NCBI RefSeq assembly: GCF_000233455.1 | Contig: NZ_JH376420.1 | Location: 520,176-584,175 of the forward strand | From: [Clostridium] citroniae WAL-17108 | GTDB taxonomy: Bacteria > Bacillota > Clostridia > Lachnospirales > Lachnospiraceae | Direction of reading: 5' to 3' | Length of the DNA: 64,000 nt | Shown: piece after piece, positions 1-64,000 of the stretch | Layout of the letters: the number at the start of each line of letters is the position of its first letter | How positions within the stretch are numbered: position 1 is the first letter of the stretch | Made by a program: the position numbers and the translations under genes | Notes under the pieces: model-generated | The model's input: the letters and a program-made list of their open reading frames with translations, nothing else | Databases searched by the model: none | What the model was told of the DNA's origin: nothing

Positions 1-254
1 ATATTTTTTCCGTGATCCAGGTGGAGCACAAATGGCACCCTGCTGCCTGCCAGGCGTTCCCGCACATAGGTATAAAACTCCCTGGTGGCAAAGTCAAATT
101 CTCCGGGCGCCACCTGCACAATGGCCGGAGCATCCTGCGCTTCCGCTTCCTCCACCACTGAGCGGAACAGTGAGCTTTCCGTGGCATTAAATGCTCCCAC
201 GGCAAAATGGTTTTGTTCCGCAACCTCAAGCATTTCCTTCATATTGATCAGCAT
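1..254 (-). CDS. class II ketose-bisphosphate aldolase, N-terminal part (cut by window edge)
   Basis: The first 84 residues are visible, and the rest lies outside the window. They begin MLINMKEMLEVAEQNHFAVG and continue with AFNATES, which is the usual N-terminus of class II fructose/tagatose-bisphosphate aldolases (GatY/KbaY/FbaA). The visible part ends at FVLHLDHGKN, where the HLDHG motif carries the active-site Asp and a zinc-ligand His. These enzymes are zinc-dependent and split ketose 1,6-bisphosphates into glyceraldehyde phosphate and DHAP. A GGGAGGAAG ribosome site sits just before the ATG at 254. It is the last visible gene of the PTS operon and probably cleaves the sugar phosphate made by that PTS. 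The exact substrate cannot be told. Confidence 0.85.
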   Translation of the reverse strand, partial: MLINMKEMLEVAEQNHFAVGAFNATESSLFRSVVEEAEAQDAPAIVQVAPGEFDFATREFYTYVRERLAGSRVPFVLHLDHGKN

Positions 255-325
255 AAGCTTCTTCCTCCCTTTTTTAATAGTACTCTAAGAATCTCCTGGT
301 ACTCAGATTTACAAAATCCCAATGA

Positions 326-1423
326 TTAAAATGTCTCAATCTTAATATCACCGCCATCACCGTTCCCGGCTGTGTCCATAACATTGCCCAAATCCTCAAA
401 GCTCTCATCATCTTCTGTCACCGGCTTTTTGATCAGAGACAGGATGACGCCTGTTATCACACTTCCGATGGCAAGGGCAAGGCAGAATTTTACCGGGTTT
501 GTGAACAGGGGAACAGAAAGCATGCCTCCGTGGGGTACAGGCGAACCGCAGCCCCAGATCATGGACAGTCCGCCGGCCACCGCGGAACCGCACACGCAGG
601 AGAATACCACACGGATCAGGTCCCTGGCCGCTATGGGGATCACGCCTTCCGTGATCATACAAAATCCCATGGGAACAGCTGCCTTTAACGCCTCCTTCTC
701 CGCCCTGGTGTATTTATTCCTGGTGAGCAGGCAGGAGATGGCAATGCCGAAGGGCGGGATCATGGAACCCACAAACTTCACTGCCTCCGGTTCTATGACC
801 CCATCGATCATAAGTCCGTTGACAAATGTTGACATGGTCTTGTTCACAGGGCCTCCGAAATCAAAGCACGCCATTCCCCCAAGTACGGCCCCAAACACAA
901 ACTTTGACCCGCTCTGCAGGCTGGAGATCGCCTCTGTCAGGGTTACCTGAAGCCATGCAAAGGGCTGCCCCACCACTGTAAACATGAGGACGGATGCAGC
1001 TGCCGTTACCAGCACGGGAATTACCATGACCGGCATAAGTCCCTGCATTGCTTTGGGAAGCTTTACATATTTCTTTACTGCCAGAACCAGATACCCTACC
1101 AGGAAGCCTGCGACAATGCCGCCGATAAAGCCTGCCTTGATCTCGGTGCAGATAAATCCAAGGATCAGGCCAGGTGCAATTCCCGGACGGTCCGCTATGG
1201 AGTAGGCAACGCCTGCTGTGATCACAGGCACCACTGCCGACATTCCAAAGCCGCCTGCTTTGTAAAGGTAATATCCGATCCCTGATACAGAGTTTCTCAC
1301 ATCCCCGTCTATGAACTGTCCTAAGGCCATGCAAAGCCCGGCCGCTACCACCAGCGGAATCATATAGCCAATTGCCGTAAGCACATGTTTTTTGATCAAT
1401 GCAATAACACCGCGTTCTTTCAT
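326..1423 (-). CDS. PTS fructose-type transporter subunit IIC
   Basis: A 365-residue membrane protein with many hydrophobic segments. It carries FDFGGPVNK (residues 187-195) and ITEGVIPIAA (257-266), both typical of the fructose-family EIIC channel. The family moves the sugar through the membrane while EIIB phosphorylates it. It follows the separate EIIA and EIIB genes, so this PTS is split into three polypeptides, unlike the fused FruA. The start has GGAGAGGG upstream. The substrate could be fructose or a related sugar; the neighbouring aldolase argues for a ketose 1,6-bisphosphate route. Confidence 0.9.
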   Translation of the reverse strand: MKERGVIALIKKHVLTAIGYMIPLVVAAGLCMALGQFIDGDVRNSVSGIGYYLYKAGGFGMSAVVPVITAGVAYSIADRPGIAPGLILGFICTEIKAGFIGGIVAGFLVGYLVLAVKKYVKLPKAMQGLMPVMVIPVLVTAAASVLMFTVVGQPFAWLQVTLTEAISSLQSGSKFVFGAVLGGMACFDFGGPVNKTMSTFVNGLMIDGVIEPEAVKFVGSMIPPFGIAISCLLTRNKYTRAEKEALKAAVPMGFCMITEGVIPIAARDLIRVVFSCVCGSAVAGGLSMIWGCGSPVPHGGMLSVPLFTNPVKFCLALAIGSVITGVILSLIKKPVTEDDESFEDLGNVMDTAGNGDGGDIKIETF

Positions 1424-1438
1424 ATCGTTCCCTCTCCT

Positions 1439-1756
1439 TTATCCTTTGTTTTCCATTGCCTTTTCTACCTTTTCAATAAACCCGATGGCGTTTTTGATAA
1501 CAGCCGCCGTGCCAACGCGTATCACCGGCTTCCCCTTAAACCGCTCCTCGCCGGATATCTTTACATCCACTGCCAGGATCACCACGTCCGCCTCTGCAAT
1601 CTCCTGTTCCGTCAGTTTGTACTCCGTGCCAATGGTCCCCTGAGTCTCTACCCTGCACTCATGGCCTCTGGCCTTTGCCCCCTTGATCAGCTTTTCCCTG
1701 GCCATGTAAGTGTGGGCAATCCCTGCGGTACAGGCTGCAATGCCGACAATCTTCAT
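1439..1756 (-). CDS. PTS fructose-type subunit IIB
   Basis: A 105-residue cytoplasmic phosphocarrier. Cys9 in AACTAGIAHT is the expected phosphorylated cysteine of the fructose-type EIIB (usual motif CPTGIAHT). It takes phosphate from EIIA and gives it to the sugar in EIIC. The start codon directly abuts the TAA of the EIIA gene, which suggests translational coupling. A GGGGGAAA ribosome site overlaps the end of EIIA. The length is normal for a stand-alone EIIB. Confidence 0.9.
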   Translation of the reverse strand: MKIVGIAACTAGIAHTYMAREKLIKGAKARGHECRVETQGTIGTEYKLTEQEIAEADVVILAVDVKISGEERFKGKPVIRVGTAAVIKNAIGFIEKVEKAMENKG

Positions 1757-2227
1757 TTACGTTTCCCCCTTTCTGTTAAACAGAGTGAATATCTCCTCCT
1801 CACTCTCAGTTGTTAATAGTGTTTCTATTACATCATCGTCACAAAGCGCAACTGCAACCTGAGACAACAGTGAAACCAGTTCTGATTTATCCCCGCTATT
1901 GACGGCAAACATAACAAATGCCCTTGTATCCCCTTCTCCCAGGGTCTCCCACTCCACTCCCTGGTCCACTCTGCCAACAGCCATTGCTGTTTTCAGCACC
2001 GCATCCGATTTGCCGTGGGGAATGGCCACCTGGTTCCCGATCCCTGTCGGCCCCTCCCCCTCCCTCTCATACACGGCCCGTATAAACAGGTCCCTGGAAG
2101 CCAGAACGCCGGCCCGGTCAAACATGTCGGCCATCTCCTCAATGATCTCTTTTTTATTCCTGCCTTTCATATGCAGGTTGATGCATGACCGTTTGATCAC
2201 ATTTTCTATGGTCATAGATGTCACCAT
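1757..2227 (-). CDS. PTS fructose/mannitol-type subunit IIA
   Basis: A 156-residue soluble EIIA of the fructose/mannitol (PTS EIIA type 2) family. His71 in GNQVAIPHGKSDA is the expected site phosphorylated by HPr. It passes phosphate to the EIIB encoded next. GGAGGATG lies about eight bases before the first ATG, which supports this start over the second Met at residue 5. The gene sits between the PRD regulator and EIIB on the same strand. Confidence 0.9.
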   Translation of the reverse strand: MVTSMTIENVIKRSCINLHMKGRNKKEIIEEMADMFDRAGVLASRDLFIRAVYEREGEGPTGIGNQVAIPHGKSDAVLKTAMAVGRVDQGVEWETLGEGDTRAFVMFAVNSGDKSELVSLLSQVAVALCDDDVIETLLTTESEEEIFTLFNRKGET

Positions 2228-2259
2228 TTTCCCATCCTCCCCTTTTCATCCAAATTATG

Positions 2260-4350
2260 TCATGATCTGTCCTCACAATTTACCGCCTCCCTGATCCTCT
2301 GATTCATAAGTTCAGCCAGATCCCTCCCATGCTCCATCTTCCTGATTGCTTCCACTTCCTCCTGACAATCCAGCAGGTCCAGGAACACACTGTAAAACTT
2401 AATGGTTTCCTCCTTCATCCCGGCAGCCTCATCCAGATTAAATGCCAATAGGAAGATCACATCCGCATCCACATCCTCCTGCCACCTGACCGGCTGCTTT
2501 AAAACAGCCACTGCCACGGTGGGGCGGATCACATATTTGGCGTATCCATGGGGAATGGCCACTCCCTCCCCCAGTGCTGTGGGCGCTGTGACTTCGTGCT
2601 CCAGCACGGACCTCTCAAACCCATCCGTTACATATCCGGCATCTGTAAGCTGTTTACAGAGAACCTTTATCAGCTGTCCTTTGTCTTCTGCTTCCATCTG
2701 CAGGTGTATAAACTCTTCATAAAACAGGTTTTTCTGTATGCAAAGCTGGTTACAGGGCTGTTTTGTCTTCAGTTTTCTCCGCCTGACCTGCTTCATCTTA
2801 TTTTCTACATTCCTGACGTCATACTGAGTCATGAGATGGTCCACCACCACTACCTCTCTCCCAAAGTAAGGGCTTTTGATCTGTACGGTTGTAATGATCA
2901 GGTCGCAGGGAATACTGCCGACTTTTTTCAGATCCCTGACAGAGAGCACGTCCGCAATCCTGATATCACTGACGGTCCGTTCCAGCTGCTCCCGCAAAAG
3001 CTGGGATATGCCGATCCCGTAATCGCAGACCACACAAGCTGTCACAGCAGACAGGCTCCGCTCAATGGCTCCCCCAAGAAGCAGGGCCAGGCTGCACATT
3101 TCATGTTCATTCAGCTCCAGGTTTAATTCTTTTTCAAAATAAACCCCCACCGCGTAGATGGCTGCAAATATATTGGGGTATTTCTGCTTTACCTGTTTTA
3201 AAAGGGGATTTACAGTCTTTACATTGTATCTGAGCCTGGCGATCATGGAGCGCAGCTGAAGGAACAGGCCTTCGGAAAAGAACAGATCAGGCCTGAGATC
3301 CACATTCACAATATCGCTTACCAGGGAGATCAGCCGTATACTGAAATAACACAATTCCATATGATCCGCCTGGCACTCCAGCATCCGGTCCATGTCCTGA
3401 AAATTCTGTATATCCGAGATATCGATGATAAATTCAATAAACTCCTGTTCGCAGGGCGGAAGCTTGATCCTGTATCCGCGCTCCAGGGCCTCAATCAGCC
3501 TTCCCTTGATCCGGGCGGAAAACCTGCCCTCCACCTTGCACCGTTGCGGCTTTGGCATGGTCACAAACTGCTTTTTCCTGGACCTGACAATGCACAGTGA
3601 CAGCAAAAAGAACATTTGGATATGTGCCTCATATGCAAAGGAGAAGCCGTAATACTCTTCCAGGGAATAAATTTCCTTATTGATCCCGCTGGTGTCAAAG
3701 CCCTTGAGGAAATCTTCAATTAATATGTATTCCCCCGATTGTCCGGCTCCCTGTCCCCTGTTAAACAGTTCTTTCCTGCTCTTTCGCTTCATCATCAGGA
3801 ACAGGTTCCACATGGCCATACGCCACTGGTATTCCCCGTATTCGATCTGAAACCCCTTTCCCCGCTTTTTTTCAAACAGGATTCCAAATCCCCCAAACCA
3901 GTTCTGCAGTTCGGGTATCAGCCTCTCCACCGATGAGCGGCCCGTATACAATTCCTTTTGTATTTCTCCCAGTCCCAGGCTTCCCCTGGTTAAAAGAAAA
4001 TATATGATCTGGCTTTTGACATCCAGCTGGTCCGTAACAGGGCTCCTGTCCTCCAGCAGCCGCTTCAGCTTTTCCCAGTCCCTGTCCTCCACCAAAAGCC
4101 GGACCCCCTCATGGGGCTTTTTTTCTAACCGTCCAAGATTCTCCTGCTCTATCGCCTCCTGTATCACGATCAACTCATTGCGTATTGTTTTTACAGACAC
4201 CTGAATCACACCGGAGATATCCGAGACAGTCACAAATCCGTCCTGCTCGTGAAGATAATATAAGATATCCATCTGTCTGCTGGTCACATATATCTTCTCC
4301 TTTCTCCCATGAATTCTCTGTTTCATATCCACATTATAGCAGTCTGCCAT
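2260..4350 (-). CDS. PRD-containing transcriptional regulator with EIIB-like and EIIA domains (MtlR/LicR type)
   Basis: The start was set at 4350 because GGAGG precedes this ATG, whereas the ATG at 4365 has no ribosome site. The protein is 696 residues. An N-terminal helix-turn-helix covers roughly residues 20-65. Two PTS regulation domains span about 190-400. An EIIB-like domain carries a Cys near 442 (CVVCDYGIG), and a C-terminal EIIA domain has His601 in EGVAIPHGY. Such proteins activate PTS operons, and their activity is set by HPr and EII phosphorylation. The second PRD has FLQLRSMIARL where a His is common. It heads the operon it probably controls. It is an activator rather than a BglG-type antiterminator, judging by the DNA-binding N-terminus. 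Confidence 0.88.
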   Translation of the reverse strand: MADCYNVDMKQRIHGRKEKIYVTSRQMDILYYLHEQDGFVTVSDISGVIQVSVKTIRNELIVIQEAIEQENLGRLEKKPHEGVRLLVEDRDWEKLKRLLEDRSPVTDQLDVKSQIIYFLLTRGSLGLGEIQKELYTGRSSVERLIPELQNWFGGFGILFEKKRGKGFQIEYGEYQWRMAMWNLFLMMKRKSRKELFNRGQGAGQSGEYILIEDFLKGFDTSGINKEIYSLEEYYGFSFAYEAHIQMFFLLSLCIVRSRKKQFVTMPKPQRCKVEGRFSARIKGRLIEALERGYRIKLPPCEQEFIEFIIDISDIQNFQDMDRMLECQADHMELCYFSIRLISLVSDIVNVDLRPDLFFSEGLFLQLRSMIARLRYNVKTVNPLLKQVKQKYPNIFAAIYAVGVYFEKELNLELNEHEMCSLALLLGGAIERSLSAVTACVVCDYGIGISQLLREQLERTVSDIRIADVLSVRDLKKVGSIPCDLIITTVQIKSPYFGREVVVVDHLMTQYDVRNVENKMKQVRRRKLKTKQPCNQLCIQKNLFYEEFIHLQMEAEDKGQLIKVLCKQLTDAGYVTDGFERSVLEHEVTAPTALGEGVAIPHGYAKYVIRPTVAVAVLKQPVRWQEDVDADVIFLLAFNLDEAAGMKEETIKFYSVFLDLLDCQEEVEAIRKMEHGRDLAELMNQRIREAVNCEDRS

Positions 4351-4366
4351 TTTTCCTCCGTTCATC

Positions 4367-4414
4367 TTTTTGACACATTCCTTTTAAATATTTCTGTTTT
4401 TTTGACACATTTCC
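4367..4414. promoter_or_regulatory. pair of direct repeats upstream of the PTS operon, candidate operator
   Basis: TTTTTGACACATT occurs at 4367-4379 and again at 4399-4411. The copies are 32 bp apart, close to three helical turns. They lie just upstream of the regulator gene that heads the PTS operon. PRD activators usually bind repeated or inverted sites near their promoters, so this is a reasonable candidate, but no binding evidence is available. Confidence 0.45.
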
Positions 4415-4540
4415 TAATCCTGATTCACAGGGAGAGCACCACTCCTTATATATCAGGGACAGATGTGAGTATCATACAGGAATCAAGAAATCCGTGCAAT
4501 GCGGGGGGGCTTGCCAGGAATGGTATATACTGGTAATAGG

Positions 4541-4593
4541 AAAAAAAGAAGCAGATGTGTGCTGATCCAATCACTGGATCAACCTACATCTGC
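4541..4593 (-). terminator. rho-independent terminator of the CobW operon
   Basis: The outer stem pairs 4551-4558 with 4586-4593 and the inner stem pairs 4564-4569 with 4575-4580. On the minus strand it is followed by a run TTCTTTTTTT (4550-4541). It lies about 60 bases after the stop of the downstream GTPase gene. The 4351-4654 interval otherwise holds only the direct repeats noted above. Confidence 0.8.
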
Positions 4594-4654
4594 CTCTTTC
4601 GGTTATTGTATTATATCAATGTCTCCCGCTTCAGGGTACGGGGCACTGAACTGC

Positions 4655-5611
4655 CTAGAATTGTACTACATCCTTTATCTCGTCCGCCGGTTCCACACTC
4701 TCAGCATACAAGACCGGTCCCTCGCCGTGGTAATCTTTCTGGTATTCCACACCGATCCTGGCCCGGACCCGGACCCACTGTTTTGTCTTGAAATTTTCGG
4801 CATCCTTCCACTTGCACATAAATCCCAGAAAGGTCATATCCGCCTCACAGCACGTCATGGCCATACGCCCGGGCACAAACTGCTCCTTGGGGAACTTGGG
4901 TGACTTTAGCACCATGGCTGTGAATTCCACCACCTTGTCCTTATACCGCTCCGGCTGGTCCATACAGTCAATGTACCAGATACCATAATCCTCGGGTTTT
5001 ATCCGGATCACACTGCTGTTGATATCATAGGGAAGGTCTTCCTCCAGCGTGGCCTGCTCGATCTCGCCTTCCTTGTCCTCCAGCACGATCTCACTTTCAC
5101 GGCTCATGGCGCGGATGGTTCTTCGGTATGCGGTGAGTTTCTCGTCAGGGATATCATCGCACCGGTTCATGATGACCAGCTCGGAACCGCGGAGCATGGC
5201 GCCCAACAGCGGCTTCATGTTCTGCACATACAGTTCAAAGGTGGAACCGTCAATGATAGTGATCTGCTGATAAATAGTCCAGTCGGCAGGGAGTTTAAGC
5301 TCGTCCTGGTTCCACATGCCGTTCCACTCCATCAGCACCCGCTCCGGCTGGTAGATCACCTCCAGTTCATTCAGGTACTGAGGGGTCAGCTGCTCCAGGG
5401 AATCCACGTATACCAATGCTGTCTTATTCTTTTTCAGCTTTTTCTCATCATATTCCGTATCCCCTTCCTCGCACACGATAAGAAGGGTCTTTCCCTCTGC
5501 CTTAAAATAGTCCTGCTGCATGGTAAAATCCAAAAACTGGGTTTTACCTGCCTCCAGAAATCCGTTGATCAGAAACAACGGCATGATATCGTCTTCAATC
5601 TCATATGCCAT
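4655..5611 (-). CDS. CobW/COG0523-type GTPase fused to a YcgQ-like (DUF1980) C-terminal domain
   Basis: A 318-residue protein starting at the ATG with GAGGATAA upstream. The N-terminal half has a P-loop (NGFLEAGKTQF) and NRCD in the place of the NKxD guanine motif. No CxCC metal motif or His-rich loop is visible, unlike its neighbour. The last ~110 residues (IWYIDCMDQPERYKDKVVEF, then VPGRMAMTCCEADMTFLGF) resemble the TCCxAD segment of YcgQ/TIGR03943 proteins, which accompany a permease and COG0523 GTPases in Firmicutes. Its gene follows the His-rich CobW with only 10 bp between them. Metal handling is likely, but the metal cannot be named. Confidence 0.72.
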   Translation of the reverse strand: MAYEIEDDIMPLFLINGFLEAGKTQFLDFTMQQDYFKAEGKTLLIVCEEGDTEYDEKKLKKNKTALVYVDSLEQLTPQYLNELEVIYQPERVLMEWNGMWNQDELKLPADWTIYQQITIIDGSTFELYVQNMKPLLGAMLRGSELVIMNRCDDIPDEKLTAYRRTIRAMSRESEIVLEDKEGEIEQATLEEDLPYDINSSVIRIKPEDYGIWYIDCMDQPERYKDKVVEFTAMVLKSPKFPKEQFVPGRMAMTCCEADMTFLGFMCKWKDAENFKTKQWVRVRARIGVEYQKDYHGEGPVLYAESVEPADEIKDVVQF

Positions 5612-5621
5612 AATCTTATCC

Positions 5622-6773
5622 TCAGCCTCTTCCAAACACGATGTTTAGTGCTTCTTCCTCCAGGCTTGCTCCGATCACGCAGACCTTGCCTGTGTAATCC
5701 GGCCTTCCTTCCCGGATCTCATACTGCTCCGGAACCAGGTCAAAGTATAGCCATTCCCCGGGATTCTCAGTGGGCAGCATACCTTTGGCCCTGAGCACAT
5801 CACCAAACTCCTTGGTTGTGGACAGTCTCTTTAATACATCCTCCAGCTGGTCGTATGTCACCGGTACAATGGTCTCCATTCCCCAGCTTGTAAACACCTC
5901 GTCTGCATGGTGGTGGTGATCGTGGCCGTGATGATCATGGTGATCGTGGTCATGGTGGTGATGGCCTTCGCATTCCTCATGGTCATGATGGTGGTGATGG
6001 CCCCCGCACTCCTCATGGTCATGATGGTGGTGATGGCCCCCGCACTCCTCATGGTCATGATGGTGGTGATGGCCCCCGTACTCCTCATGGTCATGATGGT
6101 GGTGATGGCCCTCGCACTCCTCATCATCATGATGGCGTTCCGCTCTCACTTCAGCCAAAAGGTCATCCAACATGGTGTCGTGCTTTCCAATGATCTCCAG
6201 CAGCTGGTCCCCGCTCAGATCAGACAGAGGTGTGGTAATGATCACAGCTGCGCCATTCTTCTCCCTAAGCATGTCCACATCCTTCTGGACCTTTGCGGCA
6301 TCTGTGATATCCGTACGGCTGAGCACAATGGTGCCTGCATTTTCTATCTGGTTATTAAAGAACTCGCCGAAATTCTTCATATACATCTTGCACTTGGCAG
6401 CATCCACAATGGTCACTGCGCTGTTCAGCTCTACATCCATGTCAGCGGACACATCCACCACAGCCTTCATCACATCGGACAGCTTGCCTACTCCGGAAGG
6501 CTCGATGATGATGCGTTCCGGCTTATATTTAGTAAGCACCTCTGCCAGGGAGGTGCCGAAATCCCCTACCAGGGAACAGCAGATACAGCCGGAGTTCATT
6601 TCCCTGATCTCAATGCCAGAGTCCTTGAGAAATCCTCCGTCAATTCCAATCTCCCCGAATTCATTTTCAATGAGCACAACCTTTTCTCCGGCAATCGCCT
6701 CCTCAAGAAGCTTCTTAATAAACGTGGTCTTTCCCGCTCCCAGGAAACCGGAAATAATATCAATCTTTGTCAT
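5622..6773 (-). CDS. CobW/COG0523 GTPase with long His-rich metal-binding repeat
   Basis: A 383-residue G3E-family GTPase. The start at 6773 is set by AAGGAAGA upstream and by the canonical MTKIDIISGFLGAGKTTF beginning. It has a P-loop at 8-17, NEFGEIGIDG at 37-46, the metal-binding CxCC at 63-66 (GCICC), and SRTD (152-155) in place of NKxD. Residues 213-289 contain tandem 12-residue repeats ending in HHHHHDHE. A C-terminal CobW_C domain follows. The family delivers or stores metals such as zinc, cobalt or nickel using GTP; the metal here is unknown. It is first in a two-gene operon with the GTPase/YcgQ-like gene. Confidence 0.88.
   Translation of the reverse strand: MTKIDIISGFLGAGKTTFIKKLLEEAIAGEKVVLIENEFGEIGIDGGFLKDSGIEIREMNSGCICCSLVGDFGTSLAEVLTKYKPERIIIEPSGVGKLSDVMKAVVDVSADMDVELNSAVTIVDAAKCKMYMKNFGEFFNNQIENAGTIVLSRTDITDAAKVQKDVDMLREKNGAAVIITTPLSDLSGDQLLEIIGKHDTMLDDLLAEVRAERHHDDEECEGHHHHHDHEEYGGHHHHHDHEECGGHHHHHDHEECGGHHHHHDHEECEGHHHHDHDHHDHHGHDHHHHADEVFTSWGMETIVPVTYDQLEDVLKRLSTTKEFGDVLRAKGMLPTENPGEWLYFDLVPEQYEIREGRPDYTGKVCVIGASLEEEALNIVFGRG
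5905..6130. repeat. 36-bp in-frame tandem repeat encoding the His-rich loop
   Basis: About four copies of a 36-bp unit occur, with smaller degenerate His/Asp codons after them. Each encodes twelve residues of the form EECGGHHHHHDH with Y/C and G/E variation. The copies are nearly identical in DNA sequence, so copy number probably varies between strains by slippage or recombination. Confidence 0.85.
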
Positions 6774-6852
6774 TTTCTCTTCCTTCTTTCTAAATATCCG
6801 GACCCCTGTTCCGACCGGCGGAAACAGGGCATGATTAAAACCTATCAATTGA

Positions 6853-6883
6853 CTATTGTGGCACAATAGCCGCCTAAAGTCAA
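6853..6883 (-). promoter_or_regulatory. promoter with perfect dyad over the -10, upstream of the CobW operon
   Basis: A -35 TTGACT (6883-6878) and a -10 CACAAT (6860-6855) are separated by 17 bp. A perfect 8-1-8 dyad, CTATTGTGGCACAATAG (6853-6869), covers the -10. This layout is typical of a repressor operator. The motif does not match the Zur, Fur or NikR sites I know, so the regulator is unnamed. Confidence 0.6.
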
Positions 6884-6923
6884 GACATCTTGTGATGAAT
6901 CATTCTCACAAACAGGGCCTGCG

Positions 6924-6964
6924 CACAACAAAAGAAGACAGGCGGGGTGCGTTCCCCGCCTGTC
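6924..6964 (-). terminator. terminator after the diaminopentanoate dehydrogenase-like gene
   Basis: An 11-bp perfect stem pairs 6937-6947 with 6954-6964 across a 6-base loop. On the minus strand it is followed by TTCTTTTGTTGT. It lies about 45 bases after the stop codon at 7009. Confidence 0.75.
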
Positions 6965-7008
6965 CAGACAGACTGATCCGTTCAATATCTTAAGGAGGAT
7001 TCCTTTGA

Positions 7009-8049
7009 TCAGAAATCCAGATACATGTGCATCGGGTAGGACAGATACTCCACGTCCTCCAGCTTTTCAACGGTGATATATCCGGCCGGCGCATTGAGAA
7101 TGGTAGGAATACGGTTTACAACCGTGGCGCAGGTGTGCTCCACAGTGGCCGGTTTCTTCACAAAGAATGTGGTCTCCGGCTCCCCTATGATCTTCCAGTC
7201 GCACAGGTCGCCGTCATCCGGCCCATATACCTTTCCGATACACTGTGTCTCAATCACAGGTCCCTGGAAGGTCTCGGTGGTTACCACTGCGCTCATACCA
7301 ATACAGTTGCCCTTTGGAATGGTGTATCCCATGGTCTCGGAATAAAGATCCGTGGGGTAAAAATAGGGTACACATTTCTGGGTCTGGGATTTAATGGTCC
7401 ATCCCATCTTGTTGCACAGGGCTTCATTGGAGTTCCACACATAGCAGGGCTCCAGCGTCTCCGGATGGGCAATCTTTGCCTCAAACTCCTCCGGTGTCAG
7501 ACCCACTCCATGGGCCTCTGCCAATGCCAGTCCGTAATCCTCCACATTGTAGCTGGTAGCGCCCTCAATCCGGTCAATGCGGTGCACGCCCCCGGCCACA
7601 CAACCGATCATGTTGATCCAATATATATCCTGCATACCTGCGCCCACGATGGTGCAGTTATTTTCTTTTGCCAGCTTATCCAGTTTGTTTGTGATGGAGG
7701 ATGCCGTGGTCCATGGATAGATCGCCTCCTCACAGGTGGTTACCACATTGATGCCCCTGGATACACATTTTTCAAAATGGGGATATACATCCTCCATGAA
7801 GCTGAACAGGGTTACCACTGCAATGTCGGCATCACACTCATCCAGGACCGCATCCGCATCATCACGGATGGTCACTCCCAGCTTGCATCCAATGCCCGCA
7901 AAATCCCCCACGTCCATTCCCACCACAGCGGGATTCACGTCAATTGCCCCTACGATCTCAGCCCCTTTTTCATACAGATAGCGCAGGATATATTTTGCCA
8001 TCTTTCCACAGCCATACTGTACCACACGGATTTTTTCGCAATTCATCAT
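7009..8049 (-). CDS. 2,4-diaminopentanoate dehydrogenase-like NAD(P)-dependent oxidoreductase
   Basis: A 346-residue protein starting [20 protein letters not shown], a Rossmann fold with the dihydrodipicolinate-reductase-type N-terminal domain. Length and pattern match 2,4-diaminopentanoate dehydrogenase (Ord) of ornithine fermentation and its relatives. Ord oxidatively deaminates 2,4-diaminopentanoate to 2-amino-4-ketopentanoate. None of the other ornithine-pathway genes (oraS/oraE, ortA/ortB) are in the window, so the substrate may differ. AAAGGGG precedes the start. The gene has its own MerR-type promoter and lies just downstream of a MerR regulator gene, which probably controls it. Confidence 0.65.
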
Positions 8050-8123
8050 GATATTTGACCCCTTTCCTGTATCTTAGCTCTCATTGCCCTCAAAGTACAA
8101 GGGCATCAATAGTTTCTGCCATT

Positions 8124-8154
8124 ATTATAAGGCTTATACAAGGTATGGAGTCAA
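8124..8154 (-). promoter_or_regulatory. MerR-type promoter with 19-bp spacer
   Basis: TTGACT (8154-8149) and TATAAT (8129-8124) are separated by 19 bp, the over-long spacer typical of promoters activated by MerR regulators. The spacer contains CTTGTATAAG, an imperfect dyad. It lies between the MerR gene stop and the dehydrogenase start. Confidence 0.7.
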
Positions 8155-8163
8155 TAGTGGTTT

Positions 8164-9006
8164 TTATACGTCTTTTGCCCTCAGGGATACAGGCACCTGA
8201 AGCCGCAGGAACATCCCCCGCTCCTGCATATCCATGGGCACCTCCGCCACCACCTCGCAGATATAGTCCCCTGTGATCCGGTATTCCCTGGTTCGTATTT
8301 CCTCAAGAAGCCGCTCTATATAATCCTTCTCCTTGTCAAAACTGTTGCAGTAAATGCACAGATACGTGCTGGCCGGTATCTGGGTTATGAGACTTTCCTT
8401 TACAAATCCCTTATCCACCAGAACAAAGATTTCCGTGGAGCAGAACCGGCCGGCTAACAGGGCTTCTTTTTTCATCACAGTGCCTGCATTATAAAAGTAA
8501 ATGGGGGACAGCTGGTTGGCGATCAGGTTCTTTTTCAGCTCCCTGAGTATTTTCTCATACACGTCAATCCCATAATCATAGAAGTTTACTCCGGAATCTG
8601 TCATGTAGGTCAGCCTGCGGGGAATATATTCCAGCACAATGGTGCCGTCCGGAGGGGCATTTTCATACCACTCATAGCTCTCCAGGGTGCGCTCGATGGC
8701 CCTTCTCCGGTACATCAGTTCCTGAGCCTTCTGGTCAATGGCATCCAGATTCCGGTACAGGATATTCCTCAGCATATCCGGGTCAAAATGCTTCATCTGC
8801 TCCCTGATATCCTTAAGGGACATGCCCAGGGCTTTCATGTGCTGGATCATGTCCAACTGGGCGCTCTGGCGGATATCGTAATAGCGGTATCCATTCTCCC
8901 TGTCCCGGTACATGGGTGAAAACAGCCCCACCTTGTCGTAAAGCCGCAATGCCTGTTCCGACACTCCGTTCAGCCTGGCCATCTGTCCTATTGACAGTTC
9001 TTTCAC
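8164..9006 (-). CDS. MerR family transcriptional regulator with effector-binding C-terminus
   Basis: The start is taken as GTG at 9006, since GGAGAGG lies at good spacing and the protein then begins with the MerR consensus (KELSIGQMARLNGVSEQALR, then LYDKVGLF). It is 280 residues. The winged-helix DNA-binding domain occupies about 1-70, followed by a dimerisation helix to about 120. The ~160-residue C-terminal part looks like a GyrI/BmrR-type small-molecule-binding domain. Its gene ends 10 bp before a promoter with a 19-bp spacer driving the dehydrogenase, so local activation is likely. Its own promoter carries an inverted repeat. Confidence 0.87.
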   Translation of the reverse strand: MKELSIGQMARLNGVSEQALRLYDKVGLFSPMYRDRENGYRYYDIRQSAQLDMIQHMKALGMSLKDIREQMKHFDPDMLRNILYRNLDAIDQKAQELMYRRRAIERTLESYEWYENAPPDGTIVLEYIPRRLTYMTDSGVNFYDYGIDVYEKILRELKKNLIANQLSPIYFYNAGTVMKKEALLAGRFCSTEIFVLVDKGFVKESLITQIPASTYLCIYCNSFDKEKDYIERLLEEIRTREYRITGDYICEVVAEVPMDMQERGMFLRLQVPVSLRAKDV

Positions 9007-9075
9007 ACTGATCACCTCTCCATAATTATGTATTATATATAACTTATCCAGACAATACCGCAAATTTATGGAATA

Positions 9076-9111
9076 ATTATACCAAAAAAACCTTATACCA
9101 GCAATAAGGTT
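9076..9111 (-). promoter_or_regulatory. promoter of the MerR gene with inverted repeat
   Basis: TTGCTG (9104-9099), 17 bp, then TATAAT (9081-9076). A perfect 8-bp inverted repeat, AACCTTAT with a 7-bp centre and ATAAGGTT (9089-9096 and 9104-9111), overlaps the -35. It shares the ATAAG/CCTT core with the target promoter spacer at 8130-8148, which suggests autoregulation. Confidence 0.6.
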
Positions 9112-9163
9112 CTTCCCTTTTTCCAGATCATGATTGTATATATTTTAACAATTATAGCGTTAA

Positions 9164-9236
9164 AAACCTGCGGCATCTATTCATCAGCCTTAACCGTCCC
9201 GGATCAATACCGGCTGAAAACAGATACCGCAGGTTT
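9164..9236. repeat. long imperfect inverted repeat between merR and ktrA-like genes
   Basis: AAACCTGCGGCATCT (9164-9178) pairs with AGATACCGCAGGTTT (9222-9236) with a single mismatch. The 43-base interior has its own CAGCC/GGCTG (9185-9189 and 9212-9216) and CCGG/CCGG pairing. It may be the terminator of the potassium-uptake operon, but there is no clear T-run. Confidence 0.5.
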
Positions 9237-9290
9237 CACACCGCAGCATGTTTTATGATCGTTGACCGTTTCTAACAGCTGGCCTTAACC

Positions 9291-9947
9291 TTAACTCAGC
9301 TTTTTGACAATCCGCTCCGCATCCTCCTGGTTACCGATCACCATAAGATGAATACCGTCCTCGATCACATAGTCGGCGCCCGGCATAAATTTCATGTGGC
9401 CGCTGCTCTGTTTTAAGGCGATGATGGAAATACCGTAGACCCGCCGTATATTCAGATCCTTGATGGATTTCCCGACCCAGGAATCCAGGGGACGGATCTC
9501 AAAGATGGATATGCCGTCAGCCAGCTCCGTATAGTCAAACACATTGTTGCCGCTGTAGCGCACAGCCGTCTTCTCAGCCACATCCCGGTCCGGATAGACC
9601 ACCTGGTCGGCCCCGTTTTTAAGCAGAAGCCTTGCATGGATATTGCGGTTGGCCTTGCTCACAACGTATTTTGCTCCCATTTCCTTGATCATGCTGGTCA
9701 CCTCCAGACTATTCTGGAAATTATTCCCAATGCAGATAAAGCAGATGTCGAAATTCCCAACCCCCAGGCTCTTTAACACCGCCTCATTGGTACAGTCTCC
9801 GATCTTGGCGCTGACCACATAGGGCAGGATGGGCTCCAGCTTTTCCTCTGATATATCCACTGCCATGATCTGGTTATCATGCTTTGCCAGATTCTCACAC
9901 AGATGCTGTCCAAATCTTCCGATTCCAATAATAAGAATTGATTTCAT
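9291..9947 (-). CDS. ktrA: potassium uptake regulatory protein, KtrA/TrkA type
   Basis: A 218-residue cytoplasmic protein with an N-terminal RCK NAD/ATP-binding domain (MKSILIIGIGRFGQHLCENL, a GxGxxG fold) and a C-terminal RCK_C domain from about 135. This is the usual size of KtrA. It gates the membrane subunit KtrB, encoded just upstream on the same strand. Ligand binding to the RCK ring controls K+ flow. GAGAGG precedes the start. Confidence 0.9.
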   Translation of the reverse strand: MKSILIIGIGRFGQHLCENLAKHDNQIMAVDISEEKLEPILPYVVSAKIGDCTNEAVLKSLGVGNFDICFICIGNNFQNSLEVTSMIKEMGAKYVVSKANRNIHARLLLKNGADQVVYPDRDVAEKTAVRYSGNNVFDYTELADGISIFEIRPLDSWVGKSIKDLNIRRVYGISIIALKQSSGHMKFMPGADYVIEDGIHLMVIGNQEDAERIVKKLS

Positions 9948-10000
9948 AGATAGATACCTCTCTCTTTTTCTGATGCTCCGTCCCGCCTTTACGGGACCTG

Positions 10001-11374
10001 TTATCCGATGGTGATCCGCTCGGCAGGCAGCTGCACATGGGGCTTACGGCTGGACCTGGTAAATGCCAGCGCAAAGGACAAACTTCCGATCCGCCCGCAG
10101 TACATCAGCAGTATAATGACGATCCTTGAAAATGTATTCAGGCTTCTGGTCACTCCCGTGCTCATGCCGGAAGTGCCGATGGCCGAACATGTCTCAAAAA
10201 ACACATCGGACATGGGCAGATTCTGGAACACCATGATCAAAATAGTGGCTGTCAGCATCAGGCTTAAATTAATGGTAAGGATGCAGGCCGACTGCCGGAT
10301 GGACTCGTCCTGAAGCCTGCGGCCAAATATCTCCACACCGTAGGTCTGGCGGATATTGGAGTGTACATATAAAAGCAGGACTGCCAGCGTACTGGTCTTG
10401 ATTCCGCCTGCCGTGGACCCCGGGCTTCCTCCGATAAACATCAAAATAGCTGTCATAAACTTGCTGCCGTCTGTGAGCGCAGCCGTGTCCACATTGTTAA
10501 AACCCGCTGTCCTGGGCGTTACCGCGCTGAAAAAACAGGCCCAGAACTTCTCAGACCCGCTCATGCCCACAAGGATATTATCCCGCTCCATGAGATAAAA
10601 CAGCACGGTGCTCACTGCCAGAAGCGTGGCTGTTGTCACCAGAACGATCTTGGTGTGCAGCATGTAGTGGCGGAAATCCCATTTCTTCCTATACAGATCA
10701 TCCCACACGATAAATCCGATACCGCCAATGATGATCAGGGCCGAGATGGTGCCTATGACCACCCAGTCCCCCGTGTAACCGCACAGGGAGCTGTACTGCT
10801 CAGCATGTCCCATCAGGTCAAAACCAGCATTACAGAAGGCTGAGATGGAGTGGAAAATCCCATACCAGATCCCGCGGAACAAGCCGTATTGCGGGATGAA
10901 CCGCAGTGACAGTATAACAGCACCCGCCCCCTCAAAGATGGCCGTACCCATAATGATCCTTCTGGCCAGCTTGACCATACCGCCGATCTGCAGCGTGTTC
11001 ACGCTTTCCTCCATCAGCCCCCGCTCCTTCAGGCCGATCTTACGCCTGAGCACAATGGAGAGAAAGATGCCGATACTGATGAATCCAAGTCCTCCCAGCT
11101 GGATCATGATCAGCAGCAGTACCTGTCCAAACATGCTCCACTGGGTCCACGTATCCGCCACCACCAGGCCGGTAACGCAGGACGCGCTGGTGGCGGTAAA
11201 CAGACAGTTAAGAAAAGGCTCGCTCTGTCCATCCCTGCTGGATATGGGCAGCATCAGAAGAAAGGTGCCTGTCATGATGATCAGGAAAAACCCATAGGCG
11301 ATAAACTGCGTCTGGGATATGTGTTTTTTTAGTCGGCAATGCTTTGGTTTTGATTCAAATAACTTCTCTTTCAT
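10001..11374 (-). CDS. ktrB: potassium uptake membrane subunit, KtrB/TrkH type
   Basis: The start at 11374 was chosen because GAGGGG precedes it; the upstream ATG at 11458 has no ribosome site. The protein is 457 residues with multiple membrane segments. Repeated pore-loop glycine motifs are visible (SASCVTGLVVADT, AFCNAGFDLMG, GGSPGSTAGGIKTST, SAIGTSGMSTGVT), as in the SKT potassium transporters. It forms the K+ channel regulated by the RCK protein encoded 53 bp downstream. Confidence 0.92.
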   Translation of the reverse strand: MKEKLFESKPKHCRLKKHISQTQFIAYGFFLIIMTGTFLLMLPISSRDGQSEPFLNCLFTATSASCVTGLVVADTWTQWSMFGQVLLLIMIQLGGLGFISIGIFLSIVLRRKIGLKERGLMEESVNTLQIGGMVKLARRIIMGTAIFEGAGAVILSLRFIPQYGLFRGIWYGIFHSISAFCNAGFDLMGHAEQYSSLCGYTGDWVVIGTISALIIIGGIGFIVWDDLYRKKWDFRHYMLHTKIVLVTTATLLAVSTVLFYLMERDNILVGMSGSEKFWACFFSAVTPRTAGFNNVDTAALTDGSKFMTAILMFIGGSPGSTAGGIKTSTLAVLLLYVHSNIRQTYGVEIFGRRLQDESIRQSACILTINLSLMLTATILIMVFQNLPMSDVFFETCSAIGTSGMSTGVTRSLNTFSRIVIILLMYCGRIGSLSFALAFTRSSRKPHVQLPAERITIG

Positions 11375-11513
11375 GTTCCCCTCATTCAGTCTCCCATGTG
11401 CGCGTTTACAGAACATGGCAGAGGCATTTTCATGGAAATCCTTCCCACTGAACAGCATTGTATCACTTGTTCCATGGTATGTCTACCGCCAACTGTCCGC
11501 ACATATTATTTTC

Positions 11514-12335
11514 TCAGGCCCGCAGCCTGCCCAGGGACTGCCATGCCATAAACAGCATAAACACCAGAAGATTGGCCACCACCACACTGGCGCCCGCAGG
11601 TGTTGAGAACTGGTAGGATGCAGTCATCCCTATTAAAAAGCACAGTACGGAAAGGATGCCCGATGACACCACCACGCCCCCGAAGCTTTTAAACACCCGC
11701 ATGGATGAGAGGCATGGGAATATGATCAGGCTGGAGATCAGCATGGCCCCCATCATACGCATCCCCAGTACAATGGTAACCGCTGTGAGCACGGCAATGA
11801 CCACATTATAAAAGCCCACATTTACACCAGTGGCTTTTGCAAAATTCTCATCAAACGTCACTGCGAATATCTTGTTATAGCACACCGCAAACAGGATCAG
11901 CACCACCAGGGACAGCACTGCGCTGAGCACCACATCCTCCCGGCTCATGGCCAGGATGCTTCCGAACATATAGCTGCTCACATCCGTGGTAAGCCCTGTG
12001 GTAAGGGATGTGACGATGATACCGATGGCCAGCGCGCTGGCTGAGATCAGAGCAATGGCCGCGTCACTTTTGATCCTGCTGTTCTCCGTGATCCGAAGGA
12101 GGAAGAATGCGGCCAGCACCACCACGGGAATGGACACCTTAAGCGGTGACCAGCCCATGGCTAGGGCAATGGATAAGGCTCCAAAGGACACATGGGAAAG
12201 CCCGTCCCCGATCATGGAATACCGCTTCAGCACCAGGCTCACTCCCAAAAGGGAGGCGCACAGGGACACCAGCATTCCGCCCACAAGGGCCCGCACCAGG
12301 AAGGGGTAAGATAACATCTCGCTGATCACACTCAT
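11514..12335 (-). CDS. znuB: zinc/manganese ABC transporter permease, ZnuB type
   Basis: A 273-residue ABC-3 family permease with 7-8 hydrophobic segments. GGGAGGAAG precedes the ATG at 12335, which overlaps the ATPase stop as ATGA. With the ATPase and the His-rich binding protein it makes a complete high-affinity metal importer. The family imports zinc or manganese; the His-rich loop of the binding protein favours zinc. Confidence 0.9.
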   Translation of the reverse strand: MSVISEMLSYPFLVRALVGGMLVSLCASLLGVSLVLKRYSMIGDGLSHVSFGALSIALAMGWSPLKVSIPVVVLAAFFLLRITENSRIKSDAAIALISASALAIGIIVTSLTTGLTTDVSSYMFGSILAMSREDVVLSAVLSLVVLILFAVCYNKIFAVTFDENFAKATGVNVGFYNVVIAVLTAVTIVLGMRMMGAMLISSLIIFPCLSSMRVFKSFGGVVVSSGILSVLCFLIGMTASYQFSTPAGASVVVANLLVFMLFMAWQSLGRLRA

Positions 12336-13108
12336 GACTCTTCCTCCCTGTGTACGTGAACGTTTAGAACATGGCAGCCCGCCGTGGGCTTGCATTTTCC
12401 CTGCTCCTTCTCATGGAAGAAGTGGCCTGCCGCCTTACTGTTCATATAATCATGGGCAGGTCCGTAGAACATGACCCGCTTTTGAAGGTGGAGGATCTTA
12501 TTGGCCTCCTCCACCGCATTTCTCAAATCATGGGAAACCATGAGAATGGCCACCCCGTCCTCGCGGTTCAGCCTGCGCAGCATTGTATAAAACTCCTGGA
12601 TCGCCATGGGATCCAGCCCGGTGATGGGTTCATCCAGGATCAGCAGTTCTGTGGTGGCGCAAAGCGCCCTGGCGATCAGCACCCTCTGCTGCTGCCCTCC
12701 CGACAATTCCCGGTAACACTGGTCCCTAAGAGGGGTAATACCCAGCTTTTCCAGGTTCCGGTCCGCTATATCCTTTTCAGCTCTGGAGTAAAAGGGCAGC
12801 CGCCCCCTTTTGCTGAGGCAGCCGCTGAGCACCACCTCATATACCGTGGCCGGAAAATCCTTCTGGGCAGCGGTCTGCTGGGGCAGATAGCCGATCCCCG
12901 TACGTTTTAAGTCATCCGCCACCTCAAGCCTTCCTGCCGTGGGCTTTAAAAGCCCCAGGAGTCCTTTCATCAGGGTACTCTTGCCTGAACCATTTTCCCC
13001 CACAATACACAGGTAATCGCCGGGGTTGACTTCCATATTCACGTCCACCACCGCATCCTGGTTATCATATCCAAAATCTACATGTTCACATTTTATCAAA
13101 GGTGTCAT
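12332..13108 (-). CDS. znuC: zinc ABC transporter ATP-binding protein, ZnuC type
   Basis: A 258-residue ABC ATPase with Walker A GENGSGKS (37-44), signature LSGGQ (135-139) and Walker B LLILDEP (155-161). The last ~30 residues are rich in His and Cys (FHEKEQGKCKPTAGCHVLNV and HVHRE), a likely metal-sensing or metal-binding tail. It lies between the binding-protein and permease genes. AGAGG precedes the start. Confidence 0.92.
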   Translation of the reverse strand: MTPLIKCEHVDFGYDNQDAVVDVNMEVNPGDYLCIVGENGSGKSTLMKGLLGLLKPTAGRLEVADDLKRTGIGYLPQQTAAQKDFPATVYEVVLSGCLSKRGRLPFYSRAEKDIADRNLEKLGITPLRDQCYRELSGGQQQRVLIARALCATTELLILDEPITGLDPMAIQEFYTMLRRLNREDGVAILMVSHDLRNAVEEANKILHLQKRVMFYGPAHDYMNSKAAGHFFHEKEQGKCKPTAGCHVLNVHVHREEES

Positions 13109-13174
13109 CTCATACCTCTTTTTTATTTCTTCCGTTGTACTGCCGGGCAGACAGTCTGCATTCCCATGGCGCAG

Positions 13175-14239
13175 CTACTCCAGCCCTATGCGGAGATTCT
13201 CCACGTTCCGGTTCATCAGCTGGAGATAGGTTACCCCTTCATCAAACTGTCTTCTGGCCACATTGTGGCAGGAATGTAGAAGGAGGGGCGCTGCCCCGGT
13301 CTCCTCACTGATGATCTCCGCCGTGCGGTGGCTTGACAGTTCCAGATAGTACACTGCCCCGATCCCCTCTTCCCTCACCTTGTCTATGAGATAGGCAATG
13401 GTCTTGGCGCTGGGCTCCGTATCCGTGCTGCAGCCTGAAAATGCAGCCCTGTAGGTGAGTCCGTACTCATCTGCAAAATACCGGAAAGGGAATTTGTCCG
13501 CCACCACAATCATATGGTTTCTTGCCTGGGAAACCACCTGCCTGAACCTTCCATCCAGATCCTTCAGATCCTTGACATATGCATCTGTATTTTCCTGGTA
13601 AAAGCTGCTCCCCTGCGGATCCGCCTCCTGAAGGGTCTGGCTTATGATCTTTACAATGGCCTGGGCATTCACCGGGGAGGTCCAGATATGCTCATCATAC
13701 TCTATCTCCATCTCATGGCCATCGGCTTCAAACCGGTGGGCATCCTCCATATGGATGTCTGCCTCATCCCCGTGTTCATGGTCCTCTGCTCCGTGGTCAT
13801 GGGCGTCCTCCATTCCCTCCACATGCTCCTCTTCCACTGTATCCACATAATCCATCATGGTGAGCAATACCATATTGCTGGTATCCAGGGAGTCCAGGAC
13901 CTGGTCCACCCAGTGCTCCATCTCCCCGCCGTTAAATACTATAACGTCCGCTTCCTGCATGGCGATCATATCGGCCGGGGTGGGTTCAAAGGAGTGGCTG
14001 TCCATGCCGGCCGGGACGATCAGCTTCAGATCCACCCTGTCCCCTGCGATCTGGCGCACAAAATCATAGTAGGGGAAAATGGTGGTGACCACACACAGCC
14101 TGTCATCCCTTTTTTCCGCCGCCTGCTCCATCCCTCTCCTGCCCCTTGCCCCCCATATCCCAAGAACTATCTCGGCGATTGTCAAAACTGCCATGATCCA
14201 GACCAGCACTTTTAGCCTGCCCGATTTATTCCTGTCCAA
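13175..14239 (-). CDS. znuA: zinc ABC transporter substrate-binding protein, ZnuA type
   Basis: The family fold is clear: VVTTIFPYYDFVRQIAGDRV, then GMDSHSFEPTPADM with a metal-ligand His at 82. An acidic His-rich loop lies around 139-175 and DEHIWTSP (H184) follows. The N-terminus is a single hydrophobic segment without a lipobox Cys, so it is an anchored or secreted protein. The start at 14239 is a TTG inside the end of the HAD gene; a Met at residue 16 is the alternative. The His-rich loop is typical of zinc-specific members. Confidence 0.88.
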   Translation of the reverse strand: MDRNKSGRLKVLVWIMAVLTIAEIVLGIWGARGRRGMEQAAEKRDDRLCVVTTIFPYYDFVRQIAGDRVDLKLIVPAGMDSHSFEPTPADMIAMQEADVIVFNGGEMEHWVDQVLDSLDTSNMVLLTMMDYVDTVEEEHVEGMEDAHDHGAEDHEHGDEADIHMEDAHRFEADGHEMEIEYDEHIWTSPVNAQAIVKIISQTLQEADPQGSSFYQENTDAYVKDLKDLDGRFRQVVSQARNHMIVVADKFPFRYFADEYGLTYRAAFSGCSTDTEPSAKTIAYLIDKVREEGIGAVYYLELSSHRTAEIISEETGAAPLLLHSCHNVARRQFDEGVTYLQLMNRNVENLRIGLE

Positions 14240-14909
14240 TCCCGTTCACATCCTTTATAATCTGTATCACCTGGGATGGATGGTCCACAACAAACCTGGG
14301 AGCAAACTCCTCCAGTTCCTTCCTGTCCCTGAATCCCCAGGTAACGCCCACTGTGTCCACACCGGCATGTTTCCCGGTACGCATGTCCGTATTGGTATCT
14401 CCCAGATACAGCACCTCTTCCCCGGTCACCCCCAGCTCCTTCATAATGGCCCAGACTCCATCCGGGGCCGGTTTTTTCCTGATTCCCTTATCCTCCCTCT
14501 CCCCATACACCAGGTCAAAGCAGCCTTTTCCAAACACGCCCTCCACATTGTCCAGCGTCCTGGGGTGGGGTTTGTTGGAAAGCACTGCGGATAGGATGTT
14601 ATGTTCATTTAAAAATGCCAGCATTTCCCTGATCCCGTCATAGGCGTCCACACGGTACATGCAGCACCCTTTAAAAATATCCGGATATTGTTCCAGGGCC
14701 TCCTGGTAATGATCCAGCCCTTCATCCCCGCACGCCTTCAGCGCCCGCTCCAAAAGCTTCTTATATCCATCCCCCACAAAAACCTTGCACTCCTCCACGG
14801 ATACCGGCCTCATCCCCCACTGTTCCAGGGTGAGATCCACGGATTTTTGTATGGCATATATGGAATTTACCAATGTTCCATCCAGATCAAATATACAGCA
14901 TTTATACAT
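14226..14909 (-). CDS. HAD-family hydrolase, phosphoglycolate phosphatase-like
   Basis: A protein of about 227 residues beginning MYKCCIFDLDGTLVNS. The catalytic Asp pair is in DLDGT, motif III is RKKPAPDG, and motif IV is LYLGDTNTDMRTG. This is the PGP/PpaX subfamily, which removes phosphate from small molecules such as phosphoglycolate or pyrophosphate. The start could instead be the ATG at 14921; the ribosome-site spacing fits 14909 better. Its 3' end overlaps the ZnuA start, so it probably shares the zinc-uptake transcript, though a functional link is not obvious. Confidence 0.82.
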   Translation of the reverse strand: MYKCCIFDLDGTLVNSIYAIQKSVDLTLEQWGMRPVSVEECKVFVGDGYKKLLERALKACGDEGLDHYQEALEQYPDIFKGCCMYRVDAYDGIREMLAFLNEHNILSAVLSNKPHPRTLDNVEGVFGKGCFDLVYGEREDKGIRKKPAPDGVWAIMKELGVTGEEVLYLGDTNTDMRTGKHAGVDTVGVTWGFRDRKELEEFAPRFVVDHPSQVIQIIKDVNGIGQE

Positions 14910-15083
14910 TATGATTGCCATTCCTTTCCATTCGTATACTCCAGGGTGTCACAACACAAATACGCCCTGTATCACAGCACAAAGTACATCATAGCACAAT
15001 TTTCCTCGTTTTACCAGTACAAGCCCTGTCCTCTTACACATATCCTGTTTATCCGTCCGCAGCCCGCAGCCAGCTGTATTTAT

Positions 15084-15113
15084 TTGACACTATCCCCTGC
15101 ACCATGCTATACT
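15084..15113 (+). promoter_or_regulatory. promoter of the first degV-like gene
   Basis: TTGACA (15084-15089), an 18-bp spacer, then TATACT (15108-15113). It lies about 50 bp before the start codon at 15161. Confidence 0.65.
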
Positions 15114-15160
15114 TTGTCCATAAAACACGTCAACCATTGACTTATTAAAAGGAGCACATT

Positions 15161-16051
15161 ATGACAACTTCATATGTAATAACCTGCTGTTCCACTGCTG
15201 ACATGCCTGAGCAATACCTGGCAGAACGGGATATCCCCTATGCCTGCTTCCATTTCCGGATGGAAGATAAAGAGTACGATGATGATCTGGGAAAGTCCAT
15301 TGCCATTGAGGATTTTTATCAAAGGATCCGGGATGGCGCCATGCCCACCACCTCCCAGGTAAATCCCGAACAGTATGAGGCCATGTTTGATCCCATCCTT
15401 AGGGAGGGGAAGGATATCATTCATCTGACCCTGTCCACCGGAATCTCAGGAACCTATAATTCGGCTGTCATAGCCAGGGATGAGATGCAGGAGCGCTATC
15501 CTGACCGGCGGATCGAGGTTATTGATTCACTGCAGGCATCTGTTGGCTATGGCCTCCTCCTGGACACTGCCTGGGAAAAAATGCAGGCAGGGACCGGCTA
15601 TGAGGAACTGGTCACCTGGATCAAGGAACATAAATTAAGGCTGCAGGGCTGGTTCTTCACCACGGACCTGACCCATTTAAGGAGAGGCGGAAGAATCTCA
15701 GTCTCTGCAGCCTTTTTCGGCAACATGTTGAATATCTGCCCCCTGATGAACATAGATCACGAGGGCAAGCTGATCCCCCGGGACAAGTGCCGGGGCAAGA
15801 AAAAAGTCATAAAGGAATTGGTGGAACGCATGAAGACCCATGCCCAGGACAAGACAGGTTATTCAGGGAAATGTTTCATCTGCCACTCCTCCTGCCCTGA
15901 CGATGCCCAGGCCGTGGCTTCCCTGATCAAAGAGACCTTTCCCCATCTGAACGGAGCGCCGCCCATTATGGACATAGGAACCGTGATCGGCTCCCACACC
16001 GGTCCCGGAACCGTAGGCGCGTTTTTCTGGGGTGATGAGCGCGTGGACTGA
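15161..16051 (+). CDS. DegV family fatty-acid-binding protein
   Basis: A 296-residue protein with the DegV pattern: an N-terminal TxSTAD-like motif (CCSTADMPEQY) and HLTLSTGISGTYNSA in the middle. It then has GWFFTTDLTHLRRGGRISVSA and ends near IGSHTGPGTVGAFFWG. DegV/FakB proteins bind fatty acids and present them to a kinase (FakA). AAAGGAG lies before the ATG, and the gene has its own promoter. No FakA-like gene is in the window; a second DegV is at 44428-45288. Confidence 0.9.
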   Translation: MTTSYVITCCSTADMPEQYLAERDIPYACFHFRMEDKEYDDDLGKSIAIEDFYQRIRDGAMPTTSQVNPEQYEAMFDPILREGKDIIHLTLSTGISGTYNSAVIARDEMQERYPDRRIEVIDSLQASVGYGLLLDTAWEKMQAGTGYEELVTWIKEHKLRLQGWFFTTDLTHLRRGGRISVSAAFFGNMLNICPLMNIDHEGKLIPRDKCRGKKKVIKELVERMKTHAQDKTGYSGKCFICHSSCPDDAQAVASLIKETFPHLNGAPPIMDIGTVIGSHTGPGTVGAFFWGDERVD

Positions 16052-16085
16052 TGTTTAGACACGCTTTGGGAACGCGCGGACATTC

Positions 16086-16898
16086 CTAGGCTTCCTTCCC
16101 CGCCATCTTATACAGGGCAGCGAAGCCCAGGGCTGCACACAGGATGCTGTACACCATATCCGAGCCTGAAGGAATGCCCGGAAACAGTTCGGGCAGGGAC
16201 CCGAACATAAAACCTAAGATGATCAGATAGGTGGGCTGGGGATGGCGCTCCATCAGCTGTTCCAGCACCTTGGTGGTCAGGAAGATCCCTCCCACCACGC
16301 CTGCTCCCAGGGGAATCAGGGGCAATATGTTCAGGGTGCTTATATTTTTAATGATCCCCTCATAGATCCCCAGCATGTAGAGCATCTGGGAAACACTGAT
16401 CCCGGGCAGCACCAGGCCCACCGCTATGATGATCCCCCCGGCCAGCTGAATGAGCGCTGCGCCTATGCCAAAGCTGCCGTTTGGTTCAAACAGACCGGTA
16501 GGAAGCAGGGCCAGTATCACAACGGCCAGGATCCCTATGACAGGATAGGCCACTGCTCCCAAACTGATCCTTTTAATTCCCGCTTCCTTATATATCATGG
16601 GCACTCCCCCAGCCACAGCTCCCAGAAAGAAGAACCGAAGAGGCACATCCGCCCTGGTGGTAAAAAGAAAACTGATGAACCGGGAAAATACCACCATCCC
16701 GATCCCGGCCCCCAGTACAAACCGCACCAGAAAGGACATGCTCTTTCCCGGATTGCGGAAAAAGGAACTGACCGAGGAAATGAGCCTGTCATACACGCCC
16801 ATGATCATGGCCATGGAACCTCCGCTGACTCCCGGGACCGTCATGGTGCCGCCGATCCACATTCCTTTTAATATCGTAATCAGATGATCTCTATTCAT
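16086..16898 (-). CDS. DUF368 family membrane protein, undecaprenyl-phosphate recycling type
   Basis: A 270-residue membrane protein. It begins with the family signature GMWIGGTMTVPGVSGGSMAM and has a second GGIIIAVGLVLPGISVSQML, an internal repeat typical of DUF368. Members (PopT) are now linked to flipping the lipid carrier undecaprenyl phosphate back across the membrane. AAGGAG precedes the start. It is convergent with the degV-like gene and appears monocistronic. Confidence 0.88.
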   Translation of the reverse strand: MNRDHLITILKGMWIGGTMTVPGVSGGSMAMIMGVYDRLISSVSSFFRNPGKSMSFLVRFVLGAGIGMVVFSRFISFLFTTRADVPLRFFFLGAVAGGVPMIYKEAGIKRISLGAVAYPVIGILAVVILALLPTGLFEPNGSFGIGAALIQLAGGIIIAVGLVLPGISVSQMLYMLGIYEGIIKNISTLNILPLIPLGAGVVGGIFLTTKVLEQLMERHPQPTYLIILGFMFGSLPELFPGIPSGSDMVYSILCAALGFAALYKMAGKEA

Positions 16899-17012
16899 TC
16901 TCAGACTCCTTTTTTTCCATTATCCGGATCATTGTAACCCATGGACCGCCAAATGGGAATTAATTTTCTGTATATATTATGCCGGAAGCCGCGTTCTTAT
17001 TGCAGAAGGGCA

Positions 17013-17054
17013 AAAAAACTCCCCGCCGTGAAACAGACACAGGCGGGGAAATTT
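17013..17054 (-). terminator. terminator downstream of the small Cys protein gene
   Basis: An 8-bp stem pairs 17020-17027 with 17042-17049. On the minus strand it is followed by GTTTTTTTG, and on the plus strand by an AATTTTAT stretch. It would end transcripts from the small gene at 17182-17412. Confidence 0.7.
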
Positions 17055-17072
17055 TATAAGGGAATATGATTA

Positions 17073-17149
17073 TGTAGGTATATTAGTTTTGTTCGTATCT
17101 AAGTTTGTAGGTATATATAGTTTGTTGGTTTGCAGGTGTATTCGTTTAC
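17073..17149. repeat. three degenerate ~20-bp direct repeats
   Basis: Two 21-bp copies at 17073-17093 and 17106-17126 share TGTAGGTATAT and GTTTGTT-like ends. A weaker third copy (TGCAGGTGTATTCGTTTAC) lies at 17131-17149. They occupy the region just after the small Cys protein gene, before its terminator. Function unknown. Confidence 0.5.
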
Positions 17150-17181
17150 AGATACATCAGTTCCACATCAATAAGGATTGC

Positions 17182-17412
17182 TTAGAATCCCATTCCGTTG
17201 GAAAATCCGCTGCAGGAATTACCGGACGGTGCGCTGACACCCATCTGGGACAGAATGCAGTCCAGATCCTGGTTTCCGTGCTGGTAGCATACATTCTGAG
17301 GATTGTTGGATCCGTTGTAAAGCCCTGCATTATAATCATTCATGGTTGCCATATTCGTACCGCATGCAGAACCTAACATTGCGGCAACTGCCATTGTTGA
17401 AATTGGTAACAT
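17182..17412 (-). CDS. small Cys-containing protein of unknown function
   Basis: A 76-residue protein I do not recognise. GAGAGGA precedes the ATG, and it has its own promoter and terminator, so it is probably a real gene. The first 16 residues are hydrophobic (MLPISTMAVAAMLGSAC) with no positive charge, ending in a GSAC stretch that weakly resembles a lipobox. The rest is rich in Asn, Gly and Ser with Cys at 17, 42, 52 and 67. It could be a small exported or membrane-associated peptide, or an RNA-encoded regulator. A perfect dyad sits in its leader. Confidence 0.55.
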   Translation of the reverse strand: MLPISTMAVAAMLGSACGTNMATMNDYNAGLYNGSNNPQNVCYQHGNQDLDCILSQMGVSAPSGNSCSGFSNGMGF

Positions 17413-17434
17413 AGTTTGTCCTCTCTTTCTGTGC

Positions 17435-17460
17435 TTGTAATATTCTCTTGAATATTACAA
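17435..17460. promoter_or_regulatory. perfect inverted repeat in the leader of the small Cys protein gene
   Basis: TTGTAATATTC (17435-17445) and GAATATTACAA (17450-17460) are perfect complements around a 4-base TCTT centre. The element lies 23-48 nt upstream of the start codon. It could act as a protein operator or an RNA hairpin. Confidence 0.55.
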
Positions 17461-17488
17461 AAGTATTTCTTTTTTGTTACAAAACCAT

Positions 17489-17517
17489 ATTATCACATTT
17501 ATAACCATCTGTGTCAG
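17489..17517 (-). promoter_or_regulatory. candidate promoter of the small Cys protein gene
   Basis: CTGACA (17517-17512), 17 bp, then GATAAT (17494-17489) on the minus strand. Transcription from here would place the perfect dyad at 17435-17460 in the 5' leader. Confidence 0.45.
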
Positions 17518-17691
17518 GGAGTAATTGGGGACATTTCCAGAAAATGGTGACAAATTTCGCACTTCTTTACACTTTTTTAAGTTATATACATTGCGCATCG
17601 TGAATATATTTGTATTATTATGTAACCGCCGCCCTGTTTGCTGTTAAGAGGGACTTGGCAGTTAGTATTATATGACAGGGGATATTACATC

Positions 17692-18939
17692 ATGCTAAAC
17701 AATGTGAAAAAAAACATAAGTACAGCTTTTCCGCTTTTCAGATGCGAGACAACATTCAGACATGTACAGGAACTGTTTGACACGGTCCAGACCATGAACA
17801 TCAGCCAGACACTGAACTTTTCCGTTCTCCTCATTGTACTGGAACTGGTGAATCTGGTCAGTTACCTGGCCGTGGACATAAGCAGCAGGCTGATCTCACC
17901 CATCAGCATGGCCATCGTCCTGTTCCTATTGTTCATGGTAAGCAATCTGTTCTACTGTGAACATATATTCAAATTGGAGCGCAACCGGAGGACACGCCGT
18001 ATGATACAATACCATACCTATGTGTTCACCTCACTGCTTGGCTTATTCTGTCTGTTGATCAATCATTATTGCCTGAAGAGCAGGATGACTGCGGAAAGTG
18101 TGCTTATGTTCTATATCTATATTGCAGCAGGGCCCTTCTTTACGTTTACCGAGGCAGCCACCGCCGTATTCGTCACAGCGGGACTGGCTCTTCCTTCCTT
18201 TGTGACACAGCGGGCGCCGGTGGCCCTGTACTCCAACCTGTTCCTTTACAGCTTTATCAGCCTGTTCCTGTCCCAGGTCCGCTGCCGCATTATCGGAAAC
18301 AACCTGCGTATGCTGCGGGAAGCGCGTGACGAACAGGTCTACCTTCAGAGCAGGGCTGACAATGACCCCCTGACCCATATACCTAACAGAAACGGATTTG
18401 CCCTGGGCCTGGAGGCGCTGATGCCCGGGGCCATTCGGCTTCAGATCCCTGTGGCTGTCATTATGGTGGATATTGATTACTTTAAACAGTACAATGACAC
18501 ATTCGGCCACGTGGCGGGGGATGAATGCCTGAAACGGGTGGCGGATGCGCTGGCCACCCACATCCATCAGGAAAAGGATCTGATCTGCCGCTTTGGCGGA
18601 GAGGAGTTTGAGATCCTCCTGTATGGGATCAAACCGGAGGACGCCGTCCAGGTGGCGGACCGTCTCAGGTTGTCTGTAACCGACTTAAGGATCCCTTCAG
18701 CCAACCACAGCATTTCTCCCTATGTGACCATCAGTGTGGGAATATGCAGCGCCATCCCCACCTCCCTGGAAACATACCCCAATATGGTACAGGCTGCTGA
18801 TGATGAACTATATTATGCAAAAAACCACGGCAAAAATATGGTCTCCTTCCGCGAGCTGCCCCCTGAACAAAATAAGGACACGGCAGCACCTACTGTGGTC
18901 CAGTGTGCCGCCGCATCCTATGAACTGCCCCGTCTCTAA
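17692..18939 (+). CDS. membrane-anchored diguanylate cyclase (GGDEF)
   Basis: The start at 17692 has AGGGG upstream; the TTG at 17638 has no support. The protein is 415 residues. About six membrane segments fill residues 40-195, followed by a short coiled linker and a GGDEF domain (about 215-390). The active-site motif is GGEEF (302-306), and NDPLTHIPNRNGF is the usual domain start, so synthesis of cyclic di-GMP from GTP is likely. No RxxD product-inhibition site is seen five residues before GGEEF (QEKD instead). No other c-di-GMP gene is nearby. Confidence 0.88.
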   Translation: MLNNVKKNISTAFPLFRCETTFRHVQELFDTVQTMNISQTLNFSVLLIVLELVNLVSYLAVDISSRLISPISMAIVLFLLFMVSNLFYCEHIFKLERNRRTRRMIQYHTYVFTSLLGLFCLLINHYCLKSRMTAESVLMFYIYIAAGPFFTFTEAATAVFVTAGLALPSFVTQRAPVALYSNLFLYSFISLFLSQVRCRIIGNNLRMLREARDEQVYLQSRADNDPLTHIPNRNGFALGLEALMPGAIRLQIPVAVIMVDIDYFKQYNDTFGHVAGDECLKRVADALATHIHQEKDLICRFGGEEFEILLYGIKPEDAVQVADRLRLSVTDLRIPSANHSISPYVTISVGICSAIPTSLETYPNMVQAADDELYYAKNHGKNMVSFRELPPEQNKDTAAPTVVQCAAASYELPRL

Positions 18940-18965
18940 ACCCATGGGGCTTTATTTTTGTGTTT

Positions 18966-21431
18966 TTACCTGACAAAAATGCTCTCCGCATAATTGACAG
19001 ATGCCATGGCGTCCCGGCAGTACATGTCGGCTCCTATGGTCTGGGCATACTCTTTTGTGAGCACTGCCCCTCCCACCATCACCTTGACGTTTGGCGCTGT
19101 TGCCCTGAGCTTTTGGATGGTCTCCTCCATGCTGGGCACCGTGGTGGTCATAAGGGCGCTGAGCCCCACAAGGGGAACCTTTCCCTTTACAGCCTCCTCC
19201 ACGATCCTCTCCGGAGGCACATCCTTCCCCAGATCCATTACATCATACCCGTAATTTTCCAAAAGCACCTTTACAATGTTTTTTCCGATATCATGGATAT
19301 CGCCTTTAACGGTTGCCAGAATGACAGTGCCTTTTTTCTCCTGCACCTGACCGCTTTGGTCCATCCTGGTCTTAATGACCTCAAAGGCCGCCTTTGCCGC
19401 CTCAGCGCTCATAAGGAGCTGTGGAAGGAAGACGGTTCCCTTTTCAAACCCTTTGCCCACCCGGTCCAGGGCAGGGATCATGTGGTCATTGATAATGTCC
19501 AGGGCATCCCTTTTCTCCAGCAGAACACCCACTGCCTGGTGGGCCGCATCCTTCAGTCCCCGCTCAATGGCCGAGGTAAGGAGCGCTCCGGCATCTTCCC
19601 CGCCGGACAAAGCCGATGATGCGCCGGACGCCTGGCCGCCGTTGCCTGCCGCCTGGCCCGCGCCGTTCTTTCCTATGGTCCGCCCAAGGCCGGATGCCTG
19701 GCCGCTGTAGATGCTTATATACCGGCCGCACTGGGGATCCCTGTCCATCAGGGCATTAAAGCTGTAAAAAGCACGCATCATGGCCTCGGAGTTGGGATTG
19801 ATAATAGCCGCATTCAGCCCGGCCTCCATGGCCATGGTAAAAAAGGCCCCATTGATGATCTCTCTCTGGGGAAGGCCAAAGGAAATGTTGGACACCCCCA
19901 GCACCGATTTGCCCCCCAGTTCATCCCGGATGCGCCGCAGGGTCTCCAGTGTGGTCAGGGCCCCCCTGCTGTCCGAACTCACAGTCATACACAGGCCGTC
20001 CAGTATGATATCTTCCGGCCCGATCCCATAATCCGCAGCTGTATCAATGATCTTACGGCCCACTGCAATACGGCCCTCTGCCGTCTCCGGGATCCCGCCC
20101 TCATCCAGGCACAATCCCACCACAACGCCGCCGTATTTTGCAACCAGAGGAAACACCTGGCTCATAACCTCCGCCTTTCCGTTGACGGAGTTGATCAGAG
20201 GCTTGCCGTTATAAACCCTCATGGCCCGCTCCATGGCTTCGATGTTGGAGGTGTCGATCTGCAGCGGAAGATCGATAATGCTTTGAAGTTCCTTTACCAC
20301 CTCCTCCATCATGGAAGGCTCATCTATCTCAGGCAGACCCACATTCACATCCAGCACATCGGCTCCGTTGTCCTGCTGGCTCACCCCTTCCCTGAGGATG
20401 TATTCCAGGTTATGGTCCCGGAGAGCCTGCTTGAATTTAGATTTGCCCGTGGGGTTGATCCGCTCCCCGATAATGACCGTTTTCCTGTCCACCACCACGG
20501 CCTGGGCATAGGAGGAAATAACCGTGCGCCTTTTTTTCTCAGGCCATCTTACGGGGATGTCCTTACAGAGCTTAACAGTCTCCCGTATGTGGTCCGGAGT
20601 GGTGCCGCAGCATCCTCCCACCACGGCGGCTCCCATGTCTACGATCTCCCTCATGACCTGGGCAAACTGGTCTTCGTTGATATCATAGACCGTTTTCCCG
20701 TTCTCGCTTCTTGGAAGTCCGGCATTGGGATTCACCATAACAGGAAGGGAAGTCACTTCAAGGATATCCTTCAGGATCCCCTTCATCTGCTCCGGTCCCA
20801 GTCCGCAGTTGATTCCCAGGGCATCCACCCGCAGGCCTTCTAACAGCGCCACCGTGGATTCCACATTTCCTCCTGTGAGAAGCTTTCCCTTCTCATCAAA
20901 GGTCACTGAGGTAAACACGGGAATATTTTCACCTGTCACCGGATCCACCCCGGCTTCCTTTGCAGCCAGCACCGCCGCTTTCAGCTCATAGCTGTCGCTC
21001 ATTGTGGCAATGAACACCAGGTCGGCCCCGGCCTTAACACCGTAAGCCACCACTTCCTTGTACAGACTTACCGCATCCTCAAAGTCCAGGTCTCCCAGGG
21101 GCTTTAACAGTTTTCCCGTGGGCCCCACGTCCAGGGCAACATAGCCATGTCCCGCTTCCTCCACTGCCGCCTTTGCGTGTCCCACCGCCGCAGTAATGAT
21201 CTCCTCCAGGTTGTCCTTATATTTAAGCCCATTGGCTCCAAAGGTGTTGGTTTCCATGATATCAGCCCCTGCCTTCAGGTACTGCCTGTGGATATCCCTT
21301 ACAATCTCAGGATGGGTCAGGTTCCACATCTCAGGCATTTCCCCTGCCTGAAGTCCCCGGGCCTGAAGCATGCTTCCCATTCCGCCGTCACAGAACAGGC
21401 GGCGTACTTTCATTTCCTCTAATAGTCTCAT
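18966..21431 (-). CDS. metH: cobalamin-dependent methionine synthase without reactivation domain
   Basis: The start at 21431 has GGGAGGA at good spacing. The protein is 821 residues. Domains in order are homocysteine methyltransferase (about 5-290, zinc Cys in VVGGCCGTTPDH), pterin/methyltetrahydrofolate binding (about 310-570), and the B12 cap and B12-binding domain, with GDIHDIGKN carrying the cobalt-ligand His. The reactivation domain of the ~1,200-residue MetH is absent; a separate gene at 22577-23227 supplies it. A Gly/Ala/Gln-rich low-complexity stretch separates the pterin and B12 modules. It transfers methyl from 5-methyl-THF to homocysteine. Confidence 0.93.
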   Translation of the reverse strand: MRLLEEMKVRRLFCDGGMGSMLQARGLQAGEMPEMWNLTHPEIVRDIHRQYLKAGADIMETNTFGANGLKYKDNLEEIITAAVGHAKAAVEEAGHGYVALDVGPTGKLLKPLGDLDFEDAVSLYKEVVAYGVKAGADLVFIATMSDSYELKAAVLAAKEAGVDPVTGENIPVFTSVTFDEKGKLLTGGNVESTVALLEGLRVDALGINCGLGPEQMKGILKDILEVTSLPVMVNPNAGLPRSENGKTVYDINEDQFAQVMREIVDMGAAVVGGCCGTTPDHIRETVKLCKDIPVRWPEKKRRTVISSYAQAVVVDRKTVIIGERINPTGKSKFKQALRDHNLEYILREGVSQQDNGADVLDVNVGLPEIDEPSMMEEVVKELQSIIDLPLQIDTSNIEAMERAMRVYNGKPLINSVNGKAEVMSQVFPLVAKYGGVVVGLCLDEGGIPETAEGRIAVGRKIIDTAADYGIGPEDIILDGLCMTVSSDSRGALTTLETLRRIRDELGGKSVLGVSNISFGLPQREIINGAFFTMAMEAGLNAAIINPNSEAMMRAFYSFNALMDRDPQCGRYISIYSGQASGLGRTIGKNGAGQAAGNGGQASGASSALSGGEDAGALLTSAIERGLKDAAHQAVGVLLEKRDALDIINDHMIPALDRVGKGFEKGTVFLPQLLMSAEAAKAAFEVIKTRMDQSGQVQEKKGTVILATVKGDIHDIGKNIVKVLLENYGYDVMDLGKDVPPERIVEEAVKGKVPLVGLSALMTTTVPSMEETIQKLRATAPNVKVMVGGAVLTKEYAQTIGADMYCRDAMASVNYAESIFVR
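19598..19711. repeat. Gly/Ala/Gln-rich low-complexity linker in MetH
   Basis: This coding stretch includes GKNGAGQAAGNGGQASGASS, a repeat-like GC-rich tract with several GGCCAGGC/GCCTGGCC cores. It sits at a domain boundary. Similar tracts occur in three other proteins of the window. Confidence 0.6.
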
Positions 21432-21488
21432 TGTCATTCCTCCCAAGCAGTATCCATCCCGGAGCATGTTCCAAATACACTCCAGGTG

Positions 21489-22523
21489 TTAGCTGTTTAA
21501 TATATCCTTTACCAGGGCATCCACATGCTCCTCGCTGGTAACCCAGCTGGTACAAAGCCGGATGGCCGTGTGGGTCTCATCCACCCGGCCCTGGTTGGTA
21601 TAGCTGTATTTATCCTTCCATTGCTCCAACAGGGCATCAGGCATAATGGGAAATACCTGGTTGGTGGTATTGGTCACCAGGAAGGGAATCTCTTTGTCCC
21701 GGCATGCCTTTCTGATCTTATCCGCCATCCTGTCCCCATGGCGTCCCAGTTCCATGTACAGACCGTCCCGCAGCAGTTCTCCAAACTGGATCCCCAGAAG
21801 CCTTCCCTTTGCCAACATTCCGCCTCTCTGCTTAATGTGGTAGCGGAAATCCTTTTTCAGCTCCTCATTGGTGATCACCACCGCTTCACCGAACAGGGCG
21901 CCCACCTTGGTTCCCCCAATGTAGAACACGTCACAGTTGGAAGCCAGAACCTTAAGATCCACATCATTGCCCTCTGCCGCCAGTCCGTATGCCAGACGGG
22001 CGCCGTCCACAAACAGGTACAGGCCCCATGTTCTGCACACCCTGTAAAGAGCTTCCAGCTCAGCCCTTGTGTAGATGGTCCCCAGCTCCGTGGGATTGGA
22101 TATATATACCATTCCCGGCTGCACCATATGCTCAAAGCTTTCATCGTTAATATGGGCCAGGTACAGTTCCTCCACCTGGGACGCAGTGATCTTGCCGTCA
22201 GCGGAGGGCAGCGAAAGGACCTTATGCCCGGTTGCCTCCACTGCCCCCGTCTCATGTACATTGATGTGGGCGGTCACGGCTCCCGCCACACCCTGGTGGG
22301 GTCTGAGGGCGGATGCGATTACTGTGGCATTAGCCTGGGTGCCGCCCACCAGAAAGTGGACGCCGGCATCTTCCTTTTGACAAAGCTCCCTGATGATCGC
22401 GGCAGCCTCCTCACAATAGGGGTCTTCCCCGTATCCCGGAGTCTGCTCCAGGTTTGTCTCCATCAGTTTGTTTAAAATGCGCTCATGTGCGCCCTCGCTG
22501 TAATCACAGTTAAAACGTATCAT
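21489..22523 (-). CDS. ltaA: low-specificity L-threonine aldolase
   Basis: The start at 22523 has AAAGGGG upstream and gives 344 residues beginning MIRFNCDYSEGAHERIL. It belongs to the beta-eliminating lyase, PLP fold type I family. The PLP lysine is in YIGGTKVGALFGEA, and the LFVDGARLAYGL segment carries the conserved Asp and Arg. The enzyme cleaves threonine or allo-threonine to glycine and acetaldehyde. It lies between the MetH reactivation gene and metH. Glycine produced here could feed one-carbon units or the glycine reductase further along. Confidence 0.87.
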   Translation of the reverse strand: MIRFNCDYSEGAHERILNKLMETNLEQTPGYGEDPYCEEAAAIIRELCQKEDAGVHFLVGGTQANATVIASALRPHQGVAGAVTAHINVHETGAVEATGHKVLSLPSADGKITASQVEELYLAHINDESFEHMVQPGMVYISNPTELGTIYTRAELEALYRVCRTWGLYLFVDGARLAYGLAAEGNDVDLKVLASNCDVFYIGGTKVGALFGEAVVITNEELKKDFRYHIKQRGGMLAKGRLLGIQFGELLRDGLYMELGRHGDRMADKIRKACRDKEIPFLVTNTTNQVFPIMPDALLEQWKDKYSYTNQGRVDETHTAIRLCTSWVTSEEHVDALVKDILNS

Positions 22524-22576
22524 TATAATATCCCCTTTGCCTGATTCAATCTTCATGATTCCCATTCGTCCCCGGC

Positions 22577-23227
22577 TCACCGCCTGTAAAGACAATCCCT
22601 TTTCCCGCAGGATTCGCAGCCCTTCACATCGCAGCGGTAAGGCTTCTTGCTGACTCCCATCACCGCTGTCACTGATTTGGACGGCATCATAAGAAGGCTG
22701 TCCGTCAGCTTGATCCCGATCCTTTTGCCTGCCTCCAGGCTGTCCAACAGCCTCTGCTGGCAGTCCAGGGGAAAGTCCCCGTACCCGGGGCTGAATCTGG
22801 GCCGCAGATACCGGTCCCCGGATTCATACTCCTCCCTAATGCCCGTACACACCTGGTCGCAGTATTCCTCTATCATGGCCGTGGCAGCCGCCTGCATGAT
22901 CACCGCCTTGCTCATCTGAAGTTTGTTGTATTTCTGGATCAGATGGTCCGCTCCCGTACCCAGGGTGGCGGCAAACACAATGATCTGGCCGCAGTCCCTC
23001 AGATTCCTTGACAGATTCCTGCTCACGGTCTGGAAACAGCCGCCGTCCACCGCGTCCTCCGGCCCCAGGATCAAAGGATACTCCCTGTACAGACAGCGGG
23101 GCTGAGCTTCCTTTAACAGCTGTGCGATACACTCCTCCACCAGACCCATCACGGCCTGATCCGCCTCATGTCTCCCATAGCCCAGATACCGGAGCACTTC
23201 CCCCCGGTTAATGTCATCTGTATTCAT
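22577..23227 (-). CDS. stand-alone methionine synthase reactivation-domain protein
   Basis: A 216-residue protein of the family that matches the C-terminal AdoMet-binding activation domain of MetH. The segment RPRFSPGYGDFPLDCQQRLL matches the RxSFGYPACPD-like region of that domain. Its C-terminus is Cys-rich (CDVKGCESCGKRDC). In clostridia with short MetH this protein is thought to reduce and remethylate oxidised cob(II)alamin. The start has GGAGGG. It is second in the metF-to-metH operon, 28 bp after metF. Confidence 0.82.
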   Translation of the reverse strand: MNTDDINRGEVLRYLGYGRHEADQAVMGLVEECIAQLLKEAQPRCLYREYPLILGPEDAVDGGCFQTVSRNLSRNLRDCGQIIVFAATLGTGADHLIQKYNKLQMSKAVIMQAAATAMIEEYCDQVCTGIREEYESGDRYLRPRFSPGYGDFPLDCQQRLLDSLEAGKRIGIKLTDSLLMMPSKSVTAVMGVSKKPYRCDVKGCESCGKRDCLYRR

Positions 23228-23255
23228 CGTTCCCTCCGACTAAAACTCCCTGCCT

Positions 23256-24110
23256 CTACAGTATCTCAGAAAGATTTTCCCTGATCTTCATGGCCACATC
23301 CGGCTTATTCATAGAGTAAACGTGGATTCCCCTGACGCCGTTGGCGATCAGGTCAATGATCTGGTCCGTGGCATATGCGATCCCTGCCTGCTTCATGGCT
23401 GCAGGGTTATCTCCGAATTTGTCCACAATGGCCAGGAACCTGGAAGGCAGGTAAGTGCCCGACATCTGGGTAATGCGTTTGATCTGTTTGGCGCTGGTCA
23501 CCGGCATGATCCCCGCGATCACAGGAACCGTGATCCCCTTTTCCCTGATGCGGTACAGATAGCTGTAAAGGATGCTGTTGTCAAAAAACATCTGGGTGGT
23601 CACAAAATCGCAGCCGGCCTCCACCTTCTCCTTGAGATAATCCATGTCCACGGATTTGTTGGCTGATTCCACATGGCCCTCCGGGTAACAGGCGGCCCCA
23701 ATACAGAAATCCCCCGACTGCTTGATCTCATGGATCAGTTCCGAAGCGTAATGGTATTCCCGCGGAGTCCGGCCGTCAGCCGGAATGTCTCCCCTCAGGG
23801 CCAGTACATTTTCAATGCCGTGGTTTTTCAGTTCCTCCAGCACGGAGTGTACCTTATCCCGCGTGGATGACACACAGGTGAGATGGGCCAGGGGTGTCAC
23901 CCCTGATTTTTGTATATCGGAAGCGATCCCCACCGTATAATCGCTGGTCCCTCCGCCTGCCCCGTATGTAACACTCATAAAATCAGGCTTCAGCGTTGCA
24001 ATCTTTGCAGCTGCCCGCTCCACCGTATCATAGGCATCCTCTGTTTTGGGAGGAAACACCTCAAAAGACAGGGTGGGCCTTCCCTGAGCCAGTATATCGC
24101 GTATCTTCAT
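23256..24110 (-). CDS. metF: methylenetetrahydrofolate reductase
   Basis: The start at 24110 is preceded by GGAGAGG and gives MKIRDILAQGRPTLSFEVFP. The protein is 284 residues, the normal size for bacterial MetF. Conserved features are FEVFPPKTEDA near the start, the SVTYGAGGGT FAD region, LALRGDIP, and DFVTTQMFFD. It makes 5-methyl-THF for the MetH encoded downstream. It is the first gene of the four-gene methionine operon, and I see no SAM or B12 riboswitch in the short upstream gap. Confidence 0.93.
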   Translation of the reverse strand: MKIRDILAQGRPTLSFEVFPPKTEDAYDTVERAAAKIATLKPDFMSVTYGAGGGTSDYTVGIASDIQKSGVTPLAHLTCVSSTRDKVHSVLEELKNHGIENVLALRGDIPADGRTPREYHYASELIHEIKQSGDFCIGAACYPEGHVESANKSVDMDYLKEKVEAGCDFVTTQMFFDNSILYSYLYRIREKGITVPVIAGIMPVTSAKQIKRITQMSGTYLPSRFLAIVDKFGDNPAAMKQAGIAYATDQIIDLIANGVRGIHVYSMNKPDVAMKIRENLSEIL

Positions 24111-24150
24111 TCTTATCGTCCTCTCCTTCCCGTATCCTGCTTTTACAGAA

Positions 24151-24190
24151 ATGCCCCGGCTGCCTCCATGTTTCAGGCTTGCCGGAGCAT
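24151..24190 (-). terminator. hairpin between glgP and metF
   Basis: A 10-bp stem with one G-U pairs 24151-24160 with 24181-24190, with extra GCCT/AGGC pairing in the loop. Only a weak T-rich stretch follows on the minus strand. It may terminate glgP or attenuate metF. Confidence 0.5.
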
Positions 24191-24221
24191 ATTCAGTACC
24201 GCACAGCAGCACCGGAATGTA

Positions 24222-26675
24222 TTACATTTCCACTGTCACCTTTTCAAGGTGCCAGATATCCCTTACATACTCCTCAATGGTTCTGTCCGAGGTAAACTTA
24301 CCGCTGCCTGAAATGTTGAGGATCGCTGCCTTTGCCCACCACTTCTCGTTCCTGAATGCCTGATCCACCCTTTCGTGGGCCTGGGCGTAGGAACGGAAAT
24401 CCTTCAGGATAAAGTAGGTGTCCGCCTTGTCGCTGCTCTTTGTATTCAGAAGGGAATTGTAGATATCCCGGAACAGTTCTGGGTTGTCAGGCGCATAGTA
24501 GCCGTTGATCAGCTGCATCAGCACCCTGCGGATCTCCTGGTCATTGTTGAAAATATCCATGGGGTAATATCCGCCGTTATTCTCGTAATTGATCACCTCA
24601 TCTGAGGACATGCCGAAGATAAAGGCATATTCCTGGCCCACTTCCTCCACGATCTCCACATTGGCTCCGTCCATGGTGCCCAGGGTCAGGGCACCGTTGA
24701 GCATAAACTTCATGTTGCCCGTGCCGGATGCCTCCTTACTGGCCGTGGAGATCTGCTCACTTACATCAGCTGCCGCAAAGATGAGCTCTGCGTTGGATAC
24801 GCGGTAATTCTCGATAAACACCACCTTGATCTTGCCCCCGATGGATTTGTCATTGTTGATCACATCCGCCACGGAGTTGATCAGCTTGATGGTGAGTTTG
24901 GCCCGCTTATAACCGGCGGCGGCCTTTGCGCCAAAGATAAAGGTCCTGGGTACCATATCCATCTCCGGGTTATCCTTTAGCTGGTTATACAGGTACATCA
25001 CATGAAGTATGTTCATCAGCTGGCGCTTATACTCATGAAGTCTCTTTACCTGCACATCAAAGATGGAGCGCGGATCCACATCGATCCCGTTGTGCTCCTT
25101 GATGTATTTCGCAAGGCGTATTTTATTCTGGTACTTGATATTCAGGAATTCCTGCTGGCACTTCTCATCATCGGCATAGATCTCCAGCTTCTTGATATGC
25201 GGAAGGTCTGTGATCCACTCATCCCCGATCTTGGAGGTGACCCAGTCGGCCAGAAGGGGATTGCCGTGAAGCAGGAACCTTCTCTGCGTAATGCCGTTTG
25301 TCTTGTTATTAAACTTTTCAGGCATCATCTGGTAAAAATCCTTCAGTTCCTGGTTCTTTAAGATCTCTGTATGCAGTCTGGCAACACCGTTCACGGAAAA
25401 GCTGGCCGCAATGGCCATGTATGCCATCTTCACCTGACCGTCATAAATGATGGACATGCTGCGCAGTTTATCCTGGTTGCCCGGGTACATGGACTGGATC
25501 TGGTTCTGGAACCTGCGGTTGATCTCCTCCACGATCTGGTAAATACGCGGAAGCAGGCGTGAGAACAGCTCAATGGGCCACTTCTCCAGGGCCTCCGACA
25601 TAATGGTGTGGTTGGTATAGGCACATGTCCTGGTGGTTACATCCCATGCCTCCTCCCATGTCAGCCCTTCCTCGTCCAAAAGGATACGCATCAGTTCCGG
25701 TATGGCAACTGTGGGGTGGGTATCGTTCAGCTGGAACACCACCTTTTCATGGAACTTGCGGATGTCCTCGTGTTTCTCCTTATATTTTGTAATTGCCCGC
25801 TGTACACTGGCGGAAATAAAGAAATACTGCTGTTTCAGGCGCAGCTCCTTGCCCGCGTAGTGGTTGTCATTGGGGTAGAGGACCTCCACAATGGTTTTTG
25901 CCAGATTTTCCTGCTCCACTGCCTTCTGGTAATCTCCCCGGTCAAAGGAATCCAGGTTAAATGTATTCACCGGTTCCGCATCCCAGATACGAAGGGTATT
26001 CACCACATTGTTGCCATAGCCGATCACCGGCAGGTCATAGGGCACCGCACGCACGGTCTGGTAACCGTCCTGCACAAAATGGTTCACGCCTCCCACATTC
26101 TCAATGCGCACATATCCCCCGAACTTGACCTCCTGGGCGTATTCCGGGCGGCGGATCTCAAAGGGGTTGCCGTCCTTCAGCCACTCATCCGGCACCTCGA
26201 TCTGGTACCCATTCTCAATCTTCTGTTTAAACATACCGTAACGGTAACGGATCCCGCACCCGTAAGCCGGATAACCCAGAGTTGCAAGGGAATCCAGGAA
26301 ACATGCGGCCAGGCGGCCCAGACCGCCGTTGCCAAGGGCTGCATCCGGTTCCTGGTCCTCGATCATATTCAGATCAAATCCCAGTTCATCCAATACTTCC
26401 TTGATTTCATCATGGGCACAGATATTGATAATATTGTTGCCCAGGGCCCGGCCCATCAAAAACTCCATGGACAGATAATACACTGTCTTAACGTCCTTTT
26501 TCTCGTATTCCTTGTGGGATGCGATCCACTCGTCTATAATGACGTCCTTTACTGCAAACGCAACCGCCTGGAACACCTGCTGCGGCGTGGCTTCATCAAT
26601 GGTCCTGCGGAACATGTTCTTAACATTGTCTATGACGCTCCGCTTGAATGTGGCCTTATCGAATCCTTTATTCAT
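24222..26675 (-). CDS. glgP: glycogen/starch phosphorylase
   Basis: A protein of about 817 residues with the full glycogen phosphorylase pattern. GALGNGGLGRLAACFLDSLA lies in the N-terminal part and the PLP-lysine region EASGTGNMKFMLNGALTLGT in the C-terminal part. It releases glucose 1-phosphate from alpha-1,4-glucans. Two ATGs are possible: 26675 has GGAGG nine bases upstream, and 26681 has it only three bases upstream, so the former was used. It follows ileS but is probably a separate function. Confidence 0.93.
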   Translation of the reverse strand: MNKGFDKATFKRSVIDNVKNMFRRTIDEATPQQVFQAVAFAVKDVIIDEWIASHKEYEKKDVKTVYYLSMEFLMGRALGNNIINICAHDEIKEVLDELGFDLNMIEDQEPDAALGNGGLGRLAACFLDSLATLGYPAYGCGIRYRYGMFKQKIENGYQIEVPDEWLKDGNPFEIRRPEYAQEVKFGGYVRIENVGGVNHFVQDGYQTVRAVPYDLPVIGYGNNVVNTLRIWDAEPVNTFNLDSFDRGDYQKAVEQENLAKTIVEVLYPNDNHYAGKELRLKQQYFFISASVQRAITKYKEKHEDIRKFHEKVVFQLNDTHPTVAIPELMRILLDEEGLTWEEAWDVTTRTCAYTNHTIMSEALEKWPIELFSRLLPRIYQIVEEINRRFQNQIQSMYPGNQDKLRSMSIIYDGQVKMAYMAIAASFSVNGVARLHTEILKNQELKDFYQMMPEKFNNKTNGITQRRFLLHGNPLLADWVTSKIGDEWITDLPHIKKLEIYADDEKCQQEFLNIKYQNKIRLAKYIKEHNGIDVDPRSIFDVQVKRLHEYKRQLMNILHVMYLYNQLKDNPEMDMVPRTFIFGAKAAAGYKRAKLTIKLINSVADVINNDKSIGGKIKVVFIENYRVSNAELIFAAADVSEQISTASKEASGTGNMKFMLNGALTLGTMDGANVEIVEEVGQEYAFIFGMSSDEVINYENNGGYYPMDIFNNDQEIRRVLMQLINGYYAPDNPELFRDIYNSLLNTKSSDKADTYFILKDFRSYAQAHERVDQAFRNEKWWAKAAILNISGSGKFTSDRTIEEYVRDIWHLEKVTVEM

Positions 26676-26700
26676 CAGCATTATCCTCCATCCTCATATA

Positions 26701-26722
26701 GGCGGGGTGCTTAAACCCCGCC
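26701..26722 (-). terminator. hairpin between ileS and glgP
   Basis: A 7-bp perfect GC stem pairs 26701-26707 with 26716-26722. No T-run follows, so it may be a weak terminator or a processing hairpin. Confidence 0.4.
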
Positions 26723-26735
26723 TCCCATATTACCA

Positions 26736-29700
26736 TTATTTCATGGTCTTTTCAACACCGAGCATTACTTTTTCACCGTTAATGCTCCACTCCTTGGCAT
26801 AACCTCCCATGCCTCCCAGGAAGATGGTATCGGCCATAACTTCCGCCTTTATCTCATCTGCATGGGCCTTTAAAAGCTCTGCGATCTTGTCATTGTCGTC
26901 CTGGTACACGGCGATATGGTCCATCACCTCAAAGCCTGCCTCCTTGCGCATGGTCTGTACCTTGCTGATGATCTCACGGACAAAGCCCTCCTCGATCAGC
27001 TCCGGTGTCAGATTGGTATCCAGCACAACGGTCACGTAGTTGTCTTCCTCCGTCACATACCCGTCCTTTTGGGACACATCGATCAGAAGGTCATCCTTGG
27101 TAAGGACCACTTCCTGTCCGTCAAAGTCAAAGGTCAGGGCGCCTTTTTCATTCAGTGTGTCCATGGCAGCGCTGCCGTCAATGTCTGTCAGGGTCTGGCG
27201 GATCCTGTTCAGCAGTTTGCCGTACTTGGGTCCCACGGTCTTAAGCTGCGGTTTAAATGTGTAGGAGGTAAATGCCCTCACATCATCAGAGAAGATCACC
27301 TGCTTTACATTCAGTTCATCTTCTATGATCTCCACATAGAACTTAGACAGCGCATGGTCGGCCTTTACATACATTTGACCAATGGGCTGACGGTTCTTTA
27401 TATTAGCCGTATTCCTTGCCGCACGGCCCATGACAACCGTCTTTAACACCTCGTCCATGTCCGCCTCCAGGCTGGCATCGATCCAGTCCTCCTTCACCTC
27501 CGGGAAATCACACAGGTGAATGCTCTCAGGCGCGTCTCCATCGATCTTTCTCACAATGTTCTGATAGATCTGCTCTGTCATAAACGGGATCATGGGAGCC
27601 GCTGCTTTGGCAGTTGTCACAAGGGCGGTATACAGTGTCATATAGGCATTGATCTTATCCTGCTCCATTCCCTTTGCCCAGAAACGCTCGCGGCTTCTGC
27701 GCACATACCAGTTGCTCATGTCATCCACAAACTCCTGGAGAGACCTTGCAGCCTCAGGGATCTGGTAGTTCATCAGGTTCTCATCCACGCATTTTACCAT
27801 GGAATTCATCTTGGACAGCAGCCATTTGTCCATGACCGGCAGCTTGTCGTACTCAAGGTTGTACTTGGTGGCGTCAAAATTGTCAATGTTGGCATAGAGC
27901 ACCCAGAATGCATAGGTGTTCCACAGAGTGCCCATAAATTTGCGCTGTCCCTCTGTCACAGCCTTATCCTGGTATCTCTTTGGAAGCCAGGGAGCGCTGC
28001 AGGTGTAGAAGAACCAACGGATCGCATCCGCGCCGTGGGCTGCCAGGGTATCAAAGGGATCCACCGCATTGCCCTTGGACTTGCTCATCTTCTGTCCGTT
28101 CTCATCCAGCACAAGACCCATAACAACTACATTTTCATAAGGCGCCTTGTTAAACAGCAGGGTGGATTCCGCCAGAAGGGAGTAGAACCATCCTCTTGTC
28201 TGGTCCACTGCCTCGGAGATAAACTGGGCCGGGAACTGGGACTCGAATAATTCCTTGTTCTCAAATGGATAATGATGCTGGGCAAATGGCATGGCTCCTG
28301 AGTCAAACCAGCAGTCGATCACCTCCGGCACACGCTTCATGGACTTGCCGCACTTGGGGCACCGGATGTTTACATTGTCAATGTAAGGACGGTGAAGCTC
28401 AATATCCTCCGGGCAGTTGTCGGACATGCTCTTTAACTCTTCAATGCTGCCAATGGAGTGCTGGTATCCGCACTGGCACTCCCAGATGTTAAGAGGCGTG
28501 CCCCAGTACCTGTTCCTGGAAATACCCCAGTCCTGGATGTTCTCCAGCCAGTCGCCGAAACGGCCCTTGCCAATGGAATCAGGCACCCAGTTGATCGTAT
28601 TATTGTTGCGGATCAGGTCGTCCTTTACCGCCGTCATCTTGATAAACCAGGATTCTCTCGCATAGTAGATCAGAGGAGTCCCGCATCTCCAGCAATGGGG
28701 ATAGCTGTGCTCAAATGCAGGAGCTGCCAGCAGAAGTCCCCTGGACTCCAGATCCTTTAACACCAAGGGATCCGCATCCTTTACAAAGGTTCCTGCAAAG
28801 GGTGTCTCAGCCGTCATATCGCCCTTGGCATCCACCAGCTGTACAAAGGGAAGGCCGTATTTGCGTCCCACATTGGCGTCATCTTCACCAAACGCAGGGG
28901 CAATGTGTACGATTCCCGTACCGTCTGTAAGGGTGACATAGGTATCGCACACCACATAGTATGCTTTCTTGTGCTGCTTCTCACACAGAGGCACCGAGCA
29001 GTCGTACAAAGGCTCATACTCCTTAAATTCCAGATCCTTGCCCTTGTAGGTTTCCAGCACTTCGTAATCCTCGCCCAACACCTGGGTTGCCAGGGCCTGG
29101 GCAATATAGTAGGTATAACCGTCACCTGTCTTAACCTTGACGTAATCCTCCACCGGATTCACGCACAGCGCCAGGTTGCTGGGAAGGGTCCACGGCGTGG
29201 TGGTCCATGCCAGGATATAGGCATCCTCCCCCTTTACCTTAAAGCGTGCAATGGCGGAGCGTTCCTTTACATCCTTATATCCCTGTGCCACCTCGTGGGA
29301 GGACAGAGGGGTGCCGCAGCGGGGACAGTAGGGAACCACCTTAAAGCCCTTGTACAAAAGGCCCTTGTCCCAGATCTGCTTTAATGCCCACCACTCGGAC
29401 TCGATAAAATTATTCTCATAGGTCACATAAGGGTCATCCATGTCGGCCCAGAAACCAACGGTGTTGGAGAAATCCTCCCACATGCCCTTGTATTTCCAGA
29501 CACTTTCCTTACACTGCTTAATAAAGGGCTCCAGTCCGTACTGCTCGATCTGGTCCTTGCCGTCCAGCCCCAGCTTCTTCTCCACTTCCAGCTCCACCGG
29601 AAGTCCATGGGTATCCCATCCCGCCTTGCGTGGCACCATATAGCCCTTCATAGCGCGGTATCTGGGGATCATATCCTTAATAACACGTGTTTCCACATGG

Positions 29701-29870
29701 CCGATATGAGGTTTGCCGTTGGCAGTTGGCGGCCCGTCATAAAACACGTAAGGCTTGCATCCCTCGCGCATCTGAATGCTCTTTTCAAAGATATGCTCAT
29801 CTTCCCAAAATTTTTCTACTTCTTTTTCCCTTTCCACAAACTTCAGGTCTGTGGAGACTTTGTCATACAT
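26736..29870 (-). CDS. ileS: isoleucyl-tRNA synthetase
   Basis: A 1,044-residue class I synthetase. It has HIGH at 55-58 (GKPHIGHVE), KMSKS near residue 600 (GQKMSKSKGNAVDPF), the CP1 editing domain between them, and a C-terminal anticodon-binding region. It attaches isoleucine to tRNA-Ile and clears valine. The sequence resembles the eukaryote-like IleS type common in clostridia, which often gives mupirocin tolerance; that is family knowledge, not shown here. GGAGG precedes the start. It is preceded by a T-box leader with an Ile specifier. Confidence 0.95.
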   Translation of the reverse strand: MYDKVSTDLKFVEREKEVEKFWEDEHIFEKSIQMREGCKPYVFYDGPPTANGKPHIGHVETRVIKDMIPRYRAMKGYMVPRKAGWDTHGLPVELEVEKKLGLDGKDQIEQYGLEPFIKQCKESVWKYKGMWEDFSNTVGFWADMDDPYVTYENNFIESEWWALKQIWDKGLLYKGFKVVPYCPRCGTPLSSHEVAQGYKDVKERSAIARFKVKGEDAYILAWTTTPWTLPSNLALCVNPVEDYVKVKTGDGYTYYIAQALATQVLGEDYEVLETYKGKDLEFKEYEPLYDCSVPLCEKQHKKAYYVVCDTYVTLTDGTGIVHIAPAFGEDDANVGRKYGLPFVQLVDAKGDMTAETPFAGTFVKDADPLVLKDLESRGLLLAAPAFEHSYPHCWRCGTPLIYYARESWFIKMTAVKDDLIRNNNTINWVPDSIGKGRFGDWLENIQDWGISRNRYWGTPLNIWECQCGYQHSIGSIEELKSMSDNCPEDIELHRPYIDNVNIRCPKCGKSMKRVPEVIDCWFDSGAMPFAQHHYPFENKELFESQFPAQFISEAVDQTRGWFYSLLAESTLLFNKAPYENVVVMGLVLDENGQKMSKSKGNAVDPFDTLAAHGADAIRWFFYTCSAPWLPKRYQDKAVTEGQRKFMGTLWNTYAFWVLYANIDNFDATKYNLEYDKLPVMDKWLLSKMNSMVKCVDENLMNYQIPEAARSLQEFVDDMSNWYVRRSRERFWAKGMEQDKINAYMTLYTALVTTAKAAAPMIPFMTEQIYQNIVRKIDGDAPESIHLCDFPEVKEDWIDASLEADMDEVLKTVVMGRAARNTANIKNRQPIGQMYVKADHALSKFYVEIIEDELNVKQVIFSDDVRAFTSYTFKPQLKTVGPKYGKLLNRIRQTLTDIDGSAAMDTLNEKGALTFDFDGQEVVLTKDDLLIDVSQKDGYVTEEDNYVTVVLDTNLTPELIEEGFVREIISKVQTMRKEAGFEVMDHIAVYQDDNDKIAELLKAHADEIKAEVMADTIFLGGMGGYAKEWSINGEKVMLGVEKTMK

Positions 29871-29976
29871 CTTTGTATTCCTCCGTTCCTAAATTGATCC
29901 ATTTGTTCTTTGATCCAGTGATTCCGGTATGTGTTATGATGACTGAGGTCCCATGGAAGTGATATACCCATAGAAC

Positions 29977-30008
29977 AAAAAAGCTCCCGTCCTTAACAGG
30001 ACGAAAGC
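29977..30008 (-). terminator. T-box regulated terminator
   Basis: An 11-bp stem with two G-U pairs joins 29983-29993 with 29998-30008 across the loop GTTA. Six T residues follow on the minus strand. It is mutually exclusive with the antiterminator containing AGGTGGTTAAACG. Confidence 0.85.
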
Positions 30009-30225
30009 CATAAAACTTCCTTCGTTTAACCACCTATTACTGCATACCATCATATGAGTTCCCTTAACGCAGGAAATGCGATCCGGCTTACCAAAGGGCG
30101 GGCGCCGCAAATATCTCGGCCGGACAGCTCCGGAGTGATCTTCAGTTCTGCGCTACTTGTACCGGGATCCCACCCTCCCCGGCTCTCTGAAACGTTCCTG
30201 CAGGCCTACTGTCTCCATCACAGCT
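29977..30225 (-). promoter_or_regulatory. T-box riboswitch (Ile specifier) of ileS
   Basis: Reading the minus strand, the leader has an AGTAG S-turn near 30206, an apical CAGAGAGCCGG...GGTGGG region, and then GAAGATCACTCCGGAG. The specifier triplet is ATC (30139-30137), an Ile codon. The antiterminator core AGGTGGTTAAACG lies at 30035-30023; its TGGT would pair with the ACCA end of tRNA-Ile. Uncharged tRNA-Ile should allow read-through into ileS. Confidence 0.88.
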
Positions 30226-30244
30226 TTTGTTATTTAACTTCTTT

Positions 30245-30273
30245 ATTATAATAATGGGCGTGAAAAATGTCAA
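30245..30273 (-). promoter_or_regulatory. consensus sigma-70-type promoter of the ileS leader
   Basis: A perfect TTGACA (30273-30268), a 17-bp spacer and a perfect TATAAT (30250-30245). It lies just upstream of the T-box leader, as expected for strong expression controlled by attenuation. Confidence 0.85.
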
Positions 30274-30374
30274 CTGAAACCGTATAACAAATAAAAATGT
30301 TATAAAACAGAAGTTTCCATCATATACTATAATATTCCCAATTCATATTTTAATCATACCGCGAGGTGCGAGTC

Positions 30375-30503
30375 ATGACGAATCAACTGCATTATCGGAT
30401 CATTTTTTCATCAATCCTGAAAAACGAACATTTTGATTTTAATTTCTCCAAAATCATATCAATAAACAGGCTGATTGATTCTTATCTAATTATCTATCTC
30501 TAA
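30375..30503 (+). CDS. possible small 42-residue protein at the edge of the AT-rich island
   Basis: An ATG at 30375 follows CGAGGTGCGAG, a fair ribosome site, and opens 42 codons (MTNQLHYRIIFSSILKNEHF...). Its stop overlaps the end of the convergent PIN-domain gene by a few bases. No family is recognised. It could be a truncated gene or chance. The surrounding 30274-30499 interval is AT-rich and otherwise shows no gene. Confidence 0.25.
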   Translation: MTNQLHYRIIFSSILKNEHFDFNFSKIISINRLIDSYLIIYL

Positions 30504-31240
30504 TGTTTAGCTTCAATAAGACTGGCTCCAATATGGTCACATATTGGTTTAAAATCTTTTTTATTAGTTGTGGCAACGTTACCATCTTCCAGCTCTAATG
30601 ATTCAATGGCAATAATACAATCTCCAAGGCTTTTACAAGCATTACCCTTAGGTATCTCATCCGAATCATTTAAACATTTTAATACTGGTAACATCTTTGC
30701 CGGAACATCTGCATGATTCTCCAGACCTCTCACAAGACTTTGATTCTTTTTCCAAAACGTTTCTATCCCGCATTGGTCATCTGTCTTTCGACACCTGATC
30801 CCATCTAATTGCATGCTCCCCTTTTCTGCTATTAAATTTGCTTTTGCCCTGGCACACTGGGTTTGATCCAATAATTCTTCATTGATACCATAATAGAAAC
30901 GAAATAAAAGCTTTTCAGGATAAATTTCCAAATATTCCTTAATCAAATCAAAATCTTTATCAAACTCCCTGGACAGGTCATTCACCAGATATAACATCCT
31001 TGTCTTAGATCTGTTACTATATACATCTGCGATCTTTTGATATACTTCAGTCAAATTTTCTTCAATCTGCATGATACTATACAAAGTCACAAAATCATTT
31101 ATTACATTTGCTTTAAACTCACCTAAAACATAAGATGAACAATAGCAGTCATTTGCACGAAGAAAAGCTTCTATCTGCGCTTTTTCAACTGGTTTGAATA
31201 TCCTGTTTATCTGAATTGTTGTGTCCAATAATACATTCAT
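30500..31240 (-). CDS. PIN-domain-like protein of an AT-rich three-gene island
   Basis: A 246-residue protein with PIN-like acidic positions: D6 in NVLLDTT, E41 in YVLGEF, D207 in LGDCIIAIESLE and TTNKKDF at 225-230. PIN domains are Mg-dependent RNases, often toxins. It is longer than usual (about 130-150), because a helical insert of about 100 residues with Cys129, Cys150 and Cys157 separates the halves. Its ribosome site overlaps the stop of the preceding gene (3-bp gap). It is the third gene of a tightly packed operon whose base composition is far more AT-rich than the neighbours, which suggests horizontal transfer. Exact function unknown. Confidence 0.6.
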   Translation of the reverse strand: MNVLLDTTIQINRIFKPVEKAQIEAFLRANDCYCSSYVLGEFKANVINDFVTLYSIMQIEENLTEVYQKIADVYSNRSKTRMLYLVNDLSREFDKDFDLIKEYLEIYPEKLLFRFYYGINEELLDQTQCARAKANLIAEKGSMQLDGIRCRKTDDQCGIETFWKKNQSLVRGLENHADVPAKMLPVLKCLNDSDEIPKGNACKSLGDCIIAIESLELEDGNVATTNKKDFKPICDHIGASLIEAKH

Positions 31241-31243
31241 AAA

Positions 31244-31873
31244 TTACTCCCAGGCAGGAAAAACTTCTATCCCGCAATTGTATAACTCTTTATCATATTG
31301 ATAATACTGTTGTTTAGAGATATACCTGTCTTCACATTTTTTTACCATTCTAGTAATAACAGCGATCTGTTCTGCTGTAAATAGCCCCTTAGAATAATTC
31401 CTTTTAATTGCCTCATGCAGCAACAAAAGCAGCTGCCTTTTATAATTATCTTTTTCTTTTGGTATCACTTTTAATAAACTACGTACTTCACCAACAATTT
31501 TAGCTGCACATTGTACCTGGAAATGAATATCATCATTATCAATTAATTCCTCAACTACCTGCTTAAGCAAACCTGACTTTGATTCTAATTTATTTTCCTT
31601 GAGTTCTATATTCCAAAACATCGAACTCTTTAACAGGTCATTTTTAATCTGTTGGTTCATATTGAAGTCAGACATAGGCTGATTTTCAGGAATATACACA
31701 TATTTAGCTTTGTTTAATTTTGCAGCAATTTCATCCAAACCCAATTCCAAATTACTAATTCTGGTATCCTGTTCCTGTATTTTCAACTGCATAATTGTAT
31801 TATACAACTGATTCTGAAGACCAGAGTATTCCATATCAACTGATTCATCATATTTCAGCAATTTTTGCGGCAT
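31244..31873 (-). CDS. uncharacterised coiled-coil protein, middle gene of the AT-rich island
   Basis: A 209-residue protein of no family I recognise. GAAGGTGA precedes the ATG. Residues 20-60 look like a coiled coil (LQNQLYNTIMQLKIQEQDTR and following), and the rest is mostly helical with charged segments. The last part has KKCEDRYISKQQYYQYDKEL. It starts 11 bp after the stop of the preceding gene and ends 3 bp before the PIN-like gene, so the three are probably co-translated. It could be a partner or inhibitor of the PIN protein; that is only an inference from the layout. Confidence 0.55.
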   Translation of the reverse strand: MPQKLLKYDESVDMEYSGLQNQLYNTIMQLKIQEQDTRISNLELGLDEIAAKLNKAKYVYIPENQPMSDFNMNQQIKNDLLKSSMFWNIELKENKLESKSGLLKQVVEELIDNDDIHFQVQCAAKIVGEVRSLLKVIPKEKDNYKRQLLLLLHEAIKRNYSKGLFTAEQIAVITRMVKKCEDRYISKQQYYQYDKELYNCGIEVFPAWE

Positions 31874-31884
31874 GTAATCACCTT

Positions 31885-32550
31885 CTATAATTTTTCTTGT
31901 ATTCTTTTCAATTCATCAATCAGATATTCAAGATCATATTTATCACAAATAAATGATATTTCCTCCGAACGATTCGATGATATGATATTCATCAATTGTT
32001 TTGGTAAATTTATATCCACAAGTACATCATCTGTCTTTATTTTTATATTGGCATAGGCAACACTGCCGTCTTCATCTATAGTTCTATTAAAATCATAATC
32101 AATATCGGATAATTTATGGCTGATTGTGTTTTGTTTTAGAAAATATCTGTTTTTTTCTTTTTGACTGTATAATTTTTGGTACGCATACCTTCTCTTTTCC
32201 AACTTGAATTCACTAATACTTTTTATACTGTCCTCATCAACTTTTTCTTCTATTAAATATTTAATTAATCCCTTTTCAACTTCCAGTGGTTCATTATAAT
32301 TCTGCTCCAAAATGGTCAATATCTCCGATTTCAATATATCATTGTAATCCGTCCAGCTCAGTTCAGTATATTTCTCCTCATATTCTCTTTCCGTAAGTAA
32401 AAACTTGATCGTAATATCTCTCATAAATCCATATACAATTATTATTTTGTCTTCGTCTAATAATTCCTTCGTATAATCAATCGCAATTTTAAACAAATCT
32501 AGATCACTGTCAAATCTAAATCCCACCGGAAATTCATAATTTTTGCCCAT
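31885..32550 (-). CDS. uncharacterised protein, first gene of the AT-rich island
   Basis: The start at 32550 (MGKNYEFPVGFRFDSDLDLF) is supported by GAGGTGAGG; the upstream ATG at 32586 has no clear site. It is 221 residues, acidic, and belongs to no family I recognise. The N-terminal third looks alpha/beta. The middle is charged and helical (FKLEKRRYAYQKLYSQKEKN), and the C-terminus is acidic-helical (CDKYDLEYLIDELKRIQEKL). It heads the operon with the coiled-coil and PIN-like genes. No clear promoter was found in the AT-rich upstream region. Confidence 0.55.
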   Translation of the reverse strand: MGKNYEFPVGFRFDSDLDLFKIAIDYTKELLDEDKIIIVYGFMRDITIKFLLTEREYEEKYTELSWTDYNDILKSEILTILEQNYNEPLEVEKGLIKYLIEEKVDEDSIKSISEFKLEKRRYAYQKLYSQKEKNRYFLKQNTISHKLSDIDYDFNRTIDEDGSVAYANIKIKTDDVLVDINLPKQLMNIISSNRSEEISFICDKYDLEYLIDELKRIQEKL

Positions 32551-32850
32551 AATCCTCACCTCACATTGGTTGAACAGATACTCCATTAACTCGATTATAA
32601 AACATTCTTTAATATACGTCTAGATTAATCTTTTTACATTCCGCCAAAACCATTCTCATCCTCTCTTCTCTATTATAACAGAAATTAATTTTTGTTCATA
32701 ATTTTTTTACTCATTCGTTTATCCTGATTCCACATAATTCATAAGGGGATCCGGTATAGTTTTTACCGTACTGCAAAAACTAAAACCAGGCGCGCATATG
32801 GGTGAAATAATCATCCCGCGGTGCTAAAATGCAATACAGGAGGTAACGTC

Positions 32851-33051
32851 ATGGCAAAAGCAGGTATGAGAAGGCCTGATCCTTATGATCCCAAAAATCA
32901 CGGCACGGAAAATCACCAGAACATGCATCACCCGGAAAACAAACAGGCCCAGGTTCCTGAGATACAGGGTGCGGCTAAAAACGGGAACGCCAAGGCCGGC
33001 CCGATCAATGCCCCCAACTGGGCCAGGGAGGATTACAAAACCGGAAACTGA
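32851..33051 (+). CDS. small hydrophilic protein of unknown function
   Basis: A 66-residue protein with an excellent ribosome site (CAGGAGGTAACGTC before the ATG) and a perfect terminator directly after it. This makes it a real stand-alone gene. It is rich in Pro, Asn, His and Lys with no hydrophobic segment (MAKAGMRRPDPYDPKNHGTE), and is probably disordered. I do not recognise a family. It resembles small basic proteins seen in related gut clostridia, but that is an impression only. Confidence 0.65.
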   Translation: MAKAGMRRPDPYDPKNHGTENHQNMHHPENKQAQVPEIQGAAKNGNAKAGPINAPNWAREDYKTGN

Positions 33052-33057
33052 TCTGAG

Positions 33058-33087
33058 AGCAGGGAGATCCATTCCCTGCTTTTATTT
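33058..33087 (+). terminator. terminator of the small hydrophilic protein gene
   Basis: AGCAGGGA (33058-33065) pairs perfectly with TCCCTGCT (33073-33080) across a 7-base loop, followed by TTTATTTT. Confidence 0.85.
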
Positions 33088-33116
33088 TATAGATTGTTAA
33101 GAATTTAACATTTCAT

Positions 33117-33144
33117 TTGCCTTTTGTAAAATTTGTGCTATACT
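33117..33144 (+). promoter_or_regulatory. promoter of pncB
   Basis: TTGCCT (33117-33122), a 16-bp spacer and TATACT (33139-33144), about 90 bp before the pncB start. Confidence 0.55.
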
Positions 33145-33234
33145 ACTAACCAACATACAAGCGCAGCCGCCAAAATCCAGCCGGACCGCACCAAATGCGG
33201 ACAGCTCCCGGCCACGCACCAGGGAGGAACCTAT

Positions 33235-34692
33235 ATGGAACAGAGAAATCTTACATTACTTACAGACCTGTATGAGCTGACTATGATGCAGGGCTATTTT
33301 AAGGAAAAGGACGCCAACGAGACCGTTATCTTTGACATGTTCTACCGTACCAATCCCCATGGCAACGGGTTTGCCATCTGTGCAGGCCTTGAGCAGGTGA
33401 TCGAATATATCCGAGACCTGCATTTTGATGAAAGCGATATCGCTTATCTGGGCAGCCTGGGGATCTTTGAGGAGGACTTCCTGGACTATCTGAGGGACTT
33501 CCGTTTTACAGGTGATATTTACGCCATTCCCGAGGGGACCATCATCTTCCCAAGAGAACCCCTTGTAAAAGTCATTGCCCCCATCATGCAGGCACAGCTG
33601 GTGGAGACAGCCCTTCTTAATATCATCAACCACCAGAGCCTGATCGCCACCAAGACGGAACGGATCGTATACGCTGCCAAGGGAGACGGGGTCATGGAGT
33701 TCGGCCTGCGCCGCGCCCAGGGGCCTGACGCAGGAACCTACGGCGCCAGGGCGGCCATGATCGCAGGGTGTATCGGCACCTCCAACGTGCTCTGCGGCAA
33801 GATGTTCGATGTTCCTGTAAAAGGCACCCATGCCCACAGCTGGATCATGAGTTTCCCGGACGAACTCACGGCCTTCCGCACCTACGCGAAGCTGTATCCA
33901 ACCGCCTGCATCCTTCTGGTGGACACCTACGACACCTTAAACTCCGGCGTCCCAAATGCGATCAAGGTATTTAGGGAAATGCGCCAGGCCGGTATCCCCC
34001 TGACTTTTTACGGCATACGCCTGGACAGCGGCGATCTCGCCTACCTTTCCAAAAAGGCCAAAAAAATGCTGGATAATGCCGGCTTCCCGGACGCGGTGAT
34101 CTCCGCCTCCAACGACCTGGACGAGAACCTGATCAACTCCCTGAAGATGCAGGGCGCCACCATCAACTCCTGGGGTGTGGGCACCAACCTGATCACGGCA
34201 AAGGACTGCCCCTCCTTCGGCGGTGTATACAAACTGGCGGCAGTAAAGGACAAGGCCACCGGCCAGTTTATTCCCAAGATCAAGCTTTCGGAAAATGCAG
34301 AAAAGATCACCAATCCGGGCAATAAAACCATCCAGCGCATTTACGACAAGGCCACGGGCAAGATCATAGCCGATCTGATCTGCCTGGTCGGCGAAGAGTT
34401 TAACACAGGCAACTCCCTCCTTCTCTTTGACCCCATTGAGACCTGGAAAAAGACCATGCTGGCACCGGATTCCTATACGCTCAGGGAACTGCTGGTCCCT
34501 GTGTTCCTGGAGGGCAAATGCGTCTATGATTCACCCAAGGTAATGGACATCCAGGCCTACTGCAGACGGGAGCTGGAAACCCTGTGGGATGAGTCCAAAC
34601 GTCTGATCAATCCTCACGAAGTCCATGTGGACCTGTCCAATGAGCTGTGGCACATAAAAAACCAGCTGCTGGATTCCTACCACAGGAACTGA
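33235..34692 (+). CDS. pncB: nicotinate phosphoribosyltransferase
   Basis: The start at 33235 has GGGAGGAAC upstream; the longer frame to 33133 has no ribosome site. The protein is 485 residues beginning MEQRNLTLLTDLYELTMMQG, the standard PncB start. EFGLRRAQGPDAG and KGTHAHSWIMSF are conserved active-site stretches. It converts nicotinate and PRPP to nicotinate mononucleotide in NAD salvage. A sirtuin-like gene lies convergently downstream across a shared terminator; sirtuins release nicotinamide from NAD, so the pairing may not be accidental. Confidence 0.93.
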   Translation: MEQRNLTLLTDLYELTMMQGYFKEKDANETVIFDMFYRTNPHGNGFAICAGLEQVIEYIRDLHFDESDIAYLGSLGIFEEDFLDYLRDFRFTGDIYAIPEGTIIFPREPLVKVIAPIMQAQLVETALLNIINHQSLIATKTERIVYAAKGDGVMEFGLRRAQGPDAGTYGARAAMIAGCIGTSNVLCGKMFDVPVKGTHAHSWIMSFPDELTAFRTYAKLYPTACILLVDTYDTLNSGVPNAIKVFREMRQAGIPLTFYGIRLDSGDLAYLSKKAKKMLDNAGFPDAVISASNDLDENLINSLKMQGATINSWGVGTNLITAKDCPSFGGVYKLAAVKDKATGQFIPKIKLSENAEKITNPGNKTIQRIYDKATGKIIADLICLVGEEFNTGNSLLLFDPIETWKKTMLAPDSYTLRELLVPVFLEGKCVYDSPKVMDIQAYCRRELETLWDESKRLINPHEVHVDLSNELWHIKNQLLDSYHRN

Positions 34693-34710
34693 GACAGCGC
34701 AACGAACAGC

Positions 34711-34748
34711 AAAGCCGCAGGCCAATTGATTTACTGGCCTGCGGCTTT
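34711..34748. terminator. bidirectional terminator between pncB and the sirtuin-like gene
   Basis: A 14-bp perfect stem pairs 34711-34724 with 34735-34748 across a 10-base loop. A T-rich or A-rich end is present on both sides, so it can end both convergent genes. Confidence 0.85.
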
Positions 34749-34783
34749 GTTCCTGTCCGGATTTGATTTTCAGCTTTTATCTT

Positions 34784-35527
34784 TTATTCTTCCTCCACCA
34801 GCAGAGGCAGTATATTCTGGGGAAGGTCATAGACCACCATGTCGGCTTTCTCATCCAGGGGCCTGGGCGCCCTGTGGATGATGATCATCTTCTTTCCCTG
34901 AAAATACCGTATGTAATGACTGTACACCTCGGATCGGAGGGATGTTCCCAGTACCAGAAGCACCTCGGCCCTGGATATCTCCTCCGCGGTCCGGCTCATC
35001 AGCCCGCTGTCCACCATCTCCCCGTAAAGGAAGGTGCCCGGGCGTATGATGTGCCCGCAGTCCTCACAAAGGGGAATGTGTTTTGAATTCTTCATGTATT
35101 CCATGGAATATTTTTTGCCGCAATGGGTACATGTGTTATCATAGATCCCTCCGTGGAGGTAGATCACATTTTCCACTCCGGCCGCCTTTGGAAGATCAAA
35201 AATACTGGTGGTCACAACACACTGAAGCCTGCCCTGCCGTTCCATCTCGGCCATGGCTTCCACTGACGGTGTCATGCTGGGAACCTTTTCCAGGATCTCC
35301 TTTTTATAAAAATCATAAAAGATTTCCGGCCTCCTGGAAAAACAGGATATGTGGAACAATTCCTCCGGGGACTCGCCATACGTTTGTTCAATCTCGTATG
35401 CCCTCCCCTCCTCCTTCAGTCCCAGTATGCCGCCCTCTTCCATCATACCGGACCCACAGACAGCCACCGTATAACTGCTGTCAGCCAATGTCTGTTTCAG
35501 GAGTTTCAATGTCTCTTTACCTATCAT
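34784..35527 (-). CDS. divergent Sir2-family (sirtuin-like) protein
   Basis: A 247-residue protein with the sirtuin layout. The catalytic-type His125 is in IYLHGG, zinc cysteines are C133, C136, C154 and C157, and the usual RPxxxxYGE follows the zinc module (RPGTFLYGE). Two NAD-site motifs are altered. The first reads VCGSGMMEEGG in place of GAGISxxSGIPDFR, and TTSIF (106-110) stands where TQNID is expected. The Asn and Asp needed for NAD chemistry are therefore missing. It may be inactive as a deacylase or act on another substrate. GGGGGGAG precedes the start. Confidence 0.75.
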   Translation of the reverse strand: MIGKETLKLLKQTLADSSYTVAVCGSGMMEEGGILGLKEEGRAYEIEQTYGESPEELFHISCFSRRPEIFYDFYKKEILEKVPSMTPSVEAMAEMERQGRLQCVVTTSIFDLPKAAGVENVIYLHGGIYDNTCTHCGKKYSMEYMKNSKHIPLCEDCGHIIRPGTFLYGEMVDSGLMSRTAEEISRAEVLLVLGTSLRSEVYSHYIRYFQGKKMIIIHRAPRPLDEKADMVVYDLPQNILPLLVEEE

Positions 35528-35618
35528 ACAAATGCTCCCCCCTCTATCATTTTCTGACCTTATTATACCCTATTATCCTGCTGTCCGCCACCATATTTTT
35601 GGGGAAAGCAGACCCGCA

Positions 35619-36914
35619 TCATCCCATATGGTCATTGATACAGATCGCCCCGTATGGACGGATGCTCATACGAAAAGCACTGCCCTTTCCCGTACAGTTT
35701 TCAATGTATTCAACATACTCATCCACCAGTTCATTGGGAAGCATGGCCATGATCACACCGGCAAACCCTCCGCCGTGGACACGGCAGGCGCCCTTTTGTT
35801 TCCCGGCAATAAACAATTCGGTCAATGCCAGGGTCACTGTGATGCCCTGTTCCTGGTAATTGCTGTTGGTAAAGCAGTTCTGAAGCCATTTCCAGGAAGA
35901 GTTTCCCGATGCTGTGATGTTGGCCAGAAAATCCCCAAAGCGGTTCTCCTTCAGCGCAGCCACCTCTGCTTCCACCCTCTTGTTTTCCTCAAAGAAATGA
36001 AGGGCGCGAAGCACGGAACGATCCCCCGCAAACTCCCGCACCGCTGCCAGGCTGCGGATCACCTCTTCCTCCGACACCTGGGCCAGCACTTCCTTGCCAA
36101 AATACTGGGCCACCTTCTTCATCTCGCTGGGAACGGATGAGTAGTCCGCGCTCAGGTCAGCGTGGCCCTTGCCGGTCTGGACAATGATCAGGCTGTGGTT
36201 CTGGGATCCGAAATCAAACTCGATTTTCTCCACTACCGGCGCTGAAGGCTCCACAAAATCAATGGTGATCAGGCCACCCACCGCGCAGGCCATCTGGTCC
36301 AGAAGGCCTGACGCCTTATCCCAGTAGTTGTTCTCTGAATATTTTCCAATATGGGCGTATGCCACATTGTCCATGCGTCCCTCATTAAAGAATGTGTTGA
36401 GCATGGAGCACAAAAGCATCTCAAAAGCAGCCGAGGAGCTGACGCCTGCCGCACTGATCACATTGCTGGTAATGTATGCATTAAAGCCTCCCACATCATA
36501 ACCCGACTCCTCAAATCCCTTTAACAGCCCCTTTACCAGGTCCACGGTCCCTGCCTTTTTATCGCTGGGCTCCAGATGGTTTAAGTCAATGGTAAAGTCC
36601 TGATTATACGTCTCACTGACAATATGTACATAGTTGGAGCTGTTCTTTGCAGCCACTCCCACACAGTCCAGGTTAATGCTTCCCGCAAGGACCTTTCCAT
36701 GGTTATGGTCCGTGTGGTTTCCGCTGATCTCCGTGCGTCCCGGTGATGAAAACAAAAGCACATCCCCGCTGTCTCCAAATGTTTTCTCATATCCTTTCAG
36801 CAGTTCCTGGTACCGTGCCATGTTCTCAGCCACTGCGTCCTCTCCGTACAGCTTAGCCAGAAGTTTTTTTGTGTTTTCACTTTCCATCAACCGGATGGTA
36901 TCATTTACCTTCAT
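35619..36914 (-). CDS. galK: galactokinase
   Basis: A 431-residue GHMP-family kinase. The galactokinase signature appears as GRTEISGNHTDHNHG (usual GRVNLIGEHTDYNGG) and the ATP loop as VISAAGVSSSAAFEM, with VHGGGFAGVIMAML near the end. It phosphorylates galactose to galactose 1-phosphate. The signature deviates at several places (Asn for Glu in GEHTDY), so substrate preference may differ. AGGAGAGG precedes the start. No galT or galE is adjacent. Confidence 0.87.
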   Translation of the reverse strand: MKVNDTIRLMESENTKKLLAKLYGEDAVAENMARYQELLKGYEKTFGDSGDVLLFSSPGRTEISGNHTDHNHGKVLAGSINLDCVGVAAKNSSNYVHIVSETYNQDFTIDLNHLEPSDKKAGTVDLVKGLLKGFEESGYDVGGFNAYITSNVISAAGVSSSAAFEMLLCSMLNTFFNEGRMDNVAYAHIGKYSENNYWDKASGLLDQMACAVGGLITIDFVEPSAPVVEKIEFDFGSQNHSLIIVQTGKGHADLSADYSSVPSEMKKVAQYFGKEVLAQVSEEEVIRSLAAVREFAGDRSVLRALHFFEENKRVEAEVAALKENRFGDFLANITASGNSSWKWLQNCFTNSNYQEQGITVTLALTELFIAGKQKGACRVHGGGFAGVIMAMLPNELVDEYVEYIENCTGKGSAFRMSIRPYGAICINDHMG

Positions 36915-37026
36915 GCCTTACCTCTCCTTTAATCATACACAAAATCAGGGGCTGTCCCCTGTCTGTGATCAGTTTAACACAACAGCAGCCCGGACCACAA
37001 TAGAATATTTTACTGCATTGTATGAA

Positions 37027-37293
37027 TTTTTATGGAAATGCTTTCTGCTCCCGCCTACTGCCTATTTTGATGGCCTCCAGACACTGTCCGGCTGCGTGTG
37101 ATCCTCGTTCTTCTCTTCGGAGATGATCAGGCTGCGCAGATCATGGTGCAATAGTCCCCGGTGGGCCAATAGGGCTGATCGTCATATACCGTAAGGGCAT
37201 ATTCCGAGAGCAGGCGCGAAAGACTGTCAAGCTGGGTTGGGTATCATTTCTGACTACCTGATTTCACAGGTTCCAAACAGTTTTTATGGAAAT
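37027..37293. repeat. 13-bp direct repeat flanking a gene remnant
   Basis: TTTTTATGGAAAT occurs at 37027-37039 and at 37281-37293, 254 bp apart. The remnant described next lies between the copies. Such short repeats can mark a deletion or insertion scar, or may be coincidence in AT-rich promoter DNA. Confidence 0.35.
37127..37243 (-). pseudogene. possible C-terminal remnant of an unrecognised gene
   Basis: The 36915-37348 gap (about 430 bases) has no intact gene. One minus-strand frame encodes a protein-like tail (YPTQLDSLSRLLSEYALTVY, then DDQPYWPTGDYC...) ending at a TGA at 37127. It has no start codon and is blocked upstream by a stop. The composition looks coding rather than random. The parent family is not known to me. 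Confidence 0.35.
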
Positions 37294-37348
37294 ACTCCCT
37301 CTTTCCTGGTATAATCCAAAAAGAAAATAACCGGAAAGGCGGCGCCCT

Positions 37349-38353
37349 ATGGACTGGAACGGTAAACCTTATCATTCCCTGGATTATGAACTGAAACAAC
37401 AATTTGGACAAAAGGTATATAAGCTCTCGCTGAACGGAGGCATGACCTGTCCCAACCGGGACGGGACGCTGGGCACGGGCGGATGTATTTTCTGCAGCGC
37501 GGGGGGATCAGGGGATTTTGCATCCCCTGCCATGGAATCCGTTACAGCACAGATCGAGGCCGCCAAAGCCCAGGTACGGAGAAAAATGACGGGCAAGGGC
37601 GCATATATCGCCTACTTCCAGTCCTACACCAATACCTATGGGCCTGTCTCCCGCCTGCGCTCTGTCTTCACGGAAGCCATCTGTCATCCGGAGATCGCGG
37701 CCCTGTCCATTGCAACCCGGCCGGACTGTCTGGAACCGGAGGTGGTGGAACTGTTAAAAGAACTTGCCGCCATCAAGCCCGTGTGGGTGGAATTGGGCCT
37801 GCAGACCATCCACCAGTCCACGGCGCAGTTCATCCGCCGCGGCTATCCCCTGCCCGTGTTTGAATCAGCGGTGGACCGGCTCAAAAAGGCGGGGTTAACG
37901 GTCATTGTCCATGTGATCCTGGGACTGCCGGGCGAGACAAGGGAAATGATGCTGGACACGGTCAGATATCTGGCTGAAGGGATAACAGGCGCCGGCCAGG
38001 CCAATTCCGGGCTGGCAGGCATTGGTCCAGCCGTTTCCGGGCGGCCAGGTGCAGGCCAGGCCGCCGCCATTGACGGCATCAAACTACAGCTGCTCCACAT
38101 ACTGGAGGGCACGGACCTGTCCCAGCTTTACCGCAGCGCCCCCTTTCCGGTCCTGGAAATGAGTGAATATATTGATCTTGTCATAGACTGCGTGGAACTT
38201 CTTCCGCCTGAGATGACCATACACCGCATCACCGGTGACGGCCCGAAAAAGCTTTTGATCGCCCCGTTGTGGAGCGGCAACAAGCGCCTTGTGCTCAACA
38301 CCCTTCATCAGCGTTTTAGGGAAAGGGACACATGGCAGGGGAAAAACAGGTGA
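37349..38353 (+). CDS. radical SAM protein of the TIGR01212/YtqA family
   Basis: A 334-residue protein with the Fe-S cysteine cluster C34, C46 and C49 in CPNRDGTLGTGGCIFC, typical of the YhcC/YtqA family. YLA...GL and HVILGLPGETREMML belong to the radical SAM barrel. The biochemical role of the family is not settled. Residues 212-241 are a Gly/Ala/Gln-rich low-complexity insertion (GAGQANSGLAGIGPAVSGRP) not expected in this fold. GGAAAGGCGG precedes the ATG. Confidence 0.82.
   Translation: MDWNGKPYHSLDYELKQQFGQKVYKLSLNGGMTCPNRDGTLGTGGCIFCSAGGSGDFASPAMESVTAQIEAAKAQVRRKMTGKGAYIAYFQSYTNTYGPVSRLRSVFTEAICHPEIAALSIATRPDCLEPEVVELLKELAAIKPVWVELGLQTIHQSTAQFIRRGYPLPVFESAVDRLKKAGLTVIVHVILGLPGETREMMLDTVRYLAEGITGAGQANSGLAGIGPAVSGRPGAGQAAAIDGIKLQLLHILEGTDLSQLYRSAPFPVLEMSEYIDLVIDCVELLPPEMTIHRITGDGPKKLLIAPLWSGNKRLVLNTLHQRFRERDTWQGKNR
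37980..38073. repeat. Gly/Ala/Gln-rich insertion in the radical SAM protein
   Basis: This in-frame GC-rich tract includes two GCAGGCCAGGCC/GCCGGCCAGGCC cores and encodes GAGQ repeats. It interrupts the radical SAM barrel region before IDGIKLQLLHIL. Its DNA core matches the MetH linker. Confidence 0.6.
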
Positions 38354-38384
38354 AAACAAGCTTAAAAATTTTAGAGTTTTAAAC

Positions 38385-38413
38385 TTGTTCTAACCTGTAA
38401 TTCGTTGTATACT
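38385..38413 (+). promoter_or_regulatory. promoter of icd
   Basis: TTGTTC (38385-38390), a 17-bp spacer, then TATACT (38408-38413), about 33 bp before the icd start. Confidence 0.6.
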
Positions 38414-38446
38414 ATAACATAATGCAAAAAATCAGGAGGACATAGT

Positions 38447-39643
38447 ATGGACAAAATTAAGATGACCACCCCCATTGTAGAGATGGACGGCGATGAGATG
38501 ACGAGGATTCTCTGGCAGATGATCAAAGACAACCTGATCCTGCCGTACATAGATCTGAAGACAGAGTACTACGACCTGGGTTTGGAATACAGGGATGAGA
38601 CAAATGATCAGGTAACCATCGATTCCGCCAACGCCACCAAAAAGTACGGTGTGGCTGTCAAGTGTGCTACCATCACCCCCAACGCAGCCCGCGTGGAGGA
38701 GTATCATCTGAAGGATATGTGGAAAAGCCCCAATGCCACCATTCGTGCCATCCTGGACGGGACCGTGTTCCGCGCCCCCATTGTGGTAAAAGGGATCGAG
38801 CCCTGTGTAAAATGCTGGAAAAAGCCCATCACCATTGCAAGACATGCCTACGGTGACGTGTATAAGGCTTCTGAAATGAAAATCCCCGGCCCCGGCAAGG
38901 TGGAACTGGTATACACGGCAGAGGACGGGACTGAAAGCCGCGAGCTGATCCACAGCTTTAACTGCCCCGGAATCGTACAGGGTATGCACAATGTTAACAA
39001 GTCCATTGAAAGCTTTGCCAGAAGCTGCTTTAACTATGCCCTTGATACCAAGCAGGATCTTTGGTTTGCCACCAAGGATACCATTTCCAAACAGTATGAC
39101 CATACCTTTAAGGACATTTTCCAGGAGATCTTTGACAGTGAATATACAAAGAAGTTTGAGGATGCGGGCATTACTTATTTCTACACTCTGATTGATGATG
39201 CCGTTGCCCGCGTTATGAAATCTGAGGGCGGCTATATCTGGGCCTGCAAGAACTATGACGGTGATGTGATGAGCGACATGATCTCCTCGGCCTTTGGTTC
39301 CCTGGCCATGATGACCTCTGTTCTGGTATCCCCGGACGGTAACTTCGAGTACGAAGCAGCCCACGGAACAGTACAGCGCCATTACTATAAGCACTTAAAG
39401 GGCGAGGAAACCTCCACCAACTCAGTGGCAACCATCTTTGCATGGACCGGCGCACTGAGGAAACGGGGCGAACTGGACGGCAATCAAGATCTGATGGAAT
39501 TTGCCGACAAACTGGAGAAGGCCACCCTGGATACCATTGAGGGCGGCGAAATGACCAAGGACCTGGCCCTTATCACTTCCCTGCCGGATCCGGTTGTGTT
39601 AAACAGCGAGGACTTTATCAAGGCCATTGCACGCAGGCTTTAA
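38447..39643 (+). CDS. icd: NADP-dependent isocitrate dehydrogenase
   Basis: A 398-residue enzyme of the eukaryote-like (IDH1/2) subfamily. It starts [20 protein letters not shown] and has the [13 protein letters not shown] and [10 protein letters not shown] motifs. It decarboxylates isocitrate to 2-oxoglutarate with NADP. An AGGAGG ribosome site precedes the ATG. It stands alone, with its own promoter and terminator; no citrate synthase or aconitase is in the window. 2-Oxoglutarate made here would supply glutamate. Confidence 0.93.
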
Positions 39644-39670
39644 TACTAAAATAAGCATATATACAAAAAC

Positions 39671-39712
39671 ACCGCCCGGCCGCTGGAATCCAGTGACCGG
39701 GCGGTATTCTTA
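39671..39712. terminator. bidirectional terminator between icd and the DUF2089 operon
   Basis: A 9-bp perfect stem pairs 39671-39679 with 39697-39705. An inner CTGG/CCAG pairing lies in the loop. T-rich and A-rich ends lie on the two sides. Confidence 0.8.
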
Positions 39713-39730
39713 AGTCCCGTATATCGCTTT

Positions 39731-39994
39731 TTACAGTTTAACTGATAAATATGTGCCGTCCCCTGTCTCCACATGGATTACTTCCAGGCCCTTGCTTTCT
39801 TTGATCACATCCAGGCATTCTTCCAGCACCATAAGGATATGATCTTTTGTAACCAGGCCGCCATATGGCTCCGGTATATTGGCCCTGATATCCTCCATAA
39901 TCCTTTCAGGCATCCATCTCATGGCCAAACCCATAAATTTCACCGGCACAGGCAGAAACAGGCGCATCCCCTTTGTCCTGATCTTAACAATCAT
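39731..39994 (-). CDS. small protein of the DUF2089 operon, unknown
   Basis: An 87-residue protein with AGGGG before the ATG. It has a short hydrophobic patch (MRLFLPVPVKFMGLAMRWMP) and a C-terminal helical and beta part. I do not recognise a family with confidence. It follows the SHOCT-like gene with an 11-bp gap, so it is probably co-transcribed with that gene and the DUF2089 regulator. Confidence 0.65.
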   Translation of the reverse strand: MIVKIRTKGMRLFLPVPVKFMGLAMRWMPERIMEDIRANIPEPYGGLVTKDHILMVLEECLDVIKESKGLEVIHVETGDGTYLSVKL

Positions 39995-40005
39995 ATCTTC
40001 GGCCC

Positions 40006-40392
40006 CTATTTGTCAACATATACCCTTACAGTGGAGCCGTCCGCAGCCTCCACATTGACAAAGTCCCCTTCCAGCTCATCATCCAGACATTCGGAAATGG
40101 CTTCCATCATACTGGCAAGATCCACACCCTGAAGATCCTTTTCCGGTATGGGAAGTTTGCCCGTTGCCTTCAGTACCTTCTTAATGGCTCCAACAGGAAA
40201 CTGGACCTTGACCTTGTCCCCGGAAACGCTGTCCACAATAATGCGAAACATCTTCTTATCATAGTTGATCCGTTCGATCCCTGTCTCCGGTGCCTGTGAA
40301 TCCAGATTCATGGCCGCGATCAGCTCCGCTCCCTGCTCCGCCGTGATGGTGCCTTCCTCTATCATCTTTAATATTCTTAGTTTTTCATCCAT
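40006..40392 (-). CDS. SHOCT-like domain protein
   Basis: A 128-residue protein. The first 30 residues (LRILKMIEEGTITAEQGAEL) match the short SHOCT-like helical domain seen in bacterial proteins paired with DUF2089 regulators. The rest is an uncharacterised domain with IVDSVSGDKVKVQFPVGAIK. AAGGAGC precedes the start. It is the middle gene of a three-gene set. The related C-terminus of the neighbour regulator also carries ENGEITAEQAIAQL, so the two may interact or compete through the same motif. Confidence 0.7.
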   Translation of the reverse strand: MDEKLRILKMIEEGTITAEQGAELIAAMNLDSQAPETGIERINYDKKMFRIIVDSVSGDKVKVQFPVGAIKKVLKATGKLPIPEKDLQGVDLASMMEAISECLDDELEGDFVNVEAADGSTVRVYVDK

Positions 40393-40432
40393 AATGAATG
40401 CTCCTTATTCTTGAAATCGTGGTTTCTGGCTG

Positions 40433-40792
40433 CTACTTTAATTGGGCAATGGCCTGTTCTGCTGTTATCTCCCCATTCTCCAGCGCCCTTAGGATCTCTT
40501 CCTTTCTGGCCGCCTGATCATCGGTTCCCGTCTCATATCCCAGCTTCTTGATCACTGCTTCCAGCTTGGAGCGTACCGTGGGATACGATATCCCCATGGC
40601 CTTTTCCACTTCCTTGATATTCCCCCTGCACCGGATAAATGTCTCTGTAAAATACAGTTCCTCATCGGAGAGATAATCAAATTTACTGAGTTTAAAATTG
40701 TTCTCAATCACCGTATCGCAGGAATCACACTTAAGCCTTGCCACGGTCAGCTCACTGTTGCATACCGGACAACGGCTGATAACCTTTTTCAT
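40433..40792 (-). CDS. DUF2089 family putative transcriptional regulator
   Basis: A 119-residue protein with an N-terminal zinc ribbon (CPVCNSELTVARLKCDSCDT) and a helix-turn-helix region (GNIKEVEKAMGISYPTVRSK). A short C-terminal SHOCT-like tail follows. This is the standard DUF2089 arrangement. The family is thought to bind DNA. Its promoter has a perfect inverted repeat immediately before the -35, suggesting autoregulation of the three-gene operon. Confidence 0.85.
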   Translation of the reverse strand: MKKVISRCPVCNSELTVARLKCDSCDTVIENNFKLSKFDYLSDEELYFTETFIRCRGNIKEVEKAMGISYPTVRSKLEAVIKKLGYETGTDDQAARKEEILRALENGEITAEQAIAQLK

Positions 40793-40829
40793 CTCATCAC
40801 TTCCCTTCTTTTCCCTGCTGCCTGATGTC

Positions 40830-40859
40830 AGTATACTACCACAATCTCATAAATGTCAA
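40830..40859 (-). promoter_or_regulatory. promoter of the DUF2089 operon
   Basis: TTGACA (40859-40854), an 18-bp spacer and TATACT (40835-40830) on the minus strand. Confidence 0.65.
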
Positions 40860-40909
40860 TATAAATATTAATATTTTTAATTATTTTATTGATTATATTA
40901 ATATTTATA
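40860..40909. promoter_or_regulatory. 15-bp perfect inverted repeat directly upstream of the DUF2089 promoter
   Basis: TATAAATATTAATAT (40860-40874) and ATATTAATATTTATA (40895-40909) are perfect complements, with a 20-bp AT-rich centre. The proximal arm abuts the -35 hexamer. It is a likely protein-binding site or UP-type element, and it also lies near the end of the racemase-like gene, so it could act as an AT-rich hairpin. Confidence 0.6.
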
Positions 40910-40959
40910 CTGAATTTCATTCACTCTTGGTTTTATTTATTTATAATCTGCTCTCAATC

Positions 40960-41655
40960 TTATCCATCTATAATTTCCTTTACCAAGGCCCTGACATGTA
41001 TCTTCATGGTGTCCAGGCAGGGAACAGGGGAAATATGGTCATTAAGGATCAACGGCAGCTCCGTACATCCAAGAACGATAGCCTGGATCCCATCCTCCTC
41101 CTTCATTCTGCGCACAATGGACAGAAATTCCTGCCGGGTATCCTCCCTGACATCTGCAAATTCCAGCTCGGTATAGATTTTTCTGTTTATGTACTCCATC
41201 TCATCTTCCCTGGGAATTGCGATCTGGATCCCCTTATCTGTAAATGGCTTTTTAAAAAAATCCTCCTCCATGGTAAATATGGTTCCCATTAAACCGATTT
41301 TCGTCAGATTCCGCCTGACCGCCTCCCCGCAGGCAGCCCCCACAATACTGATCAACGGAATGGGCGACTGCTTTTGTACCTGGTCAAATACAATATGAGG
41401 CGTATTGGCTGACAGGGCGGCAAAGTCAGCCCCTGCCGCGGCCAGGTTCCCGATCGCCTTTAACAGATATTCAGCCAGGTCATCATATCGCCTCTCCCTG
41501 CAGAATACCAGGATATCAAACACGTTTACACTTTCCATGGACAAAAACGGCATTACATTTTCCCCCATCCGTTCACGGACGCCATAGACGATCCCACGGT
41601 AATAAGGGATCGTGGACTCCGGCCCCATGCCCCCTACCAGACCCAGTTTTTTCAT
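40960..41655 (-). CDS. aspartate/glutamate racemase family protein lacking one catalytic Cys
   Basis: A 231-residue protein with the family start MKKLGLVGGMGPESTIPYYR. One catalytic Cys is present (C197 in LGCTELPLIL), but the other site reads LSANTPH with Ala83 where aspartate racemases have Cys. It may therefore act on one enantiomer only, or catalyse another reaction of the superfamily. GGAGGTG precedes the start. Convergent neighbours give no pathway clue. Confidence 0.8.
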   Translation of the reverse strand: MKKLGLVGGMGPESTIPYYRGIVYGVRERMGENVMPFLSMESVNVFDILVFCRERRYDDLAEYLLKAIGNLAAAGADFAALSANTPHIVFDQVQKQSPIPLISIVGAACGEAVRRNLTKIGLMGTIFTMEEDFFKKPFTDKGIQIAIPREDEMEYINRKIYTELEFADVREDTRQEFLSIVRRMKEEDGIQAIVLGCTELPLILNDHISPVPCLDTMKIHVRALVKEIIDG

Positions 41656-41788
41656 ATAAAAACACCTCCTGAAAATGATTTTTTAAAATGTTTCCCTGAA
41701 TATCAGGATACTACAAATAATATGGATTGAAAAGCCCGTCCATTAAAGATATAATGGGATTCATAACGATTTGAAAAAGGAGAAATTT

Positions 41789-43006
41789 ATGGACTACAGA
41801 ACATACCTAAAAAACTATCCGGACAAAGACGGGCGTTTTGGCGCTTACGGCGGCGCCTACCTGACCCCGGAACTGATTCCCGCATTTGAGGAAATTGCAG
41901 ACGCCTACCAGACCATCTGCCATTCTTCCCAGTTTATCAATGAACTGCGAAGGATCCGCAGGGAATTCCAGGGAAGGCCTACCCCTGTGTACCATTGCGA
42001 GCGTCTCTCCAAGAAGATCGGCAACTGCCAGATCTATCTGAAACGCGAGGATCTAAACCACACCGGGGCCCACAAGCTGAATCACTGTATGGGCGAGGGA
42101 CTTCTGGCAAAGTTCATGGGAAAGAAGCGCCTGATCGCGGAGACAGGAGCCGGACAGCACGGGGTGGCCCTGGCTACCGCCGCCGCGTTTTTCGGACTGG
42201 AGTGCGAGATCCACATGGGTGAAGTGGATATTGCAAAACAGGCCCCCAATGTGACCAGGATGAAGATACTGGGCGCCAAGGTGGTTCCGGTTACCCATGG
42301 GCTTAAGACTCTGAAGGAGGCAGTGGATTCCGCATTTGAATCCTATGCAAAAAACTATAAGGACTCTATCTACTGCATCGGCTCTGCCCTGGGTCCCCAT
42401 CCGTTCCCACTGATGGTGCGGGATTTTCAATCCGTGGTGGGCTATGAGGCAAGGGACCAGTTCTACGAGATGACAGGAATGTTCCCGGATGAGGTCTGCG
42501 CCTGTGTGGGAGGAGGAAGCAACTCCATCGGGATGTTCATACCCTTCTTAGATGACCCGGTGGACATCACCGGAGTGGAACCCCTTGGCAAGGGAGAACA
42601 TCTGGGTGACCACGCGGCATCCATGAAGTTTGGTGAAAAAGGCGTCATGCATGGATTTGAGAGCATTATGCTCAAGGATGAAAATGGTGAGCCGGCCCCG
42701 GTCTACTCCATTGCCAGCGGCCTGGACTATCCTTCCGTGGGCCCGGAGCACGCCTTCCTTCATGATCTTGGAAGGGTCAAATACGATACGGTCAGCGATG
42801 AGGAAGCCATGGACGCCTTCTTTAAGCTGTCCCGGTATGAGGGGATCATCCCTGCCATTGAGAGTGCGCATGCGGTTGCTTATGCCATGCGCAGGGCCAG
42901 GGAAATGCGCCAGGGTGCCATCCTGGTCTGCTTAAGCGGCAGAGGCGATAAGGATATCGACTATGTGGTTGAGCATTACGGCTATGGGGAGCAGTTTGTG
43001 GATTGA
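41789..43006 (+). CDS. trpB: tryptophan synthase beta chain (stand-alone)
   Basis: The start at 41789 has AAAGGAG. The protein is 405 residues, the normal TrpB size. The PLP lysine is K96 in [10 protein letters not shown] (usual HTGAHKINN). [21 protein letters not shown] and LSGRGDKD are conserved. It makes tryptophan from indole and serine. No trpA or other trp gene is in the window, so it may salvage indole. A hairpin terminator follows. The gene has a promoter-like AT-rich region before it but no leader peptide was seen. Confidence 0.9.
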
Positions 43007-43048
43007 TCCTGATCGGACTCAGGATACCGCACCGGCCATCTATGACAA

Positions 43049-43087
43049 AAGGGCGTGCACACGATGGGATTCGTGCTGCACGCCCTT
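43049..43087. terminator. terminator between trpB and capA-like gene
   Basis: An 11-bp perfect stem pairs 43049-43059 with 43077-43087, with an inner ACGA/TCGT pairing. It separates two convergent genes and can serve both. Confidence 0.8.
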
Positions 43088-43114
43088 AATATATCCATAT
43101 AGGATCAAATCTTT

Positions 43115-44404
43115 TTATTCCTGCCTGCACCCTTCCCCATCGATCACTACCCCATAAGAGAGTCCCGTGAGATACTGGTAAAATGCCTGCTTTTCATCTT
43201 CTCCCGTCAATGGGCGCGTGTAGCCGCCCGAGGATGTCCCGGGTACGAACACAAGGGACAGGTTCTCTCCATCCCAGTCAGCTGTGAGAAGGGCTGTCTT
43301 AGGGATGCTGCTTCCAAATACAAAATTGCCCAGGCTGTACACAATGGGTTTACCATTGTAGTATTCCATGCCCTGAAGCACATGGGGATGGCTGCCGATC
43401 ACCATGTCCGCCCCCGCGTCAATATACTGCTTTCCCATGGTGCGCTGGTAATCCTGGGGATACTCGTCCCGCTCAATTCCCCAATGCACGTACACAATCA
43501 CAAAATCACATGTTTCCTTTGCGCTCTTGATATCCTCTAGCAGCATGGTGGGATCGTAGGTGGTCAGCATGCCCGGGCTTGTGGCCGTGGCATTCCAGGA
43601 ACCCACGGGTATCACCCTGGATGCGCCCAGAAATCCTATGGTCTTTCCCTTGATCTCCATGATCACAGGTTTCCTGGCTTCCTCCAGGTTTGCGCCTGCC
43701 CCTACCCGGTATATTCCCGCCTCATCCAGCGTGTCGCAGGTGTCCAGCAGGGCATCCGTACCAAAATCCAGAGCATGGTTATTGGCAAGGGTTACAATGT
43801 CAATCCCCATCTCCTTTAGCAAGGACACCTTCTCCGGAGGCAGGCGGAAGGTAAACTGCTTATCTGCGGCAGCGCTTCCCCTGTTGCTGAACGGAAACTC
43901 CTGGTTTGCCATAAACACATCGCTGCCATCGATCACGTCCCTCAAGCCCTGGTCCACAACACTGCCAATGGTCCCGGTCTTGTTATAGGCCGCCAGCACA
44001 TGGTCTGATAAAAGGATATCGCCGGCAAACACAAAACGGATGGTGGAATCCTTCGGCTCTGGATCCGCTCCGCCATCCTCTGTCATACTACCTTCTTCAC
44101 CACCGTTGTCAAGGCCTTCCACTCCCTGTCCGGCGTCCTGCCGGCCATCCTGAAAACCTTCCGGTCCGCCGATGCCCCGGGATCCTTCTCCCTGTCCGCC
44201 CGCGCCCTGGTTGCCGTGAAGGCCGGCGCTGTCCTGGCCGGAGCCGTCTGCCGGACCGGCATTGCCTGATGCCCCCGGACCGCCATCCATCACTTCGGCC
44301 TTCACATAGCTGTTATGCACCGTATGCCATATCAGGTATCCTGTTATTCCCGACAGCAGCACTCCCAGTACAAGCACCACTGCCAATATCCAGCTTCTTC
44401 TCAT
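43115..44404 (-). CDS. CapA/PgsA-type metallophosphatase-like surface protein
   Basis: A 429-residue protein with an N-terminal membrane anchor (WILAVVLVLGVLLSGITGYL) and a CapA domain from about 120. The domain has FAGDILLSDHV, NQEFPFSN, TLANNHALDFG and GSHPHVLQG, the metal-binding His/Asp/Asn motifs of this fold. Members take part in poly-gamma-glutamate capsule synthesis, but most in this group are unassigned. Residues 41-117 are a Gly/Asp/Gln-rich low-complexity linker between anchor and domain. AGGAAG precedes the start. Confidence 0.85.
   Translation of the reverse strand: MRRSWILAVVLVLGVLLSGITGYLIWHTVHNSYVKAEVMDGGPGASGNAGPADGSGQDSAGLHGNQGAGGQGEGSRGIGGPEGFQDGRQDAGQGVEGLDNGGEEGSMTEDGGADPEPKDSTIRFVFAGDILLSDHVLAAYNKTGTIGSVVDQGLRDVIDGSDVFMANQEFPFSNRGSAAADKQFTFRLPPEKVSLLKEMGIDIVTLANNHALDFGTDALLDTCDTLDEAGIYRVGAGANLEEARKPVIMEIKGKTIGFLGASRVIPVGSWNATATSPGMLTTYDPTMLLEDIKSAKETCDFVIVYVHWGIERDEYPQDYQRTMGKQYIDAGADMVIGSHPHVLQGMEYYNGKPIVYSLGNFVFGSSIPKTALLTADWDGENLSLVFVPGTSSGGYTRPLTGEDEKQAFYQYLTGLSYGVVIDGEGCRQE
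44054..44284. repeat. Gly/Gln/Asp-rich linker tract in CapA-like protein
   Basis: About 77 residues of low-complexity sequence such as GHQGNQGAGGQGEG-like repeats lie between the membrane anchor and the catalytic domain. It is the longest of four such tracts in the window. Confidence 0.55.
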
Positions 44405-44427
44405 TCACAACTTCCTGTCATCTCAAG

Positions 44428-45288
44428 TTATATTGCCAGGATAATGCCGCCGTCATTGGCATACACAGTAGCCACTCCGGCTGCTGTGGTGATCACAATA
44501 TCCTTAAAAGTCCCTCGCTTCTCCAGCTCTGATTTCATGTACTCTGCCCGCTGGGGGTGGTTTACATGACATACCACTGCGATCTTATCCACGGTGTTCC
44601 CGGCTTCCTTCACCGCAATATCGCACATTCTCTGAATCGCCTTATTGATTCCTCTGGCCTGGTCCAGCTTGATGATAGTTCCTGAATCAGCGCCCATCAC
44701 AGGCTTAATGTTCAGGGCCGTGGCAAAAAATGCCTGAAGCCCTGAAAGCCTTCCGTTCTTGCGGAGCGTATCCAGGCTTTCCAGAACAAAATATGTTTTC
44801 ATACTGTCCCTGTACGCAAGAGCCTTTTCCAGCACCTGGTCAAATTCCAGACCAGCTTCGCACAGGGCCTGGATATACATGGCAATGTTCAGTTCACCTG
44901 AGGATGCGGACAGTGAATCGATCACAGCCACCCTCTTCTCCTGATCCCCATGACCCTTTTCAGCCCGCTCCTCCTCAAACAGCTTCCTGGCCAGCTCCGC
45001 CGAATTATAGCTTCCGCTGAGATGGCCTGAAAGAGTGATCACAAACACTCCCTCTGCATCTGCTTCCTCATATGCTTCCTTAAATGTCTCCGGTGAAGGG
45101 CATGCCGTCTTCGGGCATTCCGGGCAGGCCTTTACCAAATCTATAAATTTCTTCTGGTCAAATGTCTCGTCATCCACTACCAGCGCGCTTCCAACCTGCA
45201 ATGTCAGCGGTATCATCTGGAATCTTGGATCCTTCTTTAACTCATCAGTCAAATCAAGACAACTGTCCCCAATAATCTTGTAGGTCAT
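44428..45288 (-). CDS. DegV family fatty-acid-binding protein (second copy)
   Basis: The start at 45288 is supported by GGAGGACTTTTGT. The protein is 286 residues: MTYKIIGDSCLDLTDELKKD, ITLSGHLSGSYNSAEL in the middle, and VLESLDTLRKNGRLSGLQAF. This is the DegV fold, which binds a fatty acid for FakA-type phosphorylation. It differs clearly from the DegV at 15161, so the two are old paralogues. It follows the large XRE regulator gene on the same strand. Confidence 0.9.
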   Translation of the reverse strand: MTYKIIGDSCLDLTDELKKDPRFQMIPLTLQVGSALVVDDETFDQKKFIDLVKACPECPKTACPSPETFKEAYEEADAEGVFVITLSGHLSGSYNSAELARKLFEEERAEKGHGDQEKRVAVIDSLSASSGELNIAMYIQALCEAGLEFDQVLEKALAYRDSMKTYFVLESLDTLRKNGRLSGLQAFFATALNIKPVMGADSGTIIKLDQARGINKAIQRMCDIAVKEAGNTVDKIAVVCHVNHPQRAEYMKSELEKRGTFKDIVITTAAGVATVYANDGGIILAI

Positions 45289-45362
45289 ACAAAAGTCCTC
45301 CGGTTTCTTATCCATGCATTTTAACATGTAGTATTGATTACTACTTATTATAACAGTATGTA

Positions 45363-46838
45363 TTATAAAATGCAATCCTTAATATATGTAATCAGAGACC
45401 GGAGCACGGACAGGACAGCTGCCGGATCCTTGCGGCCCGGAGGAACCCTGCGCCATCCCTGTTCCAGCGTTATATAGGCTGCGCCGGAGAGTGTGGACTC
45501 ATGGCAGACCCGAAAGCCATGTGCGTCCATCTGGACCATCCAGGATGTGCCGTGGCACCAGCAGTTGATGTCCGGCAGGCAGATATGGTCCGTGCCGTCT
45601 GTGAGGAACAGGCGGCAGAAAGGATACCGCTCCATGCGGCCGGCTAATTCCTCCAGCCCCCTGGCACAGTGGATCGGGGAGATCACCACCTGCTTTTTGC
45701 AAATCAGCGACAGGCTGGTGCTTATATAGCGGGTGCGGATCCGGCGCTGCATCTCATCCAGCTGCAGGATCTGTATGATCTCCTCCCCTGCCGCCAGATG
45801 CCGCTCCGTCATTGCCCTGAGAAGCCGGTTGATCTCCCTGCACCGGGAAGCTGCCTGGCCTGTGACTTCATTTTCCTGCAGGATATCATTTAACAGCGTT
45901 TCCTCCACTGTCATAAATGCAGGCGCCGGCAGATAGGAAAGAAGCTTTTCGCCCTGGCGCACAGAACTGTTTAACCTGCTTACAGCCTCCCGTCCCATAT
46001 AGGTGGAGAGATCCATGAACATGGGCCGGCAGCTGGTCAGCACCATATGGAACACATTCCTGTGCTGGAGTATGGAATACGCATCCGTGTAGACCGTGGT
46101 GGAGGTCTGTTCCGTGGACATGGACATCCCAGAAACGCTCATGGCATGTTCCAGGATAAAAAAGGAAAACCAGTATATATTTTCATCATAATACTGGTGG
46201 TAAAACCAGTGGGCATTGCGGTGGAAGATCAGAGGGCTGCACAGGTGGAAAAATGATACAAATCCGTCCACTGACACGGAAAAGTGAAGGGCCGCCCGGA
46301 AGATAAATCCCCGGTCCAAAAGCCCCAGCATCCGCCCGACCCACTCCTGTGCATAGACCGGATCCTCCAGCAGCCACCTGCTCTGCTCGGAATCCACATA
46401 AAGCATCTCTCCCGGCATCTCCATGGCCTCAGCCACATCCAACAGGTCTGATATGGCCTGCCGCCGCCCTTCGCCGCTGGTATACACTGCGATCTCCGCC
46501 GTACACACCGCCTCTGTCCTCAGGGTAAATGCCCTGGGAACCGTAAAATGCCGGTCGGTGAGGACCCGCCGAAGGAGCACCGCAGTGTCCGGGGAATCCT
46601 CACTGTCCTTAAGCAGGACCAGGGAATGCAGGGCATCATCTAAGGCCGTGCCGTCCTGCTCTAAAAGCATGGCGCATATCTCCTCAAAATATACGGACTT
46701 CACATTGAGGCGGCGGCTGCCGCTGCGCCATTTGCTCACCAGGCTGGCATCCACATGGAGCCTGCGGGCCAGTCCCGCTGTGGAAAGGCCCAGCCTGTCC
46801 ATAAGATAACCCAGGGTGGACAGCTTCTTCTCTGTCAT
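45363..46838 (-). CDS. large XRE-type helix-turn-helix regulator with unknown C-terminal domain
   Basis: The start at 46838 has GGAG upstream and gives 491 residues. An N-terminal helix-turn-helix is clear (LSTAGLARRLHVDASLVSKW, then RSGSRRL). The remaining ~420 residues are mostly helical and match no domain I recognise. The gene is divergent from the amidase and hydantoinase genes across a 250-bp gap with several dyads, so it probably controls them. The size is far above the usual ~100-250 residues for this class. Confidence 0.75.
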   Translation of the reverse strand: MTEKKLSTLGYLMDRLGLSTAGLARRLHVDASLVSKWRSGSRRLNVKSVYFEEICAMLLEQDGTALDDALHSLVLLKDSEDSPDTAVLLRRVLTDRHFTVPRAFTLRTEAVCTAEIAVYTSGEGRRQAISDLLDVAEAMEMPGEMLYVDSEQSRWLLEDPVYAQEWVGRMLGLLDRGFIFRAALHFSVSVDGFVSFFHLCSPLIFHRNAHWFYHQYYDENIYWFSFFILEHAMSVSGMSMSTEQTSTTVYTDAYSILQHRNVFHMVLTSCRPMFMDLSTYMGREAVSRLNSSVRQGEKLLSYLPAPAFMTVEETLLNDILQENEVTGQAASRCREINRLLRAMTERHLAAGEEIIQILQLDEMQRRIRTRYISTSLSLICKKQVVISPIHCARGLEELAGRMERYPFCRLFLTDGTDHICLPDINCWCHGTSWMVQMDAHGFRVCHESTLSGAAYITLEQGWRRVPPGRKDPAAVLSVLRSLITYIKDCIL

Positions 46839-46876
46839 GGCAGATCTCCTTCCAATCATTAAATGCTTGTTTCACA

Positions 46877-46892
46877 TGACAGGCAGCTGTCA
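46877..46892. promoter_or_regulatory. dyad upstream of the XRE regulator start, candidate operator
   Basis: TGACAG and CTGTCA (46877-46882 and 46887-46892) surround a 4-bp centre. The site is in the 250-bp gap between divergent genes. Confidence 0.4.
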
Positions 46893-46925
46893 CGGTACAG
46901 TATCTGACAAAGGTCCAAAGTCCCT

Positions 46926-46953
46926 TTTCAAATTGAAATGACATTGTTATACT
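46926..46953. promoter_or_regulatory. 6-1-6 dyad next to a TATACT box in the divergent gap
   Basis: TTTCAAATTGAAA (46926-46938) is a perfect dyad. A TATACT -10 box (46948-46953) follows on the plus strand toward the amidase gene. The pair resembles an operator beside a promoter. Confidence 0.4.
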
Positions 46954-47088
46954 ATAGTTACGACAGCAAAGTGCACAAAAACATTATGATAATAGGCTTA
47001 TTATTGGTTATCTTCACTATTTCATGGATCTGATCCGGAACAGATTCCATACCCGTCAGCGTTTCGTTAAGAAAGGAGTACATATTTC

Positions 47089-47826
47089 ATGGCAGAGAAC
47101 AAGGATTATAAATTTGTGGATCATTATGAGTTTGATGAGGAACTTCTTAAAAAAGCATTTGCAGAGGCGCGCAAGATCTATAAAGAACGCGGATTCATGC
47201 GTAAAATGGGTTTTGGAAAAGCTCCGGCCATCACCACCGTGGATATGGCCAAGGCATGGATGAGTGAAGGACACCCCTTTACCTGTGACCATTCCGAGGA
47301 AGTATGCGCCAATGCCCTGAAGGTGCTGGAAGCAGGCCGCAAGGCAGGGGTTCCTATTTTCCATACCACCACAGGATATGTAGGCAAGCAGCAGTGGGAT
47401 CTTCCCCGCTGGGATGAAAAGATCCCTATGAGCGCCCTGGATATCAACTCTGAGTGGCTGGAGATCGATCCAAAGCTTAAACCACTTCCGGAGGAGCCGG
47501 TCATCCATAAAAAATATGCGTCCAATTTCTTTGGAACCCATCTTGCCCAGACCCTGAATTTCCTGGGCGTGGATACCCTCATTGTCATGGGCGCCACCTC
47601 CTGTGCATGTGTACGCCATACGGTCATGGATTCCACCGGTTACGGGTTTAAGACCATCGTACCCGAGGGTACTGTGGGCGACCGTGTACCGGGCGTGATC
47701 GAGTGGAACCTGTTTGATATGGAAGCCAAGTTTGCCGATGTGGTTCCTGTAGATGAAGTGGTTGAATATCTGGAAGGGATCGATTCTAACGTTTACACCA
47801 AGCATGAAAGGTCCATGGATCAGTAA
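47089..47826 (+). CDS. isochorismatase-family N-carbamoylsarcosine amidase-like hydrolase
   Basis: A 245-residue cysteine hydrolase. The catalytic triad is visible: D52 in TTVDMAKAW, K142 in HKKYASNFFGT, and C174 in MGATSCACVRHTVMD. The CVR motif is characteristic of N-carbamoylsarcosine amidases. These cleave N-carbamoylsarcosine to sarcosine, CO2 and ammonia in creatinine breakdown. Its gene sits before a hydantoinase gene, and hydantoinases make N-carbamoyl amino acids, which supports the assignment. AAAGGAG precedes the ATG. The true substrate may be another N-carbamoyl amino acid. Confidence 0.78.
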   Translation: MAENKDYKFVDHYEFDEELLKKAFAEARKIYKERGFMRKMGFGKAPAITTVDMAKAWMSEGHPFTCDHSEEVCANALKVLEAGRKAGVPIFHTTTGYVGKQQWDLPRWDEKIPMSALDINSEWLEIDPKLKPLPEEPVIHKKYASNFFGTHLAQTLNFLGVDTLIVMGATSCACVRHTVMDSTGYGFKTIVPEGTVGDRVPGVIEWNLFDMEAKFADVVPVDEVVEYLEGIDSNVYTKHERSMDQ

Positions 47827-47858
47827 TCATCCAATCCGGCCAAGTAAGCTGTCTGATC

Positions 47859-47898
47859 ATGATACGCCGGTCCCGCGCCTGGGACCCGGGCGCATCAT
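47859..47898 (+). other. intercistronic hairpin between amidase and hydantoinase genes
   Basis: GGTCCC (47869-47874) pairs with GGGACC (47881-47886) across a 6-base loop, extended outward by ATGAT/ATCAT. No T-run follows, so it is likely an RNA stability or processing element rather than a terminator. Confidence 0.5.
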
Positions 47899-47919
47899 GT
47901 ATCCATGAAAGGAGTTATC

Positions 47920-49305
47920 ATGAGCCTTCTGATTAAAAATGGAACGATTCTCACAGCTACCAGTGAATTCACCGGCGACCTCTACATTGAAGGAGAGACC
48001 ATCCGCCAGATTGGATCCAATCTTAATATGGATGCAGACCGTACCGTGGATGCCGCGGGCAAATACATCCTGCCGGGAGGCGTGGATGAACATGTCCACT
48101 ACGGCTCCTTCGGAGGCCGGCTTTTTGAAACCGCTGAAGCTGCGGCCGTGGGCGGGACCACAACCATTGTGGACTTTGCCCCCCAGGAAAAAGACGTGCC
48201 CCTGCTAGATGCCATCCGCCAACAGGCCGCCAAGGCAGAAGACATTTCCTCTGTGGATTTTGCATTCCATGCAGTGATCATGGACCCCAAGGAATCCGTA
48301 TTTGAGGAAGTCAGGCATCTGCCCGAAGTGGGGGTGGCCACCCTGAAGCTTTTCATGGCATATAAGGGAACTGCTTTTTACTGTGATGACGAGGCGATTT
48401 TAAACGCCATGATGAACGCCAAAGAGGCAGGCGTTACCATGATGGTCCATGCGGAAAATGCAGATATCATAACCATCCTGACTAACCATTATCTGAGCCA
48501 GGGAAAGACCGCCCCAGTGTATCACTACCATGCCCGTCCTCCCATTGCCGAGGAGGAGGCCACCGGCCGCGCCATCGCCCTGGCCAAGGCCGCGGACTGC
48601 CCTCTTTTTGTGGTCCATGTGAGCGCAAAGGAAGCCATGGAGGCGATCCGCAAAGCGCACAGCCAGGGATGGCCTGTCTTTGGCGAAACATGCACCCATT
48701 ACCTGACCCTTACCACCGACTATCTTGACCAGCCCGGTTTTGAGGGAGCCAAGTACATTTGCTCGCCGCCGCTGAGGCCCCAGGAACACGTGGACGCCCT
48801 GTGGCAGGCGGTGCGGGAAGGATGGCTCACTGCCGTGGGTTCCGACCACTGCGCCCTGGACGGCGGGTTTGAAGGAGCCAAAAAGAAAGGAACCAACTTT
48901 TCCAACATACCCAACGGCTGCCCCGGCGTCCAGGACCGTCTGGCCCTGCTGTGGACCTACGGCGTGTGCACGGGAACGATCACCCGGCAGAAATTTGTGG
49001 AACTGTTTGCCACCAATCCTGCCAAGGTGGTGGGCCTGCCCGGCAAAGGGGAACTGCGCATTGGCGCTGATGCGGATATTGTCATATTCGACCCTGAGTG
49101 GAAAGGTGTCATTACCAACAAGGACAGCCTTCATGGAATTGATTACGAACCATTTGAAGGATTTAAGATCCAGGGGCGCCCGGAACAGGTATACCTGCGC
49201 GGCCGCCTGGTAGCTGAAAACGGTGTTTTCGTAGGCGAGCGCGGCAAGGGAAAATGGCAGAAATGCCAGCCTTACGGATTGTGTTACGATTATTACCACA
49301 AATAA
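47920..49305 (+). CDS. hydA: dihydropyrimidinase/D-hydantoinase
   Basis: The start at 47920 is set by AAAGGAG at good spacing. The protein is 461 residues. It is a cyclic amidohydrolase with the metal-binding HVH at 58-60, the carboxylatable lysine K149 in LFMAYKGTAFYCDDE, MVHAENAD, VVHVSAKEA and GSDHCALD. It opens hydantoins or dihydropyrimidines to N-carbamoyl amino acids. It is co-directional with the carbamoyl-amidase, so the two could together turn hydantoin or N-methylhydantoin into glycine or sarcosine. Confidence 0.9.
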   Translation: MSLLIKNGTILTATSEFTGDLYIEGETIRQIGSNLNMDADRTVDAAGKYILPGGVDEHVHYGSFGGRLFETAEAAAVGGTTTIVDFAPQEKDVPLLDAIRQQAAKAEDISSVDFAFHAVIMDPKESVFEEVRHLPEVGVATLKLFMAYKGTAFYCDDEAILNAMMNAKEAGVTMMVHAENADIITILTNHYLSQGKTAPVYHYHARPPIAEEEATGRAIALAKAADCPLFVVHVSAKEAMEAIRKAHSQGWPVFGETCTHYLTLTTDYLDQPGFEGAKYICSPPLRPQEHVDALWQAVREGWLTAVGSDHCALDGGFEGAKKKGTNFSNIPNGCPGVQDRLALLWTYGVCTGTITRQKFVELFATNPAKVVGLPGKGELRIGADADIVIFDPEWKGVITNKDSLHGIDYEPFEGFKIQGRPEQVYLRGRLVAENGVFVGERGKGKWQKCQPYGLCYDYYHK

Positions 49306-49338
49306 ACGACCCCTGCATAAATCCATATGTCTAAAATA

Positions 49339-49435
49339 GGGTGTTGCAAAACGCGGCTTCCCACACTGCGCAGTATCTGCCGTTTCGCTGGTAAATATTC
49401 CGCTGTGGAGTCCGTCATCCTGCAACACCCCGTTT
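49339..49435 (+). terminator. long hairpin after the hydantoinase gene
   Basis: GGGTGTTGCA (49339-49348) pairs perfectly with TGCAACACCC (49421-49430) over a 72-base interior, followed by CGTTTTAT. The interior also has a CCACA/TGTGG pair. The rest of the 49306-49671 gap shows no gene. Confidence 0.55.
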
Positions 49436-49671
49436 TATGTCCTGTGGTCATCCTCCCCTTTCCCGTATTATGTTATCGCGTTCACATTCAACTGTATCCA
49501 TTATAGCAAATATCCTGTACTGCTGCAACCATAATCGGAAATACGTTGTTTTTCCCCTTGTTTTTATGGACATCCCCCTGCTGCGGTGCTATAATGATAC
49601 TGGTTTTTTGCGTCTCCACATTCAACTAAAAACAGATCATTCTATGATCAAAATCTCACGAGGTGCTTAAA

Positions 49672-50268
49672 ATGACAGATACAAACCAAACAGCAAAATC
49701 ACTTCCGCACTATCACATTGACCATACCTTATATCAGGGCCGCCCGTCTGATCTCACCGGCAGGCTCGCGAAGGAGATCCGCACATACGACCTGCTGGAT
49801 TCCCTGGGGGTGTCCTATACCCGGGTGGACCACGATGCCCTTCCCACCATTGAAGCCTGCCTGGAAGTGGACCGGCTTTTAGGCTCCGAGATCTGCAAGA
49901 ACCTTTTTCTGCGCAATGCGCAGAAAACGGACTTTTACCTGCTTCTCATGCCTGGAAATAAAAAGTTCAAGACAGCCCTGCTCTCCAAACAGATCGGAAG
50001 CGCCCGGCTTTCCTTTGGTGAGCCTGAATTCATGGAGGAATTTATGGACCTCACCCCCGGCTCCGTCACAGTCATGGGACTGATGAATGACAAGGCAGGC
50101 AGGGTCAGGCTTTTGATCGACAAGGATATACTGGACGGCAAATCCTTTGGCTGCCATCCCTGTATAAATACCTCCAGCCTGATGTTCTCCGTCAGGGATC
50201 TGATCGATAAAATACTGCCCGCCATGGGCCACCCCTATACGGTGGTGGATCTGCCTTATGCGGAGTGA
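49672..50268 (+). CDS. proX: prolyl-tRNA editing protein (YbaK/ProX type)
   Basis: The start at 49672 has GAGGTG upstream and gives 198 residues. The central domain has the YbaK/EbsC fold with KNLFLRNAQKTDFYLLLMPG, typical of ProX/PrdX-type free-standing editing domains. These remove wrongly attached Ala or Cys from tRNA-Pro. In amino-acid fermenters a relative, PrdX, regulates proline reductase, but no prd gene is in the window. It is convergent with the selenium operon across a shared terminator. Confidence 0.85.
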   Translation: MTDTNQTAKSLPHYHIDHTLYQGRPSDLTGRLAKEIRTYDLLDSLGVSYTRVDHDALPTIEACLEVDRLLGSEICKNLFLRNAQKTDFYLLLMPGNKKFKTALLSKQIGSARLSFGEPEFMEEFMDLTPGSVTVMGLMNDKAGRVRLLIDKDILDGKSFGCHPCINTSSLMFSVRDLIDKILPAMGHPYTVVDLPYAE

Positions 50269-50290
50269 CCGATCTGTGTGATACAAAATA

Positions 50291-50334
50291 AAAATGACCG
50301 GCAGATACGATTCCTGATCAGCCGGTCATTTTTT
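50291..50334. terminator. bidirectional terminator between proX and the selenium operon
   Basis: A 12-bp perfect stem pairs 50291-50302 with 50321-50332, followed by T residues on the plus strand and A-rich on the other side. It serves the two convergent transcripts. Confidence 0.85.
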
Positions 50335-50367
50335 ATGGATCATGTTCTTTTTTCATGGACCATGTTC

Positions 50368-50604
50368 TTAAATCAGATACGTTCCCATGGTCTGATAGCC
50401 CAGTTCCTGAACTCCCATGAGTTCCAGGATCCTTTTCCGCCACCCCTCAGGCATGCTCCAGGACAGGCCGCAGCCCGCTGAAATCTGCCGCGGGACCGGG
50501 ATCAGACGCCCGGGGATCTCCATTTTACGGCACACCGTCTCCATGGCTATGGCTTCCGCTGTTGTATGAAAGGTTATCACCAGTTTCAGTTCTTTTTTCC
50601 TCAT
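50368..50604 (-). CDS. DUF3343 protein, putative selenium/sulfur carrier-like
   Basis: A 78-residue protein of the DUF3343 family (putative Se/S carrier-like). It begins KLVITFHTTAEAIAMETVCR and has RQISAGCGLSW, the conserved Cys-containing stretch. AAAGGAT precedes the ATG. It is the last gene of the selA-selB-desulfurase operon, and the family is often found next to selenium genes, so a role in selenium handling is likely but unproven. Confidence 0.8.
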   Translation of the reverse strand: MRKKELKLVITFHTTAEAIAMETVCRKMEIPGRLIPVPRQISAGCGLSWSMPEGWRKRILELMGVQELGYQTMGTYLI

Positions 50605-50652
50605 AGCATCCTTTCCCGCTCCCTACTCAATGGTAAGCCTGATAGATATTTG

Positions 50653-51789
50653 TTATACGGCCAGCTCCCTCACTGCCTGTACTGCCTGGTCTATCTCTTC
50701 TTCCGTGTTGTAGTAGGACATGGAAAACCGGACCGCCCCCTGGTCGACAGTGCCCAGGGCCTGGTGCATCAGAGGCGCGCAGTGGGCTCCCGCTCTGGTA
50801 TAGATCCCATAGTTTGCCGCCAGCTCATCTGATACCTCCCCGGAATCATAATCCCCTATATTCAGGGCCACCACCGGCGCATGGCGGTCCATATTGGAAA
50901 AATCACCGTATACAGTAACTCCGGGGATACCCAAAACCCCTTCATAAAAACGTCTCATGAGCATCAGCTCCCGGCAGCGGATGGTCTCCATCCCGGTGCT
51001 CCGGATAAACTCCAGGGCCGCATGAAGCCCCGCTATGCCGTGGCCGTTGACCGTGCCCGCCTCCAGGGCTTCCGGCATTTCCCCGGGATGGAATTCCTGA
51101 TAGCTGTGGGTTCCGCTTCCCCCGGCCATCAGAGGCCGTACAGCAACCCCCTCCCTCAGGCATATCCCCCCTGTCCCCTGAGGTCCCATAAGGCTTTTGT
51201 GGCCGGTAAAGCAGAGGACGTCAATACCCATGTGTTCCATATGGATGTCAAATACCCCCGCTGTCTGGGACGCATCCAGGACAAACAGCAGGGATGCCTT
51301 TGTGCAGATCCGTCCCACCCGTTCAATATCCACCACATTTCCCGTAAGGTTGGATGCATGGGTACATACGATCCCCTTTGTGTTGGGCCTGATGGCTCTT
51401 TCCAGGTCCTCATACCGTATATTCCCCCGGCCATCGGCCCTGACAATGGTCAGCTCCACTCCCCTCTCCCTCATCATATACAGGGGGCGGAGGACGGAAT
51501 TGTGCTCCATCATGGTGGTGATCACATGATCACCAGGTGAAAAAAGCCCCTGTATGGCCATGTTAAGGCTTGTTGTGGAGTTTGCAGTAAATGCAGCCCG
51601 GCAGGGATTTCCCAGGCCAAACAGGTCCGACACCAGGACCCTTGTGTCATAAATGGTCCTGGCAGCCCCCAGGGATGCCTCATGGCTCCCTCTCCCGGAG
51701 TTGCCCATATGTCGCATGGCATCAGCCACTGCCTGTATCACTGCCTCCGGCTTATGGAAGGTCGTGGCCCCGTTATCCAGATAGATCAT
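50653..51789 (-). CDS. cysteine desulfurase / selenocysteine lyase-like protein
   Basis: The start at 51789 follows AAAGGGGAAAAGA and gives 378 residues of the class V aminotransferase family. MIYLDNGATTFHKPE is the standard start, the PLP lysine is in FTGHKSLMGPQG, and the persulfide/selenide Cys is in RAGAHCAPLMHQ. It could mobilise selenium or sulfur from selenocysteine or cysteine for selenophosphate synthesis. It follows selB on the same strand, 64 bp away. Confidence 0.87.
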   Translation of the reverse strand: MIYLDNGATTFHKPEAVIQAVADAMRHMGNSGRGSHEASLGAARTIYDTRVLVSDLFGLGNPCRAAFTANSTTSLNMAIQGLFSPGDHVITTMMEHNSVLRPLYMMRERGVELTIVRADGRGNIRYEDLERAIRPNTKGIVCTHASNLTGNVVDIERVGRICTKASLLFVLDASQTAGVFDIHMEHMGIDVLCFTGHKSLMGPQGTGGICLREGVAVRPLMAGGSGTHSYQEFHPGEMPEALEAGTVNGHGIAGLHAALEFIRSTGMETIRCRELMLMRRFYEGVLGIPGVTVYGDFSNMDRHAPVVALNIGDYDSGEVSDELAANYGIYTRAGAHCAPLMHQALGTVDQGAVRFSMSYYNTEEEIDQAVQAVRELAV

Positions 51790-51853
51790 ATTCTTTTCCC
51801 CTTTCAATGCAGATGTTATAAGGTGTTTCAAAGACCATGCTCCCTTTGGTATG

Positions 51854-53764
51854 TCAGTGGATCAGGACCCGCTTATCTCCCACCATTTTCGTAATCTTTT
51901 TCTTATCCATGAACTCCAGCAGCTGTACCGCGTATTTGCGGGAAGTGCCGCACAGATCCCTGAACTCTCCCAGTGAGATCTCCCCGTGCACGGCCAGGTA
52001 ACCCTTCAGGTCTGCAAGTACCTGATCATAGGCCCGGCTGTCCATGTAGGAGGCCGGATTCAGTTTGATCAGTCTGCCGTTTTTATGCATGTCGGCAATG
52101 ATCTGCCTGGCCCTGTTCTTATCCTTAAACCGGTCCGCCACCTCTGCGGTGAGAGGAGCCTCGATCCCCGCCCGGGCATACAGGGTCCCTATCTGTTCCA
52201 GCATGCCCTTAAGTTCCCGGGAATACGTGGTGGAAAAATCCTTTCCCGACACATACGCCCCCTGGGTCCTGACCACCATCCGCTTCACCAGCTCCGCCAG
52301 AAGAGCGGCGCCCTTCCTTATATCCTTTATACGGAATTGCTCGCTGAGCCTGGATTTAAACTCCTCCTTGTCCATGCCCTCGTTGATGGGGTTCTCCCTG
52401 TGGTATTCTGCCAGCAGTGCCTCCCCATAATCAGATATCTTCTTCCAGTGATCCATATGGATCACCGAGTCATCGGACAGGATCAGGATCCGCTTGCTTT
52501 CCTTTAATGAGCCCATAAGCTGGACAACCCCGGATTTGGGCAGATCCATATTTGCTGCGATCCGGCCTGCGCATGGAAAGTTCCTGCTCTCCTCCTTTAT
52601 CATCAGCTCCATGACTTCCAGGTCCGTCCCCTTCTCCTTGATGCCCAGGGATTCCATCACCTGCGGATCCCCCCGCCTATGTTTGCAGGGAGATGCGTCC
52701 AGCACAATGCCTCCCCCAAAGGTTTCAACCGGCGAGAGGAAACGGATGATGAACCGGTCGTTCCTCTTAAGCACAACGGGTTCGTCAAACCTGAGCTGGG
52801 CGTAAGCGCTCTCGCCGCGGGCGATGCGGTCCTGGTCCATGAGCACTGCCTTTGCAATGGTCTGGGCGGAACCGTAGTTGAGATGGATCCTGTCCCCGGA
52901 CTTAAGTTCCCTGTCACTGGTCTGAAAAATGGACAGTTTCACATCCACCAGGGCGGATGGGACAAGGGAGCCTGGATATGCCAGAACGTCCCCTCGTTTC
53001 AGGTCCTCCTTTTTTACATTCAAAAGGTTCAGGGCCGTGCGCTGTCCTGCGATCGCCGCATCCTCCTTCCGTCCGTGGGACTGGATGCCCCTTATCTTAA
53101 TGAGGCGCTCCCGTGGATATACCATGACTTCCGCTCCTGCCTGAACCATTCCTTCCTGCAGGGTTCCTGTGATCACGGTGCCAAACCCTTCTGTTGTAAA
53201 TACCCGGTCCGCCGGAAGCCGGAACAGTTCCGGCTCCTCACACCTGGTTCCCAGATCGGAAACCATCTGGATGATCCTGTCATGGAGAAGATCTATGTTT
53301 TCGCCCGTGAAGGAAGATACGCGGATCACCGGCGCATGCTCCAGGAAACTGCCCTGCACCAGGTCCTCCACATCCGCCTCCACCAGTTGTGCCCACTCCT
53401 CATCCACCAGATCGCTTTTTGTCAGCACCAGGATCCCCTGCCTGATGTGAAGCATTTTTAGGATCTCAAAATGTTCCGTGGTCTGGGGCATGACACCCTC
53501 ATCCAGCGCAATGACCATCAGTACCAGGTCTATGCCCCCTATGCCCGCAAGCATGTTCTTCACAAACTTTTCATGTCCCGGCACATCGATGATCCCTATG
53601 TGCAGTCCGGCATCATTGGGCAAATTGGCAAATCCCAGATCAATGGTGATCCCCCTCTTTTTCTCCTCCTTCAGACGGTCTGTGTCAAAACCGGAAAGCG
53701 CTTTGATCAGGCAGGTCTTTCCGTGGTCCACGTGGCCCGCTGTTCCCACAATGATATTCTGCAT
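51854..53764 (-). CDS. selB: selenocysteine-specific elongation factor SelB
   Basis: A 636-residue GTPase. The N-terminal EF-Tu-like domain starts [20 protein letters not shown] with DVPGHEKF and TKSD. A C-terminal set of winged-helix domains binds the SECIS RNA hairpin. It delivers selenocysteinyl-tRNA to TGA codons in grdA and grdB. Its ATG overlaps the selA TGA by one base (TGATG), so the two are translationally coupled. Confidence 0.95.
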
Positions 53765-55167
53765 CAGGACTCACCGCCTTCCATGCCGGAAAATGCCTCC
53801 ACTGCCGGCAGGAATTCCTCGTCTGAAAGGGTCCTCACATCCACCAGCACCCGGTCATGGTTTACCCGCACGATCAGCGGGACCGGCGCCTTTCTCAGCT
53901 TCCGCTCCATCCTCTGCGCGGACAGCCCTTCCTTCCACACCGCAACCCCGTACCCCTCCAGCTCACAGGTAGGCGCGCTTCCCCCGCCCACCTGGTCCCT
54001 GCAGGACTCTACCTGTACCCTCAGATCCGGGCAGGCAGCTTTCAGCATAACACCCAGCATTTCGGCCCTTTCCTTCAGTTCCAGGGGACTGGCACAGATC
54101 ATCTTCAGCACCGGTATCTCCTTTAAGGCCGCCTCCTGGTCAATGTACTGTAAAAATGTCGCTTCCAGCGCCGCCAGGGTCATCTTATCCACCCGGAACG
54201 CCCTGGCCAGGGGGTGCTCTTTCATTTTGTCTATATATTCCTTTTTTCCTATGAGGATACCGGCCTGGGGGCCGCCAAGCAGCTTGTCGCCGGAAAACAG
54301 GACCACATCAGCCCCTGATTTCAGGGCGTCTGTCACAGTCGGTTCATCCAGCCCATACCGTTTTAGGTCCGCCATGAGCCCATTTCCCATATCATAGATC
54401 ACAGGCAGGCCCAGTTCCCTGCCCAGCTGTGCCATCTGCTCCAGCTTCACATCCTCGGTAAATCCCACAATGCGGTAATTGGATGTGTGGACCTTCATAA
54501 AACAGCCCGTCACCCCTTCCTTATACGCACTTCGATAGTCGGAGATCCTGGTCTTATTGGTGGTTCCCACCTCCTTTAGAAAGGCTCCGGACTCGCTCAT
54601 CACATCCGGGATCCGGAAGGATCCTCCCACTTCCACCAGTTCCCCCCTGGAGACCACCACCTCTTTTCCCCTGGCCAGTGCTGCCAGGGCCAGCATTGTG
54701 GCGGCGGCATTGTTGTTCACTGCCATGGCAGCCTCGGCCCCTGTCACCTTTTTTATGATGCCCTCCACAATGGCATGGCGGCTTCCCCTGGTCCCTGACT
54801 TCAGATCGTATTCCAGGGTACAGTATGCGTCCATGATCTCCCAAACCGCGCCGGATGCATTGCTGCTGAGCCTGGCCCGCCCTAAATTGGTATGGAGCAC
54901 CACCCCGGTGGCATTGAGTACCCTTCTCATTGTTCTTTTCTTCTTTTCACTTAAAATACCGGTTATCCTGTCCATGATCTCATCCTGGGACAATCCCCTG
55001 TCCACGGTACCTTCCAGGATCCCGTTCCTTACATCCCCCACTGCTTCCCTTACCGTGTCCACGATCAGCGGTCTGGGCATGGTTTCATAAAATAAAACGA
55101 GGCGCTCATCCTGCAGCACCTCGTCCACTTTAGGAAGCCCGCGCAGAAGCACCTGTTTGTCTCCCAT
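53764..55167 (-). CDS. selA: L-seryl-tRNA(Sec) selenium transferase
   Basis: A 467-residue PLP enzyme, the normal length for Sel[12 protein letters not shown] lies in the N-terminal part, [15 protein letters not shown] in the middle, and the PLP lysine is in [14 protein letters not shown]. It converts seryl-tRNA-Sec to selenocysteinyl-tRNA using selenophosphate. A perfect AAGGAGG precedes the ATG. It lies directly downstream of two tRNA-Sec genes on the same strand. selD is not in the window. Confidence 0.95.
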
Positions 55168-55245
55168 TGGTCTACCTCCTTGTTTGTACCGAAAGGCAGG
55201 CTCATTGCCGTGCCTTTCACAATACTTGCCGCATCATTCACAAAA

Positions 55246-55340
55246 CGGAGGTGGTGGGAATCGAACCCACCCGTGAAGCTCTTAACTCCACACAACGGTT
55301 TTGAAGACCGCGGGGCGCACCAGCTACCCAGCTCCCTCCC
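55246..55340 (-). tRNA. selC: tRNA-Sec, copy 1
   Basis: On the minus strand it begins GGGAGGGAGC and ends CCACCTCCG. The anticodon loop is CTTCAAA with anticodon TCA (55304-55302), matching the UGA selenocysteine codon. The long variable arm and the GGTTCGATTCC T-loop fit tRNA-Sec. The length of about 95 nt is normal. No CCA is encoded. Confidence 0.93.
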
Positions 55341-55382
55341 GATTATAAAGCGAAACGATTCAATTGTATGTGTTCGCCGAAA

Positions 55383-55478
55383 CGGAGATGGTGGGAATCG
55401 AACCCACCCGTGAAGCTCCTAACCCCACACAACGGTTTTGAAGACCGCGGGGCGCACCAGCTGCCCAACTCTCTCCCT
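55383..55478 (-). tRNA. selC: tRNA-Sec, copy 2
   Basis: It lies 137 bp upstream of copy 1 on the same strand, with the same anticodon TCA in CTTCAAA. It differs at a few positions: the acceptor G-C of copy 1 is A-T here (a compensated change), and the D-arm and variable-arm bases also vary. The compensated change suggests both are functional. Confidence 0.92.
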
Positions 55479-55493
55479 GATATTCCATATTCA

Positions 55494-55552
55494 GTGCCGG
55501 ATCCCTTTCAGTACCGGATCCCTTTTACCGCCGCCGGACAGATACCGGCGGC
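55494..55552 (-). terminator. 17-bp tandem repeat and GC hairpin after grdCD
   Basis: Two tandem near-identical 17-bp units containing CCGGATCCCTTT lie at 55494-55510 and 55511-55527. An 8-bp perfect stem (55530-55537 with 55545-55552) lies next to them. No T-run follows, so termination is uncertain, and read-through into the tRNA-Sec genes is possible. Confidence 0.5.
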
Positions 55553-55584
55553 AGGTTTGCTTAAACTTGACTTGCGTTTATTGA

Positions 55585-58179
55585 TCAGCCGGTGTATCCG
55601 GCTTTTTTCAAAATCTCGGCTGCCTTTTCCAGATCGGCCTCCGATATCTGGACAATGGGGCCAGTGCATCCCATGCCGCTTTCCGCGTAGATGCCTTCCT
55701 TCCAGAGCGTTTTAACCGCCTCGTCCAGGTCCATGACTTCGATCCCGGGAATGGCTGCTGTCACCACTTCCTTGGGGGGACAGGTAACTTCTTCCGCTGT
55801 CTCCTGCCCGGCAGGGGTATTCTTTGCCAGAAGCTCATCCAGGCCCGCCCTTCGGGCTGCCTCGTATTCCTTTGCCGCAACCGACTTCCAGTCTCCTGCG
55901 ATCAGGCTGGCCGCATATTCCATGGCTCCTGCGATCACAGGCGCTCCCGAAGCCCTGGACACGATCATCACCAGTTTGTCATATCCTTCGCCGATCCCAG
56001 GCCCGTATCCGTACCCTGTGGCCTCGTACTGGCCGCCGGTAGTGTAGGAGGAGAATAGTTTCATCATCAGGTTTCCTGTAAGGGAATCCATAACCACCAC
56101 ATCCGCGGTGCCCATTAACAGGTCATTGCCCCTCATCTCCACGCCTTTGTCCGCTCTGGCAGATTCCGCAAAGGTTATGTCATATCCGTTTTCCTTCAGG
56201 GCTTTCAGGATCTTTTCACAGGACCTGGCCCCGTCTATGTTGGCAATCCCCACCGTGGGGTTTAAAACCCCGTCAGCCTTGGCGGCAATGATCCCTGCAA
56301 TGGTATTCTTCACCAGGGCGGACACCCTGTCCGTATGGGAAGTGCCCGTGGTGTTGGCAATGTACATGGCCTTTCCCCTGGCAGGTGTGATCACCTTGCC
56401 CACGGTGGATACCCCGATGGGGAATGGATAATGCATGGTCACTCCTGCCTGGGCGCTCCCGGATTCCAGGGCAAACTCCATGGCCCCGTGGGCATCTGCC
56501 CCATGGCATACGTTTACCTCGATCCCCTTTCTGGCAGCCAGTCCAAGGGCCAGATCCGTATCCTCCTGTCCCTGCTCGCTTCCCTCCAGGGCAAATACGA
56601 TCCTGGCTCCATGACAGGGCGCTGTGATCATTGGATGGGAGGGGCTGTGTTCCGGTATCACATGAGCGGTCTGCTGACCTGCATCCGGCCCTGCGTCCTG
56701 ACCTGCCTTTCCTCCTGTCTTTCTTTCTCCCTCATTGGCCTCCACCACAAAGGATACTCCATCGAACAGATTGGTCATACGTCCCAGGAACAGTGAGCCT
56801 TTGCCCACGATCATGGCCCGTTTGGTCTTTCCCTCCATACATTCTTTTACAAGCGGCCCCAGATAAGGGACGCCGGAAGGAATATGGCCCTGGGTGGGAG
56901 CCCAGCCGGTCATTCCATGCTCTTTAACAAAGGATGGGATATCCGCCCGCTGGATCTGCTTTTTCATCACGGCCAGGGCCGCGATCATCTTATAATTGGC
57001 TTCCGGCACATCTCCCGCTCCCGCGGGTTTGGTAATGTCCGGGTTCTGAAGTTCCGGCGCGTACTTGTCAATGTCCGTAAACGTAAGCCCTGCTTTTTCA
57101 AGAGGCTCCGCCACCAGGGAACTGATCACCATCTGAGGGGCTGAACCGGTCCCGATCTTATGGCATCCCACAATATCCGTGCGGATCATGGGATGGATGC
57201 CGTCATCCTCAGAGACCAGGACTGAGAATCCTGCAATACAGTCTTCCAGCACCGGAAGTCCTTTCTTTACATGGTCCTTGCCGTTCATTCCCAGCTTGGC
57301 CGTACAGCCTCCGGCCGTGACGATCACGTGTTTAAATGTTCCTGACTTCACCAGGGCCGCCGCATGGATCATGGCATGGGCCGGGCCTGCACAGAAACCG
57401 CGCACGTCAGAACCGGTGGCGTTTTTATAACCGGCTATCTCAGCCGATGCCTTGGCAAAATTGCCTCCGCCCCTCTGGTTCATGTCCCCGCAGGCTTCCT
57501 CACAGCAGTCGATCACATATTCCACCTCATCGGGATCAAAGTTGTTCTTTCGTTTCAGTTCGATCAGCGAGATGACATTGGATGCCTTGGATACCAGATT
57601 TTCCAGCATCACATGGGCCGACAGGTTCACATCCACATCATGGGCGCGTTTTACCACTCCCACCAGCTCATCCCGGCGGATGTAAAGCCCCTCGGAATGC
57701 TCCTGGGTCACAAGACGCTCCAGCTCCTCCCCTGTCCCGTTATTCTTCAGAAGTCCTTCCAGCTGCTGCTGTGTGAACATTCCGCGCTTCTCCAGCTTAT
57801 CCTTAACGGTCTGCGCAAAACCATGTTCCAGCATCACCAGCTCGAACACGTCACAGATGTGCATGACCCCGTAAAATTCATCTTCAGGAAGGATACATCC
57901 AAAGGGCCCTTCTTCCTTTGGCTCTTTCCATTTTTTGTCATAGTATGGGAATTGTGTATCCCTCAGTTCCTCGTGGGTGGCATTCCCTATGTAAACCTGG
58001 TTTGGGATATAGGAAAGCACATCCTCATATCCCCTCAGGTGTCCCGGCAGTTCCACCAGGTAATCGGAATCCGGGTTTACAACCCGCTCCGTTGTCTGTG
58101 TGGTGCCGTTATATAAAACCATATCCGGGGTGGCAGCCAATGTGTAGCTGGTCCCCTTGATTACCGGATAACCTTTCAT
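55585..58179 (-). CDS. grdCD: fused glycine reductase component C, GrdC-GrdD
   Basis: A single 864-residue frame combines what are normally two subunits. Residues 1-480 match GrdC (beta, beta-ketoacyl-synthase III-like; GFCAGPAHAM, GGCTAKLGMNGKDHV). Residues 520-864 match GrdD (alpha, PlsX-like), with the acetyl-accepting Cys838 in SGMGCTGPIVQ. The linker 484-515 is Gly/Gln/Asp-rich (GGKAGQDAGPDAGQQ). Component C converts the Se-carboxymethyl group of GrdA to acetyl phosphate. GGGAG precedes the ATG. It follows grdA, from which it is separated by an inverted-repeat element. Confidence 0.9.
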   Translation of the reverse strand: MKGYPVIKGTSYTLAATPDMVLYNGTTQTTERVVNPDSDYLVELPGHLRGYEDVLSYIPNQVYIGNATHEELRDTQFPYYDKKWKEPKEEGPFGCILPEDEFYGVMHICDVFELVMLEHGFAQTVKDKLEKRGMFTQQQLEGLLKNNGTGEELERLVTQEHSEGLYIRRDELVGVVKRAHDVDVNLSAHVMLENLVSKASNVISLIELKRKNNFDPDEVEYVIDCCEEACGDMNQRGGGNFAKASAEIAGYKNATGSDVRGFCAGPAHAMIHAAALVKSGTFKHVIVTAGGCTAKLGMNGKDHVKKGLPVLEDCIAGFSVLVSEDDGIHPMIRTDIVGCHKIGTGSAPQMVISSLVAEPLEKAGLTFTDIDKYAPELQNPDITKPAGAGDVPEANYKMIAALAVMKKQIQRADIPSFVKEHGMTGWAPTQGHIPSGVPYLGPLVKECMEGKTKRAMIVGKGSLFLGRMTNLFDGVSFVVEANEGERKTGGKAGQDAGPDAGQQTAHVIPEHSPSHPMITAPCHGARIVFALEGSEQGQEDTDLALGLAARKGIEVNVCHGADAHGAMEFALESGSAQAGVTMHYPFPIGVSTVGKVITPARGKAMYIANTTGTSHTDRVSALVKNTIAGIIAAKADGVLNPTVGIANIDGARSCEKILKALKENGYDITFAESARADKGVEMRGNDLLMGTADVVVMDSLTGNLMMKLFSSYTTGGQYEATGYGYGPGIGEGYDKLVMIVSRASGAPVIAGAMEYAASLIAGDWKSVAAKEYEAARRAGLDELLAKNTPAGQETAEEVTCPPKEVVTAAIPGIEVMDLDEAVKTLWKEGIYAESGMGCTGPIVQISEADLEKAAEILKKAGYTG
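56635..56730. repeat. Gly/Gln/Ala-rich linker at the GrdC-GrdD junction
   Basis: This low-complexity coding tract sits exactly where the two subunit homologies meet. It shares AGQ-type repeats with the MetH and radical SAM tracts. Confidence 0.6.
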
Positions 58180-58307
58180 TCTGTTGATCTCCCAATATTC
58201 GTGAATGACATGTGTCTTGTGCTGCAGATCCCGAGAAAGGGAACAGGAGGGGCTTAAGATGGTTTCACCCGCCCCAGCCTGTTTGGATCCTCACCCGGAC
58301 CATGCTC

Positions 58308-58517
58308 TAGAGTGTGTTTGAAAATTGCTTTCTGGCAGCTGTACGTTACACTTTGTGGGAGATTTGGCCCCGATGAAGGAGGCGTAGTGGGCTACGCTGA
58401 CTGAATTGGGGCCAAATATGCCGCGAAGTGGGGCGTGCTTTGTCCTAAGGGGTACCGGGCAGAGCCTGGGGGATTCCTTAGGGCAGATGGCGGGAATGAA
58501 TTTTCAAACATGCTCTA
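58308..58517. mobile_element. MITE-like inverted-repeat element between grdA and grdCD
   Basis: The ends TAGAGTGTGTTTGAAAATT (from 58308) and AATTTTCAAACATGCTCTA (to 58517) are inverted repeats with two mismatches, each ending in TA. The 210-bp interior is highly structured, with ATTTGGCCCC/GGGGCCAAAT and GCGTAG/CTACGC arms, and has no gene. This is the form of a non-autonomous element with a TA target. Its right end contributes the last G of the grdA TAG stop. A shorter relative lies at 62664-62731. Confidence 0.75.
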
Positions 58518-58985
58518 ATACTTGCCGTAGTCCTTGCGGATCTTCTCCACTTCCTCATGGATGGCCGGAACATCCATGACCATCTCCATCATTCCCACCT
58601 GTTCATCATAAACAGAAGGGTCTGCCTCTGCCTTTACTTCATCTTCGCAAATGTGATATACATTTAGTCCCAACTGGACTCCTGCTAAAGGACCTGCGTA
58701 AGTAGGATCTCCTGCTGTCACGGTTTCTGCGGCCAGGCCGGCGGCTTCCGCTTCAGCAGCTCCCAGAAGAACAACAATGTTCTCCGGTCCGTACTCCTCA
58801 CTTAACTTTAAAACCCTTTTCTGGTTTTCCAGATCCATAGCACCCGCGGACGTTCAGACAAAGCATTCCGTTGAGGAGTAAGCTATCTTTGCGCCGGCTG
58901 TCTTTGCGCACTCTTCTATGGCCGGTCCCGGTACGCCGTCACGGTCACCGATAATGATCGCGTACTTGTCTTTTAAAACTGCCAT
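58515..58985 (-). CDS. grdA: glycine reductase selenoprotein A, GrdA (Sec44)
   Basis: Read with TGA as selenocysteine, the frame runs from the ATG at 58985 to 58515 and gives 156 residues. The start [20 protein letters not shown] and the site [18 protein letters not shown] (Sec44, TGA at 58856-58854) match GrdA. The upstream Cys41 forms the CxxU redox pair. It carries the Se-carboxymethyl intermediate between component B and component C and is reduced by thioredoxin. GGAGGAAATGAT precedes the ATG. Without recoding, only the C-terminal fragment would appear as a gene. Confidence 0.95.
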
Positions 58986-59032
58986 ATCATTTCCTCCTAT
59001 TTCAGTTTATTTATGCGTAAGCGCTTATGGCT

Positions 59033-59350
59033 TTAAGCATACGTTTTGATCATTTCCTCACATGCGTCAGGTGTGGCGTCCTCTTTCACCCTGGAATCGA
59101 TCATTAAACCGTCTTTGTAAACGGCAATGACCGGAAGCCCCAGAACCTTCTGGGAAATGGCAAGCCTTCTTGCCTTTGTGGTGTTTAAGGAGCAGAACTT
59201 CATTGTCTTTCCATACACCTCTTCAAAACCATGGATATGGGGCGTAAGGGCTGCGCAGGGCACACATCCGTCACCGTAAAAATCCACCAGGATATATCCC
59301 TGGGCCTTCAGCACTTCTTCCTCAAAGTTTTCCTTTGTCAAATCGATCAC
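59033..59350 (-). CDS. trxA: glycine-reductase-associated thioredoxin (GCVPC)
   Basis: The start is GTG at 59350, since GGAGG lies eight bases upstream; the frame upstream has no better site. The protein is 105 residues, the normal thioredoxin length. The active site is GCVPC (C29, C32) in place of WCGPC, the form known from thioredoxins in glycine reductase clusters. It passes electrons from TrxB to GrdA. It is just upstream of grdA on the same strand and has its own promoter. Confidence 0.92.
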   Translation of the reverse strand: MIDLTKENFEEEVLKAQGYILVDFYGDGCVPCAALTPHIHGFEEVYGKTMKFCSLNTTKARRLAISQKVLGLPVIAVYKDGLMIDSRVKEDATPDACEEMIKTYA

Positions 59351-59437
59351 TTTTATGTCCTCCTGTCTCACATAACATATTTATAAATAAAACCAACCTC
59401 TGTTTCCCGTAATGTAATCGCGATAACTTTTGTCTAT

Positions 59438-59466
59438 ATTATACATGGTAATCCCGATTTAATCAA
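59438..59466 (-). promoter_or_regulatory. promoter of trxA-grdA-grdCD
   Basis: TTGATT (59466-59461), a 17-bp spacer and TATAAT (59443-59438) on the minus strand, about 90 bp before trxA. Confidence 0.7.
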
Positions 59467-59520
59467 GCGCTATTTTATAATATTTACCAATTCCCTGACT
59501 GTACACCGACATTTTTTTAA

Positions 59521-60471
59521 TCACTGCAGATCAGCCACATAATGCTCGGCCTGGCACGCGGCAATGGCTCCGTCAGCAGCAGCCGTCACCACCTGGCGCA
59601 GGGATTTGACCCTGACATCACCGGCCGCATACACGCCTGATATATTGGTGCGCATGTCTTCATCTGTCCTTATGTACCCGCCCTCCATGGCAAGGCCGGT
59701 GCCCTCAAGCAGGTCGGTATTAGGCAGGTATCCGATAAACCCAAAGAGTCCGAACATGCCGTCATCCGGGTCAGCGTTCACCTGGGTCAGTTCCCCTGTC
59801 TTAACATTTCTCACAACCATGGCGTCCAGTATTCCGTCACCCCTTACCTCATCCACCACGCTGTCCCACATAAAATGCAGTTTTTCATTTCTGAACGCCT
59901 TTTCCTGTATGGACTGGGCCGCCCTTAACTGGTCCCTTCTGTGGATCACCGTTACCTTTCTGGCAAATTTGGTGAGATAAATGGCTTCTTCTATGGCGGA
60001 GTCCCCGCCTCCCACCACATAGACCTCCATGTCCTCATAGAAATTGGCGTCACAGGTGGCGCAAAAGGAAATGCCCCTGCCCAGAAACTCCTTTTCATTT
60101 TTACATCCAATGGGTCTTGGATGGGCGCCCGTGGCTATGATCACGGTCTTTCCCTCATAAACATTGCCCTTTGTGTCCGTAAGCCGTTTCACCGGGCCTT
60201 CCAGCTCCACCTTTTCAATGGAGGCACTTACCCGGTGTACCCCGAACTTATCCACCTGCTTTGTCATGCGAGCAATGAGGGTGGCGCCGGATTCCTCCGC
60301 CTCCACCATCTGGCCCGGATAATTCTCAATATCCGAGGTGATGGCGATCTGCCCTCCATCCTGTCCTCTCTCGACCAAAAGGGTGTTTAAACGGTACCTG
60401 CCCCCGTAAAGTCCTGCTGCAAGCCCTGCCGGTCCTGCCCCCAGAATGATCAGATCATATATGGTTTCCAT
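59521..60471 (-). CDS. trxB: thioredoxin reductase
   Basis: The start at 60471 has GGAGGCGGAG. The protein is 316 residues. FAD binds at GAGPAGLAAG (11-20), the redox pair is CATC (C137, C140), and NAD(P) binds at VVGGGDSAIEEA. It reduces the GCVPC thioredoxin encoded downstream for glycine reductase. The length and motifs are those of the low-molecular-weight class. Confidence 0.94.
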   Translation of the reverse strand: METIYDLIILGAGPAGLAAGLYGGRYRLNTLLVERGQDGGQIAITSDIENYPGQMVEAEESGATLIARMTKQVDKFGVHRVSASIEKVELEGPVKRLTDTKGNVYEGKTVIIATGAHPRPIGCKNEKEFLGRGISFCATCDANFYEDMEVYVVGGGDSAIEEAIYLTKFARKVTVIHRRDQLRAAQSIQEKAFRNEKLHFMWDSVVDEVRGDGILDAMVVRNVKTGELTQVNADPDDGMFGLFGFIGYLPNTDLLEGTGLAMEGGYIRTDEDMRTNISGVYAAGDVRVKSLRQVVTAAADGAIAACQAEHYVADLQ

Positions 60472-60584
60472 TTTCTCCGCCTCCTGAAACTTAATGTAAT
60501 CTCCGCACAAATGTCCTTGATCAACTGCGGAATTAAATATGATAAAAATAGAATCTTCCAATATTTGACAATGCCAATGCCTCC

Positions 60585-61451
60585 CTACACTTCCCTGCAG
60601 CAGTCCAGCAGACCTCCAAGGAAATTCTTGATCCGCACATTTCCGTGCTTCTCACTTCTGCCCCGTATAAAGTTCATTTCCTTTTTCATCTGTTCAAAGC
60701 TGTAAAGCCTGCCCCCATATTCGTTAAACACAGGATCCGCATAGTCGTCCAGGCCTCTGGCAGCCAGATGATACATGCCGTCCGAGGCCGCCCTCCGGAT
60801 ACGCTGCTCCACACTCTTGGGATTTTGTTTCATCCTCCTGCACAGTTCCCGCACCGTAATGTCGCTCAGGTCCAGCTCCTGTTCAATGAGATAACTGATG
60901 ATCCGGATAATATCCTTGCTTCCGGCCTCATTGAGGATCCCGATTTCCTGCAGGATCCCCTTAAGGTGCCTGATGGACAGGCTGAGGCTTACGCTGTTAT
61001 CAATCTCCTCGTCCCGGTTTTGGCTTACTTCCCGGTCCGGTGTACCCATGGTCCCGCTCCTGGCCTGTTTCAGGATCCACTGCATGTTTTGAACCATTTC
61101 CATGCTGCGCAGGACGTTCCTGATCTCCGTCATGTTCACAGGCTTGTGAAGGAGCAGCTGTGCTCCCCCCTCATACGCCCTCTGTACCGTTTCCGTATCG
61201 TGGGCCGGGGACAGCATGATGATGGATGACTCAGGCAGCTTCTCCTTGATCCTGCGTATGCAGGTGATGACCTTGAGCTCCGGAAGGGGCAGGTCCGCCA
61301 GGATCACATCCGGGCGTATGCCGGGAATCCGCCTGCAGGCATCGTCCCATCCGGCCGACACCCCGGATACCTCACCCAGTTCCTCTGCTTCGATCATGCC
61401 AGTCAGTTCTGTGCGTGAGATACTGTCACAATCTATGAGATAGATTTTCAT
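60585..61451 (-). CDS. response regulator with YcbB/GlnL-type C-terminal domain
   Basis: The start at 61451 overlaps the transporter stop as ATGA, which fits the beginning MKIYLIDCDSISRTELTGMI. The protein is 288 residues. The receiver domain has D7/D9, the phospho-acceptor D53 (VILADLPLPE) and K103 (LLHKPVN). The second half (ITVRELCRRMKQNPKSVEQR and following) matches the YcbB domain of the Bacillus GlnL response regulator. No histidine kinase is in the window. It may sense a nitrogen signal and control the grd genes around it. Confidence 0.8.
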   Translation of the reverse strand: MKIYLIDCDSISRTELTGMIEAEELGEVSGVSAGWDDACRRIPGIRPDVILADLPLPELKVITCIRRIKEKLPESSIIMLSPAHDTETVQRAYEGGAQLLLHKPVNMTEIRNVLRSMEMVQNMQWILKQARSGTMGTPDREVSQNRDEEIDNSVSLSLSIRHLKGILQEIGILNEAGSKDIIRIISYLIEQELDLSDITVRELCRRMKQNPKSVEQRIRRAASDGMYHLAARGLDDYADPVFNEYGGRLYSFEQMKKEMNFIRGRSEKHGNVRIKNFLGGLLDCCREV

Positions 61452-62584
61452 TTTGTATGTATAAACGTATCCTTTATATTCTTCCACAACATAAATAAGA
61501 TCAATACGGCTCCCACATATCCGTTGATCACATAGATCACATTGACCAGGACCCTGAATGGAAGGAATAGTCCCACCAAAAGCCCCGCAATGCCTAAAAT
61601 AACGGTTAAGATCTTAAACCGGGAGGTTCCTTCTTTGGCAAACCTGGCACAGGGATTGTACAAAAGAGGCACTGCTGTTGTGTAGATGCCTGCAAATACC
61701 ACCACCGCAAATATGGATGCAAATGGTTTCCATATGCGCTCTGCCAGGATCAGGTTGGGGATATCTGCATTCCACACAAAGATCCCGTTGTTGCTGACAC
61801 CGGCCGTATTGATATTGGCGATCTGGGCAAGCATGATTAATATTATGGCCACGCACACAGCCACTGTTCCCAGATAAACTCCATATTCCACGTCTTTTTT
61901 CCGATTATTAGCTCCCAATGCTGCTGTAAAGCTGGCAAACCACAGCAGCACGAATCCCGCATAGGACAAACTGGAGATCACCCAGTTGGGTCCTGCATTT
62001 TTTATGGTCTCACTGCCTGCCTGTGCGAATGCGCCGCTGTGTATGATCTCCAGCCCCGCGCCGATCTGTCCGCCGTCCCTTACCAGGGTCACCGCACCGA
62101 TTCCAATGCACAGTATTACAATGGCAGGCCCTACCAGACCGATCTTATCTACCAGTGAATTCAGCCCGCCTACCACGGTCAGGATGGCAAGGGCTGCCAG
62201 GATCACCCCTCCCACCACAAAGGGAAGGCCGTACTGCTGGTTTAAGGTGGATGCTGCTCCCCCTACCATGACAAAGAATGACATATAGCAGAACACGGTT
62301 GAATAATAGTCCATAAATGTTCCGATATAGGTTCCGCAGTAGAACTTGTAAACGTCATTCCCCTTTTCAAAATGTTCCTCTGCGCCTGCTTTGGCAAAAT
62401 TGTAATTGTAGTAGATAAAGCAGACCGCAAACAGTAATATTGTCAGGATCCCCTGCACGCCATATGCAGTAAAATATTGAATGATTTCCTGTCCTGTGGC
62501 AAATCCTGAGCCGATGGTAAATGCTATCACCGCCCCCGCAAGTATCAGCACCCGGCTCCAGTTAACTTTCTGATCATTTTCCAT
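61448..62584 (-). CDS. YkvI family membrane transporter
   Basis: The start at 62584 has GGAG. The protein is 378 residues with about 10-11 membrane segments and belongs to the YkvI (COG3814) family, an APC-superfamily-like group. GSGFATGQEI at 25-34 is a typical sodium-coupled transporter motif. It lies inside the glycine reductase cluster, so glycine, sarcosine or betaine import is plausible, but the family has no confirmed substrate I know of. It is translationally coupled to the response regulator gene. Confidence 0.82.
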   Translation of the reverse strand: MENDQKVNWSRVLILAGAVIAFTIGSGFATGQEIIQYFTAYGVQGILTILLFAVCFIYYNYNFAKAGAEEHFEKGNDVYKFYCGTYIGTFMDYYSTVFCYMSFFVMVGGAASTLNQQYGLPFVVGGVILAALAILTVVGGLNSLVDKIGLVGPAIVILCIGIGAVTLVRDGGQIGAGLEIIHSGAFAQAGSETIKNAGPNWVISSLSYAGFVLLWFASFTAALGANNRKKDVEYGVYLGTVAVCVAIILIMLAQIANINTAGVSNNGIFVWNADIPNLILAERIWKPFASIFAVVVFAGIYTTAVPLLYNPCARFAKEGTSRFKILTVILGIAGLLVGLFLPFRVLVNVIYVINGYVGAVLILFMLWKNIKDTFIHTK

Positions 62585-62663
62585 ATGTCTTCTCCTCTTA
62601 GCAGACCTGGCTGCCGCGGGGGCACAGCAGCGTCCGGGAAACGGCTGTTTAGGCCGGATCCCG

Positions 62664-62731
62664 GAGCGTGTCTGAAAATTGCTTTCTGCCACGCCACAGC
62701 AGCCTTCAGCAATTATTTTTCAAACACTGTC
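62664..62731. mobile_element. short relative of the MITE-like element, at the grdB stop
   Basis: GAGCGTGTCTGAAAATTGCTTTC (from 62664) matches the end of the element at 58308 with about three changes. The opposite end, overlapping the last codons of grdB, reads AGTGTTTGAAAAATAATTGC on the minus strand and is an inverted copy. The interior is only about 25 bp, so it is a deletion derivative. Confidence 0.55.
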
Positions 62732-64000
62732 TGTCCTTCCACCGGTGTTTCCAGGGCTTTAAGCGCCCTTCTCACCATGGATAAGCGGAGTTTGTAGCTG
62801 TCAGTCTCACCCTGCGGCGGGTCGCCCAGTGGGTAGGGGATACCTATGCCGGGGATGATACGATTGGCACCGATCGTCAGGGAGATAGGAACAACGGTTG
62901 CCATATGAACTACAGGAAGACCATACTTCTCAATACCTTTCACCATCGTTGCACCGCAACGAGTACAGGTCCCTCAGGTGGAGACGAGGATGACCCCGTC
63001 CACATGTTCATCAACAAACATTTTTCCAATCTCGGTCCCGAACCTGGCCGCTGACGCGGTGGCTGTTCCGGTACCGGTAGTAGCACAGAAATAGTTGACA
63101 AGTTCTCCGAACTCACCTTCTCTTTCCAGCTCTCTGAGCGCATCTAAGGGGACCACCACATTGGGGTCCGCGATGGCAAACTGGCGGTCATATCCGCCGT
63201 GGATGGATGTGAAATCATCCGGTGACAGCCGGTCCATTCCGGTCATGTCATATTTGCCCCACTTGGTGGCATTGGATGACTCGATGTGGTCCGGGTTCCC
63301 TGTGGGCACGATCCCTCCGGAGGTGACAACCGCGATCCTGGCTTTCTTTATATCCTTAATAGGAGCGGCAGGCTCAACCCGGTCAAACTTGGGCATGGGC
63401 AGGTCTGTCTCAAAGGCCTCGCCCTTTAACTTCTTCACCAGCATCTCAACCGCCCGCTCAGAACCTCTCTTTTCCGCAAAATAGTTCACCCGGATCCCTC
63501 TTTCAAGATATCCTTCCTCTGAGGGTCCCAGGATCTCCTGCCCCCGGGCCAACTTCTTGACCAGGGCTGATATAACAGGAAGCACCTTGGGCATACCGGC
63601 CGCGGAATTTGGAGTGCTCACGATCAAAAGATCCTTGCGGAACATATCCACACCGGGATTCTCCTCGTACATTCCGGTGATGACCGGTATCATAAGGCGT
63701 TCTTCCACCGCTTTGCAGATCGTGCCGCAGGCCACGCCGTAACGTCCGGCGTTAAATGCAGGCCCTGCCACGAACACATCCGGTCCGTATTCCTTTACCA
63801 TCTCAATAACGGTATCCGTAGCTGCATCCAGGTTTTCCCCAAAATAGTTATCGCCGCAGATAACAGTAGCCGCGATCTCATAGTCACTTCCCAGCGCGGC
63901 CTGAAGCCCTCTGCCCGGTCCTACAGCGCCCTGGCGGACTTCAGGCATATGGTCGGCCTTTTCTTCCCCGCCGATACCGGCAAAGAACTGGTTAATATAA
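62713..64000 (-). CDS. grdB: glycine reductase component B gamma subunit, selenoprotein GrdB (5' end outside window)
   Basis: The frame is open from the window edge to 62713 if the TGA at 62976-62974 is read as selenocysteine. The N-terminal part (NQFFAGIGGEEKAD...PEVRQGAVGPG) and the active site LVSTU-GTCTRCGATMV match GrdB. It binds glycine, as a Schiff base with the partner GrdE, and transfers it to GrdA as a Se-carboxymethyl group. The start and grdE lie upstream, outside the window. The last codons (VFEK) overlap an inverted-repeat element. Confidence 0.94.

Follow-up and report, generated by a model that had tools for sequence, protein, structure and literature searches.

A rare, linked and apparently mobile three-gene cassette with a likely split PIN-type nuclease in [Clostridium] citroniae WAL-17108

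VapBC systems pair a PIN-domain toxin, VapC (PF01850), with one small antitoxin, VapB. According to the available portion of one report (PMC13092281), PIN ribonucleases are best characterised in VapC toxins, and DS-3 of DefensePredictor is a one-protein phage-defence system with its PIN domain split between the two ends and no antitoxin, the defence being abolished by catalytic mutations. The same portion presents DS-5 (PMC13092281) as two proteins, a PIN ribonuclease and a partner required for defence, the partner bearing DUF5830 and an AcrIF4-like domain, and as likely not a toxin–antitoxin system. As described there, DS-3 and DS-5 are the nearest published parallels that we found to the locus reported here, and a literature search returned no description of such a three-gene set.

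The locus lies in the 6.65 Mb genome of [Clostridium] citroniae WAL-17108, within a window (the whole stretch of DNA that was analysed) of 64,000 nucleotides. Three genes and a putative promoter were placed as follows.

31885–32550, minus strand: gene 1, 221 aa, acidic with a pI of 4.7; an alternative longer start at 32586 gives 233 aa
31244–31873, minus strand: gene 2, 209 aa
30500–31240, minus strand: gene 3, 246 aa, a predicted split PIN-like nuclease
32594–32622, minus strand: putative trio promoter TAGACG-17-TATAAT, a consensus match only (23 such matches in the region versus a shuffle mean of 13.9)

The intergenic gaps are 11 bp between genes 1 and 2 and 3 bp between genes 2 and 3; GAAGG overlaps the stop codon of gene 1 by one base, and GGAG directly abuts that of gene 2. 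The GC content of the trio is 31.9% compared with 51.9% for the remaining window (positions 30001–33200 left out), and a 1-kb profile reaches its minimum of 0.297 at 31501–32500, the closest unaffected segments having values of 0.501 and 0.525. The initial annotation, which had described three packed AT-rich minus-strand genes with gaps of 11 and 3 bp and a ribosome site overlapping a stop codon, is confirmed by these coordinates, by the GC values and by the base that GAAGG shares with the gene 1 stop.

Gene 3 is like VapC in its N-terminal hhLDT motif, its middle glutamate, its C-terminal GD-x-(I/V)-I...N-x2-DF motif and a collinear profile match, but carries 110–120 additional central residues and four invariant cysteines and scores under the Pfam cut-off. 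The arrangement also departs from VapBC, as gene 3 has two unrelated partners of ∼200 aa and no small DNA-binding antitoxin was recognised directly upstream of it. Unlike the one-protein DS-3, with which it can be compared by the available description only, the trio consists of three genes linked in all five known loci. It shares with DS-5, as that system is described in the same portion of the report, a (putative) PIN ribonuclease accompanied by a partner, but has three genes, and neither gene 1 nor gene 2 matched DUF5830. With respect to AbiE, an AbiEii gene adjoins the trio in one locus only (L002, below), the trio itself has no AbiE match, and no AbiE was recognised at the other four loci, where genes were mostly inspected by eye.

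The AT-rich block is an insertion at the junction of ileS and pncB. The matches to the ileS side and the pncB side are 21, 101, 48, 55 and 82 bp apart in five of 16 congeners (G005, G010, G015, G002 and G007; loci L009, L010, L011, L013 and L016). The features that delimit or accompany the insertion are listed below.

about 30275–33091, no strand: the insertion, DNA of ∼2.8 kb here that is absent from the ileS–pncB junction in the five congeners
30245–30273, minus strand: TTGACA-17-TATAAT, the presumed ileS promoter, marking the left edge of the insertion
32821–33051, plus strand: 76-aa ORF within the insertion and outside the trio, with no Pfam family

The island had originally been delimited at 30375–32550; the trio coordinates fall within these limits, but the insertion is longer and takes in the additional plus-strand ORF. 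Four other congeners have a wider spacing and other content at the junction: 0.76 kb in G001, ∼1.5 and 1.6 kb with a membrane protein in G011 and G006, and 6.8 kb with what appears by eye to be a MarR/ABC-exporter operon in G008. For the remainder, ileS is absent within ∼14 kb of pncB in G014, and the fetched contigs or flanks of G003, G004, G009, G012, G013 and G016 do not span the junction. Because the spacing differs across the genus and other DNA is found in four genomes, the ileS–pncB site is variable. DNA of the pncB region matches all 17 genus genomes (our own included), G012 only through the 76-aa ORF. No defence genes were seen, on reading by eye, in the other junction inserts of the congeners, and gene 3 had no match in the 16 congener genomes, several of which are incomplete. 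DNA 78–81% similar to the 76-aa ORF occurs in six congeners (G008, G002, G012, G005, G015 and G007), and five of these have it on a different contig from pncB; this occurrence elsewhere suggests that the ORF may have moved into the junction.

The trio is rare. One scan of a species-genome collection (84,980 species) with gene 3 alone found one relative, in a Roseburia MAG (L002; 39% identity), and there were no matches in phages or plasmids (genes 1, 2 and 3) or in viral contigs (genes 2 and 3). The species-genome and viral scans are seeded by short peptide patterns that distant relatives can escape. Profile searches added G778, G1127 and G1364 and also recovered the genome of L002 (G1115). 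Per search, gene 3 was matched in one of 98, one of 391, two of 397, two of 299 (one dismissed, one secure) and four of 285 genomes (one dismissed, three secure), in sets that overlap, the first four including our own genome and the last that of L002. The order gene 1–gene 2–gene 3, in the same orientation, is found in all five loci with gene 3, namely our own and four others.

L002: gene 1 at 6849–7394 (start shorter as read), gene 2 at 7384–7998, gene 3 at 8001–8756
L003: gene 1 at 2956–3603, gene 2 at 2246–2800, gene 3 at 1492–2241
L061: gene 1 at 257–910, gene 2 at 910–1494, gene 3 at 1498–2229
L062: gene 1 at 2609–3295, gene 2 at 2039–2608, gene 3 at 1333–2037

Neighbouring genes of the trio overlap or lie a few bases apart, the exceptions being between genes 1 and 2, with 11 bp in the window and 155 bp in L003. 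In 397 genomes of the family to which the window belongs, a joined gene 1–2 profile hit the two that carry gene 3, plus one weak match. Co-occurrence, proposed at the outset as a check on whether the genes form a system, thus holds: genes 1 and 2 stand beside gene 3 in five of five loci and, in the 397 genomes, occur only with gene 3. The weak gene 1–2 match, in G756, lies inside an apparent ribonucleotide reductase beta subunit and was judged to be due to chance, as were weak matches in G1091, where the frame has three internal stops, and in G1157, where the match falls inside a 471-aa protein that we take to resemble Wadjet JetA; these three do not count among the five loci. The three genes are a rare, conserved and linked unit.

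All five sites are different. Their neighbours are given below; the names pyrG, secDF, galK, ileS, pncB and NYN are our reading of the translations and are not search-based.

Own locus: ileS and pncB
G1127 locus: pyrG and an NYN-like gene
G1364 locus: secDF and galK
G778 locus: a response regulator and a DUF2339 protein
L002, upstream of the trio: an AbiEii gene (Pfam E 6e-13) and an HTH gene
L002, 3.3 kb downstream of the trio: an AAA ATPase, AbiL/Ptu-like, with AbiLi as its best PADLOC match (E 1.8e-20)

Recognisable defence genes therefore adjoin the trio in one of the five loci (L002), and none was recognised at the other four, which were examined mostly by eye, with PADLOC run on five neighbour proteins from three loci and giving no match. 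The trio is AT-rich at every locus, with GC contents for trio and surroundings of 31.9/51.9, 31.3/42.0, 31.9/40.3, 30.0/47.1 and 38.2/51.3%. Five different sites and an AT-rich trio at all of them are consistent with a compact, apparently mobile cassette that has been acquired horizontally on several occasions.

Gene 3 proteins of the other loci share 36–46% identity with that of the window, and the family ranges from 234 to 251 aa. The residues D6, E41 and D207, singled out in the initial annotation, are present as stated and, together with a further acidic residue, D229, are invariant in all five homologues, at positions that fit a PIN profile. This profile was built from eight single-domain PIN proteins (open frames of 136–167 aa, for which `VapC-type' is our own label) drawn from 30 loci that PF01850 had retrieved when run against 79 genomes belonging to the class. 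Against the first three gene 3 proteins it scored 20.3, 16.2 and 16.1 bits, compared with 14.3 bits for the best of 9000 shuffles, and among 282 comparison ORFs (the same three proteins included) no other ORF scored so high. The match consists of two collinear pieces, an N-terminal one of 48–75 residues and a C-terminal one ending at residues 233–236, separated by 110–120 residues beyond the profile, a size close to the ∼100-residue insert first proposed. A second shuffle test with all five homologues and 4000 new shuffles each placed them at ranks 1, 3, 4, 11 and 15 of 20,005. Two of the gene 3 targets were beaten by one shuffle (16.3 bits), and the two newest homologues, at 10.9 and 10.6 bits, fall in the range of the top shuffles. 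A wider PIN profile ranks the five at 1, 2, 10, 14 and 21. Profile–profile comparison with hhalign gave collinear pieces of 70% and 20% with three gene 3 sequences, falling to 43% and 14% with five; the control genes 1 and 2 reached at most 0.4%.

The PIN fold proposed for gene 3 thus draws favour from the profile comparisons and from the four invariant acidic residues, whereas Pfam gives it none. The Pfam PIN family (PF01850) did not match any of the five homologues above its cut-off, and a PF01850 search of this genome found nothing, the same search giving matches in ten of 14 control genomes. AlphaFold, run on two-row alignments of gene 3, produced undecisive models with mean pLDDT values of 50 and 51 and a helix in the place of the first PIN strand. 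We regard PIN homology as likely on this evidence, supported rather than proven.

Cys129, Cys150, Cys157 and Cys202 of gene 3 are invariant in all five homologues, whose alignment has 43 invariant columns in all. When an equal number of cysteines was placed at random, no shared column arose in 20,000 trials, under a null model that ignores common descent. Three of these cysteines are inside the insert and one is just before the LGD motif, and the invariant pattern suggests that the four probably form a zinc or iron–sulphur site.

The partner proteins resemble nothing recognised in the libraries that were searched, in agreement with the initial annotation, which could assign them to no known family. 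The trio proteins and their profiles had only sub-threshold matches of unrelated kinds in Pfam, PADLOC and PDB sequences, as did six proteins (the window's trio and that of L002) in NCBIfam and PHROGs. PADLOC-DB 2023 returned no family for the window's three proteins, and in PADLOC ten of the 12 homologous proteins yielded two weak matches, in each case to gene 2 of L061 (E 0.017 and 0.051). Residues invariant in all five loci are F200, C202, D203, D206, I211, L214, I217 and K220 near the C-terminus of gene 1 and D115, I116, Q119 and Q169 in gene 2. A COMM domain (PF07258) was considered for the gene 1 C-terminus and rejected: it reached 11.5 bits in one of three genomes, against a cut-off of 22.4, and at the same loose threshold also matches in five of 14 control genomes. 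No relation was seen between gene 3 and gene 2. Sequence searches recognised no antitoxin or DNA-binding domain in genes 1 and 2 (221 and 209 aa), where a DNA-binding fold beyond the reach of such searches is possible.

Gene order, linkage, patchy spread and the defence genes beside one locus all suggest defence or addiction, and we infer that the trio has a defence or toxin–antitoxin role. In the reading that we favour, to which we give an even chance, the trio is a horizontally moving cassette in which a split PIN ribonuclease effector is controlled by two partners and which serves as a phage-defence or toxin–antitoxin unit. Gene 3 would be a metal-dependent PIN-type ribonuclease with an N-terminal part (residues 1 to ∼54) and a C-terminal part (residues ∼200–246) that are parted by an inserted domain (∼110–120 extra residues), and its four cysteines would bind zinc or an iron–sulphur cluster, linking insert and active site. 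The products of genes 1 and 2 would keep it in an inactive state until a signal, most likely phage infection, makes them release or direct it, and the nuclease would then cut cellular or phage RNA, so that growth stops. The control by genes 1 and 2, the RNA target, the defence role and the metal binding are what we infer in this scheme. More tentatively, the trio may represent an undescribed three-component immune system, with a split PIN domain under a cysteine-ligated metal switch and two new families that act as sensor and as inhibitor or adaptor.

The position of the toxin-type gene behind its partners, with translation signals at the preceding stops, would also suit a tripartite toxin–antitoxin unit without sensing, in which a VapC-like toxin (gene 3) would be paired with an antitoxin, one of genes 1 and 2, the remaining one serving as chaperone or repressor, and the whole would persist by addiction after horizontal transfer. 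Differing insertion sites and AT-rich composition are consistent with this, and gene 3 is closer to the single-domain VapC-type PIN than to the longer YacL-type (hhalign 70% versus 3%), which we rejected as its nearest kind. We nevertheless consider such a unit doubtful: it would have two partners of ∼200 aa, in neither of which an antitoxin or DNA-binding domain was recognised, and a toxin longer than any of the eight PIN proteins used, no palindrome common to the five upstream regions compared was seen, and the trio is absent from the plasmid collection. Unlikely, in our judgement, is a non-defensive RNA-processing or regulatory operon, that is, an accessory, horizontally spread three-subunit complex whose PIN subunit would mature or degrade host RNAs; its very patchy presence across the genome sets, its AT-rich composition and its different sites suggest a dispensable element instead. 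Three similar-sized proteins co-inherited in five of five loci would fit such a complex, as would the apparent housekeeping genes, read by eye, that adjoin three of the five sites (ileS/pncB, pyrG and secDF/galK) and the lack of a recognised defence gene at four of them. The most sceptical explanation, that gene 3 is not a PIN nuclease, its Asp and Glu motifs being coincidental and its four cysteines marking an unrelated metal-binding protein, we hold to be improbable. Pfam is silent and the AlphaFold models are poor, shuffled sequences reach the scores of two of the five homologues and one of them outscores two more; set against this are the two collinear pieces, the acidic residues on PIN positions in all five homologues and the scores of at most 0.4% for the control genes 1 and 2.

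The favoured reading, a split PIN effector under the control of two partners, offers a common testable role for three protein families that lack annotation in the libraries searched. Four of the five sites are away from recognised defence genes, in places that screens based on gene neighbourhood do not examine. Gating of the nuclease by two partners and a metal-bound insert, if real, would represent a new control scheme for PIN ribonucleases.

Some minor features of the window were also observed. An Rfam search found a T-box leader, and nothing else, upstream of ileS (29994–30230, minus strand); the match is full length and scores 69.1 bits, below the gathering score of 93. A second, milder GC dip (0.41) is located at 17001–18000. 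On the minus strand, a tandem pair of tRNA-Sec genes that closely resemble each other occupies 55246–55338 and 55383–55476, with 44 bp between them.
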